A stretch of DNA of 64,000 nucleotides from Cryobacterium sp. Y29 (GTDB lineage Bacteria > Actinomycetota > Actinomycetes > Actinomycetales > Microbacteriaceae). Of this stretch, positions 1 through 64,000 are shown one piece after another. A program made the translations under genes and the position numbers. The notes beneath the pieces are model-generated. The model did no database searches, was not told where the DNA came from, and saw only the letters and a program-made list of their open reading frames with translations. Each line of letters opens with the position of its first letter. The first letter of the stretch is position 1. The stretch spans positions 186,001 to 250,000 of the forward strand of contig NZ_PJJN01000036.1 in assembly GCF_002929825.1 (NCBI RefSeq), in the 5' to 3' direction.

Positions 1-722
1 GCGTGCTCGGCGATAGCGTCGGCAGCGGGCATCCGTGTGAGGGCGTCGACCAGACTATCGAGCCGGGCCGAGTCGACGAAGCTGTCGGCGAGGCCAAGGG
101 TGATCGCATCGGCGCCGGTCATGGTCGCGGCGGTGAGGGCGAGGTGGGTGCCGAGTTCGCCGGGTATGCGCGAGTAGAGGAAGGTTCCACCGACGTCGGG
201 CACGAAGCCGATGGTGGTCTCGGGCATACCGAGCCTGGTGCGTCCGGTCACGACGCGGTAGGAGGCGTGACCGGAGAGCCCGACTCCCCCGCCGAGCACG
301 ATGCGGTCCATCAGGGCGACGAATGGTTTGGGGTACCGCTTGATCTGCGCGTTGAGCGTGTATTCATCTGCCCAGAATTGAGCGTTCTCGTCAGGGTCGC
401 CGCCGGTGTCCGTGCGGGCGTCCCGGTAGATCGAGACGATGTCGCCGCCGGCACAGAGGGCGCGATCTCCGCTTCCGGTAAGCAGAACGGTGCGCACGGC
501 AGGATCGTCGGCCCACTCCGTGAGAGCTGTGGCGATAGCGCGGATCATGCCGTGCGTCAGCGCGTTCAGCGCCTTCGGCCGGTTCAAGATGATGCGGGCG
601 AGCGGTCCATCGCGCTGCAGCAGCACTTCTCCGTCGCTATCAGGGGGTGCTGCCGCGCCAACACCCGGCTTCACTCGCGTGCTCTCGCCCGATGTGCTGT
701 TGATCGAATCCGTGCGGGGCAT
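1..722 (-). CDS. 3-hydroxyisobutyryl-CoA hydrolase / enoyl-CoA hydratase family protein (3' end outside window)
   Basis: Reading the reverse strand from an ATG at 722 gives an open frame of 240 codons that leaves the window. It has a crotonase fold: a Pro-Lys-Ala-Leu-Asn-Ala segment at residues 49-54, the oxyanion-hole motif LCAGGDI at 89-95, and a second oxyanion segment LGGGVGLS at 143-150. The motif MPETTIGFVPDVGG (166-179) is typical of 3-hydroxyisobutyryl-CoA hydrolases of valine degradation rather than plain enoyl-CoA hydratases. The first 30 residues are Ser/Pro/Ala-rich and may not all be translated; a later start is possible. The C-terminal third is missing, so the hydrolase assignment rests on the central motif only. 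Confidence 0.8.
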   Translation of the reverse strand, partial: MPRTDSINSTSGESTRVKPGVGAAAPPDSDGEVLLQRDGPLARIILNRPKALNALTHGMIRAIATALTEWADDPAVRTVLLTGSGDRALCAGGDIVSIYRDARTDTGGDPDENAQFWADEYTLNAQIKRYPKPFVALMDRIVLGGGVGLSGHASYRVVTGRTRLGMPETTIGFVPDVGGTFLYSRIPGELGTHLALTAATMTGADAITLGLADSFVDSARLDSLVDALTRMPAADAIAEH

Positions 723-1040
723 AGAAGACCTTTCCGCGTCGGTGCGGTTGAGTAGGAGTGAACGTGAGCCAGTCTATCGACGTGAATTTTCTGGTCTGCG
801 AGCATTCGAGAAACTGATGCCGGGCTCCGTTCTTTCGCATAAGAACTACCAGTAAGCGAATCGCCCGTTAGGCAGCCCCCTCAAGAAACGGTCGATGACG
901 CCCGGCATGATTCCCGACACGACCTCCCCGAACTGTCGCCCTGAGCGACCGGCTCACGTAGTCTCTGTACCACCGGTGGAGAAGAGACGTCTTTCGCCGG
1001 ACGTCCGAAAGCGGCCCGTTATTGACTGAAAGCAGCAAAA
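723..1040. other. Divergent intergenic region between the hydrolase and terC-family genes
   Basis: These 318 bases separate two divergently transcribed genes and should hold both promoters. The only structure I can point to is a short dyad, GTTCTT-N6-AAGAAC, at 829-846, and the palindromic hexamer GACGTC repeated around 990-1010. No convincing -35/-10 pair, riboswitch or small gene is visible. Confidence 0.4.
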
Positions 1041-2240
1041 ATGGATGTTTCGCCCCTCGCTTGGATCTTGACCGTCGCGGCTATCGTCGCGCTCCTTGCT
1101 TTCGACTATGTCTTTCACGTACGCAAGGCGCATGCGCCGACTCTGAAGGAAGCAGCGATCTGGTCCTCGCTTTACGTGGGGATTGCCATCCTCTTCGGGC
1201 TGGGCGTTCTCATCGTGGGCGGTGCCACCCCTAGTGCGGAGTATTTCGCTGGCTACATCACCGAAAAAGCGTTGTCGGTCGACAATCTCTTTGTCTTTCT
1301 CATCATCATGACGAGTTTTCGAGTCCCGCGTGAAGACCAACAAAAGGTGTTGCTGTTCGGCATCACTTTTTCGCTTATCGCCCGTACCGGATTCATCTTC
1401 CTGGGCGCAGCGCTGATCAATTCATTCGCCTGGGTGTTCTATTTCTTCGGCATCATCCTGTTGATGACTGCGGGCAACATGCTCAAACCGGAGAGTTCAG
1501 AGTCCCGATCGTCTGAAAACTTCATGGTGCGAATCGCACGCAAAATTTTTCACACCAGTCCGGACTACGACGGAGACAAGCTCTTCACCGTGCACGAGGG
1601 CAAACGAGCGCTGACCCCGATGCTCCTCGTTATGGTCGCGATCGCTGGTACCGACCTACTGTTCGCTCTCGATTCGATCCCCGCCATCTTCGGCCTGACT
1701 CAGAACGTCTATATCGTGTTCACGGCGACCGCGTTCTCGCTCCTCGGCCTTCGACAGCTGTACTTCCTGCTCGACGGGCTGCTGGACCGACTGATCTACC
1801 TCTCCTTCGGTCTTGCATCCATTCTCGCCTTCATCGGCGTGAAGCTCATCCTCCATGCCCTGCACGAGAACAACTTGCCATTCATCAACGGTGGTGAACC
1901 GGTACCGGTGTTCGAAATCAGTACAGCTCTCTCATTGACCGTCATCATCGGTGTGCTCGTGGTCACGGTGCTCGCGTCGCTGCTCAGCCCGGCCGGCCGG
2001 GCGCAGACCATTATCGCCAACGCTCGACGCCACGCAATCAACTATTTGGACCTCGACTACACCGAGGACCACACCGAACGCGTCCGCGTGTACTCGGCCT
2101 TGATTCAAGAGGAAGAATCCCTCCGCGCACTCCGGCCGAAATATCAGGAGTTGGCCAAAGACAAGGCTGGACTGATGGAACTGCTCCACGCGGCACACGC
2201 CGAGCATGACGCGTCGGTGCAGCGCGCAGCGCGCGAATAG
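1041..2240 (+). CDS. TerC/Alx-family integral membrane protein
   Basis: The 399-residue protein has eight or nine hydrophobic spans. It shows the two TerC-family signatures: EKALSVDNLFVF near residue 78 and GTDLLFALDSIPAIFG near 205, whose acidic residues lie inside membrane segments. TerC/Alx proteins are linked to tellurite resistance and, in better-studied members, to metal (manganese) export; the substrate here cannot be read from sequence. After the last span a polar tail of about 70 residues is predicted helical and charged (EEESLRALRPKYQEL...). The gene is monocistronic, with tRNA-Lys convergent downstream. I looked upstream for the manganese riboswitch often found with this family and did not see it. 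Confidence 0.88.
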   Translation: MDVSPLAWILTVAAIVALLAFDYVFHVRKAHAPTLKEAAIWSSLYVGIAILFGLGVLIVGGATPSAEYFAGYITEKALSVDNLFVFLIIMTSFRVPREDQQKVLLFGITFSLIARTGFIFLGAALINSFAWVFYFFGIILLMTAGNMLKPESSESRSSENFMVRIARKIFHTSPDYDGDKLFTVHEGKRALTPMLLVMVAIAGTDLLFALDSIPAIFGLTQNVYIVFTATAFSLLGLRQLYFLLDGLLDRLIYLSFGLASILAFIGVKLILHALHENNLPFINGGEPVPVFEISTALSLTVIIGVLVVTVLASLLSPAGRAQTIIANARRHAINYLDLDYTEDHTERVRVYSALIQEEESLRALRPKYQELAKDKAGLMELLHAAHAEHDASVQRAARE

Positions 2241-2345
2241 TCGAGCATCGGGGTTCTGGTCGCGGTCAGCTACTACAACCCCGGCGCACCGAACGTGTAA
2301 ACGAAACCGCTGGTGAAGCGCCGGCGAACAAGCTGGATTCAAGAA

Positions 2346-2380
2346 AACGCCCGGTCAGATTTGACACCTGACCGGGCGTT
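2346..2380 (-). terminator. Rho-independent terminator of the tRNA-Lys transcript
   Basis: A perfect 13-bp stem (2346-2358 pairing with 2368-2380) encloses a 9-nt loop. On the minus strand it is followed by TTTTCTTG. It lies 13 bases beyond the 3' end of tRNA-Lys and faces the terC-family gene, which may also use it. Confidence 0.85.
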
Positions 2381-2392
2381 GCTTGAAGCGTG

Positions 2393-2465
<73 letters not shown>

Positions 2466-2574
2466 ATGTGCGGCAGCGAAATGACCCGCGGCAACGTGTA
2501 ACCCTAACACCCCAAGAGGGCTCGATGCCAATCGAGGCCGAACCGGGGCGGAGACCGGCATCCGCTCACGAAAT

Positions 2575-2590
2575 TACTATCCTTGGGAGG
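2575..2590 (+). promoter_or_regulatory. Probable -10 element and leaderless start for the HisN-like gene
   Basis: TACTAT at 2575-2580 is followed 10 bases later by the GTG at 2591. Purines sit directly against the start codon, with no room for a Shine-Dalgarno spacer. This arrangement fits a leaderless mRNA, and it is the reason 2591 is preferred over an ATG at 2525. No clear -35 is seen. Confidence 0.45.
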
Positions 2591-3421
2591 GTGACCGAAC
2601 CGCGAATCTACGCCCTCTCCGATGACCTCCAGCTCGGCCTGGACCTCGCCGAAGCCGCCGACGCCATCTCCAGTGCCCGCTTCACCGCGCTCGACCTGGT
2701 CGTGACGACCAAACCCGACCGCACACCGGTAACGGATGCCGACCAGGCGGTCGAGCGCGCCATTCGCGACCTGCTCGCCGAACGTCGCCCCGACGACGGC
2801 ATCCTCGGCGAAGAGTTCGGTACCGCCGGGTCCACGACCCGCCAGTGGATCATCGACCCCATCGACGGCACCGCCGGGTTCCTCCGCGGTATACCGATCT
2901 GGGCCACCCTCATCGCCCTCGCCATCGACGGCGTTCCCGTGCTCGGCGTGGTCAGCGCCCCTGCACTCGGCAAACGCTGGTGGGCGGCAGCGGGTAGTGG
3001 CGCCTGGTCAATCGACACGAGGCAGGCGGATGCTGCCCCCACCCGCCTGCACGTCTCCGGCATCGACACTCTCGCCGAGGCATCCATCAGCTACGGCAGC
3101 CTGCAGCAGTGGGATCAAGCCGGGCACCTCGACGAGCTCGTCACGCTGTCCCGCCAGGTCTGGCGCACCCGCGCCTACGGCGACATGTGGTCATACATGC
3201 TGCTCGCCGAGGGCCACCTCGACGTGGCCGGGGAATTCGACCTACAGCCCTACGACATGGCCGCGCTCGCGCCGATCGTGCAGGAGGCCGGCGGCACGTT
3301 CACCTCGGTCGATGGCCAGCCCGGCCCCTGGCACGGCAGCGCCCTGGCCACCAACACACTGCTGCACGCGGCGACGCTCGCGGTACTGAACCCGGAGCGG
3401 GCACCCTCACAGACACCGTGA
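2591..3421 (+). CDS. hisN: Inositol-monophosphatase-family phosphatase, probably histidinol-phosphatase
   Basis: The 276-residue protein carries the metal-binding motifs of the inositol monophosphatase family: GILGEEFG near residue 62, WIIDPIDGT near 82, and a C-terminal block YGDMWSYMLLAEGHLD leading to YDMAALAPIVQEAGG. Actinobacteria use an IMP-family enzyme (HisN) to dephosphorylate histidinol phosphate, and this sequence resembles that clade more than SuhB/CysQ types. The specific substrate is inferred. The gene stops 3 bases short of the convergent TRIC gene. The frame stays open upstream into the tRNA, but starts there would overlap the promoter and tRNA. Confidence 0.72.
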   Translation: MTEPRIYALSDDLQLGLDLAEAADAISSARFTALDLVVTTKPDRTPVTDADQAVERAIRDLLAERRPDDGILGEEFGTAGSTTRQWIIDPIDGTAGFLRGIPIWATLIALAIDGVPVLGVVSAPALGKRWWAAAGSGAWSIDTRQADAAPTRLHVSGIDTLAEASISYGSLQQWDQAGHLDELVTLSRQVWRTRAYGDMWSYMLLAEGHLDVAGEFDLQPYDMAALAPIVQEAGGTFTSVDGQPGPWHGSALATNTLLHAATLAVLNPERAPSQTP

Positions 3422-3424
3422 CGG

Positions 3425-4177
3425 TCAGGACGAAACACCCGAATCGTCGGGGAAGATGCCGTCACGCGCCCTGCGCGCGTCGAGCCGACGCTGGCGCCAG
3501 ACCCGGGGGCTGAGAAGCAGAATCGGCCCCGGAATGCGCAGCGCGTAGCCGGTCGGCAGAATCCAGCCGTAGCGTTTGGCCAGCAGCGACAGCGCAGCGC
3601 CGCTGAGAATGGCCACGCCGGTACCGACCGCCACGAACCCGAGCTTGCTCAGAATCACCATCTCGGCGCTGGCCAGCAGGGCGCTCGTGGCATAGAGCGT
3701 ATTGCCGCCGAAGATCGTCGGCACCTTGAGCAACATGATGTCGCGCACCATGCCGCCGCCGACCGCGGTGATCATGCCGAGCAGGATGGCCGAAAGCCAG
3801 CCGAGACCGGCATCCAGCGCTTTCTGCACACCCACCGCCGCCCAGCACCCCACGGCGAGCGCGTCAAGCAGCAACAGCACCCGTCGGGTCCACCGCCCGT
3901 TGAACGTGACGAAGAAGGCGATGACCCCGCCGAGGATGGCAAAGATCAGATAGGCCGGGTCGAGCAGTGCGGCCGGGCTGCCCTGCTGCAGCAGGGTGTC
4001 GCGGATCATGCCGCCGCCGAGCCCGCTCATGATCGCGAGCACCACGAAACCGACGATGTCGAGGCGGGCCGTGCGCGCGGCGACCCCGCCGAGGATAGCG
4101 TTGGCGAGCACACCGGCCAGGTCCACGAAGCGGATTACCTCAAACAGTGTCTCCGACTCAGTGTTCACTTGCCCCAT
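3425..4177 (-). CDS. TRIC-type cation channel family protein (UPF0126)
   Basis: The 250-residue membrane protein is built from two similar halves of three helices each. Each half carries a glycine-rich motif, GLGGGMIRDTLL in the first and AVGGGMVRDIML in the second, which is diagnostic of prokaryotic TRIC/YicG proteins. Bacterial members form trimeric K+/Na+-permeable channels; a physiological role here is unknown. The last 40 residues are basic and cytoplasmic. It is divergent from the nsrR-like gene, with 46 bases between the starts. Confidence 0.85.
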   Translation of the reverse strand: MGQVNTESETLFEVIRFVDLAGVLANAILGGVAARTARLDIVGFVVLAIMSGLGGGMIRDTLLQQGSPAALLDPAYLIFAILGGVIAFFVTFNGRWTRRVLLLLDALAVGCWAAVGVQKALDAGLGWLSAILLGMITAVGGGMVRDIMLLKVPTIFGGNTLYATSALLASAEMVILSKLGFVAVGTGVAILSGAALSLLAKRYGWILPTGYALRIPGPILLLSPRVWRQRRLDARRARDGIFPDDSGVSS

Positions 4178-4211
4178 TCTCTCTCATCTCGGCGAAAGTG
4201 ACGGGCGCATC

Positions 4212-4217
4212 TACAGT
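4212..4217 (+). promoter_or_regulatory. -10 element for leaderless nsrR-like gene
   Basis: TACAGT lies six bases before the ATG at 4224, so transcription would begin at or next to the start codon. There is no Shine-Dalgarno sequence. This is a reading of position and spacing only. Confidence 0.4.
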
Positions 4218-4223
4218 TAAGGC

Positions 4224-4667
4224 ATGAGGATCAACGCTTTTTCGGACGTGTGCCTGCGCGTCATCATGCTGCTCTGCGCGGCGCCGGAGAGCGTGACCTT
4301 CACCTCGCGAGTGGTCGCCGCCGAGGTCGACACGCCCTATAACCACGTGGCCAAGGCGCTGTTGCGCCTGCGCGAGCTCGGCCTGGTCGAGGCCATTCGA
4401 GGGCGGAGCGGCGGCGTGCGCGTCAGCCCGCTCGGCCGTGAGGTCACCGTCGGGGCACTCCTGCGCCAGCTCGACACGCGCACCGACCTCGCCGCCTGCG
4501 ACTCGCCCGACGGACCCTGCCCCTTATTGAGCGGATGCGGCCTGCGCGCCGCCCTCCGCCGGGCCCGGGATGCCTTTTACCGCGAGCTGGATGACCTCGT
4601 CATCGCCAGTCTTCCGCACGGAAAACCTGCCGGGCCGGTTTTGGTCGAACTCGGATTGCTGCGGTAG
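4224..4667 (+). CDS. nsrR: Rrf2-family iron-sulfur regulator, probable nitric-oxide sensor NsrR
   Basis: The 147-residue protein starts with the winged-helix region of Rrf2 regulators (MRINAFSDVCLRVIMLL, then a recognition helix near residues 30-50 and a wing RGRSGGV). It ends with the three-cysteine cluster motif: Cys in LAACDSP, in DGPCPLL and in SGCGLR (residues about 92-105). This spacing fits the [4Fe-4S] ligands of NsrR, which loses DNA binding when NO attacks the cluster. The next gene is a flavohemoglobin, the classic NsrR target, and a dyad operator lies between them. A role in NO detoxification control is therefore well supported by context. Confidence 0.85.
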   Translation: MRINAFSDVCLRVIMLLCAAPESVTFTSRVVAAEVDTPYNHVAKALLRLRELGLVEAIRGRSGGVRVSPLGREVTVGALLRQLDTRTDLAACDSPDGPCPLLSGCGLRAALRRARDAFYRELDDLVIASLPHGKPAGPVLVELGLLR

Positions 4668-4711
4668 GACTAAAGTCCCGACTTTCTACGACTTGTAGAA
4701 AGCATCCGTTT

Positions 4712-4734
4712 AATTGGCATATCAAATGCTACTT
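4712..4734. promoter_or_regulatory. Candidate NsrR operator upstream of hmp
   Basis: A 23-bp imperfect palindrome of 11-1-11 layout: left arm AATTGGCATAT, centre C, right arm AAATGCTACTT. The right arm reversed matches the left at 8 of 11 positions. It lies 48 bases upstream of the hmp start. The size and symmetry match the known actinobacterial NsrR site type, and the adjacent gene encodes the likely regulator. Confidence 0.65.
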
Positions 4735-4782
4735 TTGTGGAAGACGCCCACAAACGGGAGTCGGTTTATAGAAGGAGTATTC

Positions 4783-5946
4783 ATGCTTTCGGCCCAGTCC
4801 CTCCCCCTCATCGAAGCCACCCTGCCGCTGGTCGGCGAGCGGATGCCCCAGATCGCGAGAAACTTCTACAAGCGCATGCTCACCGCTCACCCCGAATTGT
4901 TCGATGGGTTGTTCAGCCGCTCGAACCAGAAGAACGGCACGCAGCAGCAGGCCCTTGCCGGCAGTATCGCTGTCTTCGCAACCCACATGGTGCAAAACCC
5001 CGACATCACTCCGGAGGCCATGCTCTCCCGCATCGCCCACAAGCACGTCTCCCTCGATATTCAGCCCGAGCAGTATGACATCGTCTACAAGTACCTGTTC
5101 GAGGGCATCGCCGACGAACTGAGCGACGTCATCACGGCCGAGATCGCCGCCGCCTGGACCGAGGTCTACTGGCTGATGGCCCACGCGCTGATCAAGATGG
5201 AGAAGGGCCTCTACGCGGGACTCGCCAGCGACAAGCCACTGGCCCCCTGGACTGTCGTGAAGAAGGAAGCGGCTGGAACGGATGCCGTCACGTTCACCCT
5301 CGAACCGGCCGACGACACCCCCGTGACGCCCGCCCTGCCGGGCCAGTACGTCAGTGTCACCGCCACCATGCCCGACGGTATCCGCCAAGTGCGCCAGTAC
5401 TCCCTCTCGGCCGGCACGGCCACGACGCGAGTCTTCACCACCAAGCTCGACGCCGACGGCGAGGTCTCCCCCGTGCTGCACCGCGATGTGCAGGTCGGCG
5501 ATACGCTCATCCTCTCCGTGCCGTGCGGCGATATCACCCTCGATGCGGGCACCGGCCCGCTGATCCTGGCCTCGGCCGGAATCGGCTGCACGCCCAGCGC
5601 TTCCATCCTGCGTTCCCTGGTGGACACGGCCTCGAAGCGTGAGGTGCTCGTACTCCACGCCGAGAGCAACCTCGAACGCTGGGCGCTGCGCGACCAGATG
5701 AACGAGGACGTCGCCCTACTGGAGGCGGCCGAACTCGAGCTCTGGCTGGAGATCCCGAGCGCGGGCCACCACGAGGGCTTCATGTCGCTGGAGAACGTGA
5801 CGATCCCGGAGGACGCCTCGGTTTACCTCTGCGGTCCGCTCCCGTTCATGCGCAGCCTGCGCGCGCAGGCGCTGCAGTCCGGCGTGCCGGCCGATCGCAT
5901 CCACTACGAGATCTTCGGCCCTGACCTGTGGCTTGCCAACGCCTGA
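4783..5946 (+). CDS. hmp: Flavohemoglobin / nitric oxide dioxygenase
   Basis: The 387-residue protein has an N-terminal globin domain (residues 1-140), with the distal region FYKRMLTAHPEL and the proximal haem histidine in RIAHKHVSL. A ferredoxin-NADP reductase-type FAD domain follows, with the flavin motif RQYSLS near 207, and then an NAD domain with ASAGIGCTP and YLCGPLPFM. It oxidises NO to nitrate with O2 and NAD(P)H in the cytosol. The start at 4783 follows GAAGGAG with good spacing; an in-frame ATG at 4714 overlaps the operator and is unlikely. It is the usual length for Hmp. Confidence 0.95.
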   Translation: MLSAQSLPLIEATLPLVGERMPQIARNFYKRMLTAHPELFDGLFSRSNQKNGTQQQALAGSIAVFATHMVQNPDITPEAMLSRIAHKHVSLDIQPEQYDIVYKYLFEGIADELSDVITAEIAAAWTEVYWLMAHALIKMEKGLYAGLASDKPLAPWTVVKKEAAGTDAVTFTLEPADDTPVTPALPGQYVSVTATMPDGIRQVRQYSLSAGTATTRVFTTKLDADGEVSPVLHRDVQVGDTLILSVPCGDITLDAGTGPLILASAGIGCTPSASILRSLVDTASKREVLVLHAESNLERWALRDQMNEDVALLEAAELELWLEIPSAGHHEGFMSLENVTIPEDASVYLCGPLPFMRSLRAQALQSGVPADRIHYEIFGPDLWLANA

Positions 5947-6007
5947 CCCGGCTTCCCGGGCGCAGCACGGTTCGGCTTGGCCCGGCACGCCCGCGCTAGG
6001 CTGAATC

Positions 6008-7525
6008 GTGGACGCTAACGGTGGTATCGAGATAGAACGCAAATTTGACGTCGACGAGCTGACTCCGGTGCCGCGGCTGAACGACCTGCCCGGCGTGCAG
6101 GCCGTCGCGAAACTGGTGACTTTCGATCTCGAGGCCGTCTATTTCGATACGAACGATCTCGTACTCAGCGCCGCGCACATCACGCTGCGCCGGCGTACCG
6201 GCGGCGACGACGCCGGATGGCACCTGAAACTGCCAGAGGCCGCTGGCCGTCGCCGCGAGATTCACGCGCCCCTCGGCGGGGAGGGGCAGGGCGAAGCGGA
6301 TGTCGTACCCGAGTCGCTCGCGCAACTCGTGCGGGTCTACGTACGGGACGCGCCGCTCGTTCCCGTTGCACGCCTTCGCACCACCCGCGACGCGCATGCC
6401 CTGATCGGTGCGGGCGGCGAAACCCTCGCCGTGCTGTGCGACGATCGGGTGCGCGCCGATCGACTGATCGACCACCCGGCCTCCGCGGCGTGGCGCGAAT
6501 GGGAGATCGAACTTGTCGACGGACCGGAAGACATGCTCGACGCGGGGCAGGCTGTGCTCGCGGCCGCCGGCATCCTCGTGTCACGGCACGCGTCGAAACT
6601 AGCGCGTACGCTCGGCGACCGGTTGCCGGCAGAACCGCCCCAGGATCGGCGGGGCCCAACGCCCACCGGACCGGCCGGGAACGTCTTAGTGGCCAGCCTG
6701 AGCGAGCAGATCAGCGTCATTCGCGCGCAGGACCCGCAGGTTCGCCAGCACGCGACCGGCTCTGTGCACGCGATGCGCGTCGCCTCACGCCGGCTGCGTT
6801 CGGTGTTGGCCACCTATCGGTCCCTCGTCGATCCGACCGTCGTGCAATACCTCCGCACCGAACTCGGCTGGCTCGCTGCCGTGCTCGGCGGATCCCGCGA
6901 CGAAGAGGTGCTGCAACGCCGCCTCACCGGCCTACTCGACCGCGAGCCCCCGGTTCTGCTCCTCGGCCCGATTCGGGCGCGCCTCGAGACTCGCTCTGAA
7001 ACGGATGCCGATACCGCCGGGCACACGCTCGTCACCGCCCTCAACACCCACCGCTACTTTCGGTTGCTCGACGCCCTCGATGCCCTCGTCGCCACTCCGC
7101 CGTTCACGGCTACGGCCGACCAAGATGCCCGCGTGGTCGCGCCCGCCCTGGTCGCGAAGGAGTGGAAGAGACTGCGCCGCGCCGTGCGCCGCGCAGCCGG
7201 GACCGTGCCGGGGCAAGAACGTGACCTCGCCCTGCACGAGGTGCGCAAGCGCGCCAAGAGGCTGCGCTACGCGGCCGAGACGGCGCGTCCGCTCAACCCG
7301 AAGCGTGCCGCTCGGGTGAGCGGATTCGCCCAGAAACTGCAGACCATGCTCGGTGACCAGCACGACAGCGTCATCGCCCGTGAGCGCCTGCTGCGCCGCG
7401 GCGGGGTCGACGCCTACCTTCGCGGCGAGAACACCTTCAGTTACGGCCGCCTGCACGCCCAGGAACAGCAGAAAGCAGCCGAGGCCGAGGCTCTCTTCTG
7501 GAAGGCCTGGACAAACCGCCCCTGA
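6008..7525 (+). CDS. CYTH and CHAD domain protein
   Basis: The 505-residue protein opens with the CYTH signature EIERKF at residues 7-12. This is the triphosphate tunnel fold, with further Lys/Arg/Glu pairs such as HITLRRRTG and WEIEL. From about 225 a CHAD domain is helical with conserved basic repeats: HAMRVASRRLRSVLATYR and LHEVRKRAKRLRYAAE. CYTH proteins bind or cleave inorganic triphosphate or long polyphosphate, and CHAD domains bind polyphosphate, so a polyphosphate-related function is likely. The GTG start at 6008 sits seven bases behind TAGGCT, suggesting a leaderless mRNA. It is monocistronic. Confidence 0.9.
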   Translation: MDANGGIEIERKFDVDELTPVPRLNDLPGVQAVAKLVTFDLEAVYFDTNDLVLSAAHITLRRRTGGDDAGWHLKLPEAAGRRREIHAPLGGEGQGEADVVPESLAQLVRVYVRDAPLVPVARLRTTRDAHALIGAGGETLAVLCDDRVRADRLIDHPASAAWREWEIELVDGPEDMLDAGQAVLAAAGILVSRHASKLARTLGDRLPAEPPQDRRGPTPTGPAGNVLVASLSEQISVIRAQDPQVRQHATGSVHAMRVASRRLRSVLATYRSLVDPTVVQYLRTELGWLAAVLGGSRDEEVLQRRLTGLLDREPPVLLLGPIRARLETRSETDADTAGHTLVTALNTHRYFRLLDALDALVATPPFTATADQDARVVAPALVAKEWKRLRRAVRRAAGTVPGQERDLALHEVRKRAKRLRYAAETARPLNPKRAARVSGFAQKLQTMLGDQHDSVIARERLLRRGGVDAYLRGENTFSYGRLHAQEQQKAAEAEALFWKAWTNRP

Positions 7526-7633
7526 CAGTTCAGCTCCAGAGCGCCGCGTACACCTGGGAGGCGCGCCGGGCGACGCTGCGTGATGCACCGGGGGCGACAC
7601 GGCTGCGGTGGCTGGGCGGTCGGGACGTTCTCG

Positions 7634-9358
7634 TCAGACGTCCGTGTCCCACGGGGTGCTGTCGAGATCGCCGCGCAAAGTTCCGGTAGCCGCATCGACC
7701 GCCTCTCCGACAGTGACCGCGAACCGCTCCGGAGGAAACCGCCCGCTCAATCCGTAATCACGCAGGTGGTCTTTCACCGGGCCTTTCATCTCGGCAAAGA
7801 CCAGCGTGATGCCGCGAGAAGCCAGAAAATTGTCGAGTTCGAGCAGTTCTTCCACAGCGGTCGTGTCAATATCGGTGATGGGCTCCGCCGCGAGGATGAC
7901 CGTGTGTATCCCGCTACCGGCAGCCGCGACCGTGGCCCGCACATAGTCGTCGAAGATCCCCCCGTTGGCGAAGAAGAGTGGCGCATCGAAGCGAACGATG
8001 ACGAGGCCGGGCAGCCGTTCGCCCTCCGGATGCCGCGACAGGTCGTGGTAGCCGCGCAGACCGCGGATCCGACCGAGCTCGGCCCGGTAGGGCCGCCAGG
8101 CCTGGCTGACGAATGCGCCGAGCGAGAGAACGATTGCCACGGCGATACCCTCGATCACGCCGACCACCAGCACCCCGAGAAAGGCCGCGAGTGAGAGCGT
8201 TGCATCGATTTTGTTCATGCGCACGAGCGCGATGAACCCTTTCACATCGACGAGCCCGGCCGCGGCGACGATGACGACCGCAGCGATCGCCGCCGAGGGC
8301 AGAAAATCCGTGAGACCGGGCGCGAATAGCATGAAGGCCAGAACGAGGGCAGCACCAACGACTCCGGTGAGCTGGGAGCGAGCCCCCGCCTTCTCGGCGA
8401 CGGGGGTGCGCGAGGACGACGCCGAGACGGGGAATCCACCGAGCAGTCCGCTCGCGATGTTCGACGCGCCGATCGCCCTCATTTCCTGGCTACCGTTGAC
8501 ATTCTCTCCGCGGCGGGCAGCAAACGATCGCGAAAGCACGGCGGTGTCGGCAAAGGCGATGAGCGCGATACCCAGTGCCGGAGCCACTAAAGCCGCCGCA
8601 TCCGCCCACTGCAACCCGCCGAGCGCGGGTGCGGGGAGCCCCTGGGGAAGCGCACCGACAACAGGCAGGGCATCTCTCAGCCCGAAGACCGCGGTCACCG
8701 CCGTCGCGAGTACGACGGCCGCAAGCACACCCGGAATCCGGGTCCTGCGCCACGACAGGACGACAATGACGGCCAGCGAACCGAGCCCGAAGAGCGTCGC
8801 CGTCAGGTTCACCTGCCCGCCGGCGATTCCGGCGAATATCCCGATCGCATCGCGCAGTGCCGAGTCCGGTTCGATGGAGAAGCCGAAAAGGGTGGGCAGC
8901 TGCGACACGATGACCAGCAGGGCGAGAGCGTTGAGGTAGCCGACGCGGATAGGTTTGGAGAGCAGGTCGGTCACGAAACCGAGGCGCAGGACACCACCAA
9001 GCGCGAGAATCAATCCGACCATGATGGCCAGGAGCCCGGCGAGGGCCACCGCGCGCGTATCATCACCGAGAGCGAGAGGCACAATCGCGGCTGCGATGAT
9101 CGGCGCCAGTGCCGAGTCGGGACCAAGCACGAGAATGCGCGACGGCCCGAAGACGGCATAAGCGGCCAGGGGAATGATCGTGGCGTACAGGCCCGATGCC
9201 GGCGGAAGCCCCGCCACCTCGGCGTAGCCGATGCCGACCGGTATGAGCAGAGCGGTCAGGACGACGCCCGCACGCAGGTCGGGCAGTAGCCAGGAACGCC
9301 GGTAGCCGAGCGCCGTGTCGATCCCCGGCACCCACCTCCGCAGCCACGTCGCAGCCAT
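7634..9358 (-). CDS. SulP-family inorganic anion transporter with STAS domain
   Basis: The 574-residue protein has about 12 membrane spans followed by a cytoplasmic STAS domain from about residue 445. The N-terminal SulP signature is visible (LPDLRAGVVLTALLIPVGIGYAEVAGLPPASGLYA region, residues 25-60). The STAS region contains DTTAVEELLELDNFLASRG. Family members carry sulfate, bicarbonate or other anions; nothing here fixes the substrate. The start has a strong Shine-Dalgarno (GGAGAGGAAAGGC). It is divergent from the cox operon, sharing a 194-base upstream region. Confidence 0.9.
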   Translation of the reverse strand: MAATWLRRWVPGIDTALGYRRSWLLPDLRAGVVLTALLIPVGIGYAEVAGLPPASGLYATIIPLAAYAVFGPSRILVLGPDSALAPIIAAAIVPLALGDDTRAVALAGLLAIMVGLILALGGVLRLGFVTDLLSKPIRVGYLNALALLVIVSQLPTLFGFSIEPDSALRDAIGIFAGIAGGQVNLTATLFGLGSLAVIVVLSWRRTRIPGVLAAVVLATAVTAVFGLRDALPVVGALPQGLPAPALGGLQWADAAALVAPALGIALIAFADTAVLSRSFAARRGENVNGSQEMRAIGASNIASGLLGGFPVSASSSRTPVAEKAGARSQLTGVVGAALVLAFMLFAPGLTDFLPSAAIAAVVIVAAAGLVDVKGFIALVRMNKIDATLSLAAFLGVLVVGVIEGIAVAIVLSLGAFVSQAWRPYRAELGRIRGLRGYHDLSRHPEGERLPGLVIVRFDAPLFFANGGIFDDYVRATVAAAGSGIHTVILAAEPITDIDTTAVEELLELDNFLASRGITLVFAEMKGPVKDHLRDYGLSGRFPPERFAVTVGEAVDAATGTLRGDLDSTPWDTDV

Positions 9359-9383
9359 GCCTTTCCTCTCCCGAAACCATCAT

Positions 9384-9406
9384 GGTGCAGGACTCGCTCA
9401 TGCACC
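9384..9406. promoter_or_regulatory. Perfect dyad upstream of the cox operon
   Basis: GGTGCA at 9384-9389 and TGCACC at 9401-9406 form a perfect 6-bp inverted repeat with an 11-nt spacer. It lies about 55 bases upstream of the proposed cox -35 and 26 bases from the sulP start. It could be the binding site of a regulator of either gene; no regulator is encoded next to the operon. Confidence 0.35.
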
Positions 9407-9459
9407 GCGCGAAATACGAAAGTGGCGGCGCCCAACTCCTGCTTGTGCTCTGGTCGACG

Positions 9460-9488
9460 TTGACAGCCACGGTCGCGGGGAGCAAGCT
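9460..9488 (+). promoter_or_regulatory. Candidate cox operon promoter
   Basis: A perfect -35 TTGACA (9460-9465) stands 17 bases from a weak -10 CAAGCT (9483-9488). This would start transcription about 60 bases before coxM. The weak -10 is compatible with an activated promoter. Confidence 0.4.
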
Positions 9489-9552
9489 GAGGCACGACAG
9501 TGTCGCGCAACGACGCGCGGTGCCGTGGAAACTTCTCAGTGAGGAGAAGCCC

Positions 9553-10440
9553 GTGCAGATTCCGGCTCCGTTCGATTACGTTCGTGCCAGTTCGGTTGAC
9601 AATGCCCTCGCCCTGCTTGATCGCCACGGGGCCGAATCCCGGGTGGTCGCCGGCGGACACAGCCTGCTTCCCATGATGAAGCTGCGCCTGGCCCGGCCCG
9701 ACTGGCTCATCGACATCAACGACCTCTACGAGCTGGACTACCTGCTGGTCGATGGTCCGGTACTACGCATCGGCGCGATGACCAGGCACACGACCCTGCT
9801 CCAATCCGGCGACGTGCGGCGCCTGTTCCCCATCATCTGTGACGCCGAACGCGTCATCGCCGACCCGATCGTGCGCAACCGCGGCACCATAGGCGGCTCG
9901 CTCTGCCAAGCCGACCCGGCCGAAGACCTCTCCACGGTGTGCCACGTTCTCGAAGCGGTGGCCGTCGTGCGCGGACCGGCCGGGGAGCGGATGCTGTCGA
10001 TGGCCGAGTTCCACCGCGGCCCGTACGAGACCGCCGTCGCCCAGAACGAACTGCTCATCGAGGTGCGCGTTCCCATTCGGGCCGGCTCCAGCAGCGCCTA
10101 CGAAAAGGTCGAGCGGCGCGTCGGAGACTGGGCTGTCGCCGCGGCCGGCGCGAGCGTGACGCTCGGCGCCGACGGCACCATCAGCGAGGTGGCCGTCGGC
10201 CTCACCGCGGTCGGACTCGAGCGTAACGTGACCGAGGTTGAAGCGGTACTCGTCGGACAGACACCCGATGAAACGCTCTTCGTCGAAGCGGGGCGTCTGG
10301 CGGCACTCGCCTGCGACCCCCTCGCCGACCAACGCGGACCGATCGATTACAAGCGGCACCTCGCCGACGAACTGACCCGCCGTGTGCTGCGGGTCGCGTG
10401 CAGCCGCGCCGCGGCATCCGTTTCCGACATCACGATTTAG
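9553..10440 (+). CDS. coxM: Aerobic CO dehydrogenase, FAD-binding medium subunit
   Basis: The 295-residue protein has both flavin-binding motifs of the CoxM/xanthine dehydrogenase medium subunit family: VVAGGHSLLPMMKLRLARP near residue 30 and the Thr-Ile-Gly-Gly segment NRGTIGGSLCQADPAEDL near 113. It passes electrons from the iron-sulfur subunit to the quinone pool. The GTG start at 9553 is preceded by GAGGAG; the frame is open 57 codons further upstream, but that part has no family features. It is the first gene of the operon, ending 12 bases before coxS. Confidence 0.93.
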   Translation: MQIPAPFDYVRASSVDNALALLDRHGAESRVVAGGHSLLPMMKLRLARPDWLIDINDLYELDYLLVDGPVLRIGAMTRHTTLLQSGDVRRLFPIICDAERVIADPIVRNRGTIGGSLCQADPAEDLSTVCHVLEAVAVVRGPAGERMLSMAEFHRGPYETAVAQNELLIEVRVPIRAGSSSAYEKVERRVGDWAVAAAGASVTLGADGTISEVAVGLTAVGLERNVTEVEAVLVGQTPDETLFVEAGRLAALACDPLADQRGPIDYKRHLADELTRRVLRVACSRAAASVSDITI

Positions 10441-10452
10441 GAGTTGAGCCCG

Positions 10453-10968
10453 ATGCAGATCAGCATGACCATAAACGGCACCGACGTCACCCGCGAAATC
10501 GAACCGCGCGTGCTGCTCGTACACTTCATTCGCGACGACCTGCGGCTCACCGGAACGCACTGGGGCTGCGACACCAGCAACTGTGGCACCTGCGTGGTAC
10601 TGATGGACGGCCAGCCGGTGAAATCCTGCACCGTGCTTGCTGCCATGGCTGACGGGCACACCATCACGACCGTGGAAGGGCTCGCCAACGGCACCACCCT
10701 CGACCCGGTGCAGCAGGGCTTCATGGAGGAGCACGGCCTGCAGTGCGGTTTCTGCACTCCCGGCATGATGCTCACCGCCCGCGCCCTGCTCGACTACAAC
10801 CCGCACCCCGAACCACTGGAGATTCGCGAGGCCATCTCCGGGCAGATCTGCCGCTGCACCGGCTACGCCACCATTGTGCGGTCGATCCAGTGGGCCGCCG
10901 AGCATCCCGCCGGTGCGGCCCCGGAAACGACCACGTCCGAATCAACCGAGCACGAGGTGCACGCATGA
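10453..10968 (+). CDS. coxS: Aerobic CO dehydrogenase, [2Fe-2S] small subunit
   Basis: The 171-residue protein binds two [2Fe-2S] clusters. The plant-ferredoxin-type N-terminal domain supplies Cys39, Cys44, Cys47 and Cys59 (CDTSNCGTC...C). The helical C-terminal domain supplies Cys98, Cys101, Cys133 and Cys135 (CGFC...CRC). All eight ligands are present. The ATG at 10453 is preceded by TAGGAG at the end of coxM; a TTG three codons earlier is a weaker alternative. The stop overlaps the coxL start by ATGA, implying translational coupling. Confidence 0.95.
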   Translation: MQISMTINGTDVTREIEPRVLLVHFIRDDLRLTGTHWGCDTSNCGTCVVLMDGQPVKSCTVLAAMADGHTITTVEGLANGTTLDPVQQGFMEEHGLQCGFCTPGMMLTARALLDYNPHPEPLEIREAISGQICRCTGYATIVRSIQWAAEHPAGAAPETTTSESTEHEVHA

Positions 10969-13358
10969 CCATTCTCGAGGACCGCCCGTCGAACCCGGCC
11001 GCCGGCGACCACGATCGGCCCATCGGCCACGGCCGCATGCAGCGCAAGGAAGACCCGCGTTTCGTGCGCGGCAAGGGCCGTTATGTCGACGACATCGTGC
11101 TACCCGGCATGCTGCACGGCGCCATTCTGCGCGCTCCCGTCGCCCACGCCCGGCTGGTCTCGATCGATACGACCGAGGCGCTCGCGCACCCCAAGGTGCT
11201 CGCCGTGATCACCGGTACCGACCTGCAGGCCCTCGGCTTGGCGTGGGCTCCGACCCTCTCGATGGACGTGCAGGCCGTGCTGGTCACCGACAAGGTGCGC
11301 TTCCAGGGCCAGGAAGTCGCTTTCGTCGTCGCCGAAGACCGCTACGCCGCCCGAGATGCCCTCGAACTGATCCAGGTCGAGTACGACGTGCTACCGCCCG
11401 TCGTCGACGCCCGCAAGGCGATGGATCCGGGTGCTCCCGTCATTCGCGACGACCTCGAGGGCCGCACCGACAACCACATCTTCGACTGGGAAGCCGGCGA
11501 CAAAGCCGAAACGGATGCCGTCTTCGCGAGCGCCGACGTCGTGGTGAAGCAGGAGATCGTCTACCCGCGCGTGCACCCGGCGCCGATGGAAACCTGTGGC
11601 GCCGTCGCCGACTTCGACCCCATCGACGGCCGTCTCACCCTGTACGAGACGACGCAGGCGCCGCACGCCCACCGCACCCTGTTCGCGATGGTCTCCGGCA
11701 TTCCCGAGCACAAGATTCGGGTGGTCTCCCCCGACATCGGCGGCGGGTTCGGTAACAAAGTCGGAATCTACCCGGGCTATATCCTCGCCGTCGTCGGCTC
11801 CATCGTCACCGGCAAACCGGTGAAATGGGTCGAGGACCGCTCCGAGAACCTCATGAGTACCTCGTTCGCCCGCGACTACATCATGCAGGGCGAGATCGCG
11901 GCGACCAAGGACGGCAAGATCCTGGCCCTGCGCACCAACGTACTCGCCGACCACGGCGCGTTCAACGCCACTGCCCAGCCCACCAAATATCCAGCCGGGT
12001 TCTTCCACATCTTCACCGGCAGCTACGACCTCGCCGCAGCGCACTGCACCGTCACGGGCGTGTACACCAACAAGGCCCCGGGCGGGGTGGCCTATGCGTG
12101 TTCCTTCCGGGTCACCGAGGCGGTGTATCTGGTGGAGCGGATGGTCGACATCCTGGCCCGCAAGCTCGACATGGACCCAGCCGAGTTGCGCCTGAAGAAT
12201 TTCATCAAGAAGGAGCAGTTTCCCTACGCCAACAAGACCGGCTGGGAGTACGACTCGGGTGATTACGAACCCACCATGCGGCTGTCGATGAAGATTGCCG
12301 GCTACGACGAACTGCGCCGCGAACAGAAAGAGAAACGCGAACGCGGTGAGCTCATGGGCATCGGCATCTCGTTCTTCACCGAAACGGTCGGTGCCGGCCC
12401 GCGCAAGGACATGGACATTCTCGGACTCGGGATGGCGGACGGCGCCGAACTGCGCATCCACCCCACCGGCAAGGCCGTCGTGCGCATCTCGGTGCAAAGC
12501 CAGGGTCAGGGCCACGAAACGACGTTCGCGCAGATCGTGGCGGAGGAGATCGGCATCCCGCCGGAAGACATCGATGTGGTGCACGGAGACACCGACCAGA
12601 CGCCGTTCGGCCTCGGTACCTATGGCAGCCGGTCCACTCCGGTCAGCGGCGCCGCCGTGGCGCTCGTCGCCCGCAAGGTGCGGGAGAAGGCCCGGTTCAT
12701 CGCCGCGGCCATGCTCGAGACCCGGCCGGAAGACCTCGAGTGGGCGAAGGGCCGCTGGTTCGTCAAGGGCGATCCGCGCGTGGGCAAGACCATGGCCGAG
12801 ATCGCGATGGGCGCCCACGGCACGGTCGCGCTGCCCGAGGGTATCGACGGCAATCTCGACGCCGAGGTCACCTATGATCCGCCCAACCTGACGTTTCCGT
12901 TCGGCGCCTATATCTGCGTCGTCGACATCGACCCGGGTACCGGTCATGTCACGGTGCGCCGCTTCATCGCCGTCGACGACTGCGGCACCCGCATCAACCC
13001 GATGATCATCGAGGGCCAGATTCATGGTGGCCTCACCGACGGTGTCGGCATGGCACTCATGGAGATCATCGAGTTCGACGACGAGGGCAACTGCCTCGGC
13101 GGCTCGTTCATGGACTACCTCATCCCCACCGCCATGGAGGTGCCCGACTGGGAGACCGGCTTCACCGTGACCCCGTCGCCGCACCACCCGATCGGGGCGA
13201 AGGGCGTGGGCGAATCTGCCACGGTCGGGTCACCGCCGGCCGTCGTCAACGCCGTCGTCGATGCCCTCGCCCCGTTCGGGGTCGTGCACATGGATATGCC
13301 CTGCACCCCCGCCAGGGTGTGGGAGGCCATGCAGGGCCGCACGAGACCGCCGGTGTAG
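10965..13358 (+). CDS. coxL: Aerobic CO dehydrogenase, molybdopterin large subunit, form I
   Basis: This 797-residue catalytic subunit of the Mo-Cu CO dehydrogenase contains the active-site loop AYACSFR at residues 376-382. It matches the form I signature AYxCSFR, in which the cysteine (Cys379 here) ligates copper. Form II enzymes have AYRGAGR instead. Molybdopterin-contact segments GGGFGNKVGIY, QSQGQGHETTFAQ and the catalytic glutamate in GAKGVGE near the C terminus are all present. The length is close to the well-studied enzyme (about 800 residues). The start overlaps the coxS stop by 4 bases. True CO oxidation rather than another hydroxylase activity is therefore likely. Confidence 0.95.
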   Translation: MTILEDRPSNPAAGDHDRPIGHGRMQRKEDPRFVRGKGRYVDDIVLPGMLHGAILRAPVAHARLVSIDTTEALAHPKVLAVITGTDLQALGLAWAPTLSMDVQAVLVTDKVRFQGQEVAFVVAEDRYAARDALELIQVEYDVLPPVVDARKAMDPGAPVIRDDLEGRTDNHIFDWEAGDKAETDAVFASADVVVKQEIVYPRVHPAPMETCGAVADFDPIDGRLTLYETTQAPHAHRTLFAMVSGIPEHKIRVVSPDIGGGFGNKVGIYPGYILAVVGSIVTGKPVKWVEDRSENLMSTSFARDYIMQGEIAATKDGKILALRTNVLADHGAFNATAQPTKYPAGFFHIFTGSYDLAAAHCTVTGVYTNKAPGGVAYACSFRVTEAVYLVERMVDILARKLDMDPAELRLKNFIKKEQFPYANKTGWEYDSGDYEPTMRLSMKIAGYDELRREQKEKRERGELMGIGISFFTETVGAGPRKDMDILGLGMADGAELRIHPTGKAVVRISVQSQGQGHETTFAQIVAEEIGIPPEDIDVVHGDTDQTPFGLGTYGSRSTPVSGAAVALVARKVREKARFIAAAMLETRPEDLEWAKGRWFVKGDPRVGKTMAEIAMGAHGTVALPEGIDGNLDAEVTYDPPNLTFPFGAYICVVDIDPGTGHVTVRRFIAVDDCGTRINPMIIEGQIHGGLTDGVGMALMEIIEFDDEGNCLGGSFMDYLIPTAMEVPDWETGFTVTPSPHHPIGAKGVGESATVGSPPAVVNAVVDALAPFGVVHMDMPCTPARVWEAMQGRTRPPV

Positions 13359-13359
13359 C

Positions 13360-14274
13360 ATGCCCGTTGCCCACCCGACCCGCGCGCAAGAGCTCATCGA
13401 GCGCCGCGAAGCGTTCGTGCACGCGACCGTCGTGCGCGCCCAGCGCCCGACGAGCGCGCACGCCGGAGACACTGCGCTCGTTCGTGCGACCGGCGAGATC
13501 GAGGGTTTTGTCGGAGGAACGTGCGTGGAGGCATCCGTTCGCCTGTACAGCCTGCAGGTACTCGCGAGCCGGCAGCCGCTGCTGCTCAAGGTCGTCGCCG
13601 GCGTGCCGTCGAGCACCGTGCGAGACGGCGCGGTCGAGGTCTCCAACCCCTGTGTGAGTGGCGGGGCGATCGAGATCTTTCTTGAGCCGCACCTTCCGCT
13701 GCCCCGAATGATCATCGTCGGCTCGACGCCCGATGCCGAGGCTCTCGCCGCCCTGGCACCGCTCGTCGGCTTCGACCTCATCCAAACGGATGGCGCCTCC
13801 GCCGCCCCGCAGGTCGGCGACGCCGCCCTGATCGTCGCCTCGCACGGCCGGAATGAGGAGCCCGCCCTGCTCGCCGCCCTCGCCGCCGGAGTGCCCTATG
13901 TGGCGCTCGTGGCGAGCCCCAAGCGCGGCGCTGCCGTGCTCGCCTCGCTTGACGTGTCGCCCGAGCAGCGCGCGCGTGTGTTCAGCCCAGCGGGCCTCGA
14001 CCTCGGGGCGCGCACCCCCGGGGAGATCGCGGTGTCGATTTTCGCGCAGCTGGTGCAGGACCGGGCCGGGCACGGGCAACCGCAAGCCGCGGAGGTGGTT
14101 GAGACGGCGACGGCAGTGGACGCGATCGCGATCGACCCCGTCTGCGGCATGACGGTGGCCGCGCTGCCCACGTCGCTGCAGGTGCAGCACAACGGCACGA
14201 CCGTGTACTTCTGCGCGGCGGGCTGCCGCACGGCGTTTGTCGGACATCCGGAGCAGTATGCGACCGCGCGCTAG
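13360..14274 (+). CDS. XdhC/CoxI-family maturation protein fused to a C-terminal YHS domain
   Basis: The 304-residue protein has three parts. Residues about 10-85 are the XdhC_CoxI domain (GGTCVEASVRLY). Residues 110-235 are the XdhC C-terminal Rossmann domain (PRMIIVGST, then GLDLGARTPGEIAVSIFAQL). Residues about 258-304 form a YHS domain with DPVCGM, YFCAAGC and HPEQY, whose cysteines look metal-binding. XdhC proteins bind and help sulfurate the molybdenum cofactor. A YHS domain in the same chain suggests metal handling, possibly copper for the Mo-Cu site, but that is inference. The ATG is one base past the coxL stop. Confidence 0.82.
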   Translation: MPVAHPTRAQELIERREAFVHATVVRAQRPTSAHAGDTALVRATGEIEGFVGGTCVEASVRLYSLQVLASRQPLLLKVVAGVPSSTVRDGAVEVSNPCVSGGAIEIFLEPHLPLPRMIIVGSTPDAEALAALAPLVGFDLIQTDGASAAPQVGDAALIVASHGRNEEPALLAALAAGVPYVALVASPKRGAAVLASLDVSPEQRARVFSPAGLDLGARTPGEIAVSIFAQLVQDRAGHGQPQAAEVVETATAVDAIAIDPVCGMTVAALPTSLQVQHNGTTVYFCAAGCRTAFVGHPEQYATAR

Positions 14275-14289
14275 GGGCCCGGTTGCCCG

Positions 14290-15201
14290 GTGCCGGCGAT
14301 GGTGATGGTGACCGTGCCCGAGTTGGTGCCGTCCGTCGGCGCGCTGCAGCGTGCCCTCGATGCCGAGGACTACCTCGCCGATGAGGGCCTCGCGACCGCC
14401 GTATTCCTGGCCGTGCGCATGCAGCAGCCGCTCCTGCTCGAGGGTGAACCCGGGGTGGGCAAGACCGAGATCGCCAAGGCGCTCGCACGGCTGCTCGATA
14501 CCGAACTGTTTCGATTGCAGTGCTACGAGGGAATCAGCGCTGGAGAGGCACTCTACGAGTGGAACTATCCGCGGCAACTGCTCGGCATTCGCCTGGCCGA
14601 AGCGCGTGGGGTGGAACTGGCCGAAACGGAGCTGTTCGGGCGCGACTATCTGCTGCGTCGCCCGCTGTTGCGGGCCATCGAACACGCCGGCCCGCGTCCG
14701 GCCGTGCTGTTGCTCGACGAGATCGACCGGGCCGACGCCGAATTCGAAGCCTTCACCTTTGAGCTGCTGGCCGAGGCGGCGGTCACCATTCCCGAGCTCG
14801 GAACCGTCACGGCGGAGCATCCGCCGATCGTGATTCTGACGAGCAATCGCACCCGCGACCTGCACGACGCCCTCACCCGGCGCTGCCTGTATCACTGGAT
14901 CGACTACCCGGAGCCGGAGCGGATCGCGCAGATCGTGCGCCGCCGGGTGCCGAGCAGCTCGCAGGCACTCGCGACCGAGGCCGCGGCGGCGATCACCCGG
15001 TTGCGATCGCTCGACCTCGTGAAGCCGCCGGGTATCGCCGAGGCCATCGACTGGGTCAGCGCCCTCGGAGTGCTCGGCATCGCGCAGATCAGCGGCCACG
15101 CGGTCGAGCAGACCTGGGGCTCCGTGCTCAAGAACCGGGACGACCTGGATCTCGCTGCTGCCCGCGGCGGTGGCTGGGTGGCGGAGGCCGCGCATGGATG
15201 A
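14290..15201 (+). CDS. coxD: MoxR-type AAA+ ATPase, CoxD-like
   Basis: The 303-residue protein has Walker A GEPGVGKT at residues 52-59, Walker B LLLLDEIDRAD near 140, and sensor ILTSNRTRDL near 180. This is the MoxR/CoxD subgroup. In aerobic CO dehydrogenase systems CoxD is needed to build the copper-sulfur part of the active site, working with the VWA protein encoded next. GTG 14290 is taken as start; ATG codons at 14299 and 14305 are alternatives. The stop overlaps the coxE start. Confidence 0.88.
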   Translation: MPAMVMVTVPELVPSVGALQRALDAEDYLADEGLATAVFLAVRMQQPLLLEGEPGVGKTEIAKALARLLDTELFRLQCYEGISAGEALYEWNYPRQLLGIRLAEARGVELAETELFGRDYLLRRPLLRAIEHAGPRPAVLLLDEIDRADAEFEAFTFELLAEAAVTIPELGTVTAEHPPIVILTSNRTRDLHDALTRRCLYHWIDYPEPERIAQIVRRRVPSSSQALATEAAAAITRLRSLDLVKPPGIAEAIDWVSALGVLGIAQISGHAVEQTWGSVLKNRDDLDLAAARGGGWVAEAAHG

Positions 15202-16450
15202 CCGCGGTCTTTATCGACCGATCGAAGCGGCCGCCCTCGCCGCCGGCTTCAGCACGGCCCTGCACCGGGCCGGTCTGCCGGTATCGCCGGACCGCGCGGC
15301 CCGACTGGCCGAGGCGCTGCGGCTGGTCCCGCCGACCGACCGGGCCGCCCTGTACTGGGCGTGCCGGATCGTGTTCGTCTCCCGGCACCAGCATCTTGCC
15401 CGCTTCGACGCGGTGTTCAGCGCCGTGTTCGACGGCCGGCTCGACCCGGCCGAAGCACGCGGTGACCCGAACGCTCCCCCGGCGATCGGCTCCGAGATGC
15501 GCACGAAAGCTGCCCCGCCAACCAACCGCCCGGTCTCTGCCCCCCAGTTGCAGCCAGAAGCTCGCCCGCCGGCTCCGTTGCCCGGTTTCGACGACTCGGG
15601 CGACGGCGACGGTCCCGAGCGCGACGCGATCCTTGCCATGGCCGCCAACGACGAGCACTTGCACGAGATCGCGTTCGCCGACCTCGACCCCGAGGAACTG
15701 GCCCGCCTGCGCCGGCTCGTCGCCCGCATCGTACTGTCGACGCCGACGCGGCTGAGCCGCCGGACCCATCCGTCGCCGCACAGCCGCGACCGGCTCGATG
15801 TGGCCCGCACCGTGCGGGCCGCGCAGGGCACCGGCGGCGACCCGATCACCCTGCACTACGCCCGCCGCCGCCCGAAGCCGCGCCGGCTGGTGCTGCTCTG
15901 CGACGTGTCGGGCTCGATGGAACCGTACACGAGGGTCTTCCTGTCGCTGCTGCAGGGTGCGGCGTCCGGCGCCCAGGCCGAAGCGTTCGTGTTCTCAACG
16001 CGTCTCACCCGGCTGACCCGCCAGCTGGCCGTACGCGACCCGGACCAGGCGCTCGCGCAGGCGTCCGCCACCGTGACCGACTGGGCCGGCGGCACCCGGC
16101 TGGCGGCCAGCATCCGCCGGTTCATCGACGACTTCGGGCGGCGCGGCCTGGCTCGCGGCGCGGTGGTCGTGCTGTTCTCCGACGGATGGGCACAGGACGA
16201 CCCGGCCGACGTCGACGCCCAGATGGCACGACTGCGCCGGCTCGCGCATCGCATTGTCTGGGTGAATCCGCGCAAAGCCGCCGCCGACTTCCGGCCGCTC
16301 GTCGGCGGTATGGCCGCCGCCCTGCCCTACTGCGACGCGTTTGTCAGCGGGCACAACTACGCGGCCCTCGTCGAGGTGGCGGCCGCCATTCGCGGCGACC
16401 CGTCGGCATCCGCTCGACCATCCGTAACCATCCAGCAGAGGATACCCTGA
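15194..16450 (+). CDS. coxE: VWA domain protein, CoxE-like
   Basis: The 418-residue protein has a C-terminal von Willebrand A domain. The MIDAS motif DVSGS begins at residue 237, followed by FSTRLTRLTRQL, a Thr in WAGGTRLAASI, and FSDGWAQDDP. The first 200 residues are helical with a Pro-rich linker near 110-135. CoxE proteins pair with the CoxD ATPase as a MoxR-VWA chaperone system that matures the CO dehydrogenase active site. The start at 15194 overlaps the coxD stop by 8 bases, and the TGA overlaps the coxG ATG by one base. Confidence 0.87.
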   Translation: MDDRGLYRPIEAAALAAGFSTALHRAGLPVSPDRAARLAEALRLVPPTDRAALYWACRIVFVSRHQHLARFDAVFSAVFDGRLDPAEARGDPNAPPAIGSEMRTKAAPPTNRPVSAPQLQPEARPPAPLPGFDDSGDGDGPERDAILAMAANDEHLHEIAFADLDPEELARLRRLVARIVLSTPTRLSRRTHPSPHSRDRLDVARTVRAAQGTGGDPITLHYARRRPKPRRLVLLCDVSGSMEPYTRVFLSLLQGAASGAQAEAFVFSTRLTRLTRQLAVRDPDQALAQASATVTDWAGGTRLAASIRRFIDDFGRRGLARGAVVVLFSDGWAQDDPADVDAQMARLRRLAHRIVWVNPRKAAADFRPLVGGMAAALPYCDAFVSGHNYAALVEVAAAIRGDPSASARPSVTIQQRIP

Positions 16451-17211
16451 TGCAACTCGACAGTACCTTCACCGTCATCGCCCCCGTCGACACGGTGTGG
16501 AACACCCTGATGGACTTCGAACGCGTCGCCGGCTGTGTGCCGGGCGCGCAGATTCTGAACAAGCTCTCCGACGACAATTACCAGGTCGGCATGAAGGTCA
16601 AGCTCGGCCCGGTGACCATGCAGTACCGCGGCCAGATGAACGTCGACGAACGCGACGCCGAGGGCCTCCGCGCTGTCTTCTCCGGCAAGGCGCAGGAGAC
16701 CCGCGGTCAGGGTACCGCCCAGGCCACGGTCACGCTCGTACTGGTCGAAACCGACGGCGTCACCCGGGGCACGGTCAGCGCCGATCTGTCGCTGTCGGGT
16801 AAGGCGGCTGCCATGGGCAAGGGCGTCATCAGCAGCGTCACCGAGCAGATGATGACCCTGTTCGCCGGCAACCTGCAAGATTTGATCACAGATGGTGGCC
16901 CCGATGCTGTGTCTGGCCTTGGCGAGAACGTCGACGATCCGGCTGCCGACAGGCTCCCCAACGTTGCAGCGGATGCCCCCGAGCGGGCGACCCCGTCGGC
17001 GAGCCCGGTCCCGCCGCGCGTCGCGCCCTCCGGCGAGCTTCAGGCCGCGCCGCACCGGTCTGTACCTACCGCCGCGCCGAGCCTCGACGCGATGAGCCTG
17101 GTCAGGGGCGTCATCACCGACCAGCTCAGTGACCCGATGAAACTCGTGGGCCTGCTGGCCACGGTAGCGTTTATCGCATACCGAATTGGTCGGCGCGCGT
17201 CCGGCCACTGA
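16450..17211 (+). CDS. coxG: CoxG family protein (SRPBCC fold, C-terminal membrane anchor)
   Basis: Residues 1-145 of this 253-residue protein are the CoxG/SRPBCC ligand-binding fold (FTVIAPVDTVWNTLMDFERVAGCVPG, then LGPVTMQYRG). A Pro/Ala-rich linker (about 150-205) follows, and then a hydrophobic helix near the end (MKLVGLLATVAFIAYRIG). CoxG is thought to recruit CO dehydrogenase to the cytoplasmic membrane and deliver quinone or electrons; the C-terminal anchor seen here fits that role. It is translationally coupled to coxE. Confidence 0.88.
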   Translation: MQLDSTFTVIAPVDTVWNTLMDFERVAGCVPGAQILNKLSDDNYQVGMKVKLGPVTMQYRGQMNVDERDAEGLRAVFSGKAQETRGQGTAQATVTLVLVETDGVTRGTVSADLSLSGKAAAMGKGVISSVTEQMMTLFAGNLQDLITDGGPDAVSGLGENVDDPAADRLPNVAADAPERATPSASPVPPRVAPSGELQAAPHRSVPTAAPSLDAMSLVRGVITDQLSDPMKLVGLLATVAFIAYRIGRRASGH

Positions 17212-17235
17212 CTCACCGACCGAAGGGATACCGAC

Positions 17236-18420
17236 ATGCGCGAGGTTTTGGATACCCTCCTCACCGGCTGGCAGAGCGGTGCCACCGCGGGCCTCGCCAC
17301 GGTCGTGCGAACCTTCCAGTCCGCGCCGCGCCCGCCCGGCGCCTCGATGCTGGTCAGCGCCGACGGTACCGTGGCCGGATCGGTCTCGGGCGGCTGCGTC
17401 GAGGGAGCCGTCTATGAACTGGCCACCCAGGTGGCCAAGGACGGCGTGCCGGTGCTCGTGCGCTACGGCATCAGCGACGACGACGCCTTCGCCGTGGGGC
17501 TCACGTGCGGAGGCATCCTCGACGTCTTCATCGAACCCGTCTCCCGCGCCACCTTTGCCTTGCTCGATGGCGTGCACGACGACATGGCTGCCGGGCGCCC
17601 GGTAGGCGTGGCCACCGTGATCGAACATCCGGATGCCGGCTGGATCGGCCGCCACCTCGTGGTGCGGCCGCACGGATTTGCAGGAGACCTGGGCTCTGAC
17701 CGCGCCAACCACGCCATCGGTGACGACACCCAGGGTCTGCTCGCCGCCGGTCGCAACACCACCCTGACCTACGGTCCAGACGGCGAAAGGCGGGGCGAGG
17801 GCCTGCGGGTGTTCTTCGCAAGCTACGCACCCCGGCCGCGCTTGCTGGTCTTCGGGGCGATCGACTTCGCCACCGCCCTGGCCCGGCTCGGCACTTTTCT
17901 CGGCTACCGGGTCACGGTCTGCGATGCTCGCGGCGTGTTCGCGACGGCCGCCCGGTTTCCCGGCGTCGACGAGGTCGTGGTGAGCTGGCCCGACCGCTAC
18001 CTGCGCGAACAGATCGCCGGTGGATTCATCGATCCCCGCACGGTGATCTGCGTACTGACCCACGACCCCAAATTCGACGTTCCCTTGCTCGAAGCGGCCC
18101 TGCACGGCCCACCGGTGGCCTACATCGGCGCGATGGGGTCGCGGCGTACCCATGCTGACCGCCTGGAGCGCCTGCGCGCGGTGGGGGTGACCGATGCCGA
18201 GCTGGCCCGGCTGCGCAGCCCGATCGGCCTCGACCTCGGCTCGCGCACCCCCGAGGAGACCGCGGTCTCGATCGCCGCCGAGATCATCTCGCTGCAGTGG
18301 GGCGGCAGCGGAAAGCCGCTGCATACCCTCATCGATTCCATCCACCACGACGACCTCGTCGACCCCGACCCGCCGGCCGATCAATCAGCCCCCGGCGGCC
18401 AGAAGTTGATCGAGGCATGA
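17236..18420 (+). CDS. coxF: XdhC/CoxF-family molybdenum-cofactor maturation protein
   Basis: The 394-residue protein has the N-terminal XdhC_CoxI domain (SVSGGCVEGAVYELA near residue 55, GLTCGGILDVFIEP near 95). Its C-terminal Rossmann domain spans about 205-380 (RPRLLVFGAIDFATALARLG; YIGAMGSRRTHADRL; GLDLGSRTPEETAVSIAAEI). This is the usual full-length two-domain form, unlike the shorter YHS fusion earlier in the operon. It should bind molybdopterin cytosine dinucleotide cofactor and insert it into CoxL. The stop overlaps the next start by ATGA. Confidence 0.87.
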   Translation: MREVLDTLLTGWQSGATAGLATVVRTFQSAPRPPGASMLVSADGTVAGSVSGGCVEGAVYELATQVAKDGVPVLVRYGISDDDAFAVGLTCGGILDVFIEPVSRATFALLDGVHDDMAAGRPVGVATVIEHPDAGWIGRHLVVRPHGFAGDLGSDRANHAIGDDTQGLLAAGRNTTLTYGPDGERRGEGLRVFFASYAPRPRLLVFGAIDFATALARLGTFLGYRVTVCDARGVFATAARFPGVDEVVVSWPDRYLREQIAGGFIDPRTVICVLTHDPKFDVPLLEAALHGPPVAYIGAMGSRRTHADRLERLRAVGVTDAELARLRSPIGLDLGSRTPEETAVSIAAEIISLQWGGSGKPLHTLIDSIHHDDLVDPDPPADQSAPGGQKLIEA

Positions 18421-19148
18421 GCCTGCTCGACCCCGTCACCTCCGTGCTTTTCGTGCACGCGCACCCCGACGACGAGACCATCAGCACGGGCGGTCTCATC
18501 GCCCATCTCGCGAGCCGCAACGTCCGAGTCAGCCTGGTCACTGCAACGCGCGGTGAGCGCGGAGAGGTCGTCGCTGGACCGCTCTCAGTGCTCGCCGGAA
18601 CCCCCGCCCTGGCTAAGGAGCGCGAGCGGGAACTCGAGCGCGCCGCCCGCGCCCTCGGCGTCGACGAGGGCTTCTGGCTCGGTGAAATACCGGCCCGCGC
18701 GCCCGGGCTGCCCGCGCGCCGCTACCGAGACTCCGGCATGGAGTGGATCCGCCCCGGCCTGGCCGGTCCAGCCGCAGATTCCGAAGCGGATGCGCTCGCT
18801 CGTGCGCCGCTCGCCGAGGTCATCAACGACCTCGTGGCCGTGCTGCGATACGTGCGACCGAGCCTCGTCATCAGCTACGACTCGACCGGCGGCTACGGTC
18901 ATCCCGATCACGTGCGCGTCCACGACGCCGCCCTCGCCGCCAGCCGCAGCCTCACGATCCGCTACGCCGAGATTCTCGATACTCCCGCAGCGGATGCTGA
19001 ATGGTTCGACCTCGATGCCGAGCGCGACACTGTCGTGGCGGCCCTGCGCTGTCATGCCAGCCAGCTCACTGTTCACGGAGACGACATCGTGCACTCCGGC
19101 GGCCAGCGCGACGCTATCCGCACCGCGATCGGTCTGCGCCTGCGCTGA
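18417..19148 (+). CDS. PIG-L/LmbE-family deacetylase
   Basis: The 243-residue protein carries the zinc-hydrolase motif HAHPDDE at residues 14-20, with the third metal ligand in YGHPDHVRVH. TRGERGEV near residue 45 is also typical. The family includes MshB and Mca of mycothiol metabolism, and sugar deacetylases. At 243 residues it is shorter than MshB. It overlaps the coxF-like gene by 4 bases, so it is the last gene of the cox operon. Whether it serves CO dehydrogenase, mycothiol, or only shares the transcript cannot be told. Confidence 0.83.
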   Translation: MSLLDPVTSVLFVHAHPDDETISTGGLIAHLASRNVRVSLVTATRGERGEVVAGPLSVLAGTPALAKERERELERAARALGVDEGFWLGEIPARAPGLPARRYRDSGMEWIRPGLAGPAADSEADALARAPLAEVINDLVAVLRYVRPSLVISYDSTGGYGHPDHVRVHDAALAASRSLTIRYAEILDTPAADAEWFDLDAERDTVVAALRCHASQLTVHGDDIVHSGGQRDAIRTAIGLRLR

Positions 19149-19166
19149 CAGCCGCATCCGGTTAAA

Positions 19167-19200
19167 CACAACTGGCCGCCCGGTGGGGCGGCCAGTTGTG
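19167..19200. terminator. Bidirectional hairpin between the cox operon and ssrA
   Basis: A perfect 15-bp stem (19167-19181 with 19186-19200) and a GGTG tetraloop lie 18 bases after the last cox-operon stop and 33 bases from the tmRNA 3' end. It can terminate both convergent transcripts. The flanking T-runs are poor, but the stem is very stable. Confidence 0.75.
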
Positions 19201-19232
19201 AGAAGAAACTCAACAACGTGTGACAGATCCGA

Positions 19233-19607
19233 TGGTGGAGATGCGGGGAATTGAACCCCGGTCCACTGCTGTGGTCATATGCCTTCTACGGGTGTATCCA
19301 GTGAAGTCGCTTTCTCGGCCCCGGAATTTGCCACTGGCATCTACTCCGACAGGCCCAGCCTTCGTTTAAGTCCCTCTACGCCCCGTGGCTCAATGTAGAA
19401 GCAAGCTCTCTAACTGGCGTCAGGATCCGGGTAGAGAGCATTCCCGGTCTGGCGGACTTCGTTAGTGCTTTCGCTTAGGCAGCGAGAGCGAAGTCAGTGC
19501 GGTTTGATTTGGCACTTATTGTTTTGCAGAGATCGTTTACGAGATAACCCTGCATCCTCGACCCGCTTCTCACAATTGCGCAAACAGTGTCGAAACCGAT
19601 CATCCCC
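19233..19607 (-). ncRNA. ssrA: Transfer-messenger RNA (tmRNA)
   Basis: The 375-nt gene reads from 19607. Its 5' acceptor strand GGGGATG pairs with the 3' strand CATCTCC, followed by ACCA at the 3' end (19233). GGTTTCGACACTG after the acceptor and TTCAATTCCCC in the T-arm are diagnostic. The proteolysis-tag frame lies at 19475-19513 and reads AKSNRTDFALAA then TAA. The tag start is inferred from family alignment. Together with SmpB, encoded 7.6 kb away, it rescues stalled ribosomes. An open frame runs through this locus, but it is the RNA gene. Confidence 0.97.
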
Positions 19608-19684
19608 ATACGCATCGCGCCCGGTGTCTTAATCAACACCGTGGCCGGCGATGGGTTCGTGTCACACGCTATTGAATTACCAAA

Positions 19685-19702
19685 CTGCACCTTGCGGTGC
19701 AG
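19685..19702 (-). terminator. Possible terminator of the tartrate operon
   Basis: A perfect 7-bp stem, CTGCACC/GGTGCAG, has a 4-nt loop. It lies 26 bases past the tarD stop and is followed on the minus strand by TTTGGTAATTC. The T-run is short, so termination may be leaky, with read-through into ssrA. Confidence 0.4.
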
Positions 19703-19727
19703 CCTTCCATCATACAACAGAAGTAAC

Positions 19728-20918
19728 TTAGCTGCAGGTCGCCAGCGACGGCTCCCCGATTGCACGCATCACGGCAAAGAGATCGGCCTTGCCCTCGAAA
19801 CCGATTCCAGGATATTCGGGCATTGTAATGAAACCGTCGCGCACCTCGACACCATCGGGAAACCCCCCGAAGGGCTGGAACAGGTCAGGATAGGACTCGT
19901 TTCCGCCCAATCCCAGCCCCGCTGCGATGCTCAGCGACATCTGGTGCCCACCGTGCGGAATGCAGCGCGAGCGCGACCATCCGTTCTCCTCGAGCATGTC
20001 GAGGGTGCGCAGATACTCGACGAGACCATAGCTGAGCGCGCAGTCGAACTGCAGCCAGTCCGTCTCGCGCCGCAGGCCCCCGTAGCGAATCAGATTGCGG
20101 GCATCCTGCATCGAAAACAGGTTTTCGCCGGTGGCGATGGACTTGTCGTACACGGCGGCAACGGCGGCCTGCGCCTCGAAGTCAAGCGGGTCCACCGGTT
20201 CCTCGTACCAGAACAGGTCATAGGCCGAGAGTGCGTGCGCGTACTCCAGCGCTGTGGCCTGGTCGAAGCGTCCGTTGGCGTCGACCGCGAGCCGCTGGTG
20301 TGGCTCCAGCATGTCCAGAACCGCTTCGATGCGGTGCAGGTCGTCGGCAAGCGGCACCCCACCGATCTTGGCTTTCACCACGCTGTACCCGCGGTCGAAG
20401 TAGCTGCGCATCTCATCGGTGAGCCCCTGCACACCCTTCCCGGGGTGGTAGTAGCCGCCAGCGGCGTATACAAACACCTTTGGGTTGGCCGCGTCGCCCC
20501 CGCCAAAGCGCTCCGCCAGCAGCCGGAACAGCGGCTTCTGCTCGATCTTAGCCACGGCGTCCCAGACCGCCATGTCCACGGTACCCACGGCCACGGAGCG
20601 TTCCCCGTGCCCGCCCGGTTTTTCATTGGTCATCATGGCATCCCACACCCGCCCAGGATCGATATTGTCACGCTCCGGATCGAGCAGAGACTCCGGATCA
20701 GCCTCGAGAACGCGCGGGATGATCCTCTCTCGAATAATCGCGCCCTGAGCGTAGCGGCCATTGGAGTTGAAACCGTAGCCGACCACCGGGCGACCGTCCC
20801 GCACCACGTCGGTGACCACGGCGACCACGCTCAGGGTCATCTTGCTGAAGTCGATGAAAGCGTTGCGAATCGGCGAACTGATCGGCATAGTCTCCTCGCG
20901 CACGTCAACGATTCTCAT
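19728..20918 (-). CDS. tarD: D(-)-tartrate dehydratase, enolase superfamily
   Basis: The 396-residue protein belongs to the mandelate racemase group. It shows the catalytic KAK motif (VVKAKIGG near residue 185), metal ligands in AVDANGRF, WYEEPVDP and TGENLFS, and the late histidine in IPHGGHQMS. The whole sequence closely resembles, by recall, the characterised rhizobial D-tartrate dehydratase, including NEKPGGHGERSVAVGT and GYGFNSNGRY. It converts D-tartrate to oxaloacetate. It is the last gene of the tartrate cluster and overlaps the upstream dehydrogenase gene by ATGA. Confidence 0.9.
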   Translation of the reverse strand: MRIVDVREETMPISSPIRNAFIDFSKMTLSVVAVVTDVVRDGRPVVGYGFNSNGRYAQGAIIRERIIPRVLEADPESLLDPERDNIDPGRVWDAMMTNEKPGGHGERSVAVGTVDMAVWDAVAKIEQKPLFRLLAERFGGGDAANPKVFVYAAGGYYHPGKGVQGLTDEMRSYFDRGYSVVKAKIGGVPLADDLHRIEAVLDMLEPHQRLAVDANGRFDQATALEYAHALSAYDLFWYEEPVDPLDFEAQAAVAAVYDKSIATGENLFSMQDARNLIRYGGLRRETDWLQFDCALSYGLVEYLRTLDMLEENGWSRSRCIPHGGHQMSLSIAAGLGLGGNESYPDLFQPFGGFPDGVEVRDGFITMPEYPGIGFEGKADLFAVMRAIGEPSLATCS

Positions 20919-22006
20919 CGCAGCACCGCCTCGGCAGTCACGGCGACGAAGGCGTCGGCGAGGGCGTCGGAAACCTCCTCGGTGGTGGCGCGTCCGCCGA
21001 GATCGGGGGTGCGCACATCCGTTTCGACCAACACGTGGCCCATGGTGTCAACGAGGGCGGCCCCGGCCTCGGGGTGGCCGAGGTGGTCGAGCATCATCGA
21101 CGCAGCCCAGACCTGGCCGAGCGGGTTCGCCGTGCCCTGGCCGGCAATGTCGGGAGCCGACCCGTGCACGGGCTCGAACATCGAGGGGAATTCCCCCTCG
21201 GGATTGAGGTTGGCCGAGGGCGCGATGCCGATGCTGCCGATAATGGCCGCGCCGAGATCGGTGAGGATATCGCCGAACAGGTTCGACGCCACGACCACAT
21301 CGAAGCGGCCCGGGTCGAGCACGAACAGGGCCGCAAGCGCGTCGATGTGGTATTCCGAAATATCAAGCAGCGGATGCTCCTGCCCCAGTTCGCGAAGAAT
21401 TTCGTCCCAGAACGGCATCGTGTGAATGATTCCGTTCGACTTGGTCGCCGACGCGAGCTTGCCCGCGCGGGACTGGGCCAGATCAATGGCGTAACGCATG
21501 GCCCGGGTCACCCCGAAGCGGGTGAAAATCGATTCCTGAATGGCCATCTCCTGCGGCAGCCCGCGGTACAGACGGCCGCCGCTCTCGGAATACTCGCCCT
21601 CGTTGTTCTCGCGGACGACAAGAAAATCGATGCCGCCGGCGGGTACGGTGCGCAGCGGGCTTTCAATTCCGGGCAAGAGTTTCACTGGGCGCAGGTTGAT
21701 GTACTGCTGGAACGCGCGCCGGATCGGAATCAGCAGCCCCCACAGCGAGACATGGTCGGGAACCCCGGGGAAGCCCACCGCGCCGAGCAGAATCTGATCG
21801 CACTCGGCGAGCTGCTCGAGACCGGTGGCGGGCATCATCGCCCCGGTCCGGGAATAGTACTCACAACTCCAGTCGAACTGTTGCCATTCGAAGGCGAAGC
21901 CGAACCGGGTTCCGGCCAGCTCGAGCAGCCGTTGCGCGGGCGGCATCACCTCGGTGCCGATGCCGTCGCCGGGAATCACGGCAATACGGTGGGTGGGAAT
22001 GGTCAT
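20915..22006 (-). CDS. Tartrate dehydrogenase/decarboxylase-type enzyme (isopropylmalate DH family), copy 1
   Basis: The 363-residue beta-decarboxylating dehydrogenase has an N-terminal RIAVIPGDGIGTEV, the substrate loop FRENNEGEY-type segment VVRENNEGEYSE, the active-site Lys in SATKSNGI, and the NAD site FEPVHGSAPDIAGQGTANP. Tartrate dehydrogenases of this family oxidise or decarboxylate tartrate and related 2-hydroxyacids with NAD+ and a divalent metal. ATG 22006 follows GGAGG with good spacing; an in-frame upstream ATG at 22084 lies inside tctB. The context supports tartrate or a related acid as substrate. Confidence 0.83.
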   Translation of the reverse strand: MTIPTHRIAVIPGDGIGTEVMPPAQRLLELAGTRFGFAFEWQQFDWSCEYYSRTGAMMPATGLEQLAECDQILLGAVGFPGVPDHVSLWGLLIPIRRAFQQYINLRPVKLLPGIESPLRTVPAGGIDFLVVRENNEGEYSESGGRLYRGLPQEMAIQESIFTRFGVTRAMRYAIDLAQSRAGKLASATKSNGIIHTMPFWDEILRELGQEHPLLDISEYHIDALAALFVLDPGRFDVVVASNLFGDILTDLGAAIIGSIGIAPSANLNPEGEFPSMFEPVHGSAPDIAGQGTANPLGQVWAASMMLDHLGHPEAGAALVDTMGHVLVETDVRTPDLGGRATTEEVSDALADAFVAVTAEAVLR

Positions 22007-22022
22007 GGAAGATACCTCCGGG

Positions 22023-22460
22023 TCAGATAAAAAGTTCGGGAAGATTGACAAACAGAACGCGGGTAAAGGCGAGGTAGAAGCCACCGACTACGACGAATGC
22101 CACGGTGAGGTCGAGCGCCACGTTCTTGAGGGTGGGTCGTTCGGTGCGCATGAGCAGGGCCATCAGGGTGAAGAACACGATTCCGCCCACGACGTAACCC
22201 AGCAGCGGCAGTGACGCCACCCAGGCTGCAAGGAGCAGGAATGCCCGGGCGAGGCCGCCCCACCCCAGCCGTTCGCCGGCGTCCCATCCGGTTTCGGTGC
22301 GCCAGAACACGCCGCGCGCCACGAGGAACAGGCTCAGCACGGCGAGCGTGATCATCACGGCATCCGGAAAAAGACCGCCGTTGTCACTGCTGTAGTCGCG
22401 TTGCACCCAGAAGACCAGGCACAGGCCGAGCATGGCCAAACCGCCCACGATGTTGCCCAT
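22023..22460 (-). CDS. tctB: Tripartite tricarboxylate transporter small membrane subunit, TctB family
   Basis: The 145-residue protein with four predicted spans is typical of TctB. FPDAVMITLAVLSLFLVARG contains the family's helix 2 pattern. It forms the membrane part of the transporter with TctA. The start at 22460 is one base past the tctA stop. An alternative start 38 codons upstream lies wholly within tctA and lacks a membrane segment. Confidence 0.82.
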   Translation of the reverse strand: MGNIVGGLAMLGLCLVFWVQRDYSSDNGGLFPDAVMITLAVLSLFLVARGVFWRTETGWDAGERLGWGGLARAFLLLAAWVASLPLLGYVVGGIVFFTLMALLMRTERPTLKNVALDLTVAFVVVGGFYLAFTRVLFVNLPELFI

Positions 22461-22461
22461 A

Positions 22462-24021
22462 TCAGTTCTTCCCCCCGCGTTCGGACTGCCCAACGGGAAC
22501 GGCCGGCACGGCTTGTGCTCGGCGGGCTTCAGCCCGCCGCTTCTGCACAAACGGCCAGACCGCTGAGACAACACACATCACGATGAGCACGATGCTGATC
22601 GGTCGGGTGAAGAAGGTGAGCCAGGGCAGGTCTTCCCCAGAGGAGGTAAGAATCCCCTGAACCAACCCGGTTTCGGCAATGGTCCCGAGCACCAGGCCGA
22701 GCACGATAGGTGCGCCGCCGATACCGACCCGATTGAGCAGGTAGGCCACCACGCCAAGCGCAAGCATAATGAAGACGTCGAAGACCGAGTTGCGGATCGC
22801 GTACGCGCCCACGATGGCCAGCACGGTGATGGACGGGGCGAGGTATCGCACCGGCAGTGCCATGATGCCGCGTTGCAGGCCGCGCCCGGCGATCAGCCCC
22901 ACCGGCACCATCATCACGGCCGCGACGGCCAAAGCGATGATGAAGGTGTAGACGAGCGGCCCGGAGGTTTCGAACAGCTGCGCGCCCGGGCGCAGCCCGT
23001 GCAGCAGGAGCACGCCGAGGATGATGGCGTCGGGCGGGGTGCCCGGAACACCGAGGGTGAGGGTAGGAATAAACCCACCGCCCACAGTGGCGTTGTTGGC
23101 CGTTTCCGAGGCGATCACCCCGTCGATCTCGCCGGTTCCGAAGGTTTCCGGATGCTTCGACGCCCGTTTGGCCTCATTGTAGGCGACCAGGTTGGCGATG
23201 CTCCCGCCCGCTCCCGGTAGAATTCCGACCGCCGCGCCGATCAGGGACGACCGCAGCAGGTTGCCCCAACGGCTCAGCACGTCTTTCACCATGCCCCACA
23301 CGGTGTCCTTCTTCTGCTGGTCGTCGTCGGCGATGGTCGCGTCGCGGGTGCGGCGCGCCACCAGACTGATGATCTCCGGGATCGTGAACAGCCCGATGAG
23401 CGCGGGCACCAGAGGAATACCGCCCTGCAGAGTGGACTCTCCGAAGATGAACCGCACGTCGCCGCCGACCGGGGCAATGCCCACGGTCGCCAGCAGCAGG
23501 CCGAACAGGCCGCCGATAAGCCCTTTGAGCAGCGACCCCGTGGCGAGACTGGCGATGATGGTGAGCCCAAAGATGGCCACCCAGAAGTATTCCTGGGGGC
23601 CGAATCGGAGCGAGAACTGCGCGAGCGGCGGCGCCAGAAAGATGAGCGCGATCACGCCGATGATGCCGCCGACGAAGGACCCCATGGTGGCGCCGACGAT
23701 GGCATACTCGCTGCGGCCCTTCTTCGTGAGCGGATACCCGTCGAAGGCCGAAGCAATCGACGAGGGCGTACCCGGCGCGTTGACCAGAATGGCGGTGAAG
23801 GAGCCGCCGTAGATCGCCCCCATGTAGAAGGCACCGAGGAGAACGAGTCCCGAGGTGGGTTCCATGGCGAAGGTGAAGGGAACGAGAAGGGCCACGCCCA
23901 TGGTGGCGCTGAGCCCCGGCATGGCCCCGATGGTCATACCGCTCAACGTGCCCACGAGCACGAGGAGCAGCATGGCCGGAGTCAGGTTGGCCAGAAGCCC
24001 CTGCCCGAGGAGATCGAACAT
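22462..24021 (-). CDS. tctA: Tripartite tricarboxylate transporter large membrane subunit, TctA family
   Basis: The 519-residue protein has about 12 spans. Family signatures are visible: GTLSGMTIGAMPGLSATMGVALL, GAFYMGAIYGGSFTAILVNAPGTPSSIASAFDGYP, and GAAVGILPGAGGSIANLVAYNEAKR. It is the permease of a substrate-binding-protein-dependent secondary transporter for carboxylates. It starts on the last base of the tctC stop (TGATG), so the two are coupled. Confidence 0.93.
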   Translation of the reverse strand: MFDLLGQGLLANLTPAMLLLVLVGTLSGMTIGAMPGLSATMGVALLVPFTFAMEPTSGLVLLGAFYMGAIYGGSFTAILVNAPGTPSSIASAFDGYPLTKKGRSEYAIVGATMGSFVGGIIGVIALIFLAPPLAQFSLRFGPQEYFWVAIFGLTIIASLATGSLLKGLIGGLFGLLLATVGIAPVGGDVRFIFGESTLQGGIPLVPALIGLFTIPEIISLVARRTRDATIADDDQQKKDTVWGMVKDVLSRWGNLLRSSLIGAAVGILPGAGGSIANLVAYNEAKRASKHPETFGTGEIDGVIASETANNATVGGGFIPTLTLGVPGTPPDAIILGVLLLHGLRPGAQLFETSGPLVYTFIIALAVAAVMMVPVGLIAGRGLQRGIMALPVRYLAPSITVLAIVGAYAIRNSVFDVFIMLALGVVAYLLNRVGIGGAPIVLGLVLGTIAETGLVQGILTSSGEDLPWLTFFTRPISIVLIVMCVVSAVWPFVQKRRAEARRAQAVPAVPVGQSERGGKN

Positions 24022-24998
24022 CAGTCAAGCATCCCGAGCCGGTCCAGGAGATCTTCATAGATGGAGGCGCGCTCGGCGGTGAGTTCGGCCGCCTCCTCGG
24101 GGCCGTAGTTCTCCAGCACGAATGCCTGCTCCTTGAACGCCGCAATCAGACCGGGGTCCTGGTTCACTTGCTCGAAGGCCGCCCGCAGGGTCTCGACAAC
24201 CTCGTCAGGGGTGTCTGTGGGCACGGAGATGCCACGGTAGGCGCCGTCGACGAGGTCGTAGCCTTGCTCTTTGAAGGTGGGAACGTCGGGCAGGGCATCC
24301 ATCCGTTCGTCGGTGGCCACGGCGATCGCCCGCACCTGGTCCCCCAGCTGGATCACCTGCGGCGAGTAGCTCATGAGCCCGTCGACGTGACCGCCGAGGA
24401 TGGCGGCGACAGCAGTTCCGGTGCCGGTGAAGGGCGTGTAGGTCACGTCGATATCGGCCAGGTCGCCCAGCAGCAGGGCACCGAGGTGGTTCGCGGTGAA
24501 GTCGCCGCTACCGCCGATCGACAAGCCGCCGGGCTTAGCCTTGGCTGCCGCGACGAAATCGTCGAGGTCCTGGATGTCGCTGTCGGCCGGGACCAGCAGG
24601 GCATTCGGGGTGCTCTGGAAGATGTAGACCTGTTTGATGTCCTCGGTTGCGTAGCCGGCGTCGCCACGCAACATCGGCTGGAGGATGATGTGCGGCAGGT
24701 TGCTACCCATGATGGTGTAACCGTTGGGAGCGGTGCGGGTGAGCTCGGACCAGCCAAGGGCCCCGCCACCGCCGGGCTTGTAGGAGACGCTCACGCTCTG
24801 ACCGAGTATGTCCGTGAGCAGTTCCTGCTGTAGCCGCGCCGTGATGTCCGACTCTCCGCCGGGATCGAAGGGCAGCACATAGTCGATGCGTTTCTCCGGA
24901 TAACCGGCGGGAGAGTCGCCTCCCGCGCTGCAGCCGGCAGCCAAAACGGCAACCCCCAGCATTCCGATAAGACTCAGTAGCGTACGACGGCTGTTCAT
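24021..24998 (-). CDS. tctC: Tripartite tricarboxylate transporter substrate-binding lipoprotein, TctC/Bug family
   Basis: The 325-residue secreted lipoprotein has signal peptide residues 1-22 and lipobox LAAGC, with Cys23 as the lipid-modified residue. Mature features of the Bug fold include the early FDPGGESDITAR loop and KPGGGGALGW, which bind carboxylate groups. It captures the ligand outside the cell for TctAB; the gene order makes tartrate the likely cargo. ATG 24998 follows GGAGG. A 71-base gap separates it from the upstream dehydrogenase gene. Confidence 0.9.
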   Translation of the reverse strand: MNSRRTLLSLIGMLGVAVLAAGCSAGGDSPAGYPEKRIDYVLPFDPGGESDITARLQQELLTDILGQSVSVSYKPGGGGALGWSELTRTAPNGYTIMGSNLPHIILQPMLRGDAGYATEDIKQVYIFQSTPNALLVPADSDIQDLDDFVAAAKAKPGGLSIGGSGDFTANHLGALLLGDLADIDVTYTPFTGTGTAVAAILGGHVDGLMSYSPQVIQLGDQVRAIAVATDERMDALPDVPTFKEQGYDLVDGAYRGISVPTDTPDEVVETLRAAFEQVNQDPGLIAAFKEQAFVLENYGPEEAAELTAERASIYEDLLDRLGMLD

Positions 24999-25069
24999 CT
25001 TGTACCTCCATTGGTACGGTTGCGAACTGTTATGGTGCTGGCTACTCTCCGGTCGGCCGGTCCAATCGT

Positions 25070-26146
25070 TTAGGAGAGTTGAGCGATGATGGCCTCGGTG
25101 AGGGTGTCGGTGGGGGCGAACCCGCCCAGGTCGCGGGGTAGCACGCCAGCTTCGGTGACGGCGTTGATGGCCGCGTCGATGCGGTCGGCGTCGTCATCGA
25201 GGCCGAAGTGCCTGAGCATGAGGGCGGCGCTGGCAATTGCGCCGATGGGGTTTGCCACGCCGGTCCCGGCGATGTCGGGGGCCGAGCCGTGCACCGGTTC
25301 AAACATGCTCGGGTACCGGCGTTCCGGGTTGAGGTTCGCGCTGCTGGCGATACCAAGGCTACCAGCGAGTGCGCTGCCGAGGTCGGAGAGGATATCGGCA
25401 TTGAGGTTGGAGGCGACCACTACCGAGAGCTCCTCAGGTTGCAGCACGAACTTGGCCGCCATCGCATCAACCAGCACGCTTTCGGTGTCGACGTCGGGGT
25501 AATCGAGCAGGACGCGTTTGAACACGTCATCCCAGAGGACCATTCCGTACTGTTGGGCGTTGCTCTTGGTTACGCTCGAAACCTTCTTGTGCGTGCGGGT
25601 GCGGGCCAGTTCGAAGGCGAAACGCATGATCCGTTCGCAGCCCACCTCGGTGAACAGCGCCGTCTGCAGGGCCACCTCGGAGCCGCGGCCACGGGCACCG
25701 AGATTGCGGCCGCCGATGCCGGCGTACTCCCCCTCGCTGTTCTCACGTACGACGACCCAGTCAAGTTCAGTGTGATCAGCCTTTCGCAGCGGGCTCTGCA
25801 CTCCCGGCAGAAAAGTCACCGGGCGCACGTTGGCCCACTGATCGAATCCCTGGCAAATCGCCAGGCGTAGCCCCCAGAGGCTGATATGGTCGGGGACCGT
25901 ATGCCAGCCGACGGCCCCAAAGTAGATCGCGTCGAAGTCGCGCAGTTGATCAAGCCCGTCATCGGCCATCATCGTGCCGGTCTCGGTGTAGTACTGCGAC
26001 CCCCAGGGAAATTCGGTCCAGTCGAAGTTGAGTTCGGTGACGGATGTCCGTTCCACCGCGTCGAGCACGCGGCGCCCGGCCGCGACGACCTCAGTGCCGA
26101 TGCCGTCGGCGGGGATCGCAGCGATGCGATAAGTCTGTTTAGCCAT
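25070..26146 (-). CDS. Tartrate dehydrogenase/decarboxylase-type enzyme (isopropylmalate DH family), copy 2
   Basis: The 358-residue paralogue of the enzyme encoded at 20915-22006 has YRIAAIPADGIGTEV, WVVVRENSEGEYAG, the active-site Lys in SVTKSNAQQYG, and FEPVHGSAPDIAGTGVANP. A Gly-to-Ala change in the usual IPGDGIG motif is visible (IPADGIG); other family members share it. The two copies lie on either side of the transporter genes and are clearly diverged, so they may act on different stereoisomers or on tartrate and a related acid. It is the first structural gene after the LysR gene. Confidence 0.82.
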   Translation of the reverse strand: MAKQTYRIAAIPADGIGTEVVAAGRRVLDAVERTSVTELNFDWTEFPWGSQYYTETGTMMADDGLDQLRDFDAIYFGAVGWHTVPDHISLWGLRLAICQGFDQWANVRPVTFLPGVQSPLRKADHTELDWVVVRENSEGEYAGIGGRNLGARGRGSEVALQTALFTEVGCERIMRFAFELARTRTHKKVSSVTKSNAQQYGMVLWDDVFKRVLLDYPDVDTESVLVDAMAAKFVLQPEELSVVVASNLNADILSDLGSALAGSLGIASSANLNPERRYPSMFEPVHGSAPDIAGTGVANPIGAIASAALMLRHFGLDDDADRIDAAINAVTEAGVLPRDLGGFAPTDTLTEAIIAQLS

Positions 26147-26205
26147 GCTCAGGAGTCAACCGTGTTCGTCGGAACCTCGTCCAAGACAAGAAACCAATTG
26201 AACCG

Positions 26206-26220
26206 ATAGGAAATTCCTAT
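26206..26220. promoter_or_regulatory. Candidate LysR operator (T-N11-A palindrome)
   Basis: ATAGGAAATTCCTAT is a perfect 15-bp palindrome containing the LysR-type T-N11-A core. It overlaps the stop codon of the LysR gene and lies 60 bases upstream of the next gene's start. It is a natural site for inducer-dependent control of the tartrate genes. Confidence 0.6.
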
Positions 26221-27113
26221 ACATCCTGATTAGCGGCATATTCGCGCACGATCGCCACAAAGGCTTTGGCCGACGGAGTGAGGATCTGGCCTTCTCGGTA
26301 GGCGAGCGCGACCTCGAGCGTTACGACGGGAGCGAGGTGCATCACAGCAGCGCCGCAGAGGCGGGCAAGCCGGGTCCACGCTGCCGGGAGCACAGCCAGT
26401 CCGCCGCCGACGAGTACTAGCGGCAGGATTGCTGCGCGGTGTTCGACCTCCACCGCAAGGTCCACGTCAATGCCGGCGGCCACGATCTCGTCGACGACTT
26501 TGCGCATGACGCTGCCGGCCGGGGATACGATCATTCTCTGGCCGGCAAGTTCTCGGCGATGCACGACGGCATTGTCGAGAAACGGCGCCCCGGGAATGCC
26601 AACGAGCACCATGTCCTGCTCCTCGATGTGCTCGAGGATGACACCCGCCGGTGGCAGGAACTTAGCACTGCCGAGAAGCCCGATCTCGCTCGCACCGCTG
26701 GCCACGAGCTCGGCAGTTTCCATTCCACTGAAGGCGGCCCTGGCCCGAATTGTCACCCCTGGGTAGCGCTTTCCGAAGGCGAGGGCGATGGTACTGAATG
26801 GCTCAACGCTCTGTGAGGGCATCAGCGCGAGGTCAACATGGCCCACCAATCGACCCTTTAGCGATTCGGCCATGGCTCTCACGGCGTCCAGTCCGCGAAC
26901 GGCACGACGTGCCGGCTCGATGAGCGCACGGCCCGGTTCGCTCACGGTGACGGTGCGCCCGATGCGATGGAAAAGCTCAACGCCGAGATCTCGCTCCAGC
27001 GCCGCAATGGCCTGGGACAGTGAAGGTTGTGCCACATGCAACTGTGCCGCCGCTCGGCCGAAGCCGCCATGGTCGACAACTCCGAGAAAATATCGCAGAT
27101 GGCGCACATCCAT
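26217..27113 (-). CDS. LysR-family transcriptional regulator of the tartrate cluster
   Basis: The 298-residue protein has an N-terminal winged helix (MDVRHLRYFLGVVDHGGFGRAAAQLHV; recognition helix QPSLSQAIAALERDLG). A periplasmic-binding-type effector domain follows from about residue 90. It is co-directional with, and immediately upstream of, the tartrate genes rather than divergent. The palindrome at its 3' end suggests that it controls the downstream genes from an internal promoter. The effector is presumably a tartrate isomer, but this is inferred from neighbours. Confidence 0.85.
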   Translation of the reverse strand: MDVRHLRYFLGVVDHGGFGRAAAQLHVAQPSLSQAIAALERDLGVELFHRIGRTVTVSEPGRALIEPARRAVRGLDAVRAMAESLKGRLVGHVDLALMPSQSVEPFSTIALAFGKRYPGVTIRARAAFSGMETAELVASGASEIGLLGSAKFLPPAGVILEHIEEQDMVLVGIPGAPFLDNAVVHRRELAGQRMIVSPAGSVMRKVVDEIVAAGIDVDLAVEVEHRAAILPLVLVGGGLAVLPAAWTRLARLCGAAVMHLAPVVTLEVALAYREGQILTPSAKAFVAIVREYAANQDV

Positions 27114-27216
27114 GTTCCGCTCCCGTCACAAGCTTCGAGTCTCTCACACCGGCGGCGGTCCGGCAGGACCTATCGATATCGTCCCGAGCGCTGCTCCACC
27201 CCAGGGGAGAGACGTC

Positions 27217-27693
27217 CTAGTCGCCGAGGTGGCGCTGCGCCGACATCGCGCGATCCGATTCGCGCTTGTCGGTGCGTTCCCGCAAGGTCTGACGCTTGTC
27301 GTATTCTTTCTTGCCCTTGGCGACGGCAATTTCCACCTTCGCGCGACCGTCCGCAAAATAGATGCGCAGCGGAATGAGCGTGTATCCACCCTCTTTGGTC
27401 TTATGGCTGATCTTCACGATCTCCTTCTTGTGCAGAAGGAGCTTGCGCTTGCGACGCGGGGGGTGGTTGGTCCACGATCCACCGGAGTATTCCGGAATAT
27501 GCACCGCATCGAGCCAGGCCTCGCCACCCTCGATGAAGGCATAGCCGTCGACCAGGGTCGCCCGACCGGCACGGAGCGACTTGACCTCGGTGCCGCTCAA
27601 GACCATCCCGGCCTCGTAGGTGTCACTGATGAGGTAGTCATGTCGGGCCTTGCGGTTGGTCGCCACGACCTTTTCTCCACGTTCCCTGGGCAT
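27217..27693 (-). CDS. smpB: SsrA-binding protein SmpB
   Basis: The 158-residue protein shows the conserved SmpB core: [29 protein letters not shown], then [13 protein letters not shown] and [24 protein letters not shown]. The basic C-terminal tail ([23 protein letters not shown]) enters the ribosome decoding site during trans-translation. ATG 27693 follows GAGGTG; the longer frame upstream lacks homology. The gene ends the prfB-ftsE-ftsX-smpB block; its RNA partner is separated from it by the tartrate cluster. Confidence 0.97.
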
Positions 27694-27795
27694 GTATACA
27701 CCTCGATTCTTTTCTTCAAGCGGATGCCGTCGGCCGTTCGGCAGACAGCCCACCAGTCTAGCGGAACCCTGCCATGCCCGGCATCCGCTTCTGGG

Positions 27796-28710
27796 TTAGA
27801 CCTTGAGGTAGCGAGTGATCGCGAAGTTGGCCGAGAACGCGGCGAGCACCGCACCCACCACGAGCAAAATGGGCACCACAACGAGGGCATCGTCCATGCC
27901 GATCAGGGCGAAGCCGGTGAGCCTCGCACCGAGGTAGCCCTGCACGAAGAAGTACACGAGCGCAACGATCGCGCCGCCGGCCAGCAGCGAGCCGAGCAGC
28001 GCCGCGAAGACGCCTTCCAGGATGAACGGCGTCTGGATGAACCGGTTGCTCGCGCCCACCAACCGCATGATGCCCAGTTCCCGTCGCCTGGAGAACGCGG
28101 ACAAACGGATGGTGGTGGCGATCAGGAGCGCCGCCGCAATCAGCATCAACCCGGCAATCCCGATGGCCGTGTAGCTCGCCACATTGAGCACGGAGAAGAT
28201 CTGGTCGAGGTATTTGCGCTGGTCAGCGACATTCTCAACGCCGGCAACCCCCGACAGGCTCTCCACCAGCACCGCGGACTGGGACGGGTCTTTCAGGTTC
28301 ACCCAGAACGTCTGGTTGAGCTGGTCGGCCGTGACATAGTCGGCGACCGGGTTGCCGGCGAACTGCTTCTTGAAGTTCTCGAAGGCCTGCTCGTGCGTCT
28401 CGAAATAGTAGTTGTCGATGAAGGACGTCAGGGTCGGTGAGGTCAGCTGGGCTTCGACGGCGGCGATCTGCTCCGGTGACGCGTCGCCGCCGGTGCAGGT
28501 TTCGCCCGGCGAGATATCGGAGCACATGTAGATGCCGACCTGCGCCTTGTCGTACCAGAAGTTTTTCATCTGGCCGATCTGCATCTGCATGAGAATGGCC
28601 GCACCGACGAAGGTGAGCGAGATGAAGGTCACGAGCACGACGGAGACGACCATGGACGCATTGCGCCGAAGACCATTCGCGGCCTCGGACAGCACCAGGC
28701 CGAGCCTCAT
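27796..28710 (-). CDS. ftsX: Cell-division ABC transporter permease FtsX
   Basis: The 304-residue protein has one N-terminal span (about 20-45), a large extracellular domain (about 50-170) that in actinobacteria contacts peptidoglycan hydrolases, and three C-terminal spans with FSRRRELGIMRLVGASNRFIQTPF, the conserved FtsX cytoplasmic loop. The extracellular part has two cysteines (MCSDISPGETCTGG) that could form a disulfide. It overlaps ftsE by 4 bases. Confidence 0.95.
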   Translation of the reverse strand: MRLGLVLSEAANGLRRNASMVVSVVLVTFISLTFVGAAILMQMQIGQMKNFWYDKAQVGIYMCSDISPGETCTGGDASPEQIAAVEAQLTSPTLTSFIDNYYFETHEQAFENFKKQFAGNPVADYVTADQLNQTFWVNLKDPSQSAVLVESLSGVAGVENVADQRKYLDQIFSVLNVASYTAIGIAGLMLIAAALLIATTIRLSAFSRRRELGIMRLVGASNRFIQTPFILEGVFAALLGSLLAGGAIVALVYFFVQGYLGARLTGFALIGMDDALVVVPILLVVGAVLAAFSANFAITRYLKV

Positions 28711-29816
28711 CGGGTCGGCCCCACGTTCTGTTCGCCCGTTTGATCGGGTTTCTCCCCCGGCGCCCGCAGCCCGAGTTTCTCGGCGAGAGTGAGCTGCTCC
28801 GGGTCATCGTTTTGGGCGACCGGCAGCACGGGGCGTGTCATCGGCGGCACCGGTGTAGCGAGGACGTCGTCGACAGCGGGGTCATCGACAGCAGGGTCAT
28901 CGACAGTTGGGGCTTGGACGGGAGGTGCAGCGATCGGTGCTGGCGCCACGGCCGACGCTGCGGCAACAGCCGCCGCCGCAGCCTGATGCAACGATACGGA
29001 GGTTTCGGGAACCGGCGCAGAGGGGTGCGTCAACGATGGTTCCGACGCAGCGGCGGGCCGGGTGTAAGAGACGGGCGCCGGCTCGCTGGTGGGAGCATCC
29101 GTTGTTGACGCCTGCACGATGGTGGGAATGGAGGCGGTGGTGTAGCCGCCCTGGCGCTCGTCACGCACGATCTCACCGTGCACGAGCTCGATCACCCGGC
29201 GCTGCATCTGGTCGACGATGCCAGCTTCGTGGGTGGCCATGATGACGGTGGTGCCACTGGCATTGATGCTCGCGAGCAGCGACATGATCTCGGCGCTCGT
29301 GGTGGGGTCAAGGTTTCCGGTGGGCTCATCGGCCAGCAGAATCTGTGGTTTGTTCACGATGGCGCGAGCAATGGCCACCCGCTGCTGCTCACCACCGGAG
29401 AGTTCGTGCGGGAGGCGCTGGGATTTTTCGGCCAGGCCGACCATCTTGAGGGTGTCGGGCACGGCTTCCTGAATGAAGCCGCGGCTCTTGCCGATGACCT
29501 GCAGGCTGAAGGCGACGTTGTCGAAGACGGTCTTGTTCGGCAGCAGACGAAAGTCCTGAAAAACCACACCCATGTTGCGGCGAAAGTAAGGCACCTTGCG
29601 GTTCGAGATCGACCTCAGGTCCTGGCCGAGCACGTGGATGCTGCCGCTGGTCGGCTTTTCCTCCTTGAGCACGAGCCGCAGGCAGCTCGATTTGCCCGAT
29701 CCGGAGGCGCCGACCAGAAAGACGAATTCGCCTCGCAAAATCTCGACGTCGATCGAGTTCAGTGCCGGCCGAGTGGTGCCGGGGTACTTCTTGGTTATGT
29801 GATCAAAACGGATCAT
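28707..29816 (-). CDS. ftsE: Cell-division ABC ATPase FtsE with long Pro/Ala-rich C-terminal extension
   Basis: Residues 1-228 are a normal FtsE: Walker A GASGSGKSS near residue 36, Q-loop FQDFRLLPNKT, signature LSGGEQQR, Walker B ILLADEPTGNLD. Residues about 229-369 are an added tail rich in Ala, Pro, Thr and Ser, with a short repeat DDPAVDDPAVDD. It ends in the more ordered segment EQLTLAEKLGLRAPGEK. Classical FtsE is about 225-230 residues. The tail should be cytoplasmic and flexible, and its end could dock a partner. It is coupled to ftsX. Confidence 0.94.
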   Translation of the reverse strand: MIRFDHITKKYPGTTRPALNSIDVEILRGEFVFLVGASGSGKSSCLRLVLKEEKPTSGSIHVLGQDLRSISNRKVPYFRRNMGVVFQDFRLLPNKTVFDNVAFSLQVIGKSRGFIQEAVPDTLKMVGLAEKSQRLPHELSGGEQQRVAIARAIVNKPQILLADEPTGNLDPTTSAEIMSLLASINASGTTVIMATHEAGIVDQMQRRVIELVHGEIVRDERQGGYTTASIPTIVQASTTDAPTSEPAPVSYTRPAAASEPSLTHPSAPVPETSVSLHQAAAAAVAAASAVAPAPIAAPPVQAPTVDDPAVDDPAVDDVLATPVPPMTRPVLPVAQNDDPEQLTLAEKLGLRAPGEKPDQTGEQNVGPTR

Positions 29817-29893
29817 AGCTCTTAGAGCCTAGGCATCCGCGGGCGTTTTCCCAACAGCGACATACCCGCCAGCACCGAAGCCTCAGCATCCGT

Positions 29894-31006
<1,113 letters not shown>

Positions 31007-31046
31007 GTTCCGCCCAGCCTACCGGGCTGGCGTAGCATCGGTTCTG

Positions 31047-32432
31047 ATGAGTAATGCGCGGCGGGCCCTCAACCTGCGATCCATCGCCCTGACGGCGTTC
31101 CTACCCACTCTGCTGTTCTCGGTGGGTGAGGGCGCGATCATTCCGCTCATTCCGCTGGTCGCCAATGATCTGGGCGCCACGCTCGCCATCGCCGGGGTGA
31201 TCGCCGCCATGGTTATGCTCGGCGAACTGGTCGGCGACGTTCCCAGCGGCTGGGTCGTCTCCCGCATCGGCGAACGCAACTCGATGATCTGGGCCTCCGT
31301 CATCACGATCGGCGCGGTGGTCATCTGCCTCACCGCACCCAACCCGCTCGTACTCGGCCTGGGAATCTTTTTGATCGGCATCGCGACGGCCGTGTTCGCC
31401 CTGGCCCGGCACGCTTTCATGACCAGTTATGTGCCCCTCGTCTACCGGGCCCGCGCACTGTCGACGCTCGGCGGCGTGTTTCGGGCCGGCTGGTTCGTGG
31501 GGCCGTTCCTGTCCGCCGCGCTGATCCACCTCACCGGCAGCACCCAGGCCGCGTTCTGGGTCTTCATCGTCTGCTGCGTGCTCGCCGTCGCGATGCTGGT
31601 GATTCTGCCAGACCCCACCCGTGACCTCGACGCGTCGGAACGCGCTGTGCCGGAACGCGCTGCACCGGACCAGTCTGTACCGGACCAGGCCGCGCCCGAG
31701 CGCGCTGCACCGGAATCCTCTGTGCCGGAACAGGCTGTACCGGAAGGGCGAGCATCCGCGTCACCGGCCGACGTCACACCGCCCGGGGCCGCCGAAACGG
31801 ATGCCGCGGCACTCGCCGCACGCGGCCTCTTTCAGACCATCCGAGTCCACCGGGGCGTGCTCGTGCGGCTCGGCACTGGCGCCGCCCTCGTGGGCGCGAT
31901 GCGCGCCAGCCGAACCGTCATGCTGCCCCTCTGGGCGGTCAGCATCGGCATCAGTGCGCCCGACACGGCGCTCATCATCGGCATCGCCGGCGGCATTGAC
32001 TTCGTGTTGTTCTACGCCAGCGGCCAGATCATGGACCGCTTCGGTCGCATCTGGAGCGCGGTACCCTCGATGATCGGCCTCGGCGTCGGCCATGTCGCGC
32101 TCGCGTTCACGCACGATCTGCCGAGCAACGTCGGCTGGTTCATCGGCATCGCGATGTTTCTCTCCCTGGCCAACGGCATCGGCAGCGGCCTGCTCATGAC
32201 GCTCGGCGCTGACCTCGCACCGCAGCGGTATCCGGCGCCGTTTCTCGGCGCCTGGCGATTCACCGCCGACTTCGGCAGCGCCGCCGCGCCACTCGCCCTC
32301 GCCGGTATCACCGCGCTCGCTTCGCTGTCGATCGCGAGCGGCATCGTCGGGGTCTTCGGCCTGTTCGGCGCCGTGCTGCTCAGCCGCTACATTCCCCGCT
32401 TCGCCCCCCACCGCCCCCGCACCCTGCTCTAG
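31047..32432 (+). CDS. MFS transporter with pentapeptide-repeat central loop
   Basis: The 461-residue protein has 12 predicted spans in two six-helix halves. The MFS loop motif between helices 2 and 3 is seen as [16 protein letters not shown], and its counterpart in the second half as [12 protein letters not shown]. The halves are joined by a long loop (about residues 190-260). This loop contains seven copies of a five-residue unit ending in Pro ([35 protein letters not shown]). The substrate is unknown. The ATG at 31047 is chosen because the membrane domain begins there; an open frame continues far upstream inside prfB on the other strand. Confidence 0.87.
31638..31742 (+). repeat. 15-bp tandem repeat inside the MFS gene
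   Basis: Seven diverged copies of a 15-base unit (type GAACGCGCTGTGCCG) encode seven pentapeptides ending in Pro in the central cytoplasmic loop. Copies differ at one to four bases, mostly in the first two codons. The array keeps frame, so copy-number change would lengthen or shorten the loop without breaking the protein. Confidence 0.85.
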
Positions 32433-32476
32433 TAGCCTCGGGCACTTTCCCCCTCTTCCCTCCTTCCCTCCCGTCG

Positions 32477-32642
32477 TCCCCCTCTTCCTCTCTTCCTCTC
32501 TTCCTTTCTTCCCCTCTTCCCCTCTTTCCCTCTTCCCCTCTTCCTCTCTTCCTCTCTTCCCCTCTTCCTCTCTTCCTCTCTTTCCCTCTTCCCCTCTTCC
32601 CCTCTTCCCCTCTTCCTCTCTTCCTCTCTTCCTCTCTTCCTC
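32477..32642 (+). repeat. 166-nt uninterrupted polypyrimidine tract of 8-bp repeats
   Basis: From 32477 to 32642 the plus strand contains only C and T. The pattern is about 20 variants of an 8-base unit, CCTCTTCC or TCTCTTCC, with occasional CCTCTTTC. A shorter C/T run (32445-32472) precedes it, broken by GTCG. Such tracts can form triplex DNA and can expand or contract by slippage. It lies directly after the MFS stop codon. Confidence 0.93.
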
Positions 32643-32679
32643 ACCCGTCTTCCCCCACCCGTCTTCCCCCACCTTTCCA

Positions 32680-32775
32680 GCGCGTAACTCCTGCAATTTC
32701 TTCGCGGCCAAAAATTCTGCCGCGAGTTTGCGGGCATCCGCTTCTGGAGGGTCCCGGATTGCAGGAGTTATGCGC
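32680..32775. repeat. Long imperfect palindrome, REP/MITE-like
   Basis: Arms 32680-32697 and 32758-32775 are complementary at 17 of 18 positions (GCGC[A/G]TAACTCCTGCAAT). Inside the 60-base spacer a second perfect stem, CGCGGC/GCCGCG, lies at 32703-32708 and 32719-32724. The nested structure resembles a small mobile or REP-type intergenic element. It ends 46 bases before the next start codon. Confidence 0.6.
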
Positions 32776-32821
32776 CGATTCTCCTTGGAATGATCTGGGA
32801 AGCTCGGGCGTTGGCCCACGC

Positions 32822-33259
32822 ATGCCCCTCATCGGAGAATACGAGCCAAGCACCGCCCAGTGGGTGCGCGATCAGGTCGACCTGTATGAGAAGTCCGGCG
32901 GTACCGAGGGCACAACCCTGCGCGGCATGCCCGTCATCGTGCTGACTACCCTCGGCGTGAAGAGCGGCAAGCTGCGCAAGGCTCCGCTTATGCGGGTCGA
33001 GCACGACGGCCAGTATGCTGCCGTCGCCTCGCTCGGCGGCAGCCCCAAAAACCCGGTTTGGTACGCGAATGTCGTTGCGCACCCCGAGGTCGAGCTGCAA
33101 GACGGCACCCAGAAGTGGGACATGCGCGCCCGCGAGGTCACCGGCGACGAAAAAGCCGCCTGGTGGAGGCGCGCCGTGGCGGCATTCCCCGACTACGCCG
33201 CCTACCAGATCAAGACCGACCGCGAGATTCCTGTCTTCGTGCTCGAACCGATCGAATAA
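32822..33259 (+). CDS. Nitroreductase/quinone reductase family, deazaflavin (F420)-dependent oxidoreductase (Ddn-like)
   Basis: The 145-residue protein fits the Ddn family of split-barrel F420 enzymes. [39 protein letters not shown] contains the family's Gly-x-Lys-Ser-Gly...Arg pattern that binds the deazaflavin phosphate. [24 protein letters not shown] is the other conserved block. Family members reduce quinones, nitroimidazoles or other activated substrates; the natural substrate is unknown. ATG 32822 has only a weak Shine-Dalgarno. Confidence 0.87.
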
Positions 33260-33261
33260 AA

Positions 33262-33944
33262 GTGGCGAAAGCAACCATCCGCAAGGCGTTGATCGACCGT
33301 ATTATCCTGCACGACCGTGTTGACGACGATGGTGTGTCGTTGCGTTCCGGCGACGCCCGTGAAGCGGAGCGGTACGCCGGCAGTGACTTGGATGGCCGCG
33401 ACCTCACCGGCAGCACCTTGAAGGAGTGCGAATTCAGCTAGTGTCCCTGCACGAAACAGCATTGCGCGGGGCATTCTTTTCGGAGTGCCTCGCGACCGAC
33501 CTGCATGCGCCGGTGCCCAGCGCGCCGCGCTCCAGCTCGCGTGACGTACGCATCGAGCGCGCTCGGCTCGGCTTGGCTTGGTTTGGTTTGGTTGAAACCT
33601 ACGAGGCAAGGATGCGTTCCATGCACATCAACGGCTCGAAGCTCGATTTCGTAAACCTGCGCAACGCCGCCCTGACCGACGTGCTCCTCAGTAACTGCAT
33701 CATCGGGGAACTCGACCTCGGCAGCGTCACCGTGCAGTGACTCGAGCTGCAGAACTGCCGCATCGGCACCCTCGAAATCGGTCGCGCCCAGTTCACAGAT
33801 GTCGACCTGCGTTCGAGTGATTTCTCGGCCGTGCACGGCCTTGAGGGACTGCGCGGAGCGACGATCGACGACGCCCCGCTGAGCCTGCTGGCATCGTTGT
33901 TGGCCACGCACCTCGGCTGCGCGTCGAGTAGCGCTGTTCGATGA
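33262..33944 (+). pseudogene. Decayed pentapeptide-repeat protein gene
   Basis: A GTG at 33262 opens a frame with pentapeptide-repeat character (SDLDGRDLTGSTLKECEF) that stops at TAG 33439-33441. The same type of sequence continues in another frame from about 33435 (LHETALRGAFFSECLATDLHAP, then LDFVNLRNAALTDVLLSNC). That frame is stopped by TGA at 33738-33740, and in-frame homology resumes (LELQNCRIGTLEIGRAQFTDVDLRSSDF) to 33944. So there is at least one frameshift and one nonsense codon. A 5-base repeat array inside it may also be an insertion. Intact relatives are about 220 residues. Confidence 0.82.
33561..33594 (+). repeat. Pentanucleotide array in the pentapeptide-repeat pseudogene
   Basis: Seven consecutive 5-base units step from GCTCG (two) to GCTTG (two) to GTTTG (two) to GTTGA. 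They lie where the protein should read from the repeat-rich N-terminal part into the central part, and they encode an anomalous Leu/Trp/Phe run. Confidence 0.75.
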
Positions 33945-33981
33945 GTGGATGCCACGGTCTGGCCCCGCATATTTATCAGCC

Positions 33982-34866
33982 CTAGGGAATGGCGGTCGCG
34001 GTCAGCTCGAGGTCGTACATTGGCCGGTCCCGCTGGGTCGCGATTGCCGCGCCGGCCGCCACGCAGACGACGACGATGGCGATCTGCTGCAGCAGTGTGA
34101 AGGTCTCGCCCAGCACGAGCGCGCCGAAACCTGCAGCGATCACCGGGCCGAAGCTTGTGATGATCGCGTACAGGCGCGGGCTGATCCGCCGCAAAATGTA
34201 GGTGTCGAGCGTATACGGAAAGGCCGAGGAGACCACGCCCACGAGCAGGAGCAGTCCGACGACGCCCCAGGTGAAGGCCGACAGATCGAGGGTGAACAGT
34301 GCGATCGGTACCACGATCACGAGGCTGACCATGCTCGCAACGGAGATGCCTTCCAGTCCCGCGAATTCGGTCGCCACCCGGCGGGTGAGCAGGATGTAGA
34401 AGAACCACGAAGCCGCCGCGGTGAGCGCCAGCGCAATTCCGAGCAGGTCGAGAGTGCCGTCCGACCAGGTCAGCAGAAAGACTCCCCCGGCGGCGGCCGC
34501 AGCGCACACGACGTCCAGGATGCGCCGGCTCGTGATCAAAGCCAGGGCGAAGGGTCCCAGGAATTCAATCGTCGCTGCGATGCCGAGTCCGAGAATACTC
34601 ACGGCCTGATAGAAAGTGAGGTTCATGACGGCGAGCACGACGCCGAGGGCCAGCGCCGGCCAGATTCGGGCCCAGGTCAGGTTTTTCAACTTGGGCCGGG
34701 CGAGCGGCAGTACCACGACGACCATGACGATTTGGCGGGCCGCGACCACGATGGGCGAACCGACGACGGGAATGAGGAGTCCGGCCAGTGCTGAGCCAAA
34801 GTTGATGCTGACCTCGGTGGCGAGCTGAGCTCCCGCACCGCTCAGTTTGTCCCGCCTGGTACGCAC
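33982..34866 (-). CDS. EamA/DMT-family exporter (RhtA-like)
   Basis: The 294-residue protein has ten spans and two EamA repeats. Features include YQAVSILGLGIAATIEFLGPFALAL in the first half and SSAFPYTLDTYILRRISPRLYAIITSFGPVIAAGFGALVLGE in the second, the pattern of the RhtA threonine/homoserine exporter branch. Amino acid or metabolite export is likely; the cargo is not known. It is convergent with the pseudogene. Confidence 0.87.
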   Translation of the reverse strand: MRTRRDKLSGAGAQLATEVSINFGSALAGLLIPVVGSPIVVAARQIVMVVVVLPLARPKLKNLTWARIWPALALGVVLAVMNLTFYQAVSILGLGIAATIEFLGPFALALITSRRILDVVCAAAAAGGVFLLTWSDGTLDLLGIALALTAAASWFFYILLTRRVATEFAGLEGISVASMVSLVIVVPIALFTLDLSAFTWGVVGLLLLVGVVSSAFPYTLDTYILRRISPRLYAIITSFGPVIAAGFGALVLGETFTLLQQIAIVVVCVAAGAAIATQRDRPMYDLELTATAIP

Positions 34867-34950
34867 GCTGCTCCTGTCGGCGCCTTCAGGGCACCTATCG
34901 ACAGTACCGCTCGCGGCATCCGCTCTGAAAATAAGGGCGCAAACCGCCCG

Positions 34951-35220
34951 CTACACCTGCAACGGAATGAACTGGTATTCGCTGGTGAGATGCTCGTGCC
35001 GGCACGACCCGCAATAGAGCACGCCGGATACGCGCATGGCGTCGACCCGCGACGCACACTGAATCACCTTGGGGCCACAGCACGGTGAAATCACCATGTA
35101 GCCCCCCGATTCGGCCGGTTCGTGACCGCTGAGTCCGCGATCGTGGTGCACGCCCTCGCAGGGTAGGAGTGCATCGAAGTCGAGCTCGTCCACGACGTGT
35201 TCGTCCAGTAATGCATCCAT
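34951..35220 (-). CDS. Small Cys-rich conserved hypothetical protein
   Basis: I do not recognise a named family. The 89-residue protein has an acidic N-terminal half (MDALLDEHVVDELDFDALLPCEG). Its C-terminal half has two Cys pairs, SPCCGPK and LYCGSCRHEH, plus a Cys in VIQCASR, which could form a small zinc ribbon. It lies between the EamA and Tad genes on the same strand as both. Reading frame, Cys pattern and amino-acid use look genuine. Confidence 0.6.
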   Translation of the reverse strand: MDALLDEHVVDELDFDALLPCEGVHHDRGLSGHEPAESGGYMVISPCCGPKVIQCASRVDAMRVSGVLYCGSCRHEHLTSEYQFIPLQV

Positions 35221-35249
35221 GATTTCACAGCCGATCTCGGTGTTGCAGA

Positions 35250-35280
35250 GCCGCCGGGTTGGGCCACGTCAACCGGCGGC
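35250..35280. terminator. GC-rich hairpin between tadG-like and small Cys-rich gene
   Basis: GCCGCCGG(G)TTG pairs with CAACCGGCGGC over 11 bp with a single bulged G and an 8-nt loop. It lies about 190 bases after the tadG-like stop and 30 bases before the start of the small gene on the same strand. It may terminate the pilus operon or fold in the leader of the small gene. The rest of the 246-base gap shows nothing clear. Confidence 0.4.
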
Positions 35281-35466
35281 GACCAACCCGGTTGAACGAC
35301 GACTCAAGATCGCCGGCACTACCAACCGGGGACCGGGGCTGGCACGGTGTCGACTGCGGTACACAACCTGAAGCCCCCACACGGTAGGAGGCTGCCACGT
35401 CGACAACATGTCCGTGTAGCGTACGCTTCTATCCTGAAATTACCAGTGCCACTTTGTGCGCCCCCG

Positions 35467-35913
35467 CTAATGAAACACCGCCCGGGACACCACCGTCACC
35501 ATGAGTGGCACCCCGTCTGGCACCACGAGGGTCAGCACGGGTGGACGCCACCAGGAGCGCAGCGTCACCGACGCGCTCTGCCCATCAGCGGATGCCGCGC
35601 TCGTCACGGTGAGCGCCTCGAATGAGGCGTGCGGAACGAGGCGCAGATACTCACCGACCGCAGCCGACACGTCGATTGACCTCAGCTGCGGCCTCGGCCC
35701 GACCACACCCACCTGCACCGTGTCGAGGGTGAACGCCTCAGACCCGGCCAGCGCTGCACCGTCGGCGAGGCTGAGCAGCCGCTTATGTTCAAGGTAAAGC
35801 GACGTCGCCGACAGGGCCACGAGCACGAGGCTCAGGGCCAGAAAGCCATAGAAAATAGTGAGCAACAGGGTCGAACCATCTTCGTTCAACGCGGGCGACC
35901 GGTGCCTGGTCAT
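35467..35913 (-). CDS. TadG-like pilus/secretion-associated protein
   Basis: The 148-residue protein has an N-terminal hydrophobic segment (EDGSTLLLTIFYGFLALSLVLVALSATSLYLEHKRLLSLADGAALAG) typical of TadE/TadG minor pilins of Flp systems, followed by a short extracellular domain. ATG 35913 overlaps the previous stop by ATGA. It is the last gene of the Tad operon. Confidence 0.75.
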   Translation of the reverse strand: MTRHRSPALNEDGSTLLLTIFYGFLALSLVLVALSATSLYLEHKRLLSLADGAALAGSEAFTLDTVQVGVVGPRPQLRSIDVSAAVGEYLRLVPHASFEALTVTSAASADGQSASVTLRSWWRPPVLTLVVPDGVPLMVTVVSRAVFH

Positions 35914-36368
35914 CCAAGGCCGCCAAATCGGGACACCATCTGCGTCGACGCCGCGGTCATCGGCACACTCGCGCTCTGGTTCAGTGCGAGCATGTCGGGC
36001 ACCAACGGCAGCGCAATGCCGATTCGCACGGTGACCGTCACGAGCCCTTGGCTGGTCAAACAGCGGCTTGTTCCGCCAGCGCACTCGATCTGCACTTCGG
36101 CGTCGCCCGAGTCGAGCCCGTGATCCTCGAGCGCGAAGGCAACGGCTCGACGGGCCCGTTCGGTCGCGGTGACCTCGTCGGGGGCCTGCACGTAGACTCG
36201 GGCCGCCTGCCGGGCTGCTCCCTCGACGGCGAGCGCACCTCCCTGCAAGGCGGACAGCGCGAGCACCAGATAGACCAGGGGCACCAGCAGGATCATGCCC
36301 GCCGTGATGAATTCGAGCGAAGCCGAACCCGCCTCCGATCCCCTACCGCAACGATTCGACCGCAGCAT
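35910..36368 (-). CDS. TadE/TadF-like minor pilin
   Basis: The 152-residue protein has the prepilin-like motif GSASLEFITAGMILLVPLVYLVLAL near residue 16. The Glu-Phe after the cleavage region is the TadE hallmark. The remainder is an extracellular alpha/beta domain with a Cys pair (IECAGGTSRCL). ATG 36368 overlaps the upstream gene by 26 bases; starts further upstream would overlap more. Confidence 0.78.
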   Translation of the reverse strand: MLRSNRCGRGSEAGSASLEFITAGMILLVPLVYLVLALSALQGGALAVEGAARQAARVYVQAPDEVTATERARRAVAFALEDHGLDSGDAEVQIECAGGTSRCLTSQGLVTVTVRIGIALPLVPDMLALNQSASVPMTAASTQMVSRFGGLG

Positions 36369-36774
36369 GAGCAACCACTTCCAATCCATGCGGGACACCG
36401 AGCAGTCCCATAAGGGGCAGCGGTGCGACCACCCGAACTTCAACAGTGGGATATCCGGCACTTACTCCGTACTGCACCACGACATCGGTGGCATAGGTCG
36501 CTCCAATAGCTGTCGTGATCAGATCGCGGGTGCGTTGGGCGCCCGCAGGCAGACTGCTGTCGGCGAGCGCGGCGTAACGGGCGCCTTCAGCCGCGGCGTC
36601 GAGCACCGTGTTGCGAATGTGCAGCGCGAGGGCCAGCTGCATGACCATGAGCGTCAGAAAGGTCAGTAATGACACCACCATGACGAATTCGGCCACGGCG
36701 GAACCCTCCTCGTCTCGCAACGTGGTGCGGCGCAGCGAGGCGAGGCGTTGCATCCGCGTACCGAATTGGGGCAT
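36343..36774 (-). CDS. TadE-like minor pilin
   Basis: The 143-residue protein has a basic N terminus, then EEGSAVAEFVMVVSLLTFLTLMVMQLALALHIRNTVLDAAAEGARYAAL. This is the TadE N-terminal helix, with the conserved Glu after the cleavage site and the later AAAEGAR motif. It probably assembles with the Flp pilin at the membrane. A second ATG seven codons downstream is possible. Confidence 0.83.
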   Translation of the reverse strand: MPQFGTRMQRLASLRRTTLRDEEGSAVAEFVMVVSLLTFLTLMVMQLALALHIRNTVLDAAAEGARYAALADSSLPAGAQRTRDLITTAIGATYATDVVVQYGVSAGYPTVEVRVVAPLPLMGLLGVPHGLEVVAHAAVESLR

Positions 36775-36783
36775 GTCGACCGG

Positions 36784-36960
36784 TCAGAAACTGCTCACGC
36801 GATCCATGGCCTGCTGGAACACACCGCTAAGGGCCGGGCCGGCGAGCCCCCAGATGATCAAAACCAGCCCGGCTGTCATCAGGGTGATCAGCACCCAGCC
36901 GGGCACGTCTCCTGTTTCATCGCGGAGCAGGCTGTTGATGCGGAGCATGATTCGGGTCAT
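36784..36960 (-). CDS. Small Flp-type pilin
   Basis: Reading the reverse strand from ATG 36960 gives 58 residues, below the usual ORF cut-off. A basic N terminus (MTRIMLRINSLLRDETGDVPGW) precedes one hydrophobic helix (VLITLMTAGLVLIIWGLAG) and a short polar tail ending QQAMDRVSSF. Size, position between tadC and tadE, and the acidic residue just before the hydrophobic stretch fit an Flp/Fap pilin. AAGAGA precedes the start. The prepilin-peptidase site is not certain. Confidence 0.72.
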   Translation of the reverse strand: MTRIMLRINSLLRDETGDVPGWVLITLMTAGLVLIIWGLAGPALSGVFQQAMDRVSSF

Positions 36961-37001
36961 GACATTCTCTTTTCTCGTGGGGTGGATGGTGCAGTGGAGC
37001 G

Positions 37002-37934
37002 TCAGAACCCGGCCTGCAGCACAACGAGTCCGGGAAAAACAGCGAATAGAACAGTCATCGGAAGAATCAGAAAGACCAGCGGCACGAGCATCGCAACTTC
37101 TTTCTTGCCTGCCAGCTCGAGCAGCGTGCGCTTGGTCTGGTCGCGGGAATCCTGCGCCTGCGCCCGCAACACCTCGGCCAGCGGCGACCCACGGTCCAAC
37201 GCGCCGGTGACCTGGTCGACAAACCGGGTCACCTCCGGCAACTGGATGCTGCGCGACAGCGACTGTAGTGCCGAACCGATGGGGATCCCGGTATGAACAT
37301 CGGCGACCACGCCCGCGAATTCGCGAGACAGCTCCCCGGTGCTCGTGAGCGACACCCGTCGAATCGAATCCAGAATGCCTTCTCCAGCTGATAGCGACAG
37401 GGTGAGAAATTCAAGAATGGTCGGCAGTTCGCTGCGCATACGAGCCAGTCGTGCGGTGGCGGCCCGGTGGAGCAGCCAGTCCCGCAGCACGACTCCGCCG
37501 ATCGCTGCCACGAACGGAAGCGAAAGACGGGCGGCCAATAGCAGCTCGGGCAGCACAACGATGGTGATCACGGTTGCGACGGCGAACCCCAGCAAGGCCC
37601 AGACGAGTTGCACGGAACGAAACTCCTCGACCGTCTTCACCGACCCGGATTGGTGGAGTCGGCGCGCAACGGTCTCGTTGCCGCCGAGAAGACTCGACAA
37701 CCCCCGTGACAGCGCGCCGAACAGCGGAGCGAACAGGCTACCCAGCACGGGAATCGGGTTCACCGTTCGCCGGGCGACGATGCGGCGCGCTTCCGGAGAA
37801 ATATCAAGAATGTAGGGCACCACGCGGTCGATCAGGCGGGGCCTGGTCAGCCGCGGCGTCAAGCTGACGAGCGACCATAACCCCACACCGAGGCCCGTTC
37901 CGCACAACACGGCCCAGCCGAGTGCGGCGCTCAT
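37002..37934 (-). CDS. tadC: Type II secretion F-domain protein TadC
   Basis: The 310-residue integral membrane protein has the T2SSF domain at about 160-280 (LPTILEFLTLSLSAGEGILDSIRR; LAEVLRAQAQDSRDQTKRTLLELAGKKEVAMLVPLVFLILPMTVLFAVFPGLVVL). It is part of the inner-membrane platform of the Tad pilus. ATG 37934 has GGCGGG at the right spacing; a GTG two codons earlier is possible. Confidence 0.88.
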   Translation of the reverse strand: MSAALGWAVLCGTGLGVGLWSLVSLTPRLTRPRLIDRVVPYILDISPEARRIVARRTVNPIPVLGSLFAPLFGALSRGLSSLLGGNETVARRLHQSGSVKTVEEFRSVQLVWALLGFAVATVITIVVLPELLLAARLSLPFVAAIGGVVLRDWLLHRAATARLARMRSELPTILEFLTLSLSAGEGILDSIRRVSLTSTGELSREFAGVVADVHTGIPIGSALQSLSRSIQLPEVTRFVDQVTGALDRGSPLAEVLRAQAQDSRDQTKRTLLELAGKKEVAMLVPLVFLILPMTVLFAVFPGLVVLQAGF

Positions 37935-37947
37935 CGGCACCCGCCGA

Positions 37948-38805
37948 CTACGAGAACCATCGGCGTTCCTCCGGAAGTCGACCGAGAGCGATCATCACTC
38001 GATAGGCAATGACCGATAGGGCAAGGCCGCTCGCGATCACGACAATTCCGGCGGGTGAGTTGTAGGCAATGGCCGCTTCGGGCCGGGAGGCGAGCAGAAT
38101 GAGAATGATCCACGGTGCCGCAACGCCCAGTCGGGCCGCGTTCACGACCCACGACTGGCGGGCTTCCACCTCGAGCCGCACCGCAGCATCCTGGCGCAGC
38201 CACGCGGAGAGGCTGCGCAGTACGACCGTGAGGTCGCTGCCGCCGACTTCGCGAGCCATCCGCAGCGTCTCGAGAATGCGGTCGGCAACCGGGTCGGCGA
38301 GGGAACGTTTGAGCTCGTCAACGCAATAGCTGAAATTGCCGGTGGCGCGATATTCACGCTCGAATTGGACGAAGGCGATGCGGGTCGCGACCGGACCGGC
38401 CTGGGCAAGGCTGCTCACGCTGTCTGGCAACGCCAGCCCGGAACGGAGTGCCGACACCAGATGGTCGACGACGTCAGGCCACACCGTGCGATTGGCCCGG
38501 CGCCTGGCCGCCGCCCGCCACGAGACGATCGACCAGGGCAGCAGCAGCCCGGCCAGACCGGCGACAGCGCTGAGCGCGAGCACCGCGAAGATTCCGTGCA
38601 CCAGGGCAGCGGATGCCACACCGACGATCACCGACAGCGTCAGGAATGCCGGCACCGGAACGGAACGCAGCCCGCTTTGAACCAGGCGCACCCGCATCCG
38701 CTCGCCCACTCGGGTCCGGTGGGGCGTGGACCCGGCCGGCCACAGTAACGGTGCGAAAACCAAGACGAGACCACCCCCGAGCAGGCACCCCAGTGCGAGA
38801 GTCAT
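37948..38805 (-). CDS. tadB: Type II secretion F-domain protein TadB
   Basis: The 285-residue membrane protein has the T2SSF domain at about 110-235 (VVDHLVSALRSGLALPDSVSSLAQAGP; LRMAREVGGSDLTVVLRSLSAWLRQDAAVRLEVEARQSW). It pairs with TadC as the assembly platform. It overlaps the tadA gene by 4 bases. Confidence 0.88.
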   Translation of the reverse strand: MTLALGCLLGGGLVLVFAPLLWPAGSTPHRTRVGERMRVRLVQSGLRSVPVPAFLTLSVIVGVASAALVHGIFAVLALSAVAGLAGLLLPWSIVSWRAAARRRANRTVWPDVVDHLVSALRSGLALPDSVSSLAQAGPVATRIAFVQFEREYRATGNFSYCVDELKRSLADPVADRILETLRMAREVGGSDLTVVLRSLSAWLRQDAAVRLEVEARQSWVVNAARLGVAAPWIILILLASRPEAAIAYNSPAGIVVIASGLALSVIAYRVMIALGRLPEERRWFS

Positions 38806-40034
38806 GCGGCCCCCTGCCGCAATACCTGCGCCGGGTCGACGCCCGCTGCGCGAAACTTGGCGAGCTTGGTGGGATGCGAACCGGTCGGCTCGAGGTGGCC
38901 ATGCAGAGAGAGGAAGAGTGGGCTCGCCTCGATGGTTGCGCCGGCTAACTGGCCGCTCGGGGCGATGATCTCGGTGACCCGCCTGCGGCCGTGGCGATCG
39001 ATCTCGCAGTGCACCACGATGTCGATGCAGCCCGCCACGGTGGGCAGCACGAATGAGGAGTCAATGTTACGGCCGGCCAGCAGCGGCAGGGTTGAGAGTT
39101 TCGCGAGCGCGTCCCTGGCGCTGTTGGCGTGAATCGAGCACATTCCGGGCAGCCCGCTGTTCAGGGCGATGAGCAGGTCGAGACTTTCCGCCTCGCGCAC
39201 CTCGCCCACCACGAGCCGGTCGGGCCGCATCCGCAGCGACTCCTTGATCAGCCGGCGCAGGGTGATCTCCCCGGTTCCCTCCAGACTCGGTTGCCGGCAC
39301 TGCATCGCGACGACATCACGGGCCGACAGGTCGAGTTCAAAGGTCTCCTCCACGGTCACGATGCGTTCGCCCGGCCGGGTCGAGGAGAGCAGGGCGTTCA
39401 GCATCGTGGTTTTGCCGGTCTGGGTGGCGCCGGAGACCAGAATATTCTGCCCACCCAGCACGCAGATCCGAAGAAAATCGGCTGCCTGCTGGGTGAGCGC
39501 GCCGAGGCCGACCAGCTGGTTGAGATCGCGGATGCGCCGGGTGAACTTGCGAATGTTCACCGCCCAGTGCTTGCGCGTAATATCTGGAATCACCACGTGC
39601 AGCCGTGAACCGTCGGGTAGCGAGGCATCGACGAACGGCGACGAGAGGTCGACGCGGCGACCGGAGGCCTGCAGCATCCGCTCGACCAGGTCACGCACGT
39701 CTTGCTCGCCGAGTGACAGTGAGGTCAGTTCGGGCACCCCGTCTCGTGCTACGAACACTCGGGCCGGGCCGTTGATCCAGATTTCTTCGATCTCCGGATC
39801 GTCGAGAAACGGCTGCAGCACACCGAACCCGGTGAGCGCGGCCACGACCTCGCGGGTGGCCTGGTGCTCATCGGCGATCATCGGTGCGAGCCCGCCGAGC
39901 GCCCGCTCGCTGTAGCGCCGCAGTTCATCGCGCACGTACTGCTCCACCAACGCGTTGTTGGCCGCGAGGTCAACGCCCTCGCGGCGCACCCGCTGGCGCA
40001 CCTGGTCTGTGATGAGACGAACGGCTTCGGTCAT
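38802..40034 (-). CDS. tadA: Tad/CpaF-family secretion ATPase
   Basis: The 410-residue hexameric ATPase has Walker A GATQTGKTT near residue 206, and an Asp box with RIVTVEETFELDLSARDVVAMQCR and LRMRPDRLVVGEVREAESLDLLIALNSGLPGMCSIHANSARDAL. The N-terminal domain contains IEEIWINGPARVFV, typical of CpaF. It powers pilus assembly. It is first in the operon; no TadZ, RcpA or prepilin peptidase gene is seen next to it. Confidence 0.94.
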   Translation of the reverse strand: MTEAVRLITDQVRQRVRREGVDLAANNALVEQYVRDELRRYSERALGGLAPMIADEHQATREVVAALTGFGVLQPFLDDPEIEEIWINGPARVFVARDGVPELTSLSLGEQDVRDLVERMLQASGRRVDLSSPFVDASLPDGSRLHVVIPDITRKHWAVNIRKFTRRIRDLNQLVGLGALTQQAADFLRICVLGGQNILVSGATQTGKTTMLNALLSSTRPGERIVTVEETFELDLSARDVVAMQCRQPSLEGTGEITLRRLIKESLRMRPDRLVVGEVREAESLDLLIALNSGLPGMCSIHANSARDALAKLSTLPLLAGRNIDSSFVLPTVAGCIDIVVHCEIDRHGRRRVTEIIAPSGQLAGATIEASPLFLSLHGHLEPTGSHPTKLAKFRAAGVDPAQVLRQGAA

Positions 40035-40129
40035 TCCCGCATGATGGCCTCTTTTGCACTTCTTCGTGCAGATTCTCCACAGGGCTTGTTTTTTTCTCCT
40101 CTGAACAGCAAAAAATGATCGCCTCCGTT

Positions 40130-40963
40130 TTAGCGGGCCGACCAGCCGCCATCCATCGTGTAGCTCGACCCGGTGACCATGGCGGCGTCATCCGAGGCGA
40201 GCCAGGCCACGAGCGAGCCGACCTCGGCCGGTTCAATTAGGCGTTTGATCGCGCTCTCGGTGAGCATGATCGTGCTCAACACCTCGGACACCGGAATGCC
40301 GTGCACGAGTGCCTGATCGGTGATCTGCTTCTCGACCAAGGGCGTGCGCACGTAGCCGGGAGCGACGCAATTGCTCGTCACTCCGTGCGCGCCGCCCTCG
40401 AGCGCGGTCACCTTGGACAGGCCTTCGAGTCCGTGCTTGGCCGACACATAGGCGCTTTTGTACGGCGAGGCCCGAATGCCGTGCACCGACGACACATTGA
40501 TGATGCGCCCGAAGTTCGCCGCATACATCTGCGGCAGCACGGCCCGAATCAGCAGGAACGGTGCCTCCAGCATGAGGGTGAGGATGTTGTGGAAGTCGGC
40601 TGGCTTGAAGTCCTGGATCGGGTTGATGCGTTGAATGCCAGCATTGTTGACCAGGATGTCGACCCCCGCGAGCGCGGACGCGAGCGCAGCATCGGTGAGG
40701 GCGGCGGTATCCATGAGGTTCACGATCCAGATTGACCCACCGACCTCCTCGGCCAGGGCGGTGGCACCAGCGGTGTCGATATCGGCGACGACGACGTGCG
40801 CGCCGCGGGCAGCGAGCGCCCGAACGACGGCGGCGCCGATGCCGCTCGCACCACCCGTGACGAGAGCGCGACGCCCGGCGAGGGGCTGCGCACTGGTGCG
40901 AACGGGAGCGGCGGTGACACGGTCGGCGTTGGTGTCGGTGTCGGTGTCGGTGAGATCAGTCAT
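40130..40963 (-). CDS. bdhA: 3-hydroxybutyrate dehydrogenase (SDR family)
   Basis: The 277-residue short-chain dehydrogenase has the NAD site TGGASGIG, NNAG in ILVNNAGIQ, catalytic Ser in INVSSVHGI, and YxxxK in SAYVSAKHG. The C-terminal block LVEKQITDQALVHGIPVSEVLSTIMLTESAIKRLIEPAEVGSL is the hallmark of D-3-hydroxybutyrate dehydrogenase. It oxidises 3-hydroxybutyrate to acetoacetate. The first 25 residues are Asp/Thr-rich from a GTCGGT microrepeat; a start closer to the fold is possible. It lies downstream of an MHS permease. Confidence 0.9.
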   Translation of the reverse strand: MTDLTDTDTDTNADRVTAAPVRTSAQPLAGRRALVTGGASGIGAAVVRALAARGAHVVVADIDTAGATALAEEVGGSIWIVNLMDTAALTDAALASALAGVDILVNNAGIQRINPIQDFKPADFHNILTLMLEAPFLLIRAVLPQMYAANFGRIINVSSVHGIRASPYKSAYVSAKHGLEGLSKVTALEGGAHGVTSNCVAPGYVRTPLVEKQITDQALVHGIPVSEVLSTIMLTESAIKRLIEPAEVGSLVAWLASDDAAMVTGSSYTMDGGWSAR

Positions 40964-41092
40964 GATGTTCCTTTGGTTGCGCGATCACTGCATGGGCCGG
41001 TCTTCGGGAGGCGAGGCCCCACCGGTGCGTCGCCTCGCTGGCCCCGTTGCTGCCTGGCCCGGTTGCTTCCTAACCCAATGGTTCGGGCGGGG
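40964..41092 (-). other. Spacer between MHS permease and bdhA
   Basis: This 129-base spacer on the bdhA leader side carries a possible hairpin (GCGAGGC at about 41010 pairing with GCCTCGC at about 41032). The bdhA Shine-Dalgarno AAAGGAAC lies just before its start. The hairpin may end or attenuate the upstream transcript; no T-run is seen. Confidence 0.35.
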
Positions 41093-42499
41093 TCAGTTAC
41101 CGGTGGCGACCGGCTCGAGCCCGTGTTTGCGGGCGTCGACAGCGTCGACCTCGCGCAACGACGCTCCCGCGGTCTCCTTGAGGGTGACCACGGCGACCAC
41201 CGTGATGGCGCAGGCGATCATGATGTAGATCGCGACCGGAACCCAGCTGTTGTATTGCTGCAAAAGCGCGGAGGCGACGATCGGCGCCATCGAGCCGGCC
41301 AGAATCGAGGTGACCTGGTAGCCGAGGGACACCCCGGAGTAGCGCATCCGGGTCGGGAACATTTCGCTCATGATCGCGGGCTGGCCCGCATACATGAGGG
41401 CATGGAAGCAGAGCCCGACAGTGACGGCCAGAATGATCAGCACCGGGTTGAGGGTGTCGAACAGGGGGAAGGCGAAGAACGCCCAGGAAGCACCGAGCAC
41501 GGCGCCGGCCAGATAGACGGGCTTGCGGCCCACTCGGTCGGAGAGACGACCAACCTGGGGAATGACGATGAAGTGCACGACGTGCGCGATGAGCAGGGCG
41601 ATCAGCAACTGGCCGGTGTCGTATTCATGCACGGTCTTCAGGTAGACGATCGTGAAGCTCACGATGATGTAGTACAAAATATTTTCGGCGAACCGCAGGC
41701 CCATGGCTCCGAGGATGCCCTTGGGGTACTTGCGTACGACCTCGAGCACGCCGTAGTTGACGGCCTTCTCGGCTTCGACCTGCGCGCGGGCCTCGAGAAA
41801 GATCGGAGCTTCACTGACGTGGGTGCGAATGTAGTAGCCGATGACGACGATGATCGCGGAGAGCCAGAAGGCCACACGCCAGCCCCAGCTGAGGAACTGC
41901 TCGGGCGAAAGGAGCCACGTCATGGTGAGCAACACCACAGTGGCGAGCAGGTTGCCCATCGGCACGGCGGCCTGCGGCCAGCTCGACCAGAAGCCACGGG
42001 ACTGGTTCGGGCTGTGCTCGGCGACGAGCAGAACGGCGCCGCCCCATTCGCCACCAACAGCGAAACCCTGAATGAAGCGGAGGGCCACGAGCAAGGCGGG
42101 TGCCCAGTAACCGATGGTGTCGAAGCCGGGCAGACAGCCCATGAGGAAGGTGGCGGCACCCACCATGATGATCGTCACCTGCAGGGTGTGCTTGCGCCCG
42201 AGTTTGTCACCGATCTGGCCGAACACGATGCCACCGAGCGGCCGGGCGATGAATCCCACGGCATAGGTGAGGAAGGCGGCGATGATGCCGTCGAGTTCGC
42301 TGCCGGCGTTCGGAAAGAAGACCGTACCGAAGACCAGGCTCGCGGCGGTGGCATACAAGAAGAATTCGTACCACTCCACGACCGTTCCCACCATGGAGGC
42401 GGCGACGATCTTCTTGAGGCCGGATTTTTCGGTTTCGCTGCCAGCGGGGCGTGCGGCCTGACCGGAATTGGCAGCCCCCACGCGTTGATTGACACTCAT
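41093..42499 (-). CDS. MHS-family MFS transporter (ProP/ShiA-like)
   Basis: The 468-residue, 12-span transporter has the MHS signatures ASMVGTVVEWYEFFLYATAASLVFG near residue 35, GGIVFGQIGDKLGRKHTL near 90, and GFAVGGEWGGAVLLVAEHSP. The subfamily carries small carboxylates, betaines and related solutes by proton symport. It lies upstream of bdhA in the same direction, so uptake of 3-hydroxybutyrate or another short hydroxyacid is plausible. ATG 42499 follows GGAGAC; the frame extends 50 codons upstream without membrane features. Confidence 0.87.
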   Translation of the reverse strand: MSVNQRVGAANSGQAARPAGSETEKSGLKKIVAASMVGTVVEWYEFFLYATAASLVFGTVFFPNAGSELDGIIAAFLTYAVGFIARPLGGIVFGQIGDKLGRKHTLQVTIIMVGAATFLMGCLPGFDTIGYWAPALLVALRFIQGFAVGGEWGGAVLLVAEHSPNQSRGFWSSWPQAAVPMGNLLATVVLLTMTWLLSPEQFLSWGWRVAFWLSAIIVVIGYYIRTHVSEAPIFLEARAQVEAEKAVNYGVLEVVRKYPKGILGAMGLRFAENILYYIIVSFTIVYLKTVHEYDTGQLLIALLIAHVVHFIVIPQVGRLSDRVGRKPVYLAGAVLGASWAFFAFPLFDTLNPVLIILAVTVGLCFHALMYAGQPAIMSEMFPTRMRYSGVSLGYQVTSILAGSMAPIVASALLQQYNSWVPVAIYIMIACAITVVAVVTLKETAGASLREVDAVDARKHGLEPVATGN

Positions 42500-42819
42500 T
42501 GTCTGTCTCCTTTGTGTCGTCGATGACACGTACTTGGCCGCAGCGGCGTGCGGTGAAGAATCGGTCGCCTTCACAAAAGTACGACGTGTTTGAGTCTTCA
42601 CGCACAACGGGCGGGTAACAAGAACCAAAAAGACAGAGCGGATGTGCATAATCGCAGATCATGACTCGGCGGGGTGTCCGTCCCGAATTTACTCAGGCGC
42701 TGCACGGCCAGTTCATCTGCGATTCCTAAGAATTCACTCACTGTTTACTCATCCGTACCTCACGCGCAGGCCGGACTCTGATCTCACGACCACGAGGGTC
42801 GACGCCCGGGAGGAATGCC
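42500..42819. promoter_or_regulatory. Divergent control region between the MHS permease and the glycosyltransferase cluster
   Basis: These 320 bases hold no gene. The right half contains three copies of the octamer TT[T/C]ACTCA: 42688-42695, 42733-42740 and 42744-42751. The last two are spaced one helical turn (11 bp) apart. They lie 70-130 bases before the first gene of the six-gene cluster and could be regulator sites. GGGAGGAAT precedes the ATG at 42820. Confidence 0.4.
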
Positions 42820-44007
42820 ATGGTCACCAGGATTGTTTTGTACTCGCACGATTCGATCGGGCTGGGACACGTACGGCGGAACCTCGCCATTGCGCACGCA
42901 CTGTCGATGTACCTTCCGTCCATCATCCACGAACCGGTGAGCGGACTTCTGGTCACCGGACAAAGTGCCGCAACGTCCTTCCCCACTCCCGCCGGTTGGG
43001 ACTGGTTGGTGCTGCCCGGCATCACCACCGGTGTTGACGGCTACCGCCCGCGTCATCTCACACTGGGAATCGACACCATGACGTCGATTCGTGCCAGCAT
43101 TCTGCGCGTCGCCCTGCGCGAGTTCGCCCCTGACCTGTTGATCGTTGATCGGCACGCACTCGGCGCTCGCCGAGAACTCGAAAGCGCCCTGGTGAGCCTG
43201 CGCGCAACCCGGCCCGAGTGCGCCATCGTGCTTGGTCTTCGTGAGGTGCTCGACCGTCCCGCTGTGGCCCTCGCCGAGTGGCGGGCTATCGGCGGCGCCA
43301 CCGCCATCCGGCGGTTGTTCGATGCGCTCTGGGTGTACGGCGACCCGCGCGTGCACAACGCCTTCGAGACCGGGGAAATCCCGTCCTCGCTACTCAACCT
43401 CGCGGTACATACCGGCTACCTCGCCAACGGACGGCCGATCGGGCACGTAACGAGTGACAGCGAGCCCTTCATCCTCACCACCGTTGGCGGCGGTTCCGAC
43501 GGTCATCGTCTCGCCTCGGCTGCAGCCCGTGCGATCGCGCCACCCGGGTACCGACATTTGGTCGTGACGGGCCCACAGATGCCCGACGCCCATCATGCCG
43601 AGATCACGTCCGTGGCACGCGAGGGCACGAGCATCCTGCGCTCGGTTCCAGATGCCCTCGCCTTGCTCCGCCGGGCTGCCGCCGTCGTGTGTATGGGCGG
43701 GTACAACTCGATCAGCGAAGTGATGACGACCGCTGCGCCCACCTTGGTCGTACCGCGCGAGGCCCGCCGGCAGGAGCAGACGATTCGCGCCGCAGCACTG
43801 GCCCGCCGCGGACTCGTCGAGACCGTGACGGCAGACACCGCGACTCCGGCCTTCCTATCGGCCTGGTTCGCAGCGAACGTCGGCCGGGTCGTTCCGCGAA
43901 GCACAGTGAACCTCGACGGCCTGGAGACAGTCGCCGTACTCGCGGCAGCACTACTCAATTCCAAACAGCGGGTTCGCGAACCCGCGGAGGTGCAACATGC
44001 TGTCTGA
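42820..44007 (+). CDS. Predicted glycosyltransferase, GT28-like (COG4671 type)
   Basis: The 395-residue protein has a GT-B fold. The N-terminal half opens with VLYSHDSIGLGHVRRNLAIAHAL. The C-terminal half has ILTTVGGGSDGHRL and then LLRRAAAVVCMGGYNSISEVMTTAAPTLVVPREARRQEQTIRA, the MurG/GT28-type nucleotide-sugar site. It also resembles UDP-GlcNAc epimerase-like proteins, so activity is not certain. The coding start overlaps nothing upstream; its end overlaps the next gene by 11 bases. It is the first gene of a six-gene overlapping cluster. Confidence 0.8.
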   Translation: MVTRIVLYSHDSIGLGHVRRNLAIAHALSMYLPSIIHEPVSGLLVTGQSAATSFPTPAGWDWLVLPGITTGVDGYRPRHLTLGIDTMTSIRASILRVALREFAPDLLIVDRHALGARRELESALVSLRATRPECAIVLGLREVLDRPAVALAEWRAIGGATAIRRLFDALWVYGDPRVHNAFETGEIPSSLLNLAVHTGYLANGRPIGHVTSDSEPFILTTVGGGSDGHRLASAAARAIAPPGYRHLVVTGPQMPDAHHAEITSVAREGTSILRSVPDALALLRRAAAVVCMGGYNSISEVMTTAAPTLVVPREARRQEQTIRAAALARRGLVETVTADTATPAFLSAWFAANVGRVVPRSTVNLDGLETVAVLAAALLNSKQRVREPAEVQHAV

Positions 44008-45262
44008 CCATTCCCGATCCCCTCGGATCGGGTACGTGCTCAAAATGTACCCTCGGCTCTCGGAGACGTTCGTCGTGTCCGAGATCCTCGCCCGCGAGGC
44101 CGCCGGTGAGAATCTGGTCATCTTCTCCCTGCGTCCGCCGGTCGATTCTCGCTTTCATGCGGAACTGGCCCGCGTGGCCGCGCCGGTCGTCTATATCGAC
44201 CGGCCGTGGAAGACCTCCCTGCTCTGGGCGGAATTTCAGTCCACGGCCAAGACCGGCGTCGGATCGGCAATGTCCGCCTGTCTCGACGAGCTGCTGCTGG
44301 CCGATGTCGACGACGCGGTGCAGGCGGTCAGCCTGGCCCGCGCCGTCAGGGAATACGGCATCACCCATCTGCACGCCCACTTCGCCTCGGTCGCCACAAC
44401 GGTGGCCCGCCTGGCGTCGCTGCTCACGGGGGTGCCGTACTCATTCACGGCTCATGCCAAAGATCTCTTCCACGAGTCAGTGGACCCGGCGGACCTGGCT
44501 GTGAAACTGGCCGGGGCCCATCATGCCGTGACGGTGAGCGAGTACAACTTTGATTATCTGCGTCGCCGGTTCCCGGCCGAGACCTTACGACTGCACCGGG
44601 TTTACAACGGACTAGAACTCGCCCGTTTTCCATTCACCGAGCACCGACCACCCAGTGGCCCCCTCGCGGTGGTCACTGTCGGTCGCCTGGTCGAGAAAAA
44701 GGGCTTCAGCCTGCTGGTCGATGCGGCGCACGCACTGCACCATAGCGGTGTCGCGCTGACCGTGGACATCGTGGGCGGGGGCGAACTGACCGGGGCTTTG
44801 AGCGAACAGATCCATCGTCTCGGACTGTTCGGTATCGTGCGGCTGCACGGCCCGGTGTCGCAGACCGAGGTGGCCCTGCGGCTGGCCGCCGCTGACCTGT
44901 TCGTCGCGCCCTGCATCGTCGGCGGCGATGGGAACGCCGATGGGCTTCCCACCTCCATCCTCGAGGCGATGGCCCTCGGCGTTCCCTGCATTTCAACGGA
45001 TGTGACGGGTATCCCCGAGATCGTCCGCGCGGGCGAAACCGGAATCCTGTGCCGCTCCGGCAGTCTTGACGACCTGGTGGCTGCCATGCGCGGAGCCGCT
45101 GATCCCGCCGCGAACCTCGGTCGGCTCGCCCGGAACGCCCGCCGGGTGGTCGAGGAGTCGTTCGATTCTGCCCGCCAGGCCCGAGTACTGGGCGAGTTGT
45201 GTGCCCACACCGACTCCGATGCGAGCCGACCGGCGTCACTCGAACCGATGGCGGTGGCCTGA
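43997..45262 (+). CDS. Glycosyltransferase family 4 protein
   Basis: The 421-residue GT-B enzyme has the N-terminal acceptor domain YVLKMYPRLSETFVVSEI and HLHAHFASVATTVARLA, and the GT4 donor domain VGRLVEKKGFSLLVDAAHAL, then FVAPCIVGGDGNADGLPTSILEAMALGVP with the catalytic Glu pair. It uses a nucleotide-activated sugar and retains the anomeric configuration. Similar proteins act in exopolysaccharide or glycolipid synthesis. It overlaps the previous gene by 11 bases and the next by one. Confidence 0.88.
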   Translation: MLSDHSRSPRIGYVLKMYPRLSETFVVSEILAREAAGENLVIFSLRPPVDSRFHAELARVAAPVVYIDRPWKTSLLWAEFQSTAKTGVGSAMSACLDELLLADVDDAVQAVSLARAVREYGITHLHAHFASVATTVARLASLLTGVPYSFTAHAKDLFHESVDPADLAVKLAGAHHAVTVSEYNFDYLRRRFPAETLRLHRVYNGLELARFPFTEHRPPSGPLAVVTVGRLVEKKGFSLLVDAAHALHHSGVALTVDIVGGGELTGALSEQIHRLGLFGIVRLHGPVSQTEVALRLAAADLFVAPCIVGGDGNADGLPTSILEAMALGVPCISTDVTGIPEIVRAGETGILCRSGSLDDLVAAMRGAADPAANLGRLARNARRVVEESFDSARQARVLGELCAHTDSDASRPASLEPMAVA

Positions 45263-46497
45263 TGCGCGTCGCCTATCTGTGTGTCGACCCCGGTGTTCCC
45301 GTCTTCGGCACGAAGGGCTCCTCGGTGCACGTGCAGGAAGTGGTGCGCGCCTTCCGGGAACGCGATATGCCCGTGACCGTGTACTGCACCCGGCGTGGCA
45401 GCGACGTACCGGCTGACCTGCACGACCTCCCCGTCGTCGTGCGCACGGTAGCGGCCACCGAGTCACCAGCCGAACGGGAACGCGCCATCGCCAGCGCCGC
45501 GCAGAGCCTTGCCGACGCCGCGATCGAAGACGGATGCGACCTCGTCTACGAGCGCTACTCCTTGTTCAGCACAGCCTCGGCCGCCATCGCCCGCGCGACG
45601 GGGTCCCCCGTGATCCTCGAAGTCAACGCCCCGCTCATCGATGAACAGCGCACGCATCGTACCCTCGTCGACGAAGCCGGCGCCCGTGCCGACACCAGGC
45701 GGGTGGTGACGGCCGCAGCCGTTGTCGTGTGCGTCTCTGAGCCTGTCGCCGCCTGGATTCGACCCTTCACAACATCGCCTCGACGCATCACGGTCGTTGC
45801 GAATGGCGTGAACACCCGGCGTATCGTGCCCCCAGCACACTCGTCGGTGACGACCGGGTTCACCGTGGGCTTCATCGGCACCTTGAAACCGTGGCACGGC
45901 GTCGATGTACTGATCCGCGCCACCGCCCGGGCTGAATCTGCCGCACGCGCAAACTCCGGTCGGCTCGCCGCCGAACCACCCTGGCGCCTGCGCATCGTGG
46001 GCGATGGGCCAGAACGGGCGGCGCTGCGCCAGCTGGCTTCGAATTACCCACTCGACGTGGAGTTCACCGGGGCCGTGGCGCCGGAACGGGTGCCCGAGCT
46101 GCTGGCCGGCTTCGACGTGGCCGCCGCACCGTATCCGGCCGGCCAGGATCAGTACTTCTCCCCCCTCAAACTCTACGAGTACCTCTCCGCGGGACTCCCC
46201 GTGGTCGCTTCGGCGGTGGGCCAGATTCCCACCGTCATCGTCGACGACTGCACCGGGCTGCTCGTGCCGCCCGGCGATGAGGTAGCCCTCGCAAATGCAC
46301 TCGGCCGGGTGAGCGAAGATCGTGCCCTGCGAGTGCGGCTGGGCCGCGCCGCACGCGCACTCGCCGTCGAGCGGCATGACTGGTGGGCTGTAGTGGGCCG
46401 GATCCTCGACCACCTCAGCGCGGCTGACCAGGCGCAGCTGAGAGCCGCCGCCTCGTTCGCACCGCAACCCGCGCTGCTGATCGGTGGCCGACGATGA
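45262..46497 (+). CDS. Glycosyltransferase family 4 protein
   Basis: The 411-residue second GT4 of the cluster opens with AYLCVDPGVPVFGTKGSSVHVQEVVRAF. It has the donor domain FIGTLKPWHGVDVLIRATA and YPAGQDQYFSPLKLYEYLSAGLPVVASAVGQIPTVI; the catalytic Glu is in the KLYEY segment. It is clearly different from the preceding GT4, so it probably adds a different residue. The start TGATG overlaps the previous stop by one base; its own stop overlaps the ABC gene start by 4. Confidence 0.88.
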   Translation: MRVAYLCVDPGVPVFGTKGSSVHVQEVVRAFRERDMPVTVYCTRRGSDVPADLHDLPVVVRTVAATESPAERERAIASAAQSLADAAIEDGCDLVYERYSLFSTASAAIARATGSPVILEVNAPLIDEQRTHRTLVDEAGARADTRRVVTAAAVVVCVSEPVAAWIRPFTTSPRRITVVANGVNTRRIVPPAHSSVTTGFTVGFIGTLKPWHGVDVLIRATARAESAARANSGRLAAEPPWRLRIVGDGPERAALRQLASNYPLDVEFTGAVAPERVPELLAGFDVAAAPYPAGQDQYFSPLKLYEYLSAGLPVVASAVGQIPTVIVDDCTGLLVPPGDEVALANALGRVSEDRALRVRLGRAARALAVERHDWWAVVGRILDHLSAADQAQLRAAASFAPQPALLIGGRR

Positions 46498-48302
46498 CGC
46501 GCTCACGCGAGCCCAGTGCCCTGCGCCAAAGCCTGCGCATCGTCCGCCCCCATATCGGACGGCATTGGAAACTGGTCACCGGCGGCCTCATCGCGCTGCT
46601 GATCGAGGTCGCGCTGTGCGTTCTCGAACCGTGGCCGGTGAAATTCGTGATCGATTCGGTCACGGCCAGCCTCGGCGCCACCCTTCCGCCCGGCTCAACC
46701 ACGCCGCAGGCGACCATTGGGCTCCTGCTCGCCTGCGGAGCACTCGTGGTCGCACTGACGGCGGGGCGCGCGGCGAGCAGCTATCTGAGCACGGTGGCGT
46801 TTGCCCTCGTCGGGTCTCGCGTCGCGACCGACCTGCGTACGCGGGTGTTCACCCACGTTCAGGAACTCTCCCTGCGCTACCACGCCGCCGCCAGGTCCGG
46901 CGACACGGTGCAACGCCTGGTCGGAGACATCGGCCGGTTGCAGGAAGTCGCCGTCACGGCCGGACTTCCGCTTTTCGGCAACGTGCTGACATTCTTCGTC
47001 CTCGCGATCGTCATGGTTGTGTTGGATCCGCTCCTCGCCCTGGTCATTGTGGGCGCGGCCGTAGCGTACCTGTTGTCGTCGCGACGCAGTTCACGTGCCA
47101 TCACCTCCGCTTCCCGCACCACCAGGAAGGGCGAAGGATCACTCGCTAATACCGCGGCCGAAACGCTCGATGCTATCCGGGTGGTACAGGCATACGGTCT
47201 AGAGCACACCGTCTCCGGAGCCTTCCGCAGCGGCAATGAGACCGCGCTGCGCGAGGGGATCAAAAGTCGCCGGCTGGCTGCCGGGCTCGAACGCCGAACC
47301 GACATCATCGTCGGAGTCGCGACCGCGCTCGTGCTCGCCGGAGGCGGATGGCGCGTCATCGACGGGCAGATGACTCTGGGCGAACTGGTCATGTTCATGA
47401 TGTATCTCAAGATCGCCATGAAACCGCTGCGCGACCTGGCCAAGTACACCGGGCGCATCGCGCGGGCCACCGCCTCGGGCGAACGCATCGCCGAACTCCT
47501 CGACGAACCCATCGAGGTATTCGATTCGCCGACCGCTCGGCCACTCGACCACAGCATGGGCCGGTTGACGTTCCAGGACGTGCACGCCCCGGACGGCTAC
47601 GGCCGGCCGTTGTTCGCCGGCCTGTCGCTCGAGATTCCGGCCGGGCAGAACGTGTGCTTGCTCGGTCCGTCCGGCTCGGGCAAGTCCACCCTGGTCGGTC
47701 TGATCCTGCGCATGGTCGACCCGTCCTCCGGCAGCGTGCGCATTGACGGCACCGACGTGCGGGAGGTGACGCTGCGCAGCCTGCGCGGGCAGGTGTCGAT
47801 CCTGCTGCAGGACTCCGTGCTGTTCGCCACGACCGTGCGGGAGAACATCCGCTACGGTCGCCTGGACGCGACCGACGCCGAAGTCGAAGATGCGGCCCGA
47901 ATTGCGAATGCCGAGGAATTCATCACCGCCCTTCCGAGCGGCTTTGAGACGATACTCGGCGGTCGTGGCAACACCTTGTCAGGCGGCCAACGCCAGCGCA
48001 TCGCCATCGCTCGTGCAGTCCTGCGCGATGCCCCCATCGTCATCCTCGACGAGGCAACGACCGGTCTCGACCCCAGCGGTCGCAGCGTCGTCGAAGCCTC
48101 GATGGAAACCCTTACTCGGGGTCGAACGGTCATTACGATCACCCACGCTTCCCACGCCGTGCATCGCGCGGACCGGGTGCTGTGGCTCGAAGACGGTCGG
48201 ATCGTCGAAGACGGGTCCCCGGCAGAACTTCTCAAATCACCCGGCAGTCGGCTGTCAAACTGGCTGGCCGAGCAGGAGACGACCGTTCGGATCCGGTCAT
48301 GA
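46494..48302 (+). CDS. ABC exporter half-transporter (transmembrane plus ATPase domain)
   Basis: Residues 1-330 of this 602-residue protein form a six-helix type I exporter domain. Residues 350-602 are the ATPase: Walker A GPSGSGKS at 391, Q-loop LLQDSVLFATTVRENIRYG, signature LSGGQRQR, Walker B IVILDEATTGLD. It should act as a homodimer. Its place between two glycosyltransferase and two kinase-fold genes suggests that it flips or exports a glycosylated product, as MsbA-like proteins do; this is inference. Confidence 0.9.
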   Translation: MTRSREPSALRQSLRIVRPHIGRHWKLVTGGLIALLIEVALCVLEPWPVKFVIDSVTASLGATLPPGSTTPQATIGLLLACGALVVALTAGRAASSYLSTVAFALVGSRVATDLRTRVFTHVQELSLRYHAAARSGDTVQRLVGDIGRLQEVAVTAGLPLFGNVLTFFVLAIVMVVLDPLLALVIVGAAVAYLLSSRRSSRAITSASRTTRKGEGSLANTAAETLDAIRVVQAYGLEHTVSGAFRSGNETALREGIKSRRLAAGLERRTDIIVGVATALVLAGGGWRVIDGQMTLGELVMFMMYLKIAMKPLRDLAKYTGRIARATASGERIAELLDEPIEVFDSPTARPLDHSMGRLTFQDVHAPDGYGRPLFAGLSLEIPAGQNVCLLGPSGSGKSTLVGLILRMVDPSSGSVRIDGTDVREVTLRSLRGQVSILLQDSVLFATTVRENIRYGRLDATDAEVEDAARIANAEEFITALPSGFETILGGRGNTLSGGQRQRIAIARAVLRDAPIVILDEATTGLDPSGRSVVEASMETLTRGRTVITITHASHAVHRADRVLWLEDGRIVEDGSPAELLKSPGSRLSNWLAEQETTVRIRS

Positions 48303-49570
48303 CGATCGCGGCCGGCACCAGCCCGCTGCCAAATGACCGCGTCACAGCGAGGTCTCACGCCGCTGAGCAGGATCTGATCTCTCGGGATCCCCGCGTGGCG
48401 GCGCTCCGAGTGGTTTTCAACGACGACGAGGAGCTGTCCGCTGCACTCAATCGCCCGGCACACGTCACCCGCATCCGCTACAAGCCAGCATCGAGCGTGG
48501 TGATCACCTATTCCAGTGACCGTTTCGCCGCACCGCACGACCGGTGGGGTGACCACGGCTGGCTCGCCAGCTATGTCGACGACAGCAAGGTGAGCAAGAG
48601 TCTGGTGAAGGCGCGACGCGGCAACGCCGCTGCCGCACGAGTGGGGGGCATCCGGGGAACCGTGCACGGCGCGGCATCAGCTGACCGCAGGCTCACCGGC
48701 ACTCTCGCCCGGCTCGATCAGGCATGCCCTCAACTGACCGAAACAGCGACCCTGCTCCGGCACAACCCGCACCGGCGGTTGCTCCTGCGCACGTCGGGGG
48801 CGACCGATCTCGTCGTCAAGGTCACGCCGCGCACCCACCGCGCAAGTGCCGACCCGAAATTCCGTCAGGTTGAATTCCTTGATCACCTCACTTCCGAGGG
48901 GATCCCGGTCGTTCGGTTATGGCATCCCGGAGGCCTGCGTGATGTCGTCGCCGGTCAGTGGTGGGGTACCGGTGACCTCGCCGCCGTCCAAAGCACGGAT
49001 GCGGCGGGTGCGGCCGGGGAGGCGCTGGCAGCGCTGCATTCCCTCCGCCTGGCACCCGGCCAGTTTGCGATCGGCGCCCGCAACGCCGACCAGGCGCTGG
49101 CCGGCTCCGAATCCGAATCCGGGCGCGCTGCGGGCGCCATTGCGGTCGTCCTGCCCGAATTCGCCCAGCGCGCGCACCGACTGGCCCAGGCGATCAACGA
49201 TCGCCGTGCTGCATCGGACCGGCCCAGCGATCCAGTTCTCACCCACGGTGACTTCTCGCCCGATCAGGTGCTCGTCGGACCCGGCGGGATCCGCTTGATC
49301 GATTTTGATCGGGTCGGCTGGTCGGATCCGGAACGCGACCTCGGTTCGTTCGCCGCGGCCGCCATCATCCTCAGGAGCCCGGACCTCGCCGTGGCCCTGT
49401 TTGACGGCTACGTCGGGGCGGGCGGCGAACTGCACCCGGATGCGATCAACGACTGGCTGGCTCACGCGCTGCTCAGCCGCGCCATCGATCCGTTCCGGTA
49501 TCGGGCCCCAGACTGGGTCGGTGACGTCGAACGCATTCTCACCGCCGCCGAACAGGTGCTGGAACGATGA
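48299..49570 (+). CDS. Phosphotransferase-family (APH/choline kinase fold) protein, large form
   Basis: The C-terminal half of this 423-residue protein is an aminoglycoside phosphotransferase fold, with the catalytic loop HGDFSPDQVLV at residue 316 and the metal site LIDFDRVGWSDPERDLGSF. The first 180 residues contain a second, less obvious kinase-like N-lobe (HVTRIRYKPASSVVITY; then LLLRTSGATDLVVKVTP), as if lobes were duplicated. APH-fold enzymes phosphorylate sugars, amino sugars or choline. It overlaps both neighbours by 4 bases. The substrate may be the glycan made by the cluster. Confidence 0.78.
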   Translation: MTIAAGTSPLPNDRVTARSHAAEQDLISRDPRVAALRVVFNDDEELSAALNRPAHVTRIRYKPASSVVITYSSDRFAAPHDRWGDHGWLASYVDDSKVSKSLVKARRGNAAAARVGGIRGTVHGAASADRRLTGTLARLDQACPQLTETATLLRHNPHRRLLLRTSGATDLVVKVTPRTHRASADPKFRQVEFLDHLTSEGIPVVRLWHPGGLRDVVAGQWWGTGDLAAVQSTDAAGAAGEALAALHSLRLAPGQFAIGARNADQALAGSESESGRAAGAIAVVLPEFAQRAHRLAQAINDRRAASDRPSDPVLTHGDFSPDQVLVGPGGIRLIDFDRVGWSDPERDLGSFAAAAIILRSPDLAVALFDGYVGAGGELHPDAINDWLAHALLSRAIDPFRYRAPDWVGDVERILTAAEQVLER

Positions 49571-50598
49571 TGTTCTCACTGCCCCCCAGCGCCGACGACG
49601 ACGGAACCACCTGGCAGATTGAACGCGCCTGGCCTGATCGTCGCAGCGGAGCGACCTTCGAGGCGCGGGCCGGACACGACGGTCAGGTACGCGGTGGCCG
49701 TTGGACACCGTCAAGCGGAGCCGTCCTCGGCCGCTTCGGCCACGATGACCAGCTCCCAGACCTCGCCGCTACCGCCCGATCGGGTTGGATTGTGGTACAC
49801 CGCCCCGGCCGTCGCGCCGTCGTGCGTTCTGCAGATGGCTCGAATTACGCGAAGGTCTTTCGGCCCGGTCGCGCGGCCGCTGCAGTGGCGGGCATGCACA
49901 ACGTCGAGGGGCTGGCATCCGCTTTCCTCCGGCCGCGCATCGTGGCGGTGACGAGAGATGTCGTCACCTGCACCACTGTTCCCGGGCGCTCACTGCATGA
50001 TCTCGGAGCGGATCCGGCCGCTGGCCTCGAGTGGATTCGCGCCTGGTTTGCCTGGCGCAGCGCGTGGGTGGATTCGATCGGCTCCGCGCCGGCAGATCCG
50101 TCACTTCCCACACACGATGCGTTCGCCGAAGCGGCCATCGTACGGTCGTGGGCGGCGAAACTGACCAGTTTCAACCCGTCACCCGCGTCGCCTCGCCTCG
50201 TGCAGGTCGCAGATCGAGTTGCCGCCGGGCTGGTCGCTGGAACAGCCGACGCAGTGCGCCCAGCCCATCGAGACCTGCACGACAAGCAGATTCTGTGGGA
50301 TTCCTTGCACGGTAGCGGTCTGATCGACTTCGACACCGCGGCGAATGCGGAGCCCGCTCTCGACCTGGGCAACTTGCGCGCGCACCTGGCGCTTCGCGAG
50401 CGCCAGGGGCTTCTCAGCTCCGCGCGCCGCACGCACGCCGCGGGCTTGATCGATTCGGTCGCCGACGAGCTTCACGTCGCCCCCGAACGCGTCAACGCAT
50501 ACGAAGCTGCAGCGTGGTTTCGTCTGGGCTGCCTCTACGCCTTCCGACCCCGATGGGCAGCCCTCGCCGCGGTGCTGCGCGCCGAGATCTGCCGGTAG
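49567..50598 (+). CDS. Phosphotransferase-family (APH fold) protein, small form
   Basis: The catalytic loop of this 343-residue protein is HRDLHDKQILW at residue 234, with the metal motif GLIDFDTAANAEPALDLGNLRAHLAL. The N-lobe contains AVVRSADGSNYAKVFRPGRA, whose Lys should bind ATP. It is related to, but diverged from, the product of the preceding gene. It is the last member of the six-gene cluster. The HRDLHDKQ form differs from the HGDFSPDQ of the first kinase, so the two proteins may have different substrates, or one may be regulatory. Confidence 0.78.
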   Translation: MMFSLPPSADDDGTTWQIERAWPDRRSGATFEARAGHDGQVRGGRWTPSSGAVLGRFGHDDQLPDLAATARSGWIVVHRPGRRAVVRSADGSNYAKVFRPGRAAAAVAGMHNVEGLASAFLRPRIVAVTRDVVTCTTVPGRSLHDLGADPAAGLEWIRAWFAWRSAWVDSIGSAPADPSLPTHDAFAEAAIVRSWAAKLTSFNPSPASPRLVQVADRVAAGLVAGTADAVRPAHRDLHDKQILWDSLHGSGLIDFDTAANAEPALDLGNLRAHLALRERQGLLSSARRTHAAGLIDSVADELHVAPERVNAYEAAAWFRLGCLYAFRPRWAALAAVLRAEICR

Positions 50599-50622
50599 CC
50601 GGGAGCCTAGGCATAATGGCGT

Positions 50623-51567
50623 ATGACCTTTCCGCCGGCTGGCACCGCTCCCACTCCCGATGATCTCCTCATTTTTCTCGCGGTCGCACGCACCGGCCGA
50701 TTCACCACCGCGGCTGAGAGCCTGGGCCTGAACCACACCACGGTGTCCCGGCGTATCACCGCCCTCGAAAAGGCCCTCGACGGCCGTCTCCTGGCCCGCG
50801 CCGTGGGCGGCTGGGAGCTGACCGAGCTCGGAGAACGCGCACGCACCGCGGCTGAGGGGGTGGAAACTGCGGTCAGCCTACTGCGTGGTTCCGACGCCGA
50901 ACCCCAACAGATCTCCGGGGTGGTGCGCATGTCGGCGACGGACGGCTTCAGCGCCTATATCGCTGCCCCGGCCGTGGCCATACTGCAGCGCCGGCATCCG
51001 CTCCTGCGCGTCGAAATCGTCACCGTCACCCGGCGGGCCCTGCAGCACCGTTCGGGACTGGACATCGAAGTCGTCGTGGGTGAACCACAGGTGCACCGGG
51101 CGGAGTCGATTCTGCTCGGGTATTACAGCCTCGGAATGTACGCCTCGCGGCGCTACCTCAAGGCCCACGGCACACCGACCACCATTGCCGAGCTGACCGA
51201 GCATCCCCTCGTGTATTTCGTGGATTCCATGCTTCAGGTCGACGACCTCGATGCCCCCCGGCGGCTCGTGCCGCAGATGCGGGAGTCGCTCAGCTCCACC
51301 AACGTGTTCGTGCACGTCGAGGGAACCCGGGCCGGCGCCGGAATTGGATTTCTGCCCTGCTTCATGGCCGATCAGCATGCAGACCTGGTGCGCCTTCTTC
51401 CAGAAGATTTTCAGGAACGCCTGCCGTACTGGATGGTTTTGCGCACCGAGTCATTGCGGCTGCCGGCCGTCGCGGCGCTCGTCGCGGCGCTCCGCGCGCA
51501 AATGGAATCCTATGCGCCGGCGCTGCTCGGCCGTAACGTTATTGCAGGGACGGACATAGCCAACTAG
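50623..51567 (+). CDS. LysR-family transcriptional regulator
   Basis: The 314-residue protein has a winged helix (DDLLIFLAVARTGRFTTAAESLGLNHTTVSRRITALEKALDGRLL) followed by an effector domain with RVEIVTVTRRALQHRSGLDIEVVVGEP. CATAAT six bases before the ATG suggests a leaderless mRNA. It follows the six-gene cluster by 25 bases and may be read through from it, but has its own promoter signal. Target and ligand are unknown. Confidence 0.85.
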   Translation: MTFPPAGTAPTPDDLLIFLAVARTGRFTTAAESLGLNHTTVSRRITALEKALDGRLLARAVGGWELTELGERARTAAEGVETAVSLLRGSDAEPQQISGVVRMSATDGFSAYIAAPAVAILQRRHPLLRVEIVTVTRRALQHRSGLDIEVVVGEPQVHRAESILLGYYSLGMYASRRYLKAHGTPTTIAELTEHPLVYFVDSMLQVDDLDAPRRLVPQMRESLSSTNVFVHVEGTRAGAGIGFLPCFMADQHADLVRLLPEDFQERLPYWMVLRTESLRLPAVAALVAALRAQMESYAPALLGRNVIAGTDIAN

Positions 51568-51608
51568 ACCCAGCCGCGCAGCTGGACAACTACACTAGGA
51601 AGGCGCCA

Positions 51609-51690
51609 GCGGGAGTGGTGGAATTGGCAGACACGCAGGATTTAGGATCCTGTGCTTTCGAGCGTGGGGGTTCAAGTCCCCTCTCCCGCA
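51609..51690 (+). tRNA. tRNA-Leu (anticodon TAG)
   Basis: This 82-nt class II tRNA has acceptor GCGGGAG pairing with CTCCCGC, a D-arm GGTGGAATTGGCAGACACGC, anticodon stem CAGGA/TCCTG with loop TTTAGGA (anticodon TAG), a long variable arm TGCTTTCGAGCG, and T-arm GGGGG-TTCAAGT-CCCCT. The discriminator is A and CCA is not encoded. It reads CUA leucine codons. Confidence 0.97.
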
Positions 51691-51999
51691 CATGGTTCAC
51701 TCTTCAGCCCTCTACTGCACATCGAACAACACGCTCCCCCACGGGGATACCGCTGGCTCCTTTCGGGTCAGGTGAGGGCCTGATTGTCGCCGTAAGGGCG
51801 TTTTCGCAGGGGCGTTCAGCACGGGTATCCTGCGCGGATGCCGCAGCCCGCAACCTCGACCAGCCCCACAACTGGCTGACGAGCCCCCTGTTTCAGGGGT
51901 CGGCGGCCCGGCGTTCTCTCACCATTTGACGCTACCGTGTGACTCGGCACCCGCCGTCGCTACCCGAACGTCTGCCCTTCGCCGACTGGAGTTCCCCGC
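51691..51999. other. Intergenic region between tRNA-Leu and the DedA gene
   Basis: No gene is supported in these 309 bases. A tight hairpin CCCCTG-TTT-CAGGGG lies around 51883-51898 without a T-run. An open frame running through the tRNA is an artefact. TTGACG at about 51926 lacks a matching -10. Confidence 0.5.
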
Positions 52000-52737
52000 G
52001 TGATTCACACCGCATTGATTCCCTGGCTCGACCCGACGCTTATCATTGAGTCGGCTGGTCCCTGGGCTTTGCTCGTCGTCTGCGCGATCGTCTTTGCCGA
52101 GACCGGTCTGCTGGTCGGGTTCCTTCTTCCGGGCGATACCCTGCTGATCATCACCGGCCTGCTCGCGTTCCCCGCCGCCGGAGTCATCCGGATTGACATC
52201 TGGTGGGTCGCCCTGGCCATAGGATTTGCCGCGTTCCTGGGTGGTGAAATCGGCTACCTCATCGGACATAAATTCGGTCCGCGCGTCTTTGAACGCAAGG
52301 AGTCGGGCCTATTCAGCATCAAAAACGTCGACCGCACGAATGCGTTCTTCGTGCGATTCGGCGGTGTCGCCGTCATCGTCGCCCGGTTCGTGCCGATCGT
52401 GCGCACCTTCGCACCGGTCGCGGCGGGCGTCGGCCACATGGACTACCGCAAGTACACGCTGTACAACCTGATCGGCGCGCTGCTCTGGGGAACCGGCCTG
52501 ACCTTCGGCGGGTACTTTCTCGGCTACATTCCGCCGGTGGCCGAATTCGTCACGACGTACATCGACCTGATCTTGCTCAGCGCGGTGGTCATCACCCTCA
52601 TTCCCACGGTATACCACTACGTGCAGTCAATCGTGAAAGCCCGCCGACTGCGCGCCCAGCCCACCACTGTCACGGGCAGTCACCTGCTCGACCCCGAAAC
52701 GTTCAAGACCAACCACGCCGGCCGCCATGAGAACTGA
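52000..52737 (+). CDS. DedA-family membrane protein
   Basis: The 245-residue protein carries the DedA (VTT) signatures FAETGLLVGFLLPGDTLL near residue 33 and RFVPIVRTFAPVAAGVGHMDYRKYTLYNLIGALLWG near 128, including the conserved Gly and basic residues of the re-entrant loops. DedA proteins are linked to lipid-carrier (undecaprenyl phosphate) or phospholipid translocation and membrane homeostasis. The GTG start at 52000 follows GGAG at 51989. It is monocistronic. Confidence 0.9.
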   Translation: MIHTALIPWLDPTLIIESAGPWALLVVCAIVFAETGLLVGFLLPGDTLLIITGLLAFPAAGVIRIDIWWVALAIGFAAFLGGEIGYLIGHKFGPRVFERKESGLFSIKNVDRTNAFFVRFGGVAVIVARFVPIVRTFAPVAAGVGHMDYRKYTLYNLIGALLWGTGLTFGGYFLGYIPPVAEFVTTYIDLILLSAVVITLIPTVYHYVQSIVKARRLRAQPTTVTGSHLLDPETFKTNHAGRHEN

Positions 52738-52758
52738 GGCCGTCACCATCTGATTCGT

Positions 52759-53667
52759 TCAGCGGTGCTGGTGGCCTTCATGCTCAGCGTGCTCGGTCGG
52801 TTCCAGCTGAAAGGTTGAGTGAGCGACGTCGAAATGCTTGCTGAGGCATCCCGACAGCTCATCGAGCAAAGCGTCGGTGCCGTGTGCAAGCACGGTCGCC
52901 TCCACGACGATATGCGCGGTGAACACGTGCGCACCGCTGGTAATGGCCCAGACGTGCACATCGTGCACGTCGACCACGCCATCCGTGCCGAGCAGATGGC
53001 GCCGAATCTCGGAAATATCGGTGTCGGCCGGCGTGGACTGGCTGAACACGCGCACGACGTCACGTAACAGCACGAAAGCGCGCGGAACGATCATGGCGGC
53101 AATGACGAGCGAGGCGATGGCATCCGCTTGGGCAAAACCGGTTATCAGAATACTGATGGCGGCCACGATCACGGCAACGGATCCGAGGGCGTCGCCGAGC
53201 ACCTCGAGGTAGGCGCCGCGCATGTTGATCGACCCGGCAGCCGCCGGACGAAGCAGCAGCATTCCGGCGATGTTCGCTGCCAGACCGATGATGGCCACGA
53301 TGAGCATGGGAGCTGGCAGCACAGCGCTCTCGCTCGGGGCCATCAGTCGAGTGACCGCAGCGACCGAAACGACGCCGGCCACGCCAAGCAGGATCAACCC
53401 GTTGATCAGCGCGCCGAACACCTCGGTGCGCTGAAAACCGAAGGTGGCCCGGTCCGTCGCCGGGCGTGATGCCATGACGGTGGCCGTCAGGGCAACGAGG
53501 AGCCCGAGCAGGTCGGACAGCATGTGCCCAGCGTCGGCCAGCAGAGCGAGCGATCCGGTCAGCCAGGCACCGATCACCTCGAGCAGCAGCACGACGGACA
53601 CAATGCCAATGACGAGGGTCAGTCGCCTCCGGTTCGAGTCGGAGCCGTGCGCGTGATCGTGACCCAT
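52759..53667 (-). CDS. Cation diffusion facilitator (CDF) metal exporter
   Basis: The 302-residue protein has a His-rich N terminus (MGHDHAHG), six spans with metal-site residues in LLADAGHMLSDLLGL (helix 2) and LEVLGDALGSVAVIVAA (helix 5), and a cytoplasmic domain from about 205. The His-Asp pattern resembles Zn2+/Cd2+ exporters such as CzcD. The C terminus is also His-rich (HAEHEGHQHR). It acts as a proton-driven dimer. Confidence 0.9.
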   Translation of the reverse strand: MGHDHAHGSDSNRRRLTLVIGIVSVVLLLEVIGAWLTGSLALLADAGHMLSDLLGLLVALTATVMASRPATDRATFGFQRTEVFGALINGLILLGVAGVVSVAAVTRLMAPSESAVLPAPMLIVAIIGLAANIAGMLLLRPAAAGSINMRGAYLEVLGDALGSVAVIVAAISILITGFAQADAIASLVIAAMIVPRAFVLLRDVVRVFSQSTPADTDISEIRRHLLGTDGVVDVHDVHVWAITSGAHVFTAHIVVEATVLAHGTDALLDELSGCLSKHFDVAHSTFQLEPTEHAEHEGHQHR

Positions 53668-53768
53668 GGCTCAACGTTAGAGCCGCGCGGACCCGCTCGC
53701 CAGCCCGCAGGCTAGATGGGAATGAATGCCGTTCTCAGCATCCGGGGGCGGCTCGATCTGACGCGGCG

Positions 53769-54362
53769 TCAGGAGGCGCCGAGCACCTCGCGTAGCACCG
53801 GAACGAGACCCTCGAACGCGATCGCCCGATGGCTGACCTGGTTCTTCACGTGGGCCGAAAGCTCGGCCGCCGAAATGGCATAGCCGTCGGGCAGAAAGAT
53901 CGGGTCATATCCAAAACCGTTGGCGCCAGCCGGTTGGAACAGAAGCTGTCCCGGCCATTCGCCGGTCACGGCCCGCTCGGTGCCGTCGGGCAGAGCGAGA
54001 GCGGCCACACACGTGAAGTGGGCGTCGCGGTGCTCCTCGGGAACGTCGCTGAGCTGCCAGAGAAGCAGACGCAGGTTCTCACCGGCATCCTTGGCCGGTC
54101 CCGACCAACGCGCCGAGAAAATTCCCGGTGACCCGCCGAGAATGTCGACGCAGATTCCCGAGTCGTCTGCGATTGCCGGGAGCCCGGTGTGGGCGGCAGC
54201 GGCGCGCGCCTTGATCAGTGCATTCTCGGTAAAAGTGACACCGTCTTCGACCGGTTCGGGGCCGTCATAGGCGAGCACCTCGATGCCAGGCAGCTGCGCG
54301 GCCAGGATGCGCCGCAACTCCTCGACCTTGTGGGCGTTGTGCGTTGCGAGAACGATCTGCAC
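53769..54362 (-). CDS. rdgB: Non-canonical purine NTP pyrophosphatase (dITP/XTP)
   Basis: The 197-residue HAM1-family protein has LATHNAHKVEELRRIL at the N terminus, FTENALIKARAAAAHTGLPAIADDSGICVD, and the C-terminal FGYDPIFLPDG and SHRAIAF. It removes inosine and xanthosine triphosphates from the nucleotide pool. It lies 3 bases downstream of rph, in the conserved actinobacterial order murI-rph-rdgB. Confidence 0.96.
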   Translation of the reverse strand: MQIVLATHNAHKVEELRRILAAQLPGIEVLAYDGPEPVEDGVTFTENALIKARAAAAHTGLPAIADDSGICVDILGGSPGIFSARWSGPAKDAGENLRLLLWQLSDVPEEHRDAHFTCVAALALPDGTERAVTGEWPGQLLFQPAGANGFGYDPIFLPDGYAISAAELSAHVKNQVSHRAIAFEGLVPVLREVLGAS

Positions 54363-54365
54363 CGC

Positions 54366-55100
54366 TCAGCGCTCCAGTGCGCTGGTCTGAAATTCGGTCA
54401 AGGTGATGGCGCCCTTCAAGGCGAGGTCGAGCAGAACGTCGAGCTCGCTGCGGTCGAACGGTGCAGCTTCGGCGGTGCCCTGCACCTCGACGAACTTGCC
54501 GCGACCGGTTACGACGACGTTCATGTCGGTGTCAGCGCGCACGTCTTCGGTATAGGCGAGGTCGAGCATGGGCACTCCGCCGATGATGCCGACAGACACG
54601 GCCGAGACGCTGTCGATGAGTGGCTGCGCCTTCTGCGAGATGAACTTCTTGGTGCGCCCCCACTCGAGCGCATCGGCGAGCGCGACGTACGCGCCGGTGA
54701 TGGCCGCGGTGCGAGTTCCTCCGTCGGCCTGCAGCACGTCGCAGTCGAGCACCAGTGTGTTCTCACCAAGCGCCTTCATATCGACCACCGCGCGCAGGCT
54801 GCGACCGATCAAACGGCTGATCTCATGGGTGCGACCGCCGATCTTGCCCTTGACCGATTCACGGTCCATGCGGCTGTTGGTCGAGCGCGGCAGCATCGAA
54901 TATTCGGCGGTGACCCAGCCCTTACCCTTGCCGCTCATCCAACGCGGAACGCCGTTAGTGAACGATGCCGTGCAGAGTACCCTGGTGCGGCCGTATGAGA
55001 TCAGGGCCGAGCCTTCGGCCTGGTCGCTCCAGCCGCGCTCGATCGTGATCGGGCGAAGTTCGTCGTTGGTGCGCCCATCAGCGCGCAGGGTCTCGGTCAC
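54366..55100 (-). CDS. rph: Ribonuclease PH
   Basis: The 244-residue protein has [38 protein letters not shown], and [17 protein letters not shown]-type residues in [43 protein letters not shown]. It is a phosphorolytic 3'-5' exonuclease that trims tRNA 3' ends. The GTG start overlaps the murI stop by GTGA. Confidence 0.96.
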
Positions 55101-55981
55101 GGTGTGCTCCTAGTGATTCGGGTAGAGGGGGAATTTGGGGGTCCGCTTCGACTGGATGCTGCCAGTTCGGCAAGGTTGAGTGTGCCGGTCTCGATCAGGT
55201 CGACGCGGCTGACCTCGGGTCCGATCAAACGATGGGCCAGGGCCAGAAAATCCTCGGCACTGTCGCCGGTCGCCTCGTAACGGTAGCTGGGCGGGCTCGT
55301 GCGGGCGCGTTCCAGGCCCTGACTCACCAGTACCCGGTAGACGTCATTGGCTGTTTCGGTATCACTCGAGACCAGGGTGACGTTCTCTCCCATCACATAC
55401 GAGATGGCACCACGCAAAAAGGGATAGTGGGTGCAGCCGAGCACGAGGGTGTCGACGCCTGCGGCGCGCAGCGGCGCAAGGTACTCCTCGGCGACGGCGA
55501 GCACCTCGGCGCCGGTCGTGACGCCGGCTTCGACGAACTCAACGAACCGCGGGCAGGCCTTGCTGAACAGCGTGATCTGGGGTGCGGCGGCGAAGGCGTC
55601 GTTGTAGGCACGCGAGTTGACAGTCCCGAGGGTACCGATGACGCCTACTCGCTGGTTGCGCGTGGTTGCGACGGCGCGGCGCACGGCCGGCTGAATGACC
55701 TCGATCACGGGCACGCTGTAGCGCTCACGGGCGTCACGCAGCATCGCCGCCGAAGCCGTGTTACACGCGATCACAAGCAGTTTCACGTCTTGCGCCACGA
55801 GATCATCGAGTACGTCCAGGGCGAACCCCCGTACATCCGCTATTTTCTTGGGCCCGTACGGCGAGTGGGCCGTATCGCCGATGTAGAGAATGGACTCGTT
55901 GGGTAACTGGTCCTTGATCGCCCGGGCGACGGTCAGGCCGCCGACTCCGGAATCAAAAATACCAATCGGTGCATCCGTCAC
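55097..55981 (-). CDS. murI: Glutamate racemase
   Basis: The 294-residue protein contains both catalytic cysteines: [11 protein letters not shown] near residue 75 and [10 protein letters not shown] near 190. [12 protein letters not shown] at the N terminus and [11 protein letters not shown] complete the family pattern. It makes D-glutamate for peptidoglycan. GTG 55981 is preferred because the family begins PIGIFDSG; an ATG 25 codons upstream would overlap the divergent pncB start. Confidence 0.95.
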
Positions 55982-56022
55982 GGAGACCAAGCCTAGCCCG
56001 ACAAGCGGATAAGCTGTGCCGG

Positions 56023-57384
56023 GTGACCCCGTCCCCCACGTACCCCGTGCCAGCATACGGCGGCCCAGCCGCCCGCACCCCGGCTTTACGTACCGATCGG
56101 TACGAGCTCACGATGGTCGACGCCGCTATCCAGAGCGGAACCGCCGACCGTGAGTGCATGTTCGAAGCGTTCGCCCGCCGGCTGCCCACTGGCCGGCGCT
56201 ACGGAATCGTCGCCGGTACCGGCCGCTTGCTCGAGCTGATTCGCCAATTCCGCTTCACCACCGAGGAACTGACCTGGCTTGCCGACAACGCCGTCGTGCG
56301 CACTCCCACCCTCGACTACCTGGCCGACTATTCCTTCACCGGCAACGTCTGGGGCTACCAGGAGGGCGAAGCGTACTTTCCCGGATCCCCCCTGCTGCTG
56401 GTCGAGAGCACCTTCGCCGAGGGTGTCATTCTGGAGACCCTTATCCTCAGCGTGCTCAACTACGACATCTCGGTCGCCAGCGCCGCCGCCCGCATGGTCT
56501 CCGTGAGCCTCGGCCGCCCGATCGCCGAGATGGGATCACGCCGCACCAACGAGCACTCGGCGGTCGCCGCCGCCCGCGCTGCATATATCGCCGGCTTTGC
56601 ATCGACGAGCAACCTCGAAGCCGGCCGCCAATGGGGCCTGCCCACCATGGGAACAGCGGCCCACTCGTTCATTTTGCTGCACGACAGCGAGGAAGAAGCG
56701 TTCCAGGCGCAAGTGGATGCCTTCGGTACCGCCACAACCCTTCTCGTGGACACCTACGATGTGCCGGCCGGCATCGCACTGGCGGTCAAGATCGCCGGGC
56801 CCGAGCTCGGCTCGATTCGCATCGACTCCGGCGATCTACCCATAGTCGTCGCGGCGGCCCGAGCGCAACTCGATTCTCTCGGCGCCGTCAACACGAAAAT
56901 CACCGTCACGAGCGACCTCGACGAGTTCGCCATCGCGGCTCTGTCGGCCAGCCCGGTCGACGCTTTCGGCATCGGCACCTCGGTGGTCACCGGTTCGGGA
57001 GAGCCGGCTGCCGGCCTGGTTTACAAGCTCGTCGCGCATAAGGGCCACGGCGACGACTGGATCTCCGTCGCCAAAACCTCCACCGCAAAGCTGTCTATCG
57101 GTGGCCGCAAGAATGCGCTTCGTCGAGTGGATGCCGCCGGTACCGCCCAGGAAGAGATCATTTTGCTCGGTGACGGCCCCGGCGGCAGTTTCGATTCCCG
57201 CAGCGGCCTCGAACGCGCACTTCTGGTTCCGTTGATCAGTGACGGCACCGTCGACGAACGATACGTGGGACCAGCCGGAACGCTGCGCGCCCGCGCGCAC
57301 AACGCATCCGTCATGCAGGAACTACCAATCGAGGCTTTTCGTTTAGGGCGCGGCGAGCCCGTTATTCCGACCTCGTATCGATAA
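56023..57384 (+). CDS. pncB: Nicotinate phosphoribosyltransferase
   Basis: The 453-residue protein has [44 protein letters not shown], and the PRPP/phosphate-site residues in [19 protein letters not shown] and [22 protein letters not shown]. The second histidine-containing motif, GTAAHSF, carries the autophosphorylated His. It makes nicotinate mononucleotide for NAD salvage. GTG 56023 sits seven bases behind TAAGCT, a leaderless pattern. It is divergent from murI. Confidence 0.93.
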
Positions 57385-57402
57385 GCCCGGGCGGAATAGG
57401 CG

Positions 57403-57687
57403 CTACTTGGCCTTCATCTTCTCGTAGATGGCCTTGCACGTTGGGCACACCGGAAATTTTTCCGGGTCGCGTCCCGGCAGCCACTTCTTGCCGCACAGGG
57501 CTTTGACCGGTTTGCCCGAAATGGCCGATTCGAGAATCTTGTCTTTGGGCACATAGTGCGAAAAACGTTCGTGATCGCCGGGTTCGATCTGCTCCTGGTT
57601 CAGCAGTTCCTCGAGCTCACGATCCAGCGTGGACGTTCCGCCGCCGGGCTGGCCGGGTTCTGCAATGCTCACACGAAATTCAGTCAT
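57403..57687 (-). CDS. DUF3039 domain protein
   Basis: This 94-residue small actinobacterial protein of unknown function has HERFSHYVPKDKILESAISGKPVKALCGKKWLPGRDPEKFPVCPTCKAIYEKM as its core. Three cysteines (CGKKW and CPTC) probably bind zinc. It is highly conserved next to other housekeeping genes in actinobacteria. It is convergent with pncB. Confidence 0.85.
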   Translation of the reverse strand: MTEFRVSIAEPGQPGGGTSTLDRELEELLNQEQIEPGDHERFSHYVPKDKILESAISGKPVKALCGKKWLPGRDPEKFPVCPTCKAIYEKMKAK

Positions 57688-57719
57688 AGCACCAGTCTAA
57701 GCACTCTGCCTGCGACGGG

Positions 57720-59294
57720 TCAGGCCCGTTGAGCAGAAGCCAGCATCTCAGGACCGCGCCGGTCGAAGGCACGGGAACCGACCCAGATTCCCACGACCAC
57801 CGCCACGAGTCCGAGGCCGACGCCGGCGCCAAGCGCGAGCAGATGCCAGGCCGGATCCTCGACGATTCCGAGATAGGCGAAGATGAGAGAGGGTAGCGCC
57901 ACGATGATTGAGCCCGTGAAGGTGAGCGACTGCACCAGTCCTGCGGCGGTCTCTGTGGCCTGCGGCTGGGCGAACGGGCTGTCACCGGGTTTGGTGACCG
58001 GGTAGGGAAAACGAGTGGAGGTGTAGCTCGAGAAGCCCAAACCGGCCAAAAGGATGCACGTGCTCACGCCCAGCATCGACAACAGCACTGACCAGTCACC
58101 GTAGAACGAAATGCTGATGACCGAGCCAATGCCGATGAGCGGTATGCCCATGATGAGCGCGGGAAGAATCCGGCCGATACGGTCGGCCAGGCCGTGCGTT
58201 CCCGAAGCCACGTGCAGCCAGATTGCTGTGCTGTCGTAGGCAACGTCATTGTGCATGGTCCACCCGAGAAAAATGCACATGAGAGGCACCGGCACGAGCG
58301 CGAGGTAATGCAGCGGCACGCCGACGACACTCAGTGGCAGGATGGCGATGATGGGCACAATCGGAATCATGATCAGCGACACCCAATACCGTGAGTCGCG
58401 AGCCCAGTAAGTGAAGGTACGGGCGGCGATAGCGCCAACGGAACTGTGCGGTAGCCGGTCGAACCACCCCAGCCCGGAATACTGTTTCGCCGCTGCTTCA
58501 CGGCCGGGCGATACCAGCATGCGGGCCACGACGAACTGCCAGATCAGCCAAAGCGCGTAGGTGGATCCCACGGCAATAAGCAGTTTGAGGATGGCCTCAC
58601 CCCAGGCGCCGGTGGAGGCGTCACCCGGAACGGCCCACGCTGCCCCGAACGGAGTCCAGCCCAGAATCGTGGCGAGAGTGGCCAGCAGGGTGCGGCCATG
58701 TCGGTCCCAGTCCGTGCTGAACAGCACCACAACGAGCGGAGAAATCAAGACCAGCAAGACAACACCGATTAGCCCGGTGAACTCGCGGGAGCGTCTGGTC
58801 GACAGGAGAAAGGCTGCGAGGGATGCGCTCACTCGCGAGAGCAGAATGCAGGTCGCCAGGATCAGCGCAGCGGAGATGACAGCGAGCAGAGTCTGCCCGA
58901 TGCCACGCGACCACGTGACCACGGTGCCGAGGAGCACGATCGTCAGGGTGACCGCCGGAACGCCGATGAGCGCCGAACCGGCCAGGCCAAGCGACAACGA
59001 ACGGTTCGGAATTCCGAGGAATGCAAACTTACGGGGGTCCATGCTGTCATCGATGCCGACCACGATCGGGATGATCAGAAAGCCCAGCGCTACGGCCGAT
59101 CCGGCCACAGTGAGCGAATCGCGAATCAGTGTGGGGTCACCGACGAACCGCAGGGTGATCAGTGCAACGAGAAGTGTGATGGAGACGCTCAGACCATAGA
59201 GCAGTCCTACGACCAGGCCGACAACCTGCCACGGGCTACGACGAAACAGGTTGGCGAGCAACCGGAGTTTCAGTCCGAAAAATTGTGCAACCAT
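57720..59294 (-). CDS. ABC transporter permease
   Basis: The 524-residue integral membrane protein has about 12-14 hydrophobic segments arranged as a long polytopic domain. No binding-protein or exporter signature is seen. It overlaps the upstream ATPase gene by 25 bases, so the two form a transporter of ABC-2 character. Cargo is unknown. Segments such as WARDSRYWVSLIMIPIVPIIAILPLS match permeases annotated only as ABC permeases in Microbacteriaceae. Confidence 0.8.
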   Translation of the reverse strand: MVAQFFGLKLRLLANLFRRSPWQVVGLVVGLLYGLSVSITLLVALITLRFVGDPTLIRDSLTVAGSAVALGFLIIPIVVGIDDSMDPRKFAFLGIPNRSLSLGLAGSALIGVPAVTLTIVLLGTVVTWSRGIGQTLLAVISAALILATCILLSRVSASLAAFLLSTRRSREFTGLIGVVLLVLISPLVVVLFSTDWDRHGRTLLATLATILGWTPFGAAWAVPGDASTGAWGEAILKLLIAVGSTYALWLIWQFVVARMLVSPGREAAAKQYSGLGWFDRLPHSSVGAIAARTFTYWARDSRYWVSLIMIPIVPIIAILPLSVVGVPLHYLALVPVPLMCIFLGWTMHNDVAYDSTAIWLHVASGTHGLADRIGRILPALIMGIPLIGIGSVISISFYGDWSVLLSMLGVSTCILLAGLGFSSYTSTRFPYPVTKPGDSPFAQPQATETAAGLVQSLTFTGSIIVALPSLIFAYLGIVEDPAWHLLALGAGVGLGLVAVVVGIWVGSRAFDRRGPEMLASAQRA

Positions 59295-60808
59295 TCCATG
59301 CCCTCCGCGACCTTGCGCCCGCCGGCGAGCGCGACGAACCGATCTTCCAGCGACTTCGGGCCACGGACCTCGTCGATGGTTCCCGCTGCCAGGACACGGC
59401 CCTGCACGATGATGGCAACATGATCGCAGACGCGCTGAATCAGGTCCATACCGTGGCTGGACAGCACGACAGTGCCACCGGCGGCCACGTATTTCTGCAA
59501 AATCTCGGTCACATTGACCGCAGAAACCGGGTCGACGGACTCGAACGGCTCATCGAGCACGAGCACCCGCGGGGAATGAATCATTGCACAGGCCAGGGCG
59601 ATCTTCTTCGTCATGCCAGCGGAGTAGTCCGCAACGAGACGGTTGAGGGCATCCTCGAGGCCGAAAGCCATAGCAAGGTCCGCCGACCTGCTGCGCACGG
59701 TGTCGTTGTCGAGGCCGCGCAGGGTGCCAGCGTAGTACAGGAGTTGTGCGCCGGTGAGGCGGTCGAAGAGCCGAAGTCGGTCGGGCAGAACGCCCATCAC
59801 ACGCTTGGCATCGTTCGGCCGAGCCCAGACGTCGATACCGTGCACCGTGACGTTCCCGGCGCTCGGCCGCAACAGGCCGGTGATCATCGACAGGGTCGTG
59901 GTCTTGCCGGCCCCGTTCGGTCCGACAATGCCATAGAACGAACCGGCTCGCACGGTCAGGTCAAGATCGGAGACCGCAACATTGTGACCGAATCTCTTCG
60001 CGAGTCCCCGGGCTGCAATGACTATTGGAGCTTCAACGACAGCGGGCTTCTTTGCCGACTTCACCGCCGGAGAAATGACGGCCTTCGCGGCTGGCTCTGA
60101 GATGCGGGGTGTGGTATTCCCGGGCATTTCCCGTGGACGTGGATCCATGCTCGGTTCGGGCAGCGGCGTGACGGGCGTTCCCAGTGGCTGTTCCGTTTCG
60201 CTCGCGACGAGCGCATCGCGGGTCGCGTACGGGCGCGTGGTTTCGTCGGTTGCGTTCTCGGCGAGTGTCTGTTCTGTCGCCCGGGTCGACGGGGCAACGT
60301 CCGGTAATTTTGGTGCCGTCAGTTTTCTCGGCGTCGTCGACGTGCGCACTGCTGGCTTACGCACTGCTGGCTTTCCTGCGCCTTCGTCCGGAACTGCCTG
60401 AGTGTCAGCCGACTTGACCGCCGCTGGCTTACGCACAGCTGGCTTACGCACGGCTGGCTTACCTGCGCCTTCGTCCGGAACTGCCTGAGTGTCAGCCGAC
60501 TTGACGGCTGCTGGCTTGGGCACTGCCGGCTTTCGCACTGCAGGCTTGCGCACAGCTGGCTTACCTGCGTCTTCGTCCGGAACTGCCTGAGTGTCAGCCG
60601 ACTTGACCGCTGCTGGCTTGGGCACTGCCGGCTTTCGCACTGCCGGCTTTCGCACTGCCGGCTTACGCACAGCTGGCTTGCTGGCTGCCGCCTTGCTGGC
60701 CGCCGGCTTGCTGCCTGTCGACTCCGCGGCGAGCGGTGCCATCGATTCGGCGGAACGGTCCACGACAGGCTCGTCGTCGCGTTCAGGATGGGGCGGCACA
60801 AAAGTCAC
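59270..60808 (-). CDS. ABC transporter ATPase with long Lys-Pro-Ala-rich N-terminal repeat region
   Basis: Residues about 270-512 of this 512-residue protein are an ABC ATPase: GPNGAGKTT, GVLPDRLRLFDRLTGAQLLYYAG, signature-like YSAGMTKKIALACAMIHSPRVLVLDEPFESVDP (LSGGQ degenerates to YSAGM, common in this group), and His switch in SSHGMDL. Residues about 33-155 are repeats of KPAVR or KPAVP grouped with KPAAVKSADTQAVPDE[D/G]AG. Such basic Pro-Ala tails resemble histone-H1-like domains. It pairs with the permease gene downstream. The start is uncertain because the N terminus is low-complexity. Confidence 0.86.
   Translation of the reverse strand: MTFVPPHPERDDEPVVDRSAESMAPLAAESTGSKPAASKAAASKPAVRKPAVRKPAVRKPAVPKPAAVKSADTQAVPDEDAGKPAVRKPAVRKPAVPKPAAVKSADTQAVPDEGAGKPAVRKPAVRKPAAVKSADTQAVPDEGAGKPAVRKPAVRTSTTPRKLTAPKLPDVAPSTRATEQTLAENATDETTRPYATRDALVASETEQPLGTPVTPLPEPSMDPRPREMPGNTTPRISEPAAKAVISPAVKSAKKPAVVEAPIVIAARGLAKRFGHNVAVSDLDLTVRAGSFYGIVGPNGAGKTTTLSMITGLLRPSAGNVTVHGIDVWARPNDAKRVMGVLPDRLRLFDRLTGAQLLYYAGTLRGLDNDTVRSRSADLAMAFGLEDALNRLVADYSAGMTKKIALACAMIHSPRVLVLDEPFESVDPVSAVNVTEILQKYVAAGGTVVLSSHGMDLIQRVCDHVAIIVQGRVLAAGTIDEVRGPKSLEDRFVALAGGRKVAEGMEWLHNFSD
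60345..60712 (-). repeat. Coding tandem repeats (KPAVR/KPAVP) in the ABC ATPase gene
   Basis: Hierarchical repeat: 15-base units encode KPAV[R/P]. Runs of two to four such units are followed by a block of about 60 bases encoding KPAAVKSADTQAVPDE[D/G]AG, and that whole super-unit occurs three times. Near-identical DNA copies suggest recent expansion by recombination or slippage. Confidence 0.85.
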
Positions 60809-61069
60809 TCCATTAATCTACCAAGGACCACCGACAGGAGGGCGCGATGGGGACGGCAGCGGCCGTTTCAACCTGTGAGTAGGCTCCGTGCCGGGTCACG
60901 AAATGGACACGTGCTGACCGAATTCTTTCCACATATTGAGGCAACAGGTTATGGTGAGACTGACATAACGGTGTGTCTTTACGTGAACATGTGGGTGAAT
61001 CCTAAGCAAACTCTTCGCAATGAGAGCGGGTTTTGCGGCGTAACCCCAACCATTCTTGAGGAGATAATC
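60809..61069. promoter_or_regulatory. Divergent promoter region, ABC ATPase and nucleotidyltransferase
   Basis: These 261 bases contain the start regions of two divergent genes. Composition around 60930-61000 is more AT-rich than average (ACATATTGAGGCAACAGGTTATGG), as expected for promoters. TTGAGG at 60937 is a possible -35 but has no well-spaced -10. No gene is seen. Confidence 0.3.
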
Positions 61070-61792
61070 GTGACGACGCAGTCGGCTAAGACGCACGCAA
61101 TTAAGACGCAAGTGGTCATTCTGGCGGCCGGTATGGGCAGCCGTCTCGGGCGCTCATTGCCGAAGCCCCTCACCGAGCTGAGCGACGGCCGAACGATCAT
61201 GCAGCAGCAGTTCGATAATATCGACCATGCCTTCGGCAACGCTGCCCAGGTCACGATCGTCGTTGGATACAAGCTCGAGCACATCATCGAAGCGTTCCCG
61301 CAGGCATCTTTCGTCTACAACGAGCAGTATGACCAGACCAACACCTCAAAGAGTCTGCTGCGTGCCCTGCAGGCTTCGAAATCCGGCGGCGTACTCTGGA
61401 TGAACGGCGATGTGGTCTTCGACCCGGCCATTCTCGACCGCGCTGCCGCCATGATGGCCCGCGACCAGTCCTTCGTCACCGTCAACACTGACAAGGTGTC
61501 CGATGAAGAGGTCAAGTACACCACGAGCGCCGAAGGCTACATCAAGGAGCTGTCCAAGACCGTGAGGGGTGGCCTCGGCGAAGCCGTCGGCATCAACTAC
61601 GTGTCAAGCGCGGACAAAGCAACCCTGATCCGCCAATTGGCCAAGGTCGCCGACCAGGACTACTTTGAACGCGGCATCGAGTTGGCTATCGAACAGAACC
61701 GCATGCTGGTGGAGCCGGTGAATATTTCCGACTTCTATGCCGTCGAAGTGGACTTCGCCGAAGACCTCGAGCGCGCTAACCTGTTCGTCTAA
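61070..61792 (+). CDS. Sugar/choline-phosphate nucleotidyltransferase-like protein (NTP_transferase family)
   Basis: The 240-residue protein opens with the nucleotide-binding motif VVILAAGMGSRLGRSLPKPLTEL, then WMNGDVVFDP (metal-binding Asp) and FYAVEVDFAEDLERA. This is the short form of the family that includes LicC and sugar-1-phosphate nucleotidyltransferases. It makes an activated alcohol or sugar for cell-surface polymers. The GTG at 61070 follows GAGGAG; the longer upstream frame lacks homology. The exporter genes start 142 bases downstream. Confidence 0.82.
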   Translation: MTTQSAKTHAIKTQVVILAAGMGSRLGRSLPKPLTELSDGRTIMQQQFDNIDHAFGNAAQVTIVVGYKLEHIIEAFPQASFVYNEQYDQTNTSKSLLRALQASKSGGVLWMNGDVVFDPAILDRAAAMMARDQSFVTVNTDKVSDEEVKYTTSAEGYIKELSKTVRGGLGEAVGINYVSSADKATLIRQLAKVADQDYFERGIELAIEQNRMLVEPVNISDFYAVEVDFAEDLERANLFV

Positions 61793-61933
61793 CCAACGCA
61801 CCCGCACCGTCCGAAACCCCGGCGCCTCGGCGTGGGGGTTTCGTCGTCGCTGCGTCGGGAACCAGCCCCGAGCAGAAGGAACCCAGCCCCGACTGGCACG
61901 GAACGCCGCCCGCGCTCCCATACGATAGACCGC

Positions 61934-62734
61934 GTGAGTAGTTACGCCCAGGTGCGCCCCGAACAGCGCACGCCGCTCGCCCGGTATCGGCATTCGCTGT
62001 GGTTGCTGACAGAGCGCGATCTGCGCGTGCGCTATTCGACCTCAGCGCTCGGCTACTTTTGGTCCATTCTCGATCCGCTCGTGATGGCCGGCATCTACTG
62101 GTTCGTCTTCACCCAGGTCTTCGACCGCAGCGTCGGCGACACCCCGTACATCGTGTTCCTCCTGGCTGCCCTGCTGCCCTGGATGTGGTTCAACGGCGCG
62201 GTCTCGGATTGCACCCGCGCATTTCTGCGCGAGGCGAAACTCATCCGCTCCACGCGCATCCCCCGCACCATCTGGGTGAACCGTTTGGTGCTGTCCAAGG
62301 GCATCGAGTTTCTGGCATCCCTGCCCGTGCTGGTGTTGTTCGCAGTTGTGTACGGCGCCGAACTCAGCATCGACGCACTGTTCTTCCCCCTCGCCATTGT
62401 GATCCAGGCAATGTTGACCGCCGGCGTCGGACTGCTCGTCGCCCCGCTCGTGGTGTTCTTCCGCGACTTGGAACGGGCCGTCAAACTCATCCTGCGATTT
62501 CTGTTCTACGCCTCCCCCATCATCTACGGCACCACCGACTTACCGCCCGAATTGCACTTCTGGGCTGCTTTCAACCCGCTGACCGGCATTTTCAGTCTCT
62601 ATCGCTCGGCTTTCTTTCCCGAACAGCTCGACTGGTTCTCGGTCGTGATCAGCGCGGTCATGTCCTTCGTTTTTCTCGGTCTCGGATTGCTGGTCTTTCG
62701 ATGCACCGAACGTGCTGTTCTGAAGGAGATCTAG
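61934..62734 (+). CDS. Polysaccharide/teichoic-acid ABC exporter permease (TagG/Wzm-like)
   Basis: The 266-residue ABC-2 permease has six spans. The N terminus contains LLTERDLRVRYSTSALGYFWSILDPLVMAGIYWFVFTQVF, the hallmark of the TagG/Wzm/KpsM family. The start GTG is eight bases behind TACGAT, a leaderless pattern. The stop overlaps the ATPase start by one base. It exports a completed surface polymer across the membrane. Confidence 0.9.
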   Translation: MSSYAQVRPEQRTPLARYRHSLWLLTERDLRVRYSTSALGYFWSILDPLVMAGIYWFVFTQVFDRSVGDTPYIVFLLAALLPWMWFNGAVSDCTRAFLREAKLIRSTRIPRTIWVNRLVLSKGIEFLASLPVLVLFAVVYGAELSIDALFFPLAIVIQAMLTAGVGLLVAPLVVFFRDLERAVKLILRFLFYASPIIYGTTDLPPELHFWAAFNPLTGIFSLYRSAFFPEQLDWFSVVISAVMSFVFLGLGLLVFRCTERAVLKEI

Positions 62735-63507
62735 TGGCCCAGGTGAGAGCGTCCACCACGGGAACGCCCGTGATCTCGCTGCAGAACGTCGGCATCCGCT
62801 TTCGCCGGAATCGGCGTGGGCGTCGAAATTTCAAGGATCTTTTTGGTGCTAGCAAACGGCGCAGTCGGCCCGGTGAATTTTGGGCCCTGCAGCACGTTTC
62901 CTTCACCGTGCAACCGGGCGAAGCCATCGGTGTCGTCGGGCGCAACGGTCAAGGCAAGTCGACCCTGCTCAAACTCGTTACGGGAGTCGTGCTACCCGAC
63001 GAGGGGTCGGTACGCGTCACGGAGGGCGTGGCACCACTGATCGAAATCACCGGCGGGTTCGTGGATGACCTCAGTGTGCGCGACAACGTCTATCTGACGG
63101 CCGGCCTGCACGGCATGACACGCAAGCAGATCACGGAACGCTTCGACGAGATCATCGAATTCGCCGAGATCGCCGACTTCATTGACACGCCATACAAACA
63201 CCTGTCGAGCGGTATGAAAGTACGAATCGCCTTTGCGGTGATATCCCGGCTGGAGGAGCCGATTCTGCTGGTCGATGAGGTGTTGGCCGTGGGCGACAAA
63301 GCTTTCCGGGAAAAGTGCTATCGCCGCATCGAGGAACTCCTCGCGGGCGGGCGTACCCTCTTTATCGTCTCGCACAATGAGCGCGATCTGCGACGTTTCT
63401 GCAGCCGCGGTCTGTATCTCGACAAAGGCGACCTGGTGCTCGACGGGCCGATCACGGACGTGCTTGCACGGTACAACACCGACTACGGCGTCAAACCAGC
63501 AGCCTGA
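62734..63507 (+). CDS. Polysaccharide/teichoic-acid ABC exporter ATPase (TagH/Wzt-like)
   Basis: The 257-residue ATPase has Walker A GRNGQGKST near residue 70, the family-specific LIEITGGFVDDLSVRDNVYLTAGLHGM, signature HLSSGMKVRIAFAV, and Walker B ILLVDEVLAVGD. There is no C-terminal carbohydrate-binding extension, so the polymer end is probably not recognised by the ATPase itself. It is coupled to the permease gene. Confidence 0.92.
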   Translation: MAQVRASTTGTPVISLQNVGIRFRRNRRGRRNFKDLFGASKRRSRPGEFWALQHVSFTVQPGEAIGVVGRNGQGKSTLLKLVTGVVLPDEGSVRVTEGVAPLIEITGGFVDDLSVRDNVYLTAGLHGMTRKQITERFDEIIEFAEIADFIDTPYKHLSSGMKVRIAFAVISRLEEPILLVDEVLAVGDKAFREKCYRRIEELLAGGRTLFIVSHNERDLRRFCSRGLYLDKGDLVLDGPITDVLARYNTDYGVKPAA

Positions 63508-63824
63508 CCCAAGCCCGGCCGCCGACTCGCCGTGGCGTTCTGGGAACGTCGAAAATCGATCGCGATGTACGAGTCGCGAGTCGGGGGCAGCTGCTCGAGA
63601 GCGAGACCGGTCACGAGCTCACTCAACTCGAGTTGCAGCACGGCCGCCAGGCGAATGAGCGTGTACATCGTTGGGTTTCCGTGCCCCCGGTCGATGCGGG
63701 CGTAATTCGAGACATTGAGTCCGGCGAGTAGCGCAACAGACTCCTGATTGAACCCGAGCGCCAGACGGCGCTCTCGCAGGCGTAGGCCGAGTAGTCGAGA
63801 GGCTTCTGATTTGGGCTCAAGCAT
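63483..63824 (-). CDS. XRE-family helix-turn-helix regulator
   Basis: The 113-residue protein has an HTH_3 domain over residues about 14-70 (LGLRLRERRLALGFNQESVALLAGLNVSNYARIDRGHGNPTMYTLIRLAAVLQLELSELV). The tail of about 40 residues is less ordered. It is convergent with the TagH-like gene and overlaps its end by 25 bases. Target unknown. Confidence 0.82.
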   Translation of the reverse strand: MLEPKSEASRLLGLRLRERRLALGFNQESVALLAGLNVSNYARIDRGHGNPTMYTLIRLAAVLQLELSELVTGLALEQLPPTRDSYIAIDFRRSQNATASRRPGLGQAAGLTP

Positions 63825-63972
63825 TCCTCATTTGTAGCGGCACAGGTGAGTCTTGACTAGCGGGTGGACTTTTGACGAAAGACAGTATTTGTATCCGGGC
63901 CCGCCCAGGTATCCCAGCGTGCGTCCCGGTGCACCACGTACACTCGACCAGACGCACCGAGAAAGGCGAGAA
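63825..63972. other. Divergent intergenic region
   Basis: A 148-base gap lies between the XRE regulator and the last partial gene. It is a likely place for both promoters; no clear elements are visible apart from the Shine-Dalgarno-like GAAAGGCGAG at 63961-63970. Confidence 0.35.
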
Positions 63973-64000
63973 ATGGCGAGGAAGAGCACACCGATGCTGT
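63973..64000 (+). CDS. Start of an unidentified gene cut by the window end
   Basis: An ATG at 63973, preceded by GAAAGGCGAG, opens a frame reading MARKSTPML before the window ends. Too little is present to identify it. A basic N terminus starting MARK is common in nucleic-acid-binding and membrane proteins alike. Confidence 0.45.

What the first reader, a model, noticed from the sequence alone, without database searches (positions are those of the whole stretch)
42820..50598. Six-gene overlapping cluster: three glycosyltransferases, an ABC exporter and two kinase-fold proteins
All junctions overlap (11, 1, 4, 4 and 4 bases), so the genes are made as one unit. Together they encode a GT28/COG4671-like protein, two different GT4 enzymes, an MsbA-like exporter and two APH-fold proteins, one with an apparently duplicated N-lobe. 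There is no polymerase, flippase, lipid-carrier transferase or ligase. This looks like synthesis, phosphorylation and export of a small glycoconjugate (glycolipid, phosphoglycan or glycosylated metabolite), and I cannot match it to a named pathway.
Basis: partly seen in the sequence, partly recalled or inferred. Interest (0 to 1): 0.8.

Follow-up and report, generated by a model that had tools for sequence, protein, structure and literature searches.

The report
Mobile six-gene sugar-export cassette with kinases
A tightly packed set of six bacterial genes, found in the same order in many distantly related bacteria, most likely builds a sugar chain, adds phosphate to it and pumps it out of the cell, by a route that has not been characterised as far as we could find.

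Summary
In detail: six ORFs at 42820-50598 overlap by 11, 1, 4, 4 and 4 bases. They encode GT28-like A, GT4s B and C, one-chain ABC exporter D, and APH-fold kinases E and F with intact catalytic residues. The order A-B-C-D-E-F recurs in 29 of 79 loci found with gene A, in 16 of 20 further actinobacterial loci (19 if the E motif counts), and on E. coli plasmids, there followed by an AlgE-like channel and a nucleotide-sugar dehydrogenase. Neighbouring products are fused elsewhere: E-F in nine loci and, more telling, exporter D with kinase E in three. A UDP-glucose-dehydrogenase-type gene lies nearby in 12 of 79 loci. In the window's genus the cassette is a discrete insertion of about 7.95 kb between an MFS and a LysR gene: 3 of 57 genomes filled, 42 empty, 12 undetermined. 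Best reading: a transferable cassette that makes, phosphorylates and exports a probably uronate-containing glycan, with the kinase pair coupled to the exporter. Product, phosphate acceptor and chain length are not shown.

The parts
42820..44007 (+). Gene A: GT-B glycosyltransferase, GT28/MurG-like (probably inverting and nucleotide-sugar dependent: inference from the family)
   Evidence: PF04101 24.8 bits, cut-off 22; profile of 25 aligned sequences matches MurG 1f0k at 2e-10; 33 invariant columns in those 25 sequences, window included
43997..45262 (+). Gene B: GT4 glycosyltransferase, EpsE/WcaL-like
   Evidence: PF00534 103 bits; NCBIfam EpsE 173.4 bits, below its cut-off of 400
45262..46497 (+). 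Gene C: second GT4 glycosyltransferase
   Evidence: PF13692 98.2 bits
46494..48302 (+). Gene D: MsbA-like (type-IV) ABC exporter, membrane and ATPase domains in one chain
   Evidence: PF00664 132 bits and PF00005 114 bits; its relatives are fused to kinase E in three other genomes
48299..49570 (+). Gene E: APH-fold kinase with an extra N-terminal lobe-like region (about residues 36-128)
   Evidence: PF01636 73 bits; H, G, D, D, Q of HGDxxxDQ and both D of DxD invariant in 23 of 23 aligned sequences, window included; model pLDDT 89, kinase part residues 125-423
49567..50598 (+). Gene F: second APH-fold kinase with an N-terminal beta-rich extension
   Evidence: PF01636 32.4 bits; H, D, Q and DxD residues invariant in 23 of 23 aligned sequences, window included; model pLDDT 94, kinase part residues 55-343
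42666..50610 (.). Inserted segment (7945 bp) that holds the six genes and no other predicted gene of note
   Evidence: In 8 of 8 aligned sister loci homology to the left flank stops at 42665 and to the right flank resumes at 50611, with an empty site between
42647..42665 (.). Left junction: imperfect match to the same 19 bp of the empty site as the right junction
   Evidence: 19-base overlap of the two flank alignments on the empty site in 8 of 8 loci
50611..50629 (.). Right junction copy of the imperfect repeat; contains the start codon of the flanking LysR gene
   Evidence: right end of the copy approximate

Best explanation
A horizontally moved cassette for making and exporting a surface or secreted glycan, probably one with a uronic acid. 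Inferred steps: A, B and C add sugars from nucleotide donors (UDP-glucuronate or a similar uronate is the likely donor of one of them) to an unknown acceptor on the cytoplasmic side; the kinase pair E/F, which acts as one unit bound to the exporter, uses ATP to phosphorylate the glycan (or its reducing-end or lipid part); the MsbA-fold exporter D then moves the phosphorylated product across the membrane. In the E. coli carriers an AlgE-like barrel would take it through the outer membrane. The closest working analogy is WbdD, whose kinase phosphorylates the end of the E. coli O9a chain and stops its growth. Shown here: gene content, order, intact motifs, fusions D-E and E-F, linked dehydrogenase, insertion. 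Inferred: every chemical step. Rough odds: glycan product 0.85; kinases act on the exported molecule 0.6; uronate donor 0.55; phosphate as a cap or export licence 0.35.
For: Order conserved in 29 of 79 loci by tblastn, plus L037, L047 and L053 when E and F are sought by profile. Of 20 further loci that I picked from the 60 distinct genomes matched have all six by tblastn and 19 when the E motif is also accepted; the 20th contig ends early. E-F fused in L013, L015, L018, L019, L022, L033, L127 (7 of 104 loci scanned by motif) and, by profile, in L037 and L047. D-E fused, in the order A-B-C-DE-F, in L053, L179 and L180; in a search of 396 genomes of the phylum 2 match the fusion from end to end, G1118 (L179) in one open frame of 1034 aa. 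E. coli plasmids: same six-gene order, then Alginate_exp PF13372 (84.1 bits) and a nucleotide sugar dehydrogenase. UDP-glucose-dehydrogenase-type gene in 12 of 79 loci within about 10 kb; at 0-3 copies per genome of about 4 Mb, as in the window's genus, chance gives at most about 2% (my estimate); also in Shinella and Rhizobium etli and in 2 of the 20 picked loci. Kinase residues invariant. E profile matches include maltokinase and glucosamine kinase; maltokinase shares the Gln of HGDxxxxQ.
Confidence: 0.55

Rival explanations
1. Natural-product locus: the glycosyltransferases decorate an antibiotic-like molecule, the APH-fold proteins are self-resistance kinases and D is the drug exporter.
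For: A has weak matches to macrolide glycosyltransferases (27.1 bits); E and F fold like antibiotic kinases; E matches LxmK weakly (44.8 bits).
Against: Resistance and LxmK models score far below cut-off: APH_3p 24.8 of 205, LxmK 44.8 of 315, MGT 27.1 of 260. Beside the six, the only neighbours that I found recurring across genera and could name are a two-component pair and UDPGDH; not every recurring neighbour was identified. Linked AlgE and UDPGDH fit a glycan.
Confidence: 0.12
2. Glycolipid or lipid-linked oligosaccharide flipping: A-B-C build a short head group on a lipid, E/F phosphorylate it as in lipid A core or phosphoglycolipids, D flips it as MsbA or PglK do, and it stays in the membrane.
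For: D scores best against MsbA-related models (390.3 and 369.2 bits); three GTs without polymerase fit a short head group.
Against: Both MsbA models are below cut-off (780.4 and 602). The AlgE-like barrel beside the E. coli cassette suggests release across the outer membrane. No acyltransferase among the six.
Confidence: 0.22
3. E/F are regulators, not cargo kinases: they phosphorylate the exporter or a glycosyltransferase and set its activity.
For: Kinase E is physically fused to the exporter in three genomes, as a regulatory domain would be.
Against: The listed fold matches are almost all small-molecule kinases (among sequence matches Rio2, a protein kinase, appears at E 0.0095); two different kinases with distinct conserved motifs (HGDxSxDQ and HRDLHDKQ types) suggest two chemical steps.
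Confidence: 0.1
4. Teichuronic-acid-like wall polymer of Gram-positive cells, built by the three GTs and attached by housekeeping ligases.
For: UDPGDH linkage; weak TuaC and TuaH matches of B and C (76.1 and 41.3 bits).
Against: Both below cut-off 550; no flippase or polymerase of the tua type among the six; the same six genes occur in E. coli and Paracoccus, which have no teichuronic acid (recalled).
Confidence: 0.1

Closest known systems
E. coli O9a O-antigen pathway with WbdD (PMC3482155, abstract read)
   Same: Cytoplasmic glycosyltransferases, a kinase that phosphorylates the glycan, and ABC-transporter-dependent export
   Different: WbdD has a eukaryotic-type kinase domain fused to a methyltransferase; export there uses a two-part Wzm/Wzt transporter (recalled), here a one-chain exporter; no methyltransferase among the six; two APH kinases that can be fused to each other or, for E, to the exporter
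MsbA / NdvA / HepA / PglK type-IV glycan and glycolipid exporters
   Same: D has the same domain set and scores 390.3 (MsbA-related), 369.2 (MsbA), 329.5 (HepA), 312.6 (glucan exporter) and 129.7 (PglK) bits
   Different: All below the curated cut-offs; exporter-kinase fusion in relatives
Maltokinase and glucosamine kinase (APH-fold sugar kinases)
   Same: E profile matches them (3.5e-06 and 8.8e-04); Gln in the HGDxxxxQ motif (maltokinase)
   Different: Aminoglycoside kinases score as well or better, so this is not a specific link; different domain layout
Alginate export (AlgE)
   Same: AlgE-like barrel beside the E. coli version
   Different: No GT2 synthase among the annotated genes of that cluster; no AlgE match in the other loci scanned
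Roseobacter, rhizobial ('redA/redB' in R. etli) and cyanobacterial GT28-GT4 clusters
   Same: Homologous A (about 30-39% identity) and mostly B, sometimes UDPGDH nearby
   Different: Histidine phosphatase in many, no kinase pair found; other exporter types or none in the run; no function found in the one search made for redA/redB

Membership tests
APH phosphotransferase family (PF01636) | Score above Pfam cut-off 23.2 bits | tested here: met
   E 73.0, F 32.4 bits
APH phosphotransferase family (PF01636) | Catalytic HxD and metal-binding DxD residues kept | tested here: met
   Invariant in 23 of 23 aligned sequences for E and for F; the Asn usual in this family (recalled) is Gln
Aminoglycoside resistance kinases APH(3') | NCBIfam cut-off 205 bits | tested here: not met
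   E 24.8 bits; F no NCBIfam match
Class V lanthipeptide kinase LxmK | NCBIfam cut-off 315 bits | tested here: not met
Maltokinase / glucosamine kinase | Closest solved relative by profile and fold | tested here: inconclusive
   Listed at 3.5e-06 and 8.8e-04 but tied with other APH kinases
MsbA lipid A exporter (TIGR02203) and MsbA_rel (TIGR02204) | NCBIfam cut-offs 602 and 780.4 bits | tested here: not met
   D 369.2 and 390.3 bits
Wzm/Wzt ABC-dependent polysaccharide export | Separate ABC-2 permease and ATPase | tested here: not met
   D is one chain with PF00664 and PF00005
Wzx/Wzy-dependent pathway | Flippase and polymerase in the locus | tested here: not met
   None among the six proteins; genes elsewhere in the genome not searched
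MurG | NCBIfam cut-off 250.25 bits | tested here: not met
   A 21.3 bits; distant relative by profile
GT28 C-terminal domain (PF04101) | Pfam cut-off 22 bits | tested here: met
   A 24.8 bits
EpsE exopolysaccharide GT4 | NCBIfam cut-off 400 bits | tested here: not met
   B 173.4 bits, full-length match
WbdD-type chain terminator | Kinase plus methyltransferase acting on the glycan end | tested here: not met
   No methyltransferase domain among the six; activity not testable here. Lowers 'is a WbdD', not 'works like WbdD'

The most novel reading that the evidence does not exclude
A separate route of bacterial glycan secretion, shared by Actinomycetota, Proteobacteria (E. coli and Paracoccus plasmids) and Verrucomicrobiota, in which a pair of sugar-kinase-fold enzymes sits on a one-chain type-IV ABC exporter and phosphorylation of the glycan licenses, times or caps its export; it moves between bacteria as a compact six-gene cassette.
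Probability: 0.3. Interest if true: 0.85.

Novelty: new variant of a known kind. Interest (0 to 1): 0.6.

Why it matters
If right, it links carbohydrate phosphorylation directly to an ABC exporter, which would be a mechanism distinct from the Wzx/Wzy, Wzm/Wzt and synthase routes (those routes as recalled). The exporter-kinase fusions make it testable with single proteins. Its presence on plasmids of E. coli and as a clean insertion in Cryobacterium suggests that a surface or secreted glycan trait is carried as a compact unit over very large distances.

Tried and rejected
Part of the unit: the LysR gene 24 bp downstream and the MFS gene upstream; rejected, they are the flanks of the empty site. 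Defence system: PADLOC matched only D, to mad3 (100 bits) and mad8 (33 bits), which I take as general ABC-ATPase similarity. Regulation: no sigma-70-like promoter (shuffles 0.9) and 2 terminator-like sites (shuffles 4.6) in 42400-52100; Rfam at gathering thresholds shows only a tRNA in 40000-53000. Plasmid search with gene F found nothing, although E. coli F aligns with it at 18% identity and keeps the motif; tblastn was too insensitive. Genus-wide UDPGDH co-occurrence: uninformative. N-lobe duplication by profile: weak. The Shinella 903-aa ABC protein was tested as an exporter-kinase fusion and is not one. Solved-structure searches with single A, E and F sequences: nothing at E 0.01. Papers: searches returned none; those in 44 and 82 returned papers that look unrelated from title and start of abstract (not opened); PMC10562709 on one carrier strain has no hit for polysaccharide, glycosyltransferase, capsul or alginate in its main text (term search only); PMC5009963 was read in part (part 1 of 2) and does not mention the locus there; the plasmid paper PMC5066353 is not held.

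Limits: gene starts in relatives were chosen by a script rule, so overlap counts there are rough (A-B overlap of exactly 11 bases in 24 of 33). Linked genes were sought by tblastn with a few seeds, so misses are likely. The 20 loci were picked by me from the 60 distinct genomes matched (49 and 16, five shared). The count of 42 of 57 empty sites was made by eye from the tables (flank matches on one contig and strand no more than 245 bases apart); 8 of them were aligned base by base. In many of the more diverged genomes the left match stops inside or just behind the MFS gene, so there only the adjacency of the two genes is shown.
Full report
What is there. The window lies in a Cryobacterium-like genome (G000, contig C35; a 98% identical gene A occurs in Cryobacterium sp. 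Y57). Six + strand ORFs at 42820-50598 overlap by 11, 1, 4, 4 and 4 bases. Pfam assigns A to the GT28 C-terminal domain, B and C to GT4, D to a one-chain ABC exporter, E and F to the APH family. Every NCBIfam model listed for the six scores below its curated cut-off (at most 25 rows shown per protein; none for F), so no curated named subfamily was found for them.

Conservation. Gene A alone was used to find 79 loci (the best 80 of 279 relatives were kept). In 29 of 79 all six genes follow in the same order by tblastn, at identities down to about 28% for E: Marisediminicola, Cryobacterium, Millisia, Microbacterium, Brevibacterium, Brachybacterium, Rothia, Micrococcus, a Propionibacteriaceae bin, Streptomyces. 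Of the other 50, L011, L016, L031 and L032 run off their contig ends, L037, L047 and L053 are completed by profile, and most of the rest are cousin clusters with other gene sets or orders. Of 20 further loci that I picked from actinobacterial genomes matched show all six by tblastn and 19 when the E motif is accepted; the last contig ends early. Gene A at E <= 1e-40 is present in 49 of 297 genomes sampled from the order and 16 of 394 from the class, the window's own genome included; strong matches (E <= 1e-100) in 8 of 199 from the family and 4 of 57 of the genus, own genome included. So it is widespread but patchy.

Outside Actinomycetota. Two E. coli plasmid regions looked at carry GT28, GT4, GT4, ABC, APH, APH in this order, followed by an Alginate_exp barrel and a nucleotide sugar dehydrogenase; at megablast sensitivity 18 of 5426 complete E. 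coli genomes have it, in all 18 on a plasmid. A Paracoccus plasmid has A-B-C-D and one 740-aa E-F fusion. Verrucomicrobial bin L037 and bacterial bin L047 have A-B-C-D and an E-F fusion.

Fusions. E and F motifs lie in one open frame in L013, L015, L018, L019, L022, L033 and L127 of 104 loci scanned and, by profile, in L037 and L047. In L053, L179 and L180 the order is A-B-C-DE-F: one frame of about 1000 aa holds the exporter with Walker A and LSGGQ motifs and the whole E kinase (profile E-values 1.5e-43, 3.6e-49, 2.6e-41), then F. L179 and L180 came from a search of 396 genomes of the phylum, in which two (G1118, G1046) match the L053 fusion from end to end (the G1046 match has one TGA, which lies at the very start of the aligned stretch, since the frame from there on is open). 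Fusions of neighbouring genes along the chain D-E-F are the best evidence that the kinases work with the exporter.

Linked genes. A UDP-glucose-dehydrogenase-type gene is near gene A in 12 of 79 loci: directly downstream of F in three Rothia loci and in Brachybacterium L015, upstream of A in the Actinomycetales bin L016, upstream on the other strand in Microbacterium halophytorum, directly upstream of A in three roseobacter-type loci and two cyanobacterial ones, after B in a Ktedonobacterium. Two of the 20 picked actinobacterial loci have it after F. A histidine kinase (80 bits or more to one seed) is within the fetched flanks in 18 of 79 loci, mostly with an OmpR-type regulator beside A (domains confirmed for L006 and L012, and the regulator of L035). 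Roseobacter and cyanobacterial cousins have a histidine phosphatase. The window has none of these beside the cassette (ORFs), but 56 of 57 genomes of the genus have a UDPGDH-family gene.

The insertion. Flank searches in 57 genomes of the genus place the MFS and LysR genes that border the cassette next to each other, at most 245 bases between the matches, in 42 genomes (counted by eye), about 8 kb apart in 3 (G000, G034, G035), and undetermined in 12. Base-level alignment in 8 of the 42 shows left homology to 42665 and right homology from 50611, with the same 19 empty-site bases matched by both flanks. So a segment of 7945 bp with the six genes was gained (or lost) as a unit at a short imperfect repeat; no transposase was seen among its ORFs. 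G012 (its gene A has the contig coordinates of the Cryobacterium frigoriphilum record) has the cassette on contig C57 and an empty MFS-LysR site on C60, which points to separate acquisitions. After insertion the LysR gene lies 24 bp behind F, an effect of the insertion, not evidence of a regulator of its own.

Mechanism. Three glycosyltransferases, an exporter of the MsbA type, and linked UDPGDH and (in E. coli) an AlgE-like channel point to a glycan that leaves the cell. The kinases, fused in other genomes to each other and, for E, to the exporter, most likely phosphorylate that cargo. WbdD of E. coli O9a is a documented case of a kinase that phosphorylates a glycan end and stops polymerisation in an ABC-dependent pathway (PMC3482155, abstract). 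I propose that E/F play a related role, by different enzymes, at a different type of exporter. Which sugar is phosphorylated, whether one kinase starts and the other ends the chain, and whether the product is a polymer are open.

Novelty. Open-access full-text searches found no description; these searches cover only part of the literature and depend on wording, and the paper most likely to mention the E. coli plasmid locus is not held. I class it as a new variant of ABC-exporter-dependent glycan secretion rather than a new category, since each part belongs to a known fold and no chemistry has been shown.

Noticed in passing
L125 13998-24176 (E. coli plasmid) and L124 1547-11737: Same six genes plus an Alginate_exp barrel and a nucleotide sugar dehydrogenase on large plasmids (the two looked at are typed IncFIA, IncFIB); 18 of 5426 complete E. 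coli genomes, none chromosomal.
   Followed up: partly
L128 11953-18496, L040, L126, L134: Alphaproteobacterial cousin clusters: GT28-GT4-GT4 with histidine phosphatase, second GT28-like protein and polysaccharide deacetylase (Ruegeria), or a 903-aa ABC protein (Shinella; genes called redA/redB in R. etli). No function found.
   Followed up: partly
L044 9998-18061, L052 9998-18355: Cyanobacterial cousins: two GT28-like genes, an exporter 43% identical to D in its best segment, then a histidine-phosphatase protein in the place where the kinases sit elsewhere.
   Followed up: no
L006 7753-9878, L012 579-2749, L035 6950-9180: A histidine kinase and OmpR-type regulator directly upstream of the cassette in a number of carriers, a possible regulator of the glycan.
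   Followed up: partly
window 51609-51691 +: tRNA-Leu behind the LysR gene, about 1 kb from the right end of the insertion.
   Followed up: no
L151 7636-8806 (minus strand): Gene B appears as two tblastn pieces in different frames in this genome, a possible frameshift or assembly error.
   Followed up: no
window 40130-42650 and 50623-51567: SDR and MFS genes and a divergent LysR gene, apparently a conserved neighbourhood of the genus that the cassette has split.
   Followed up: partly
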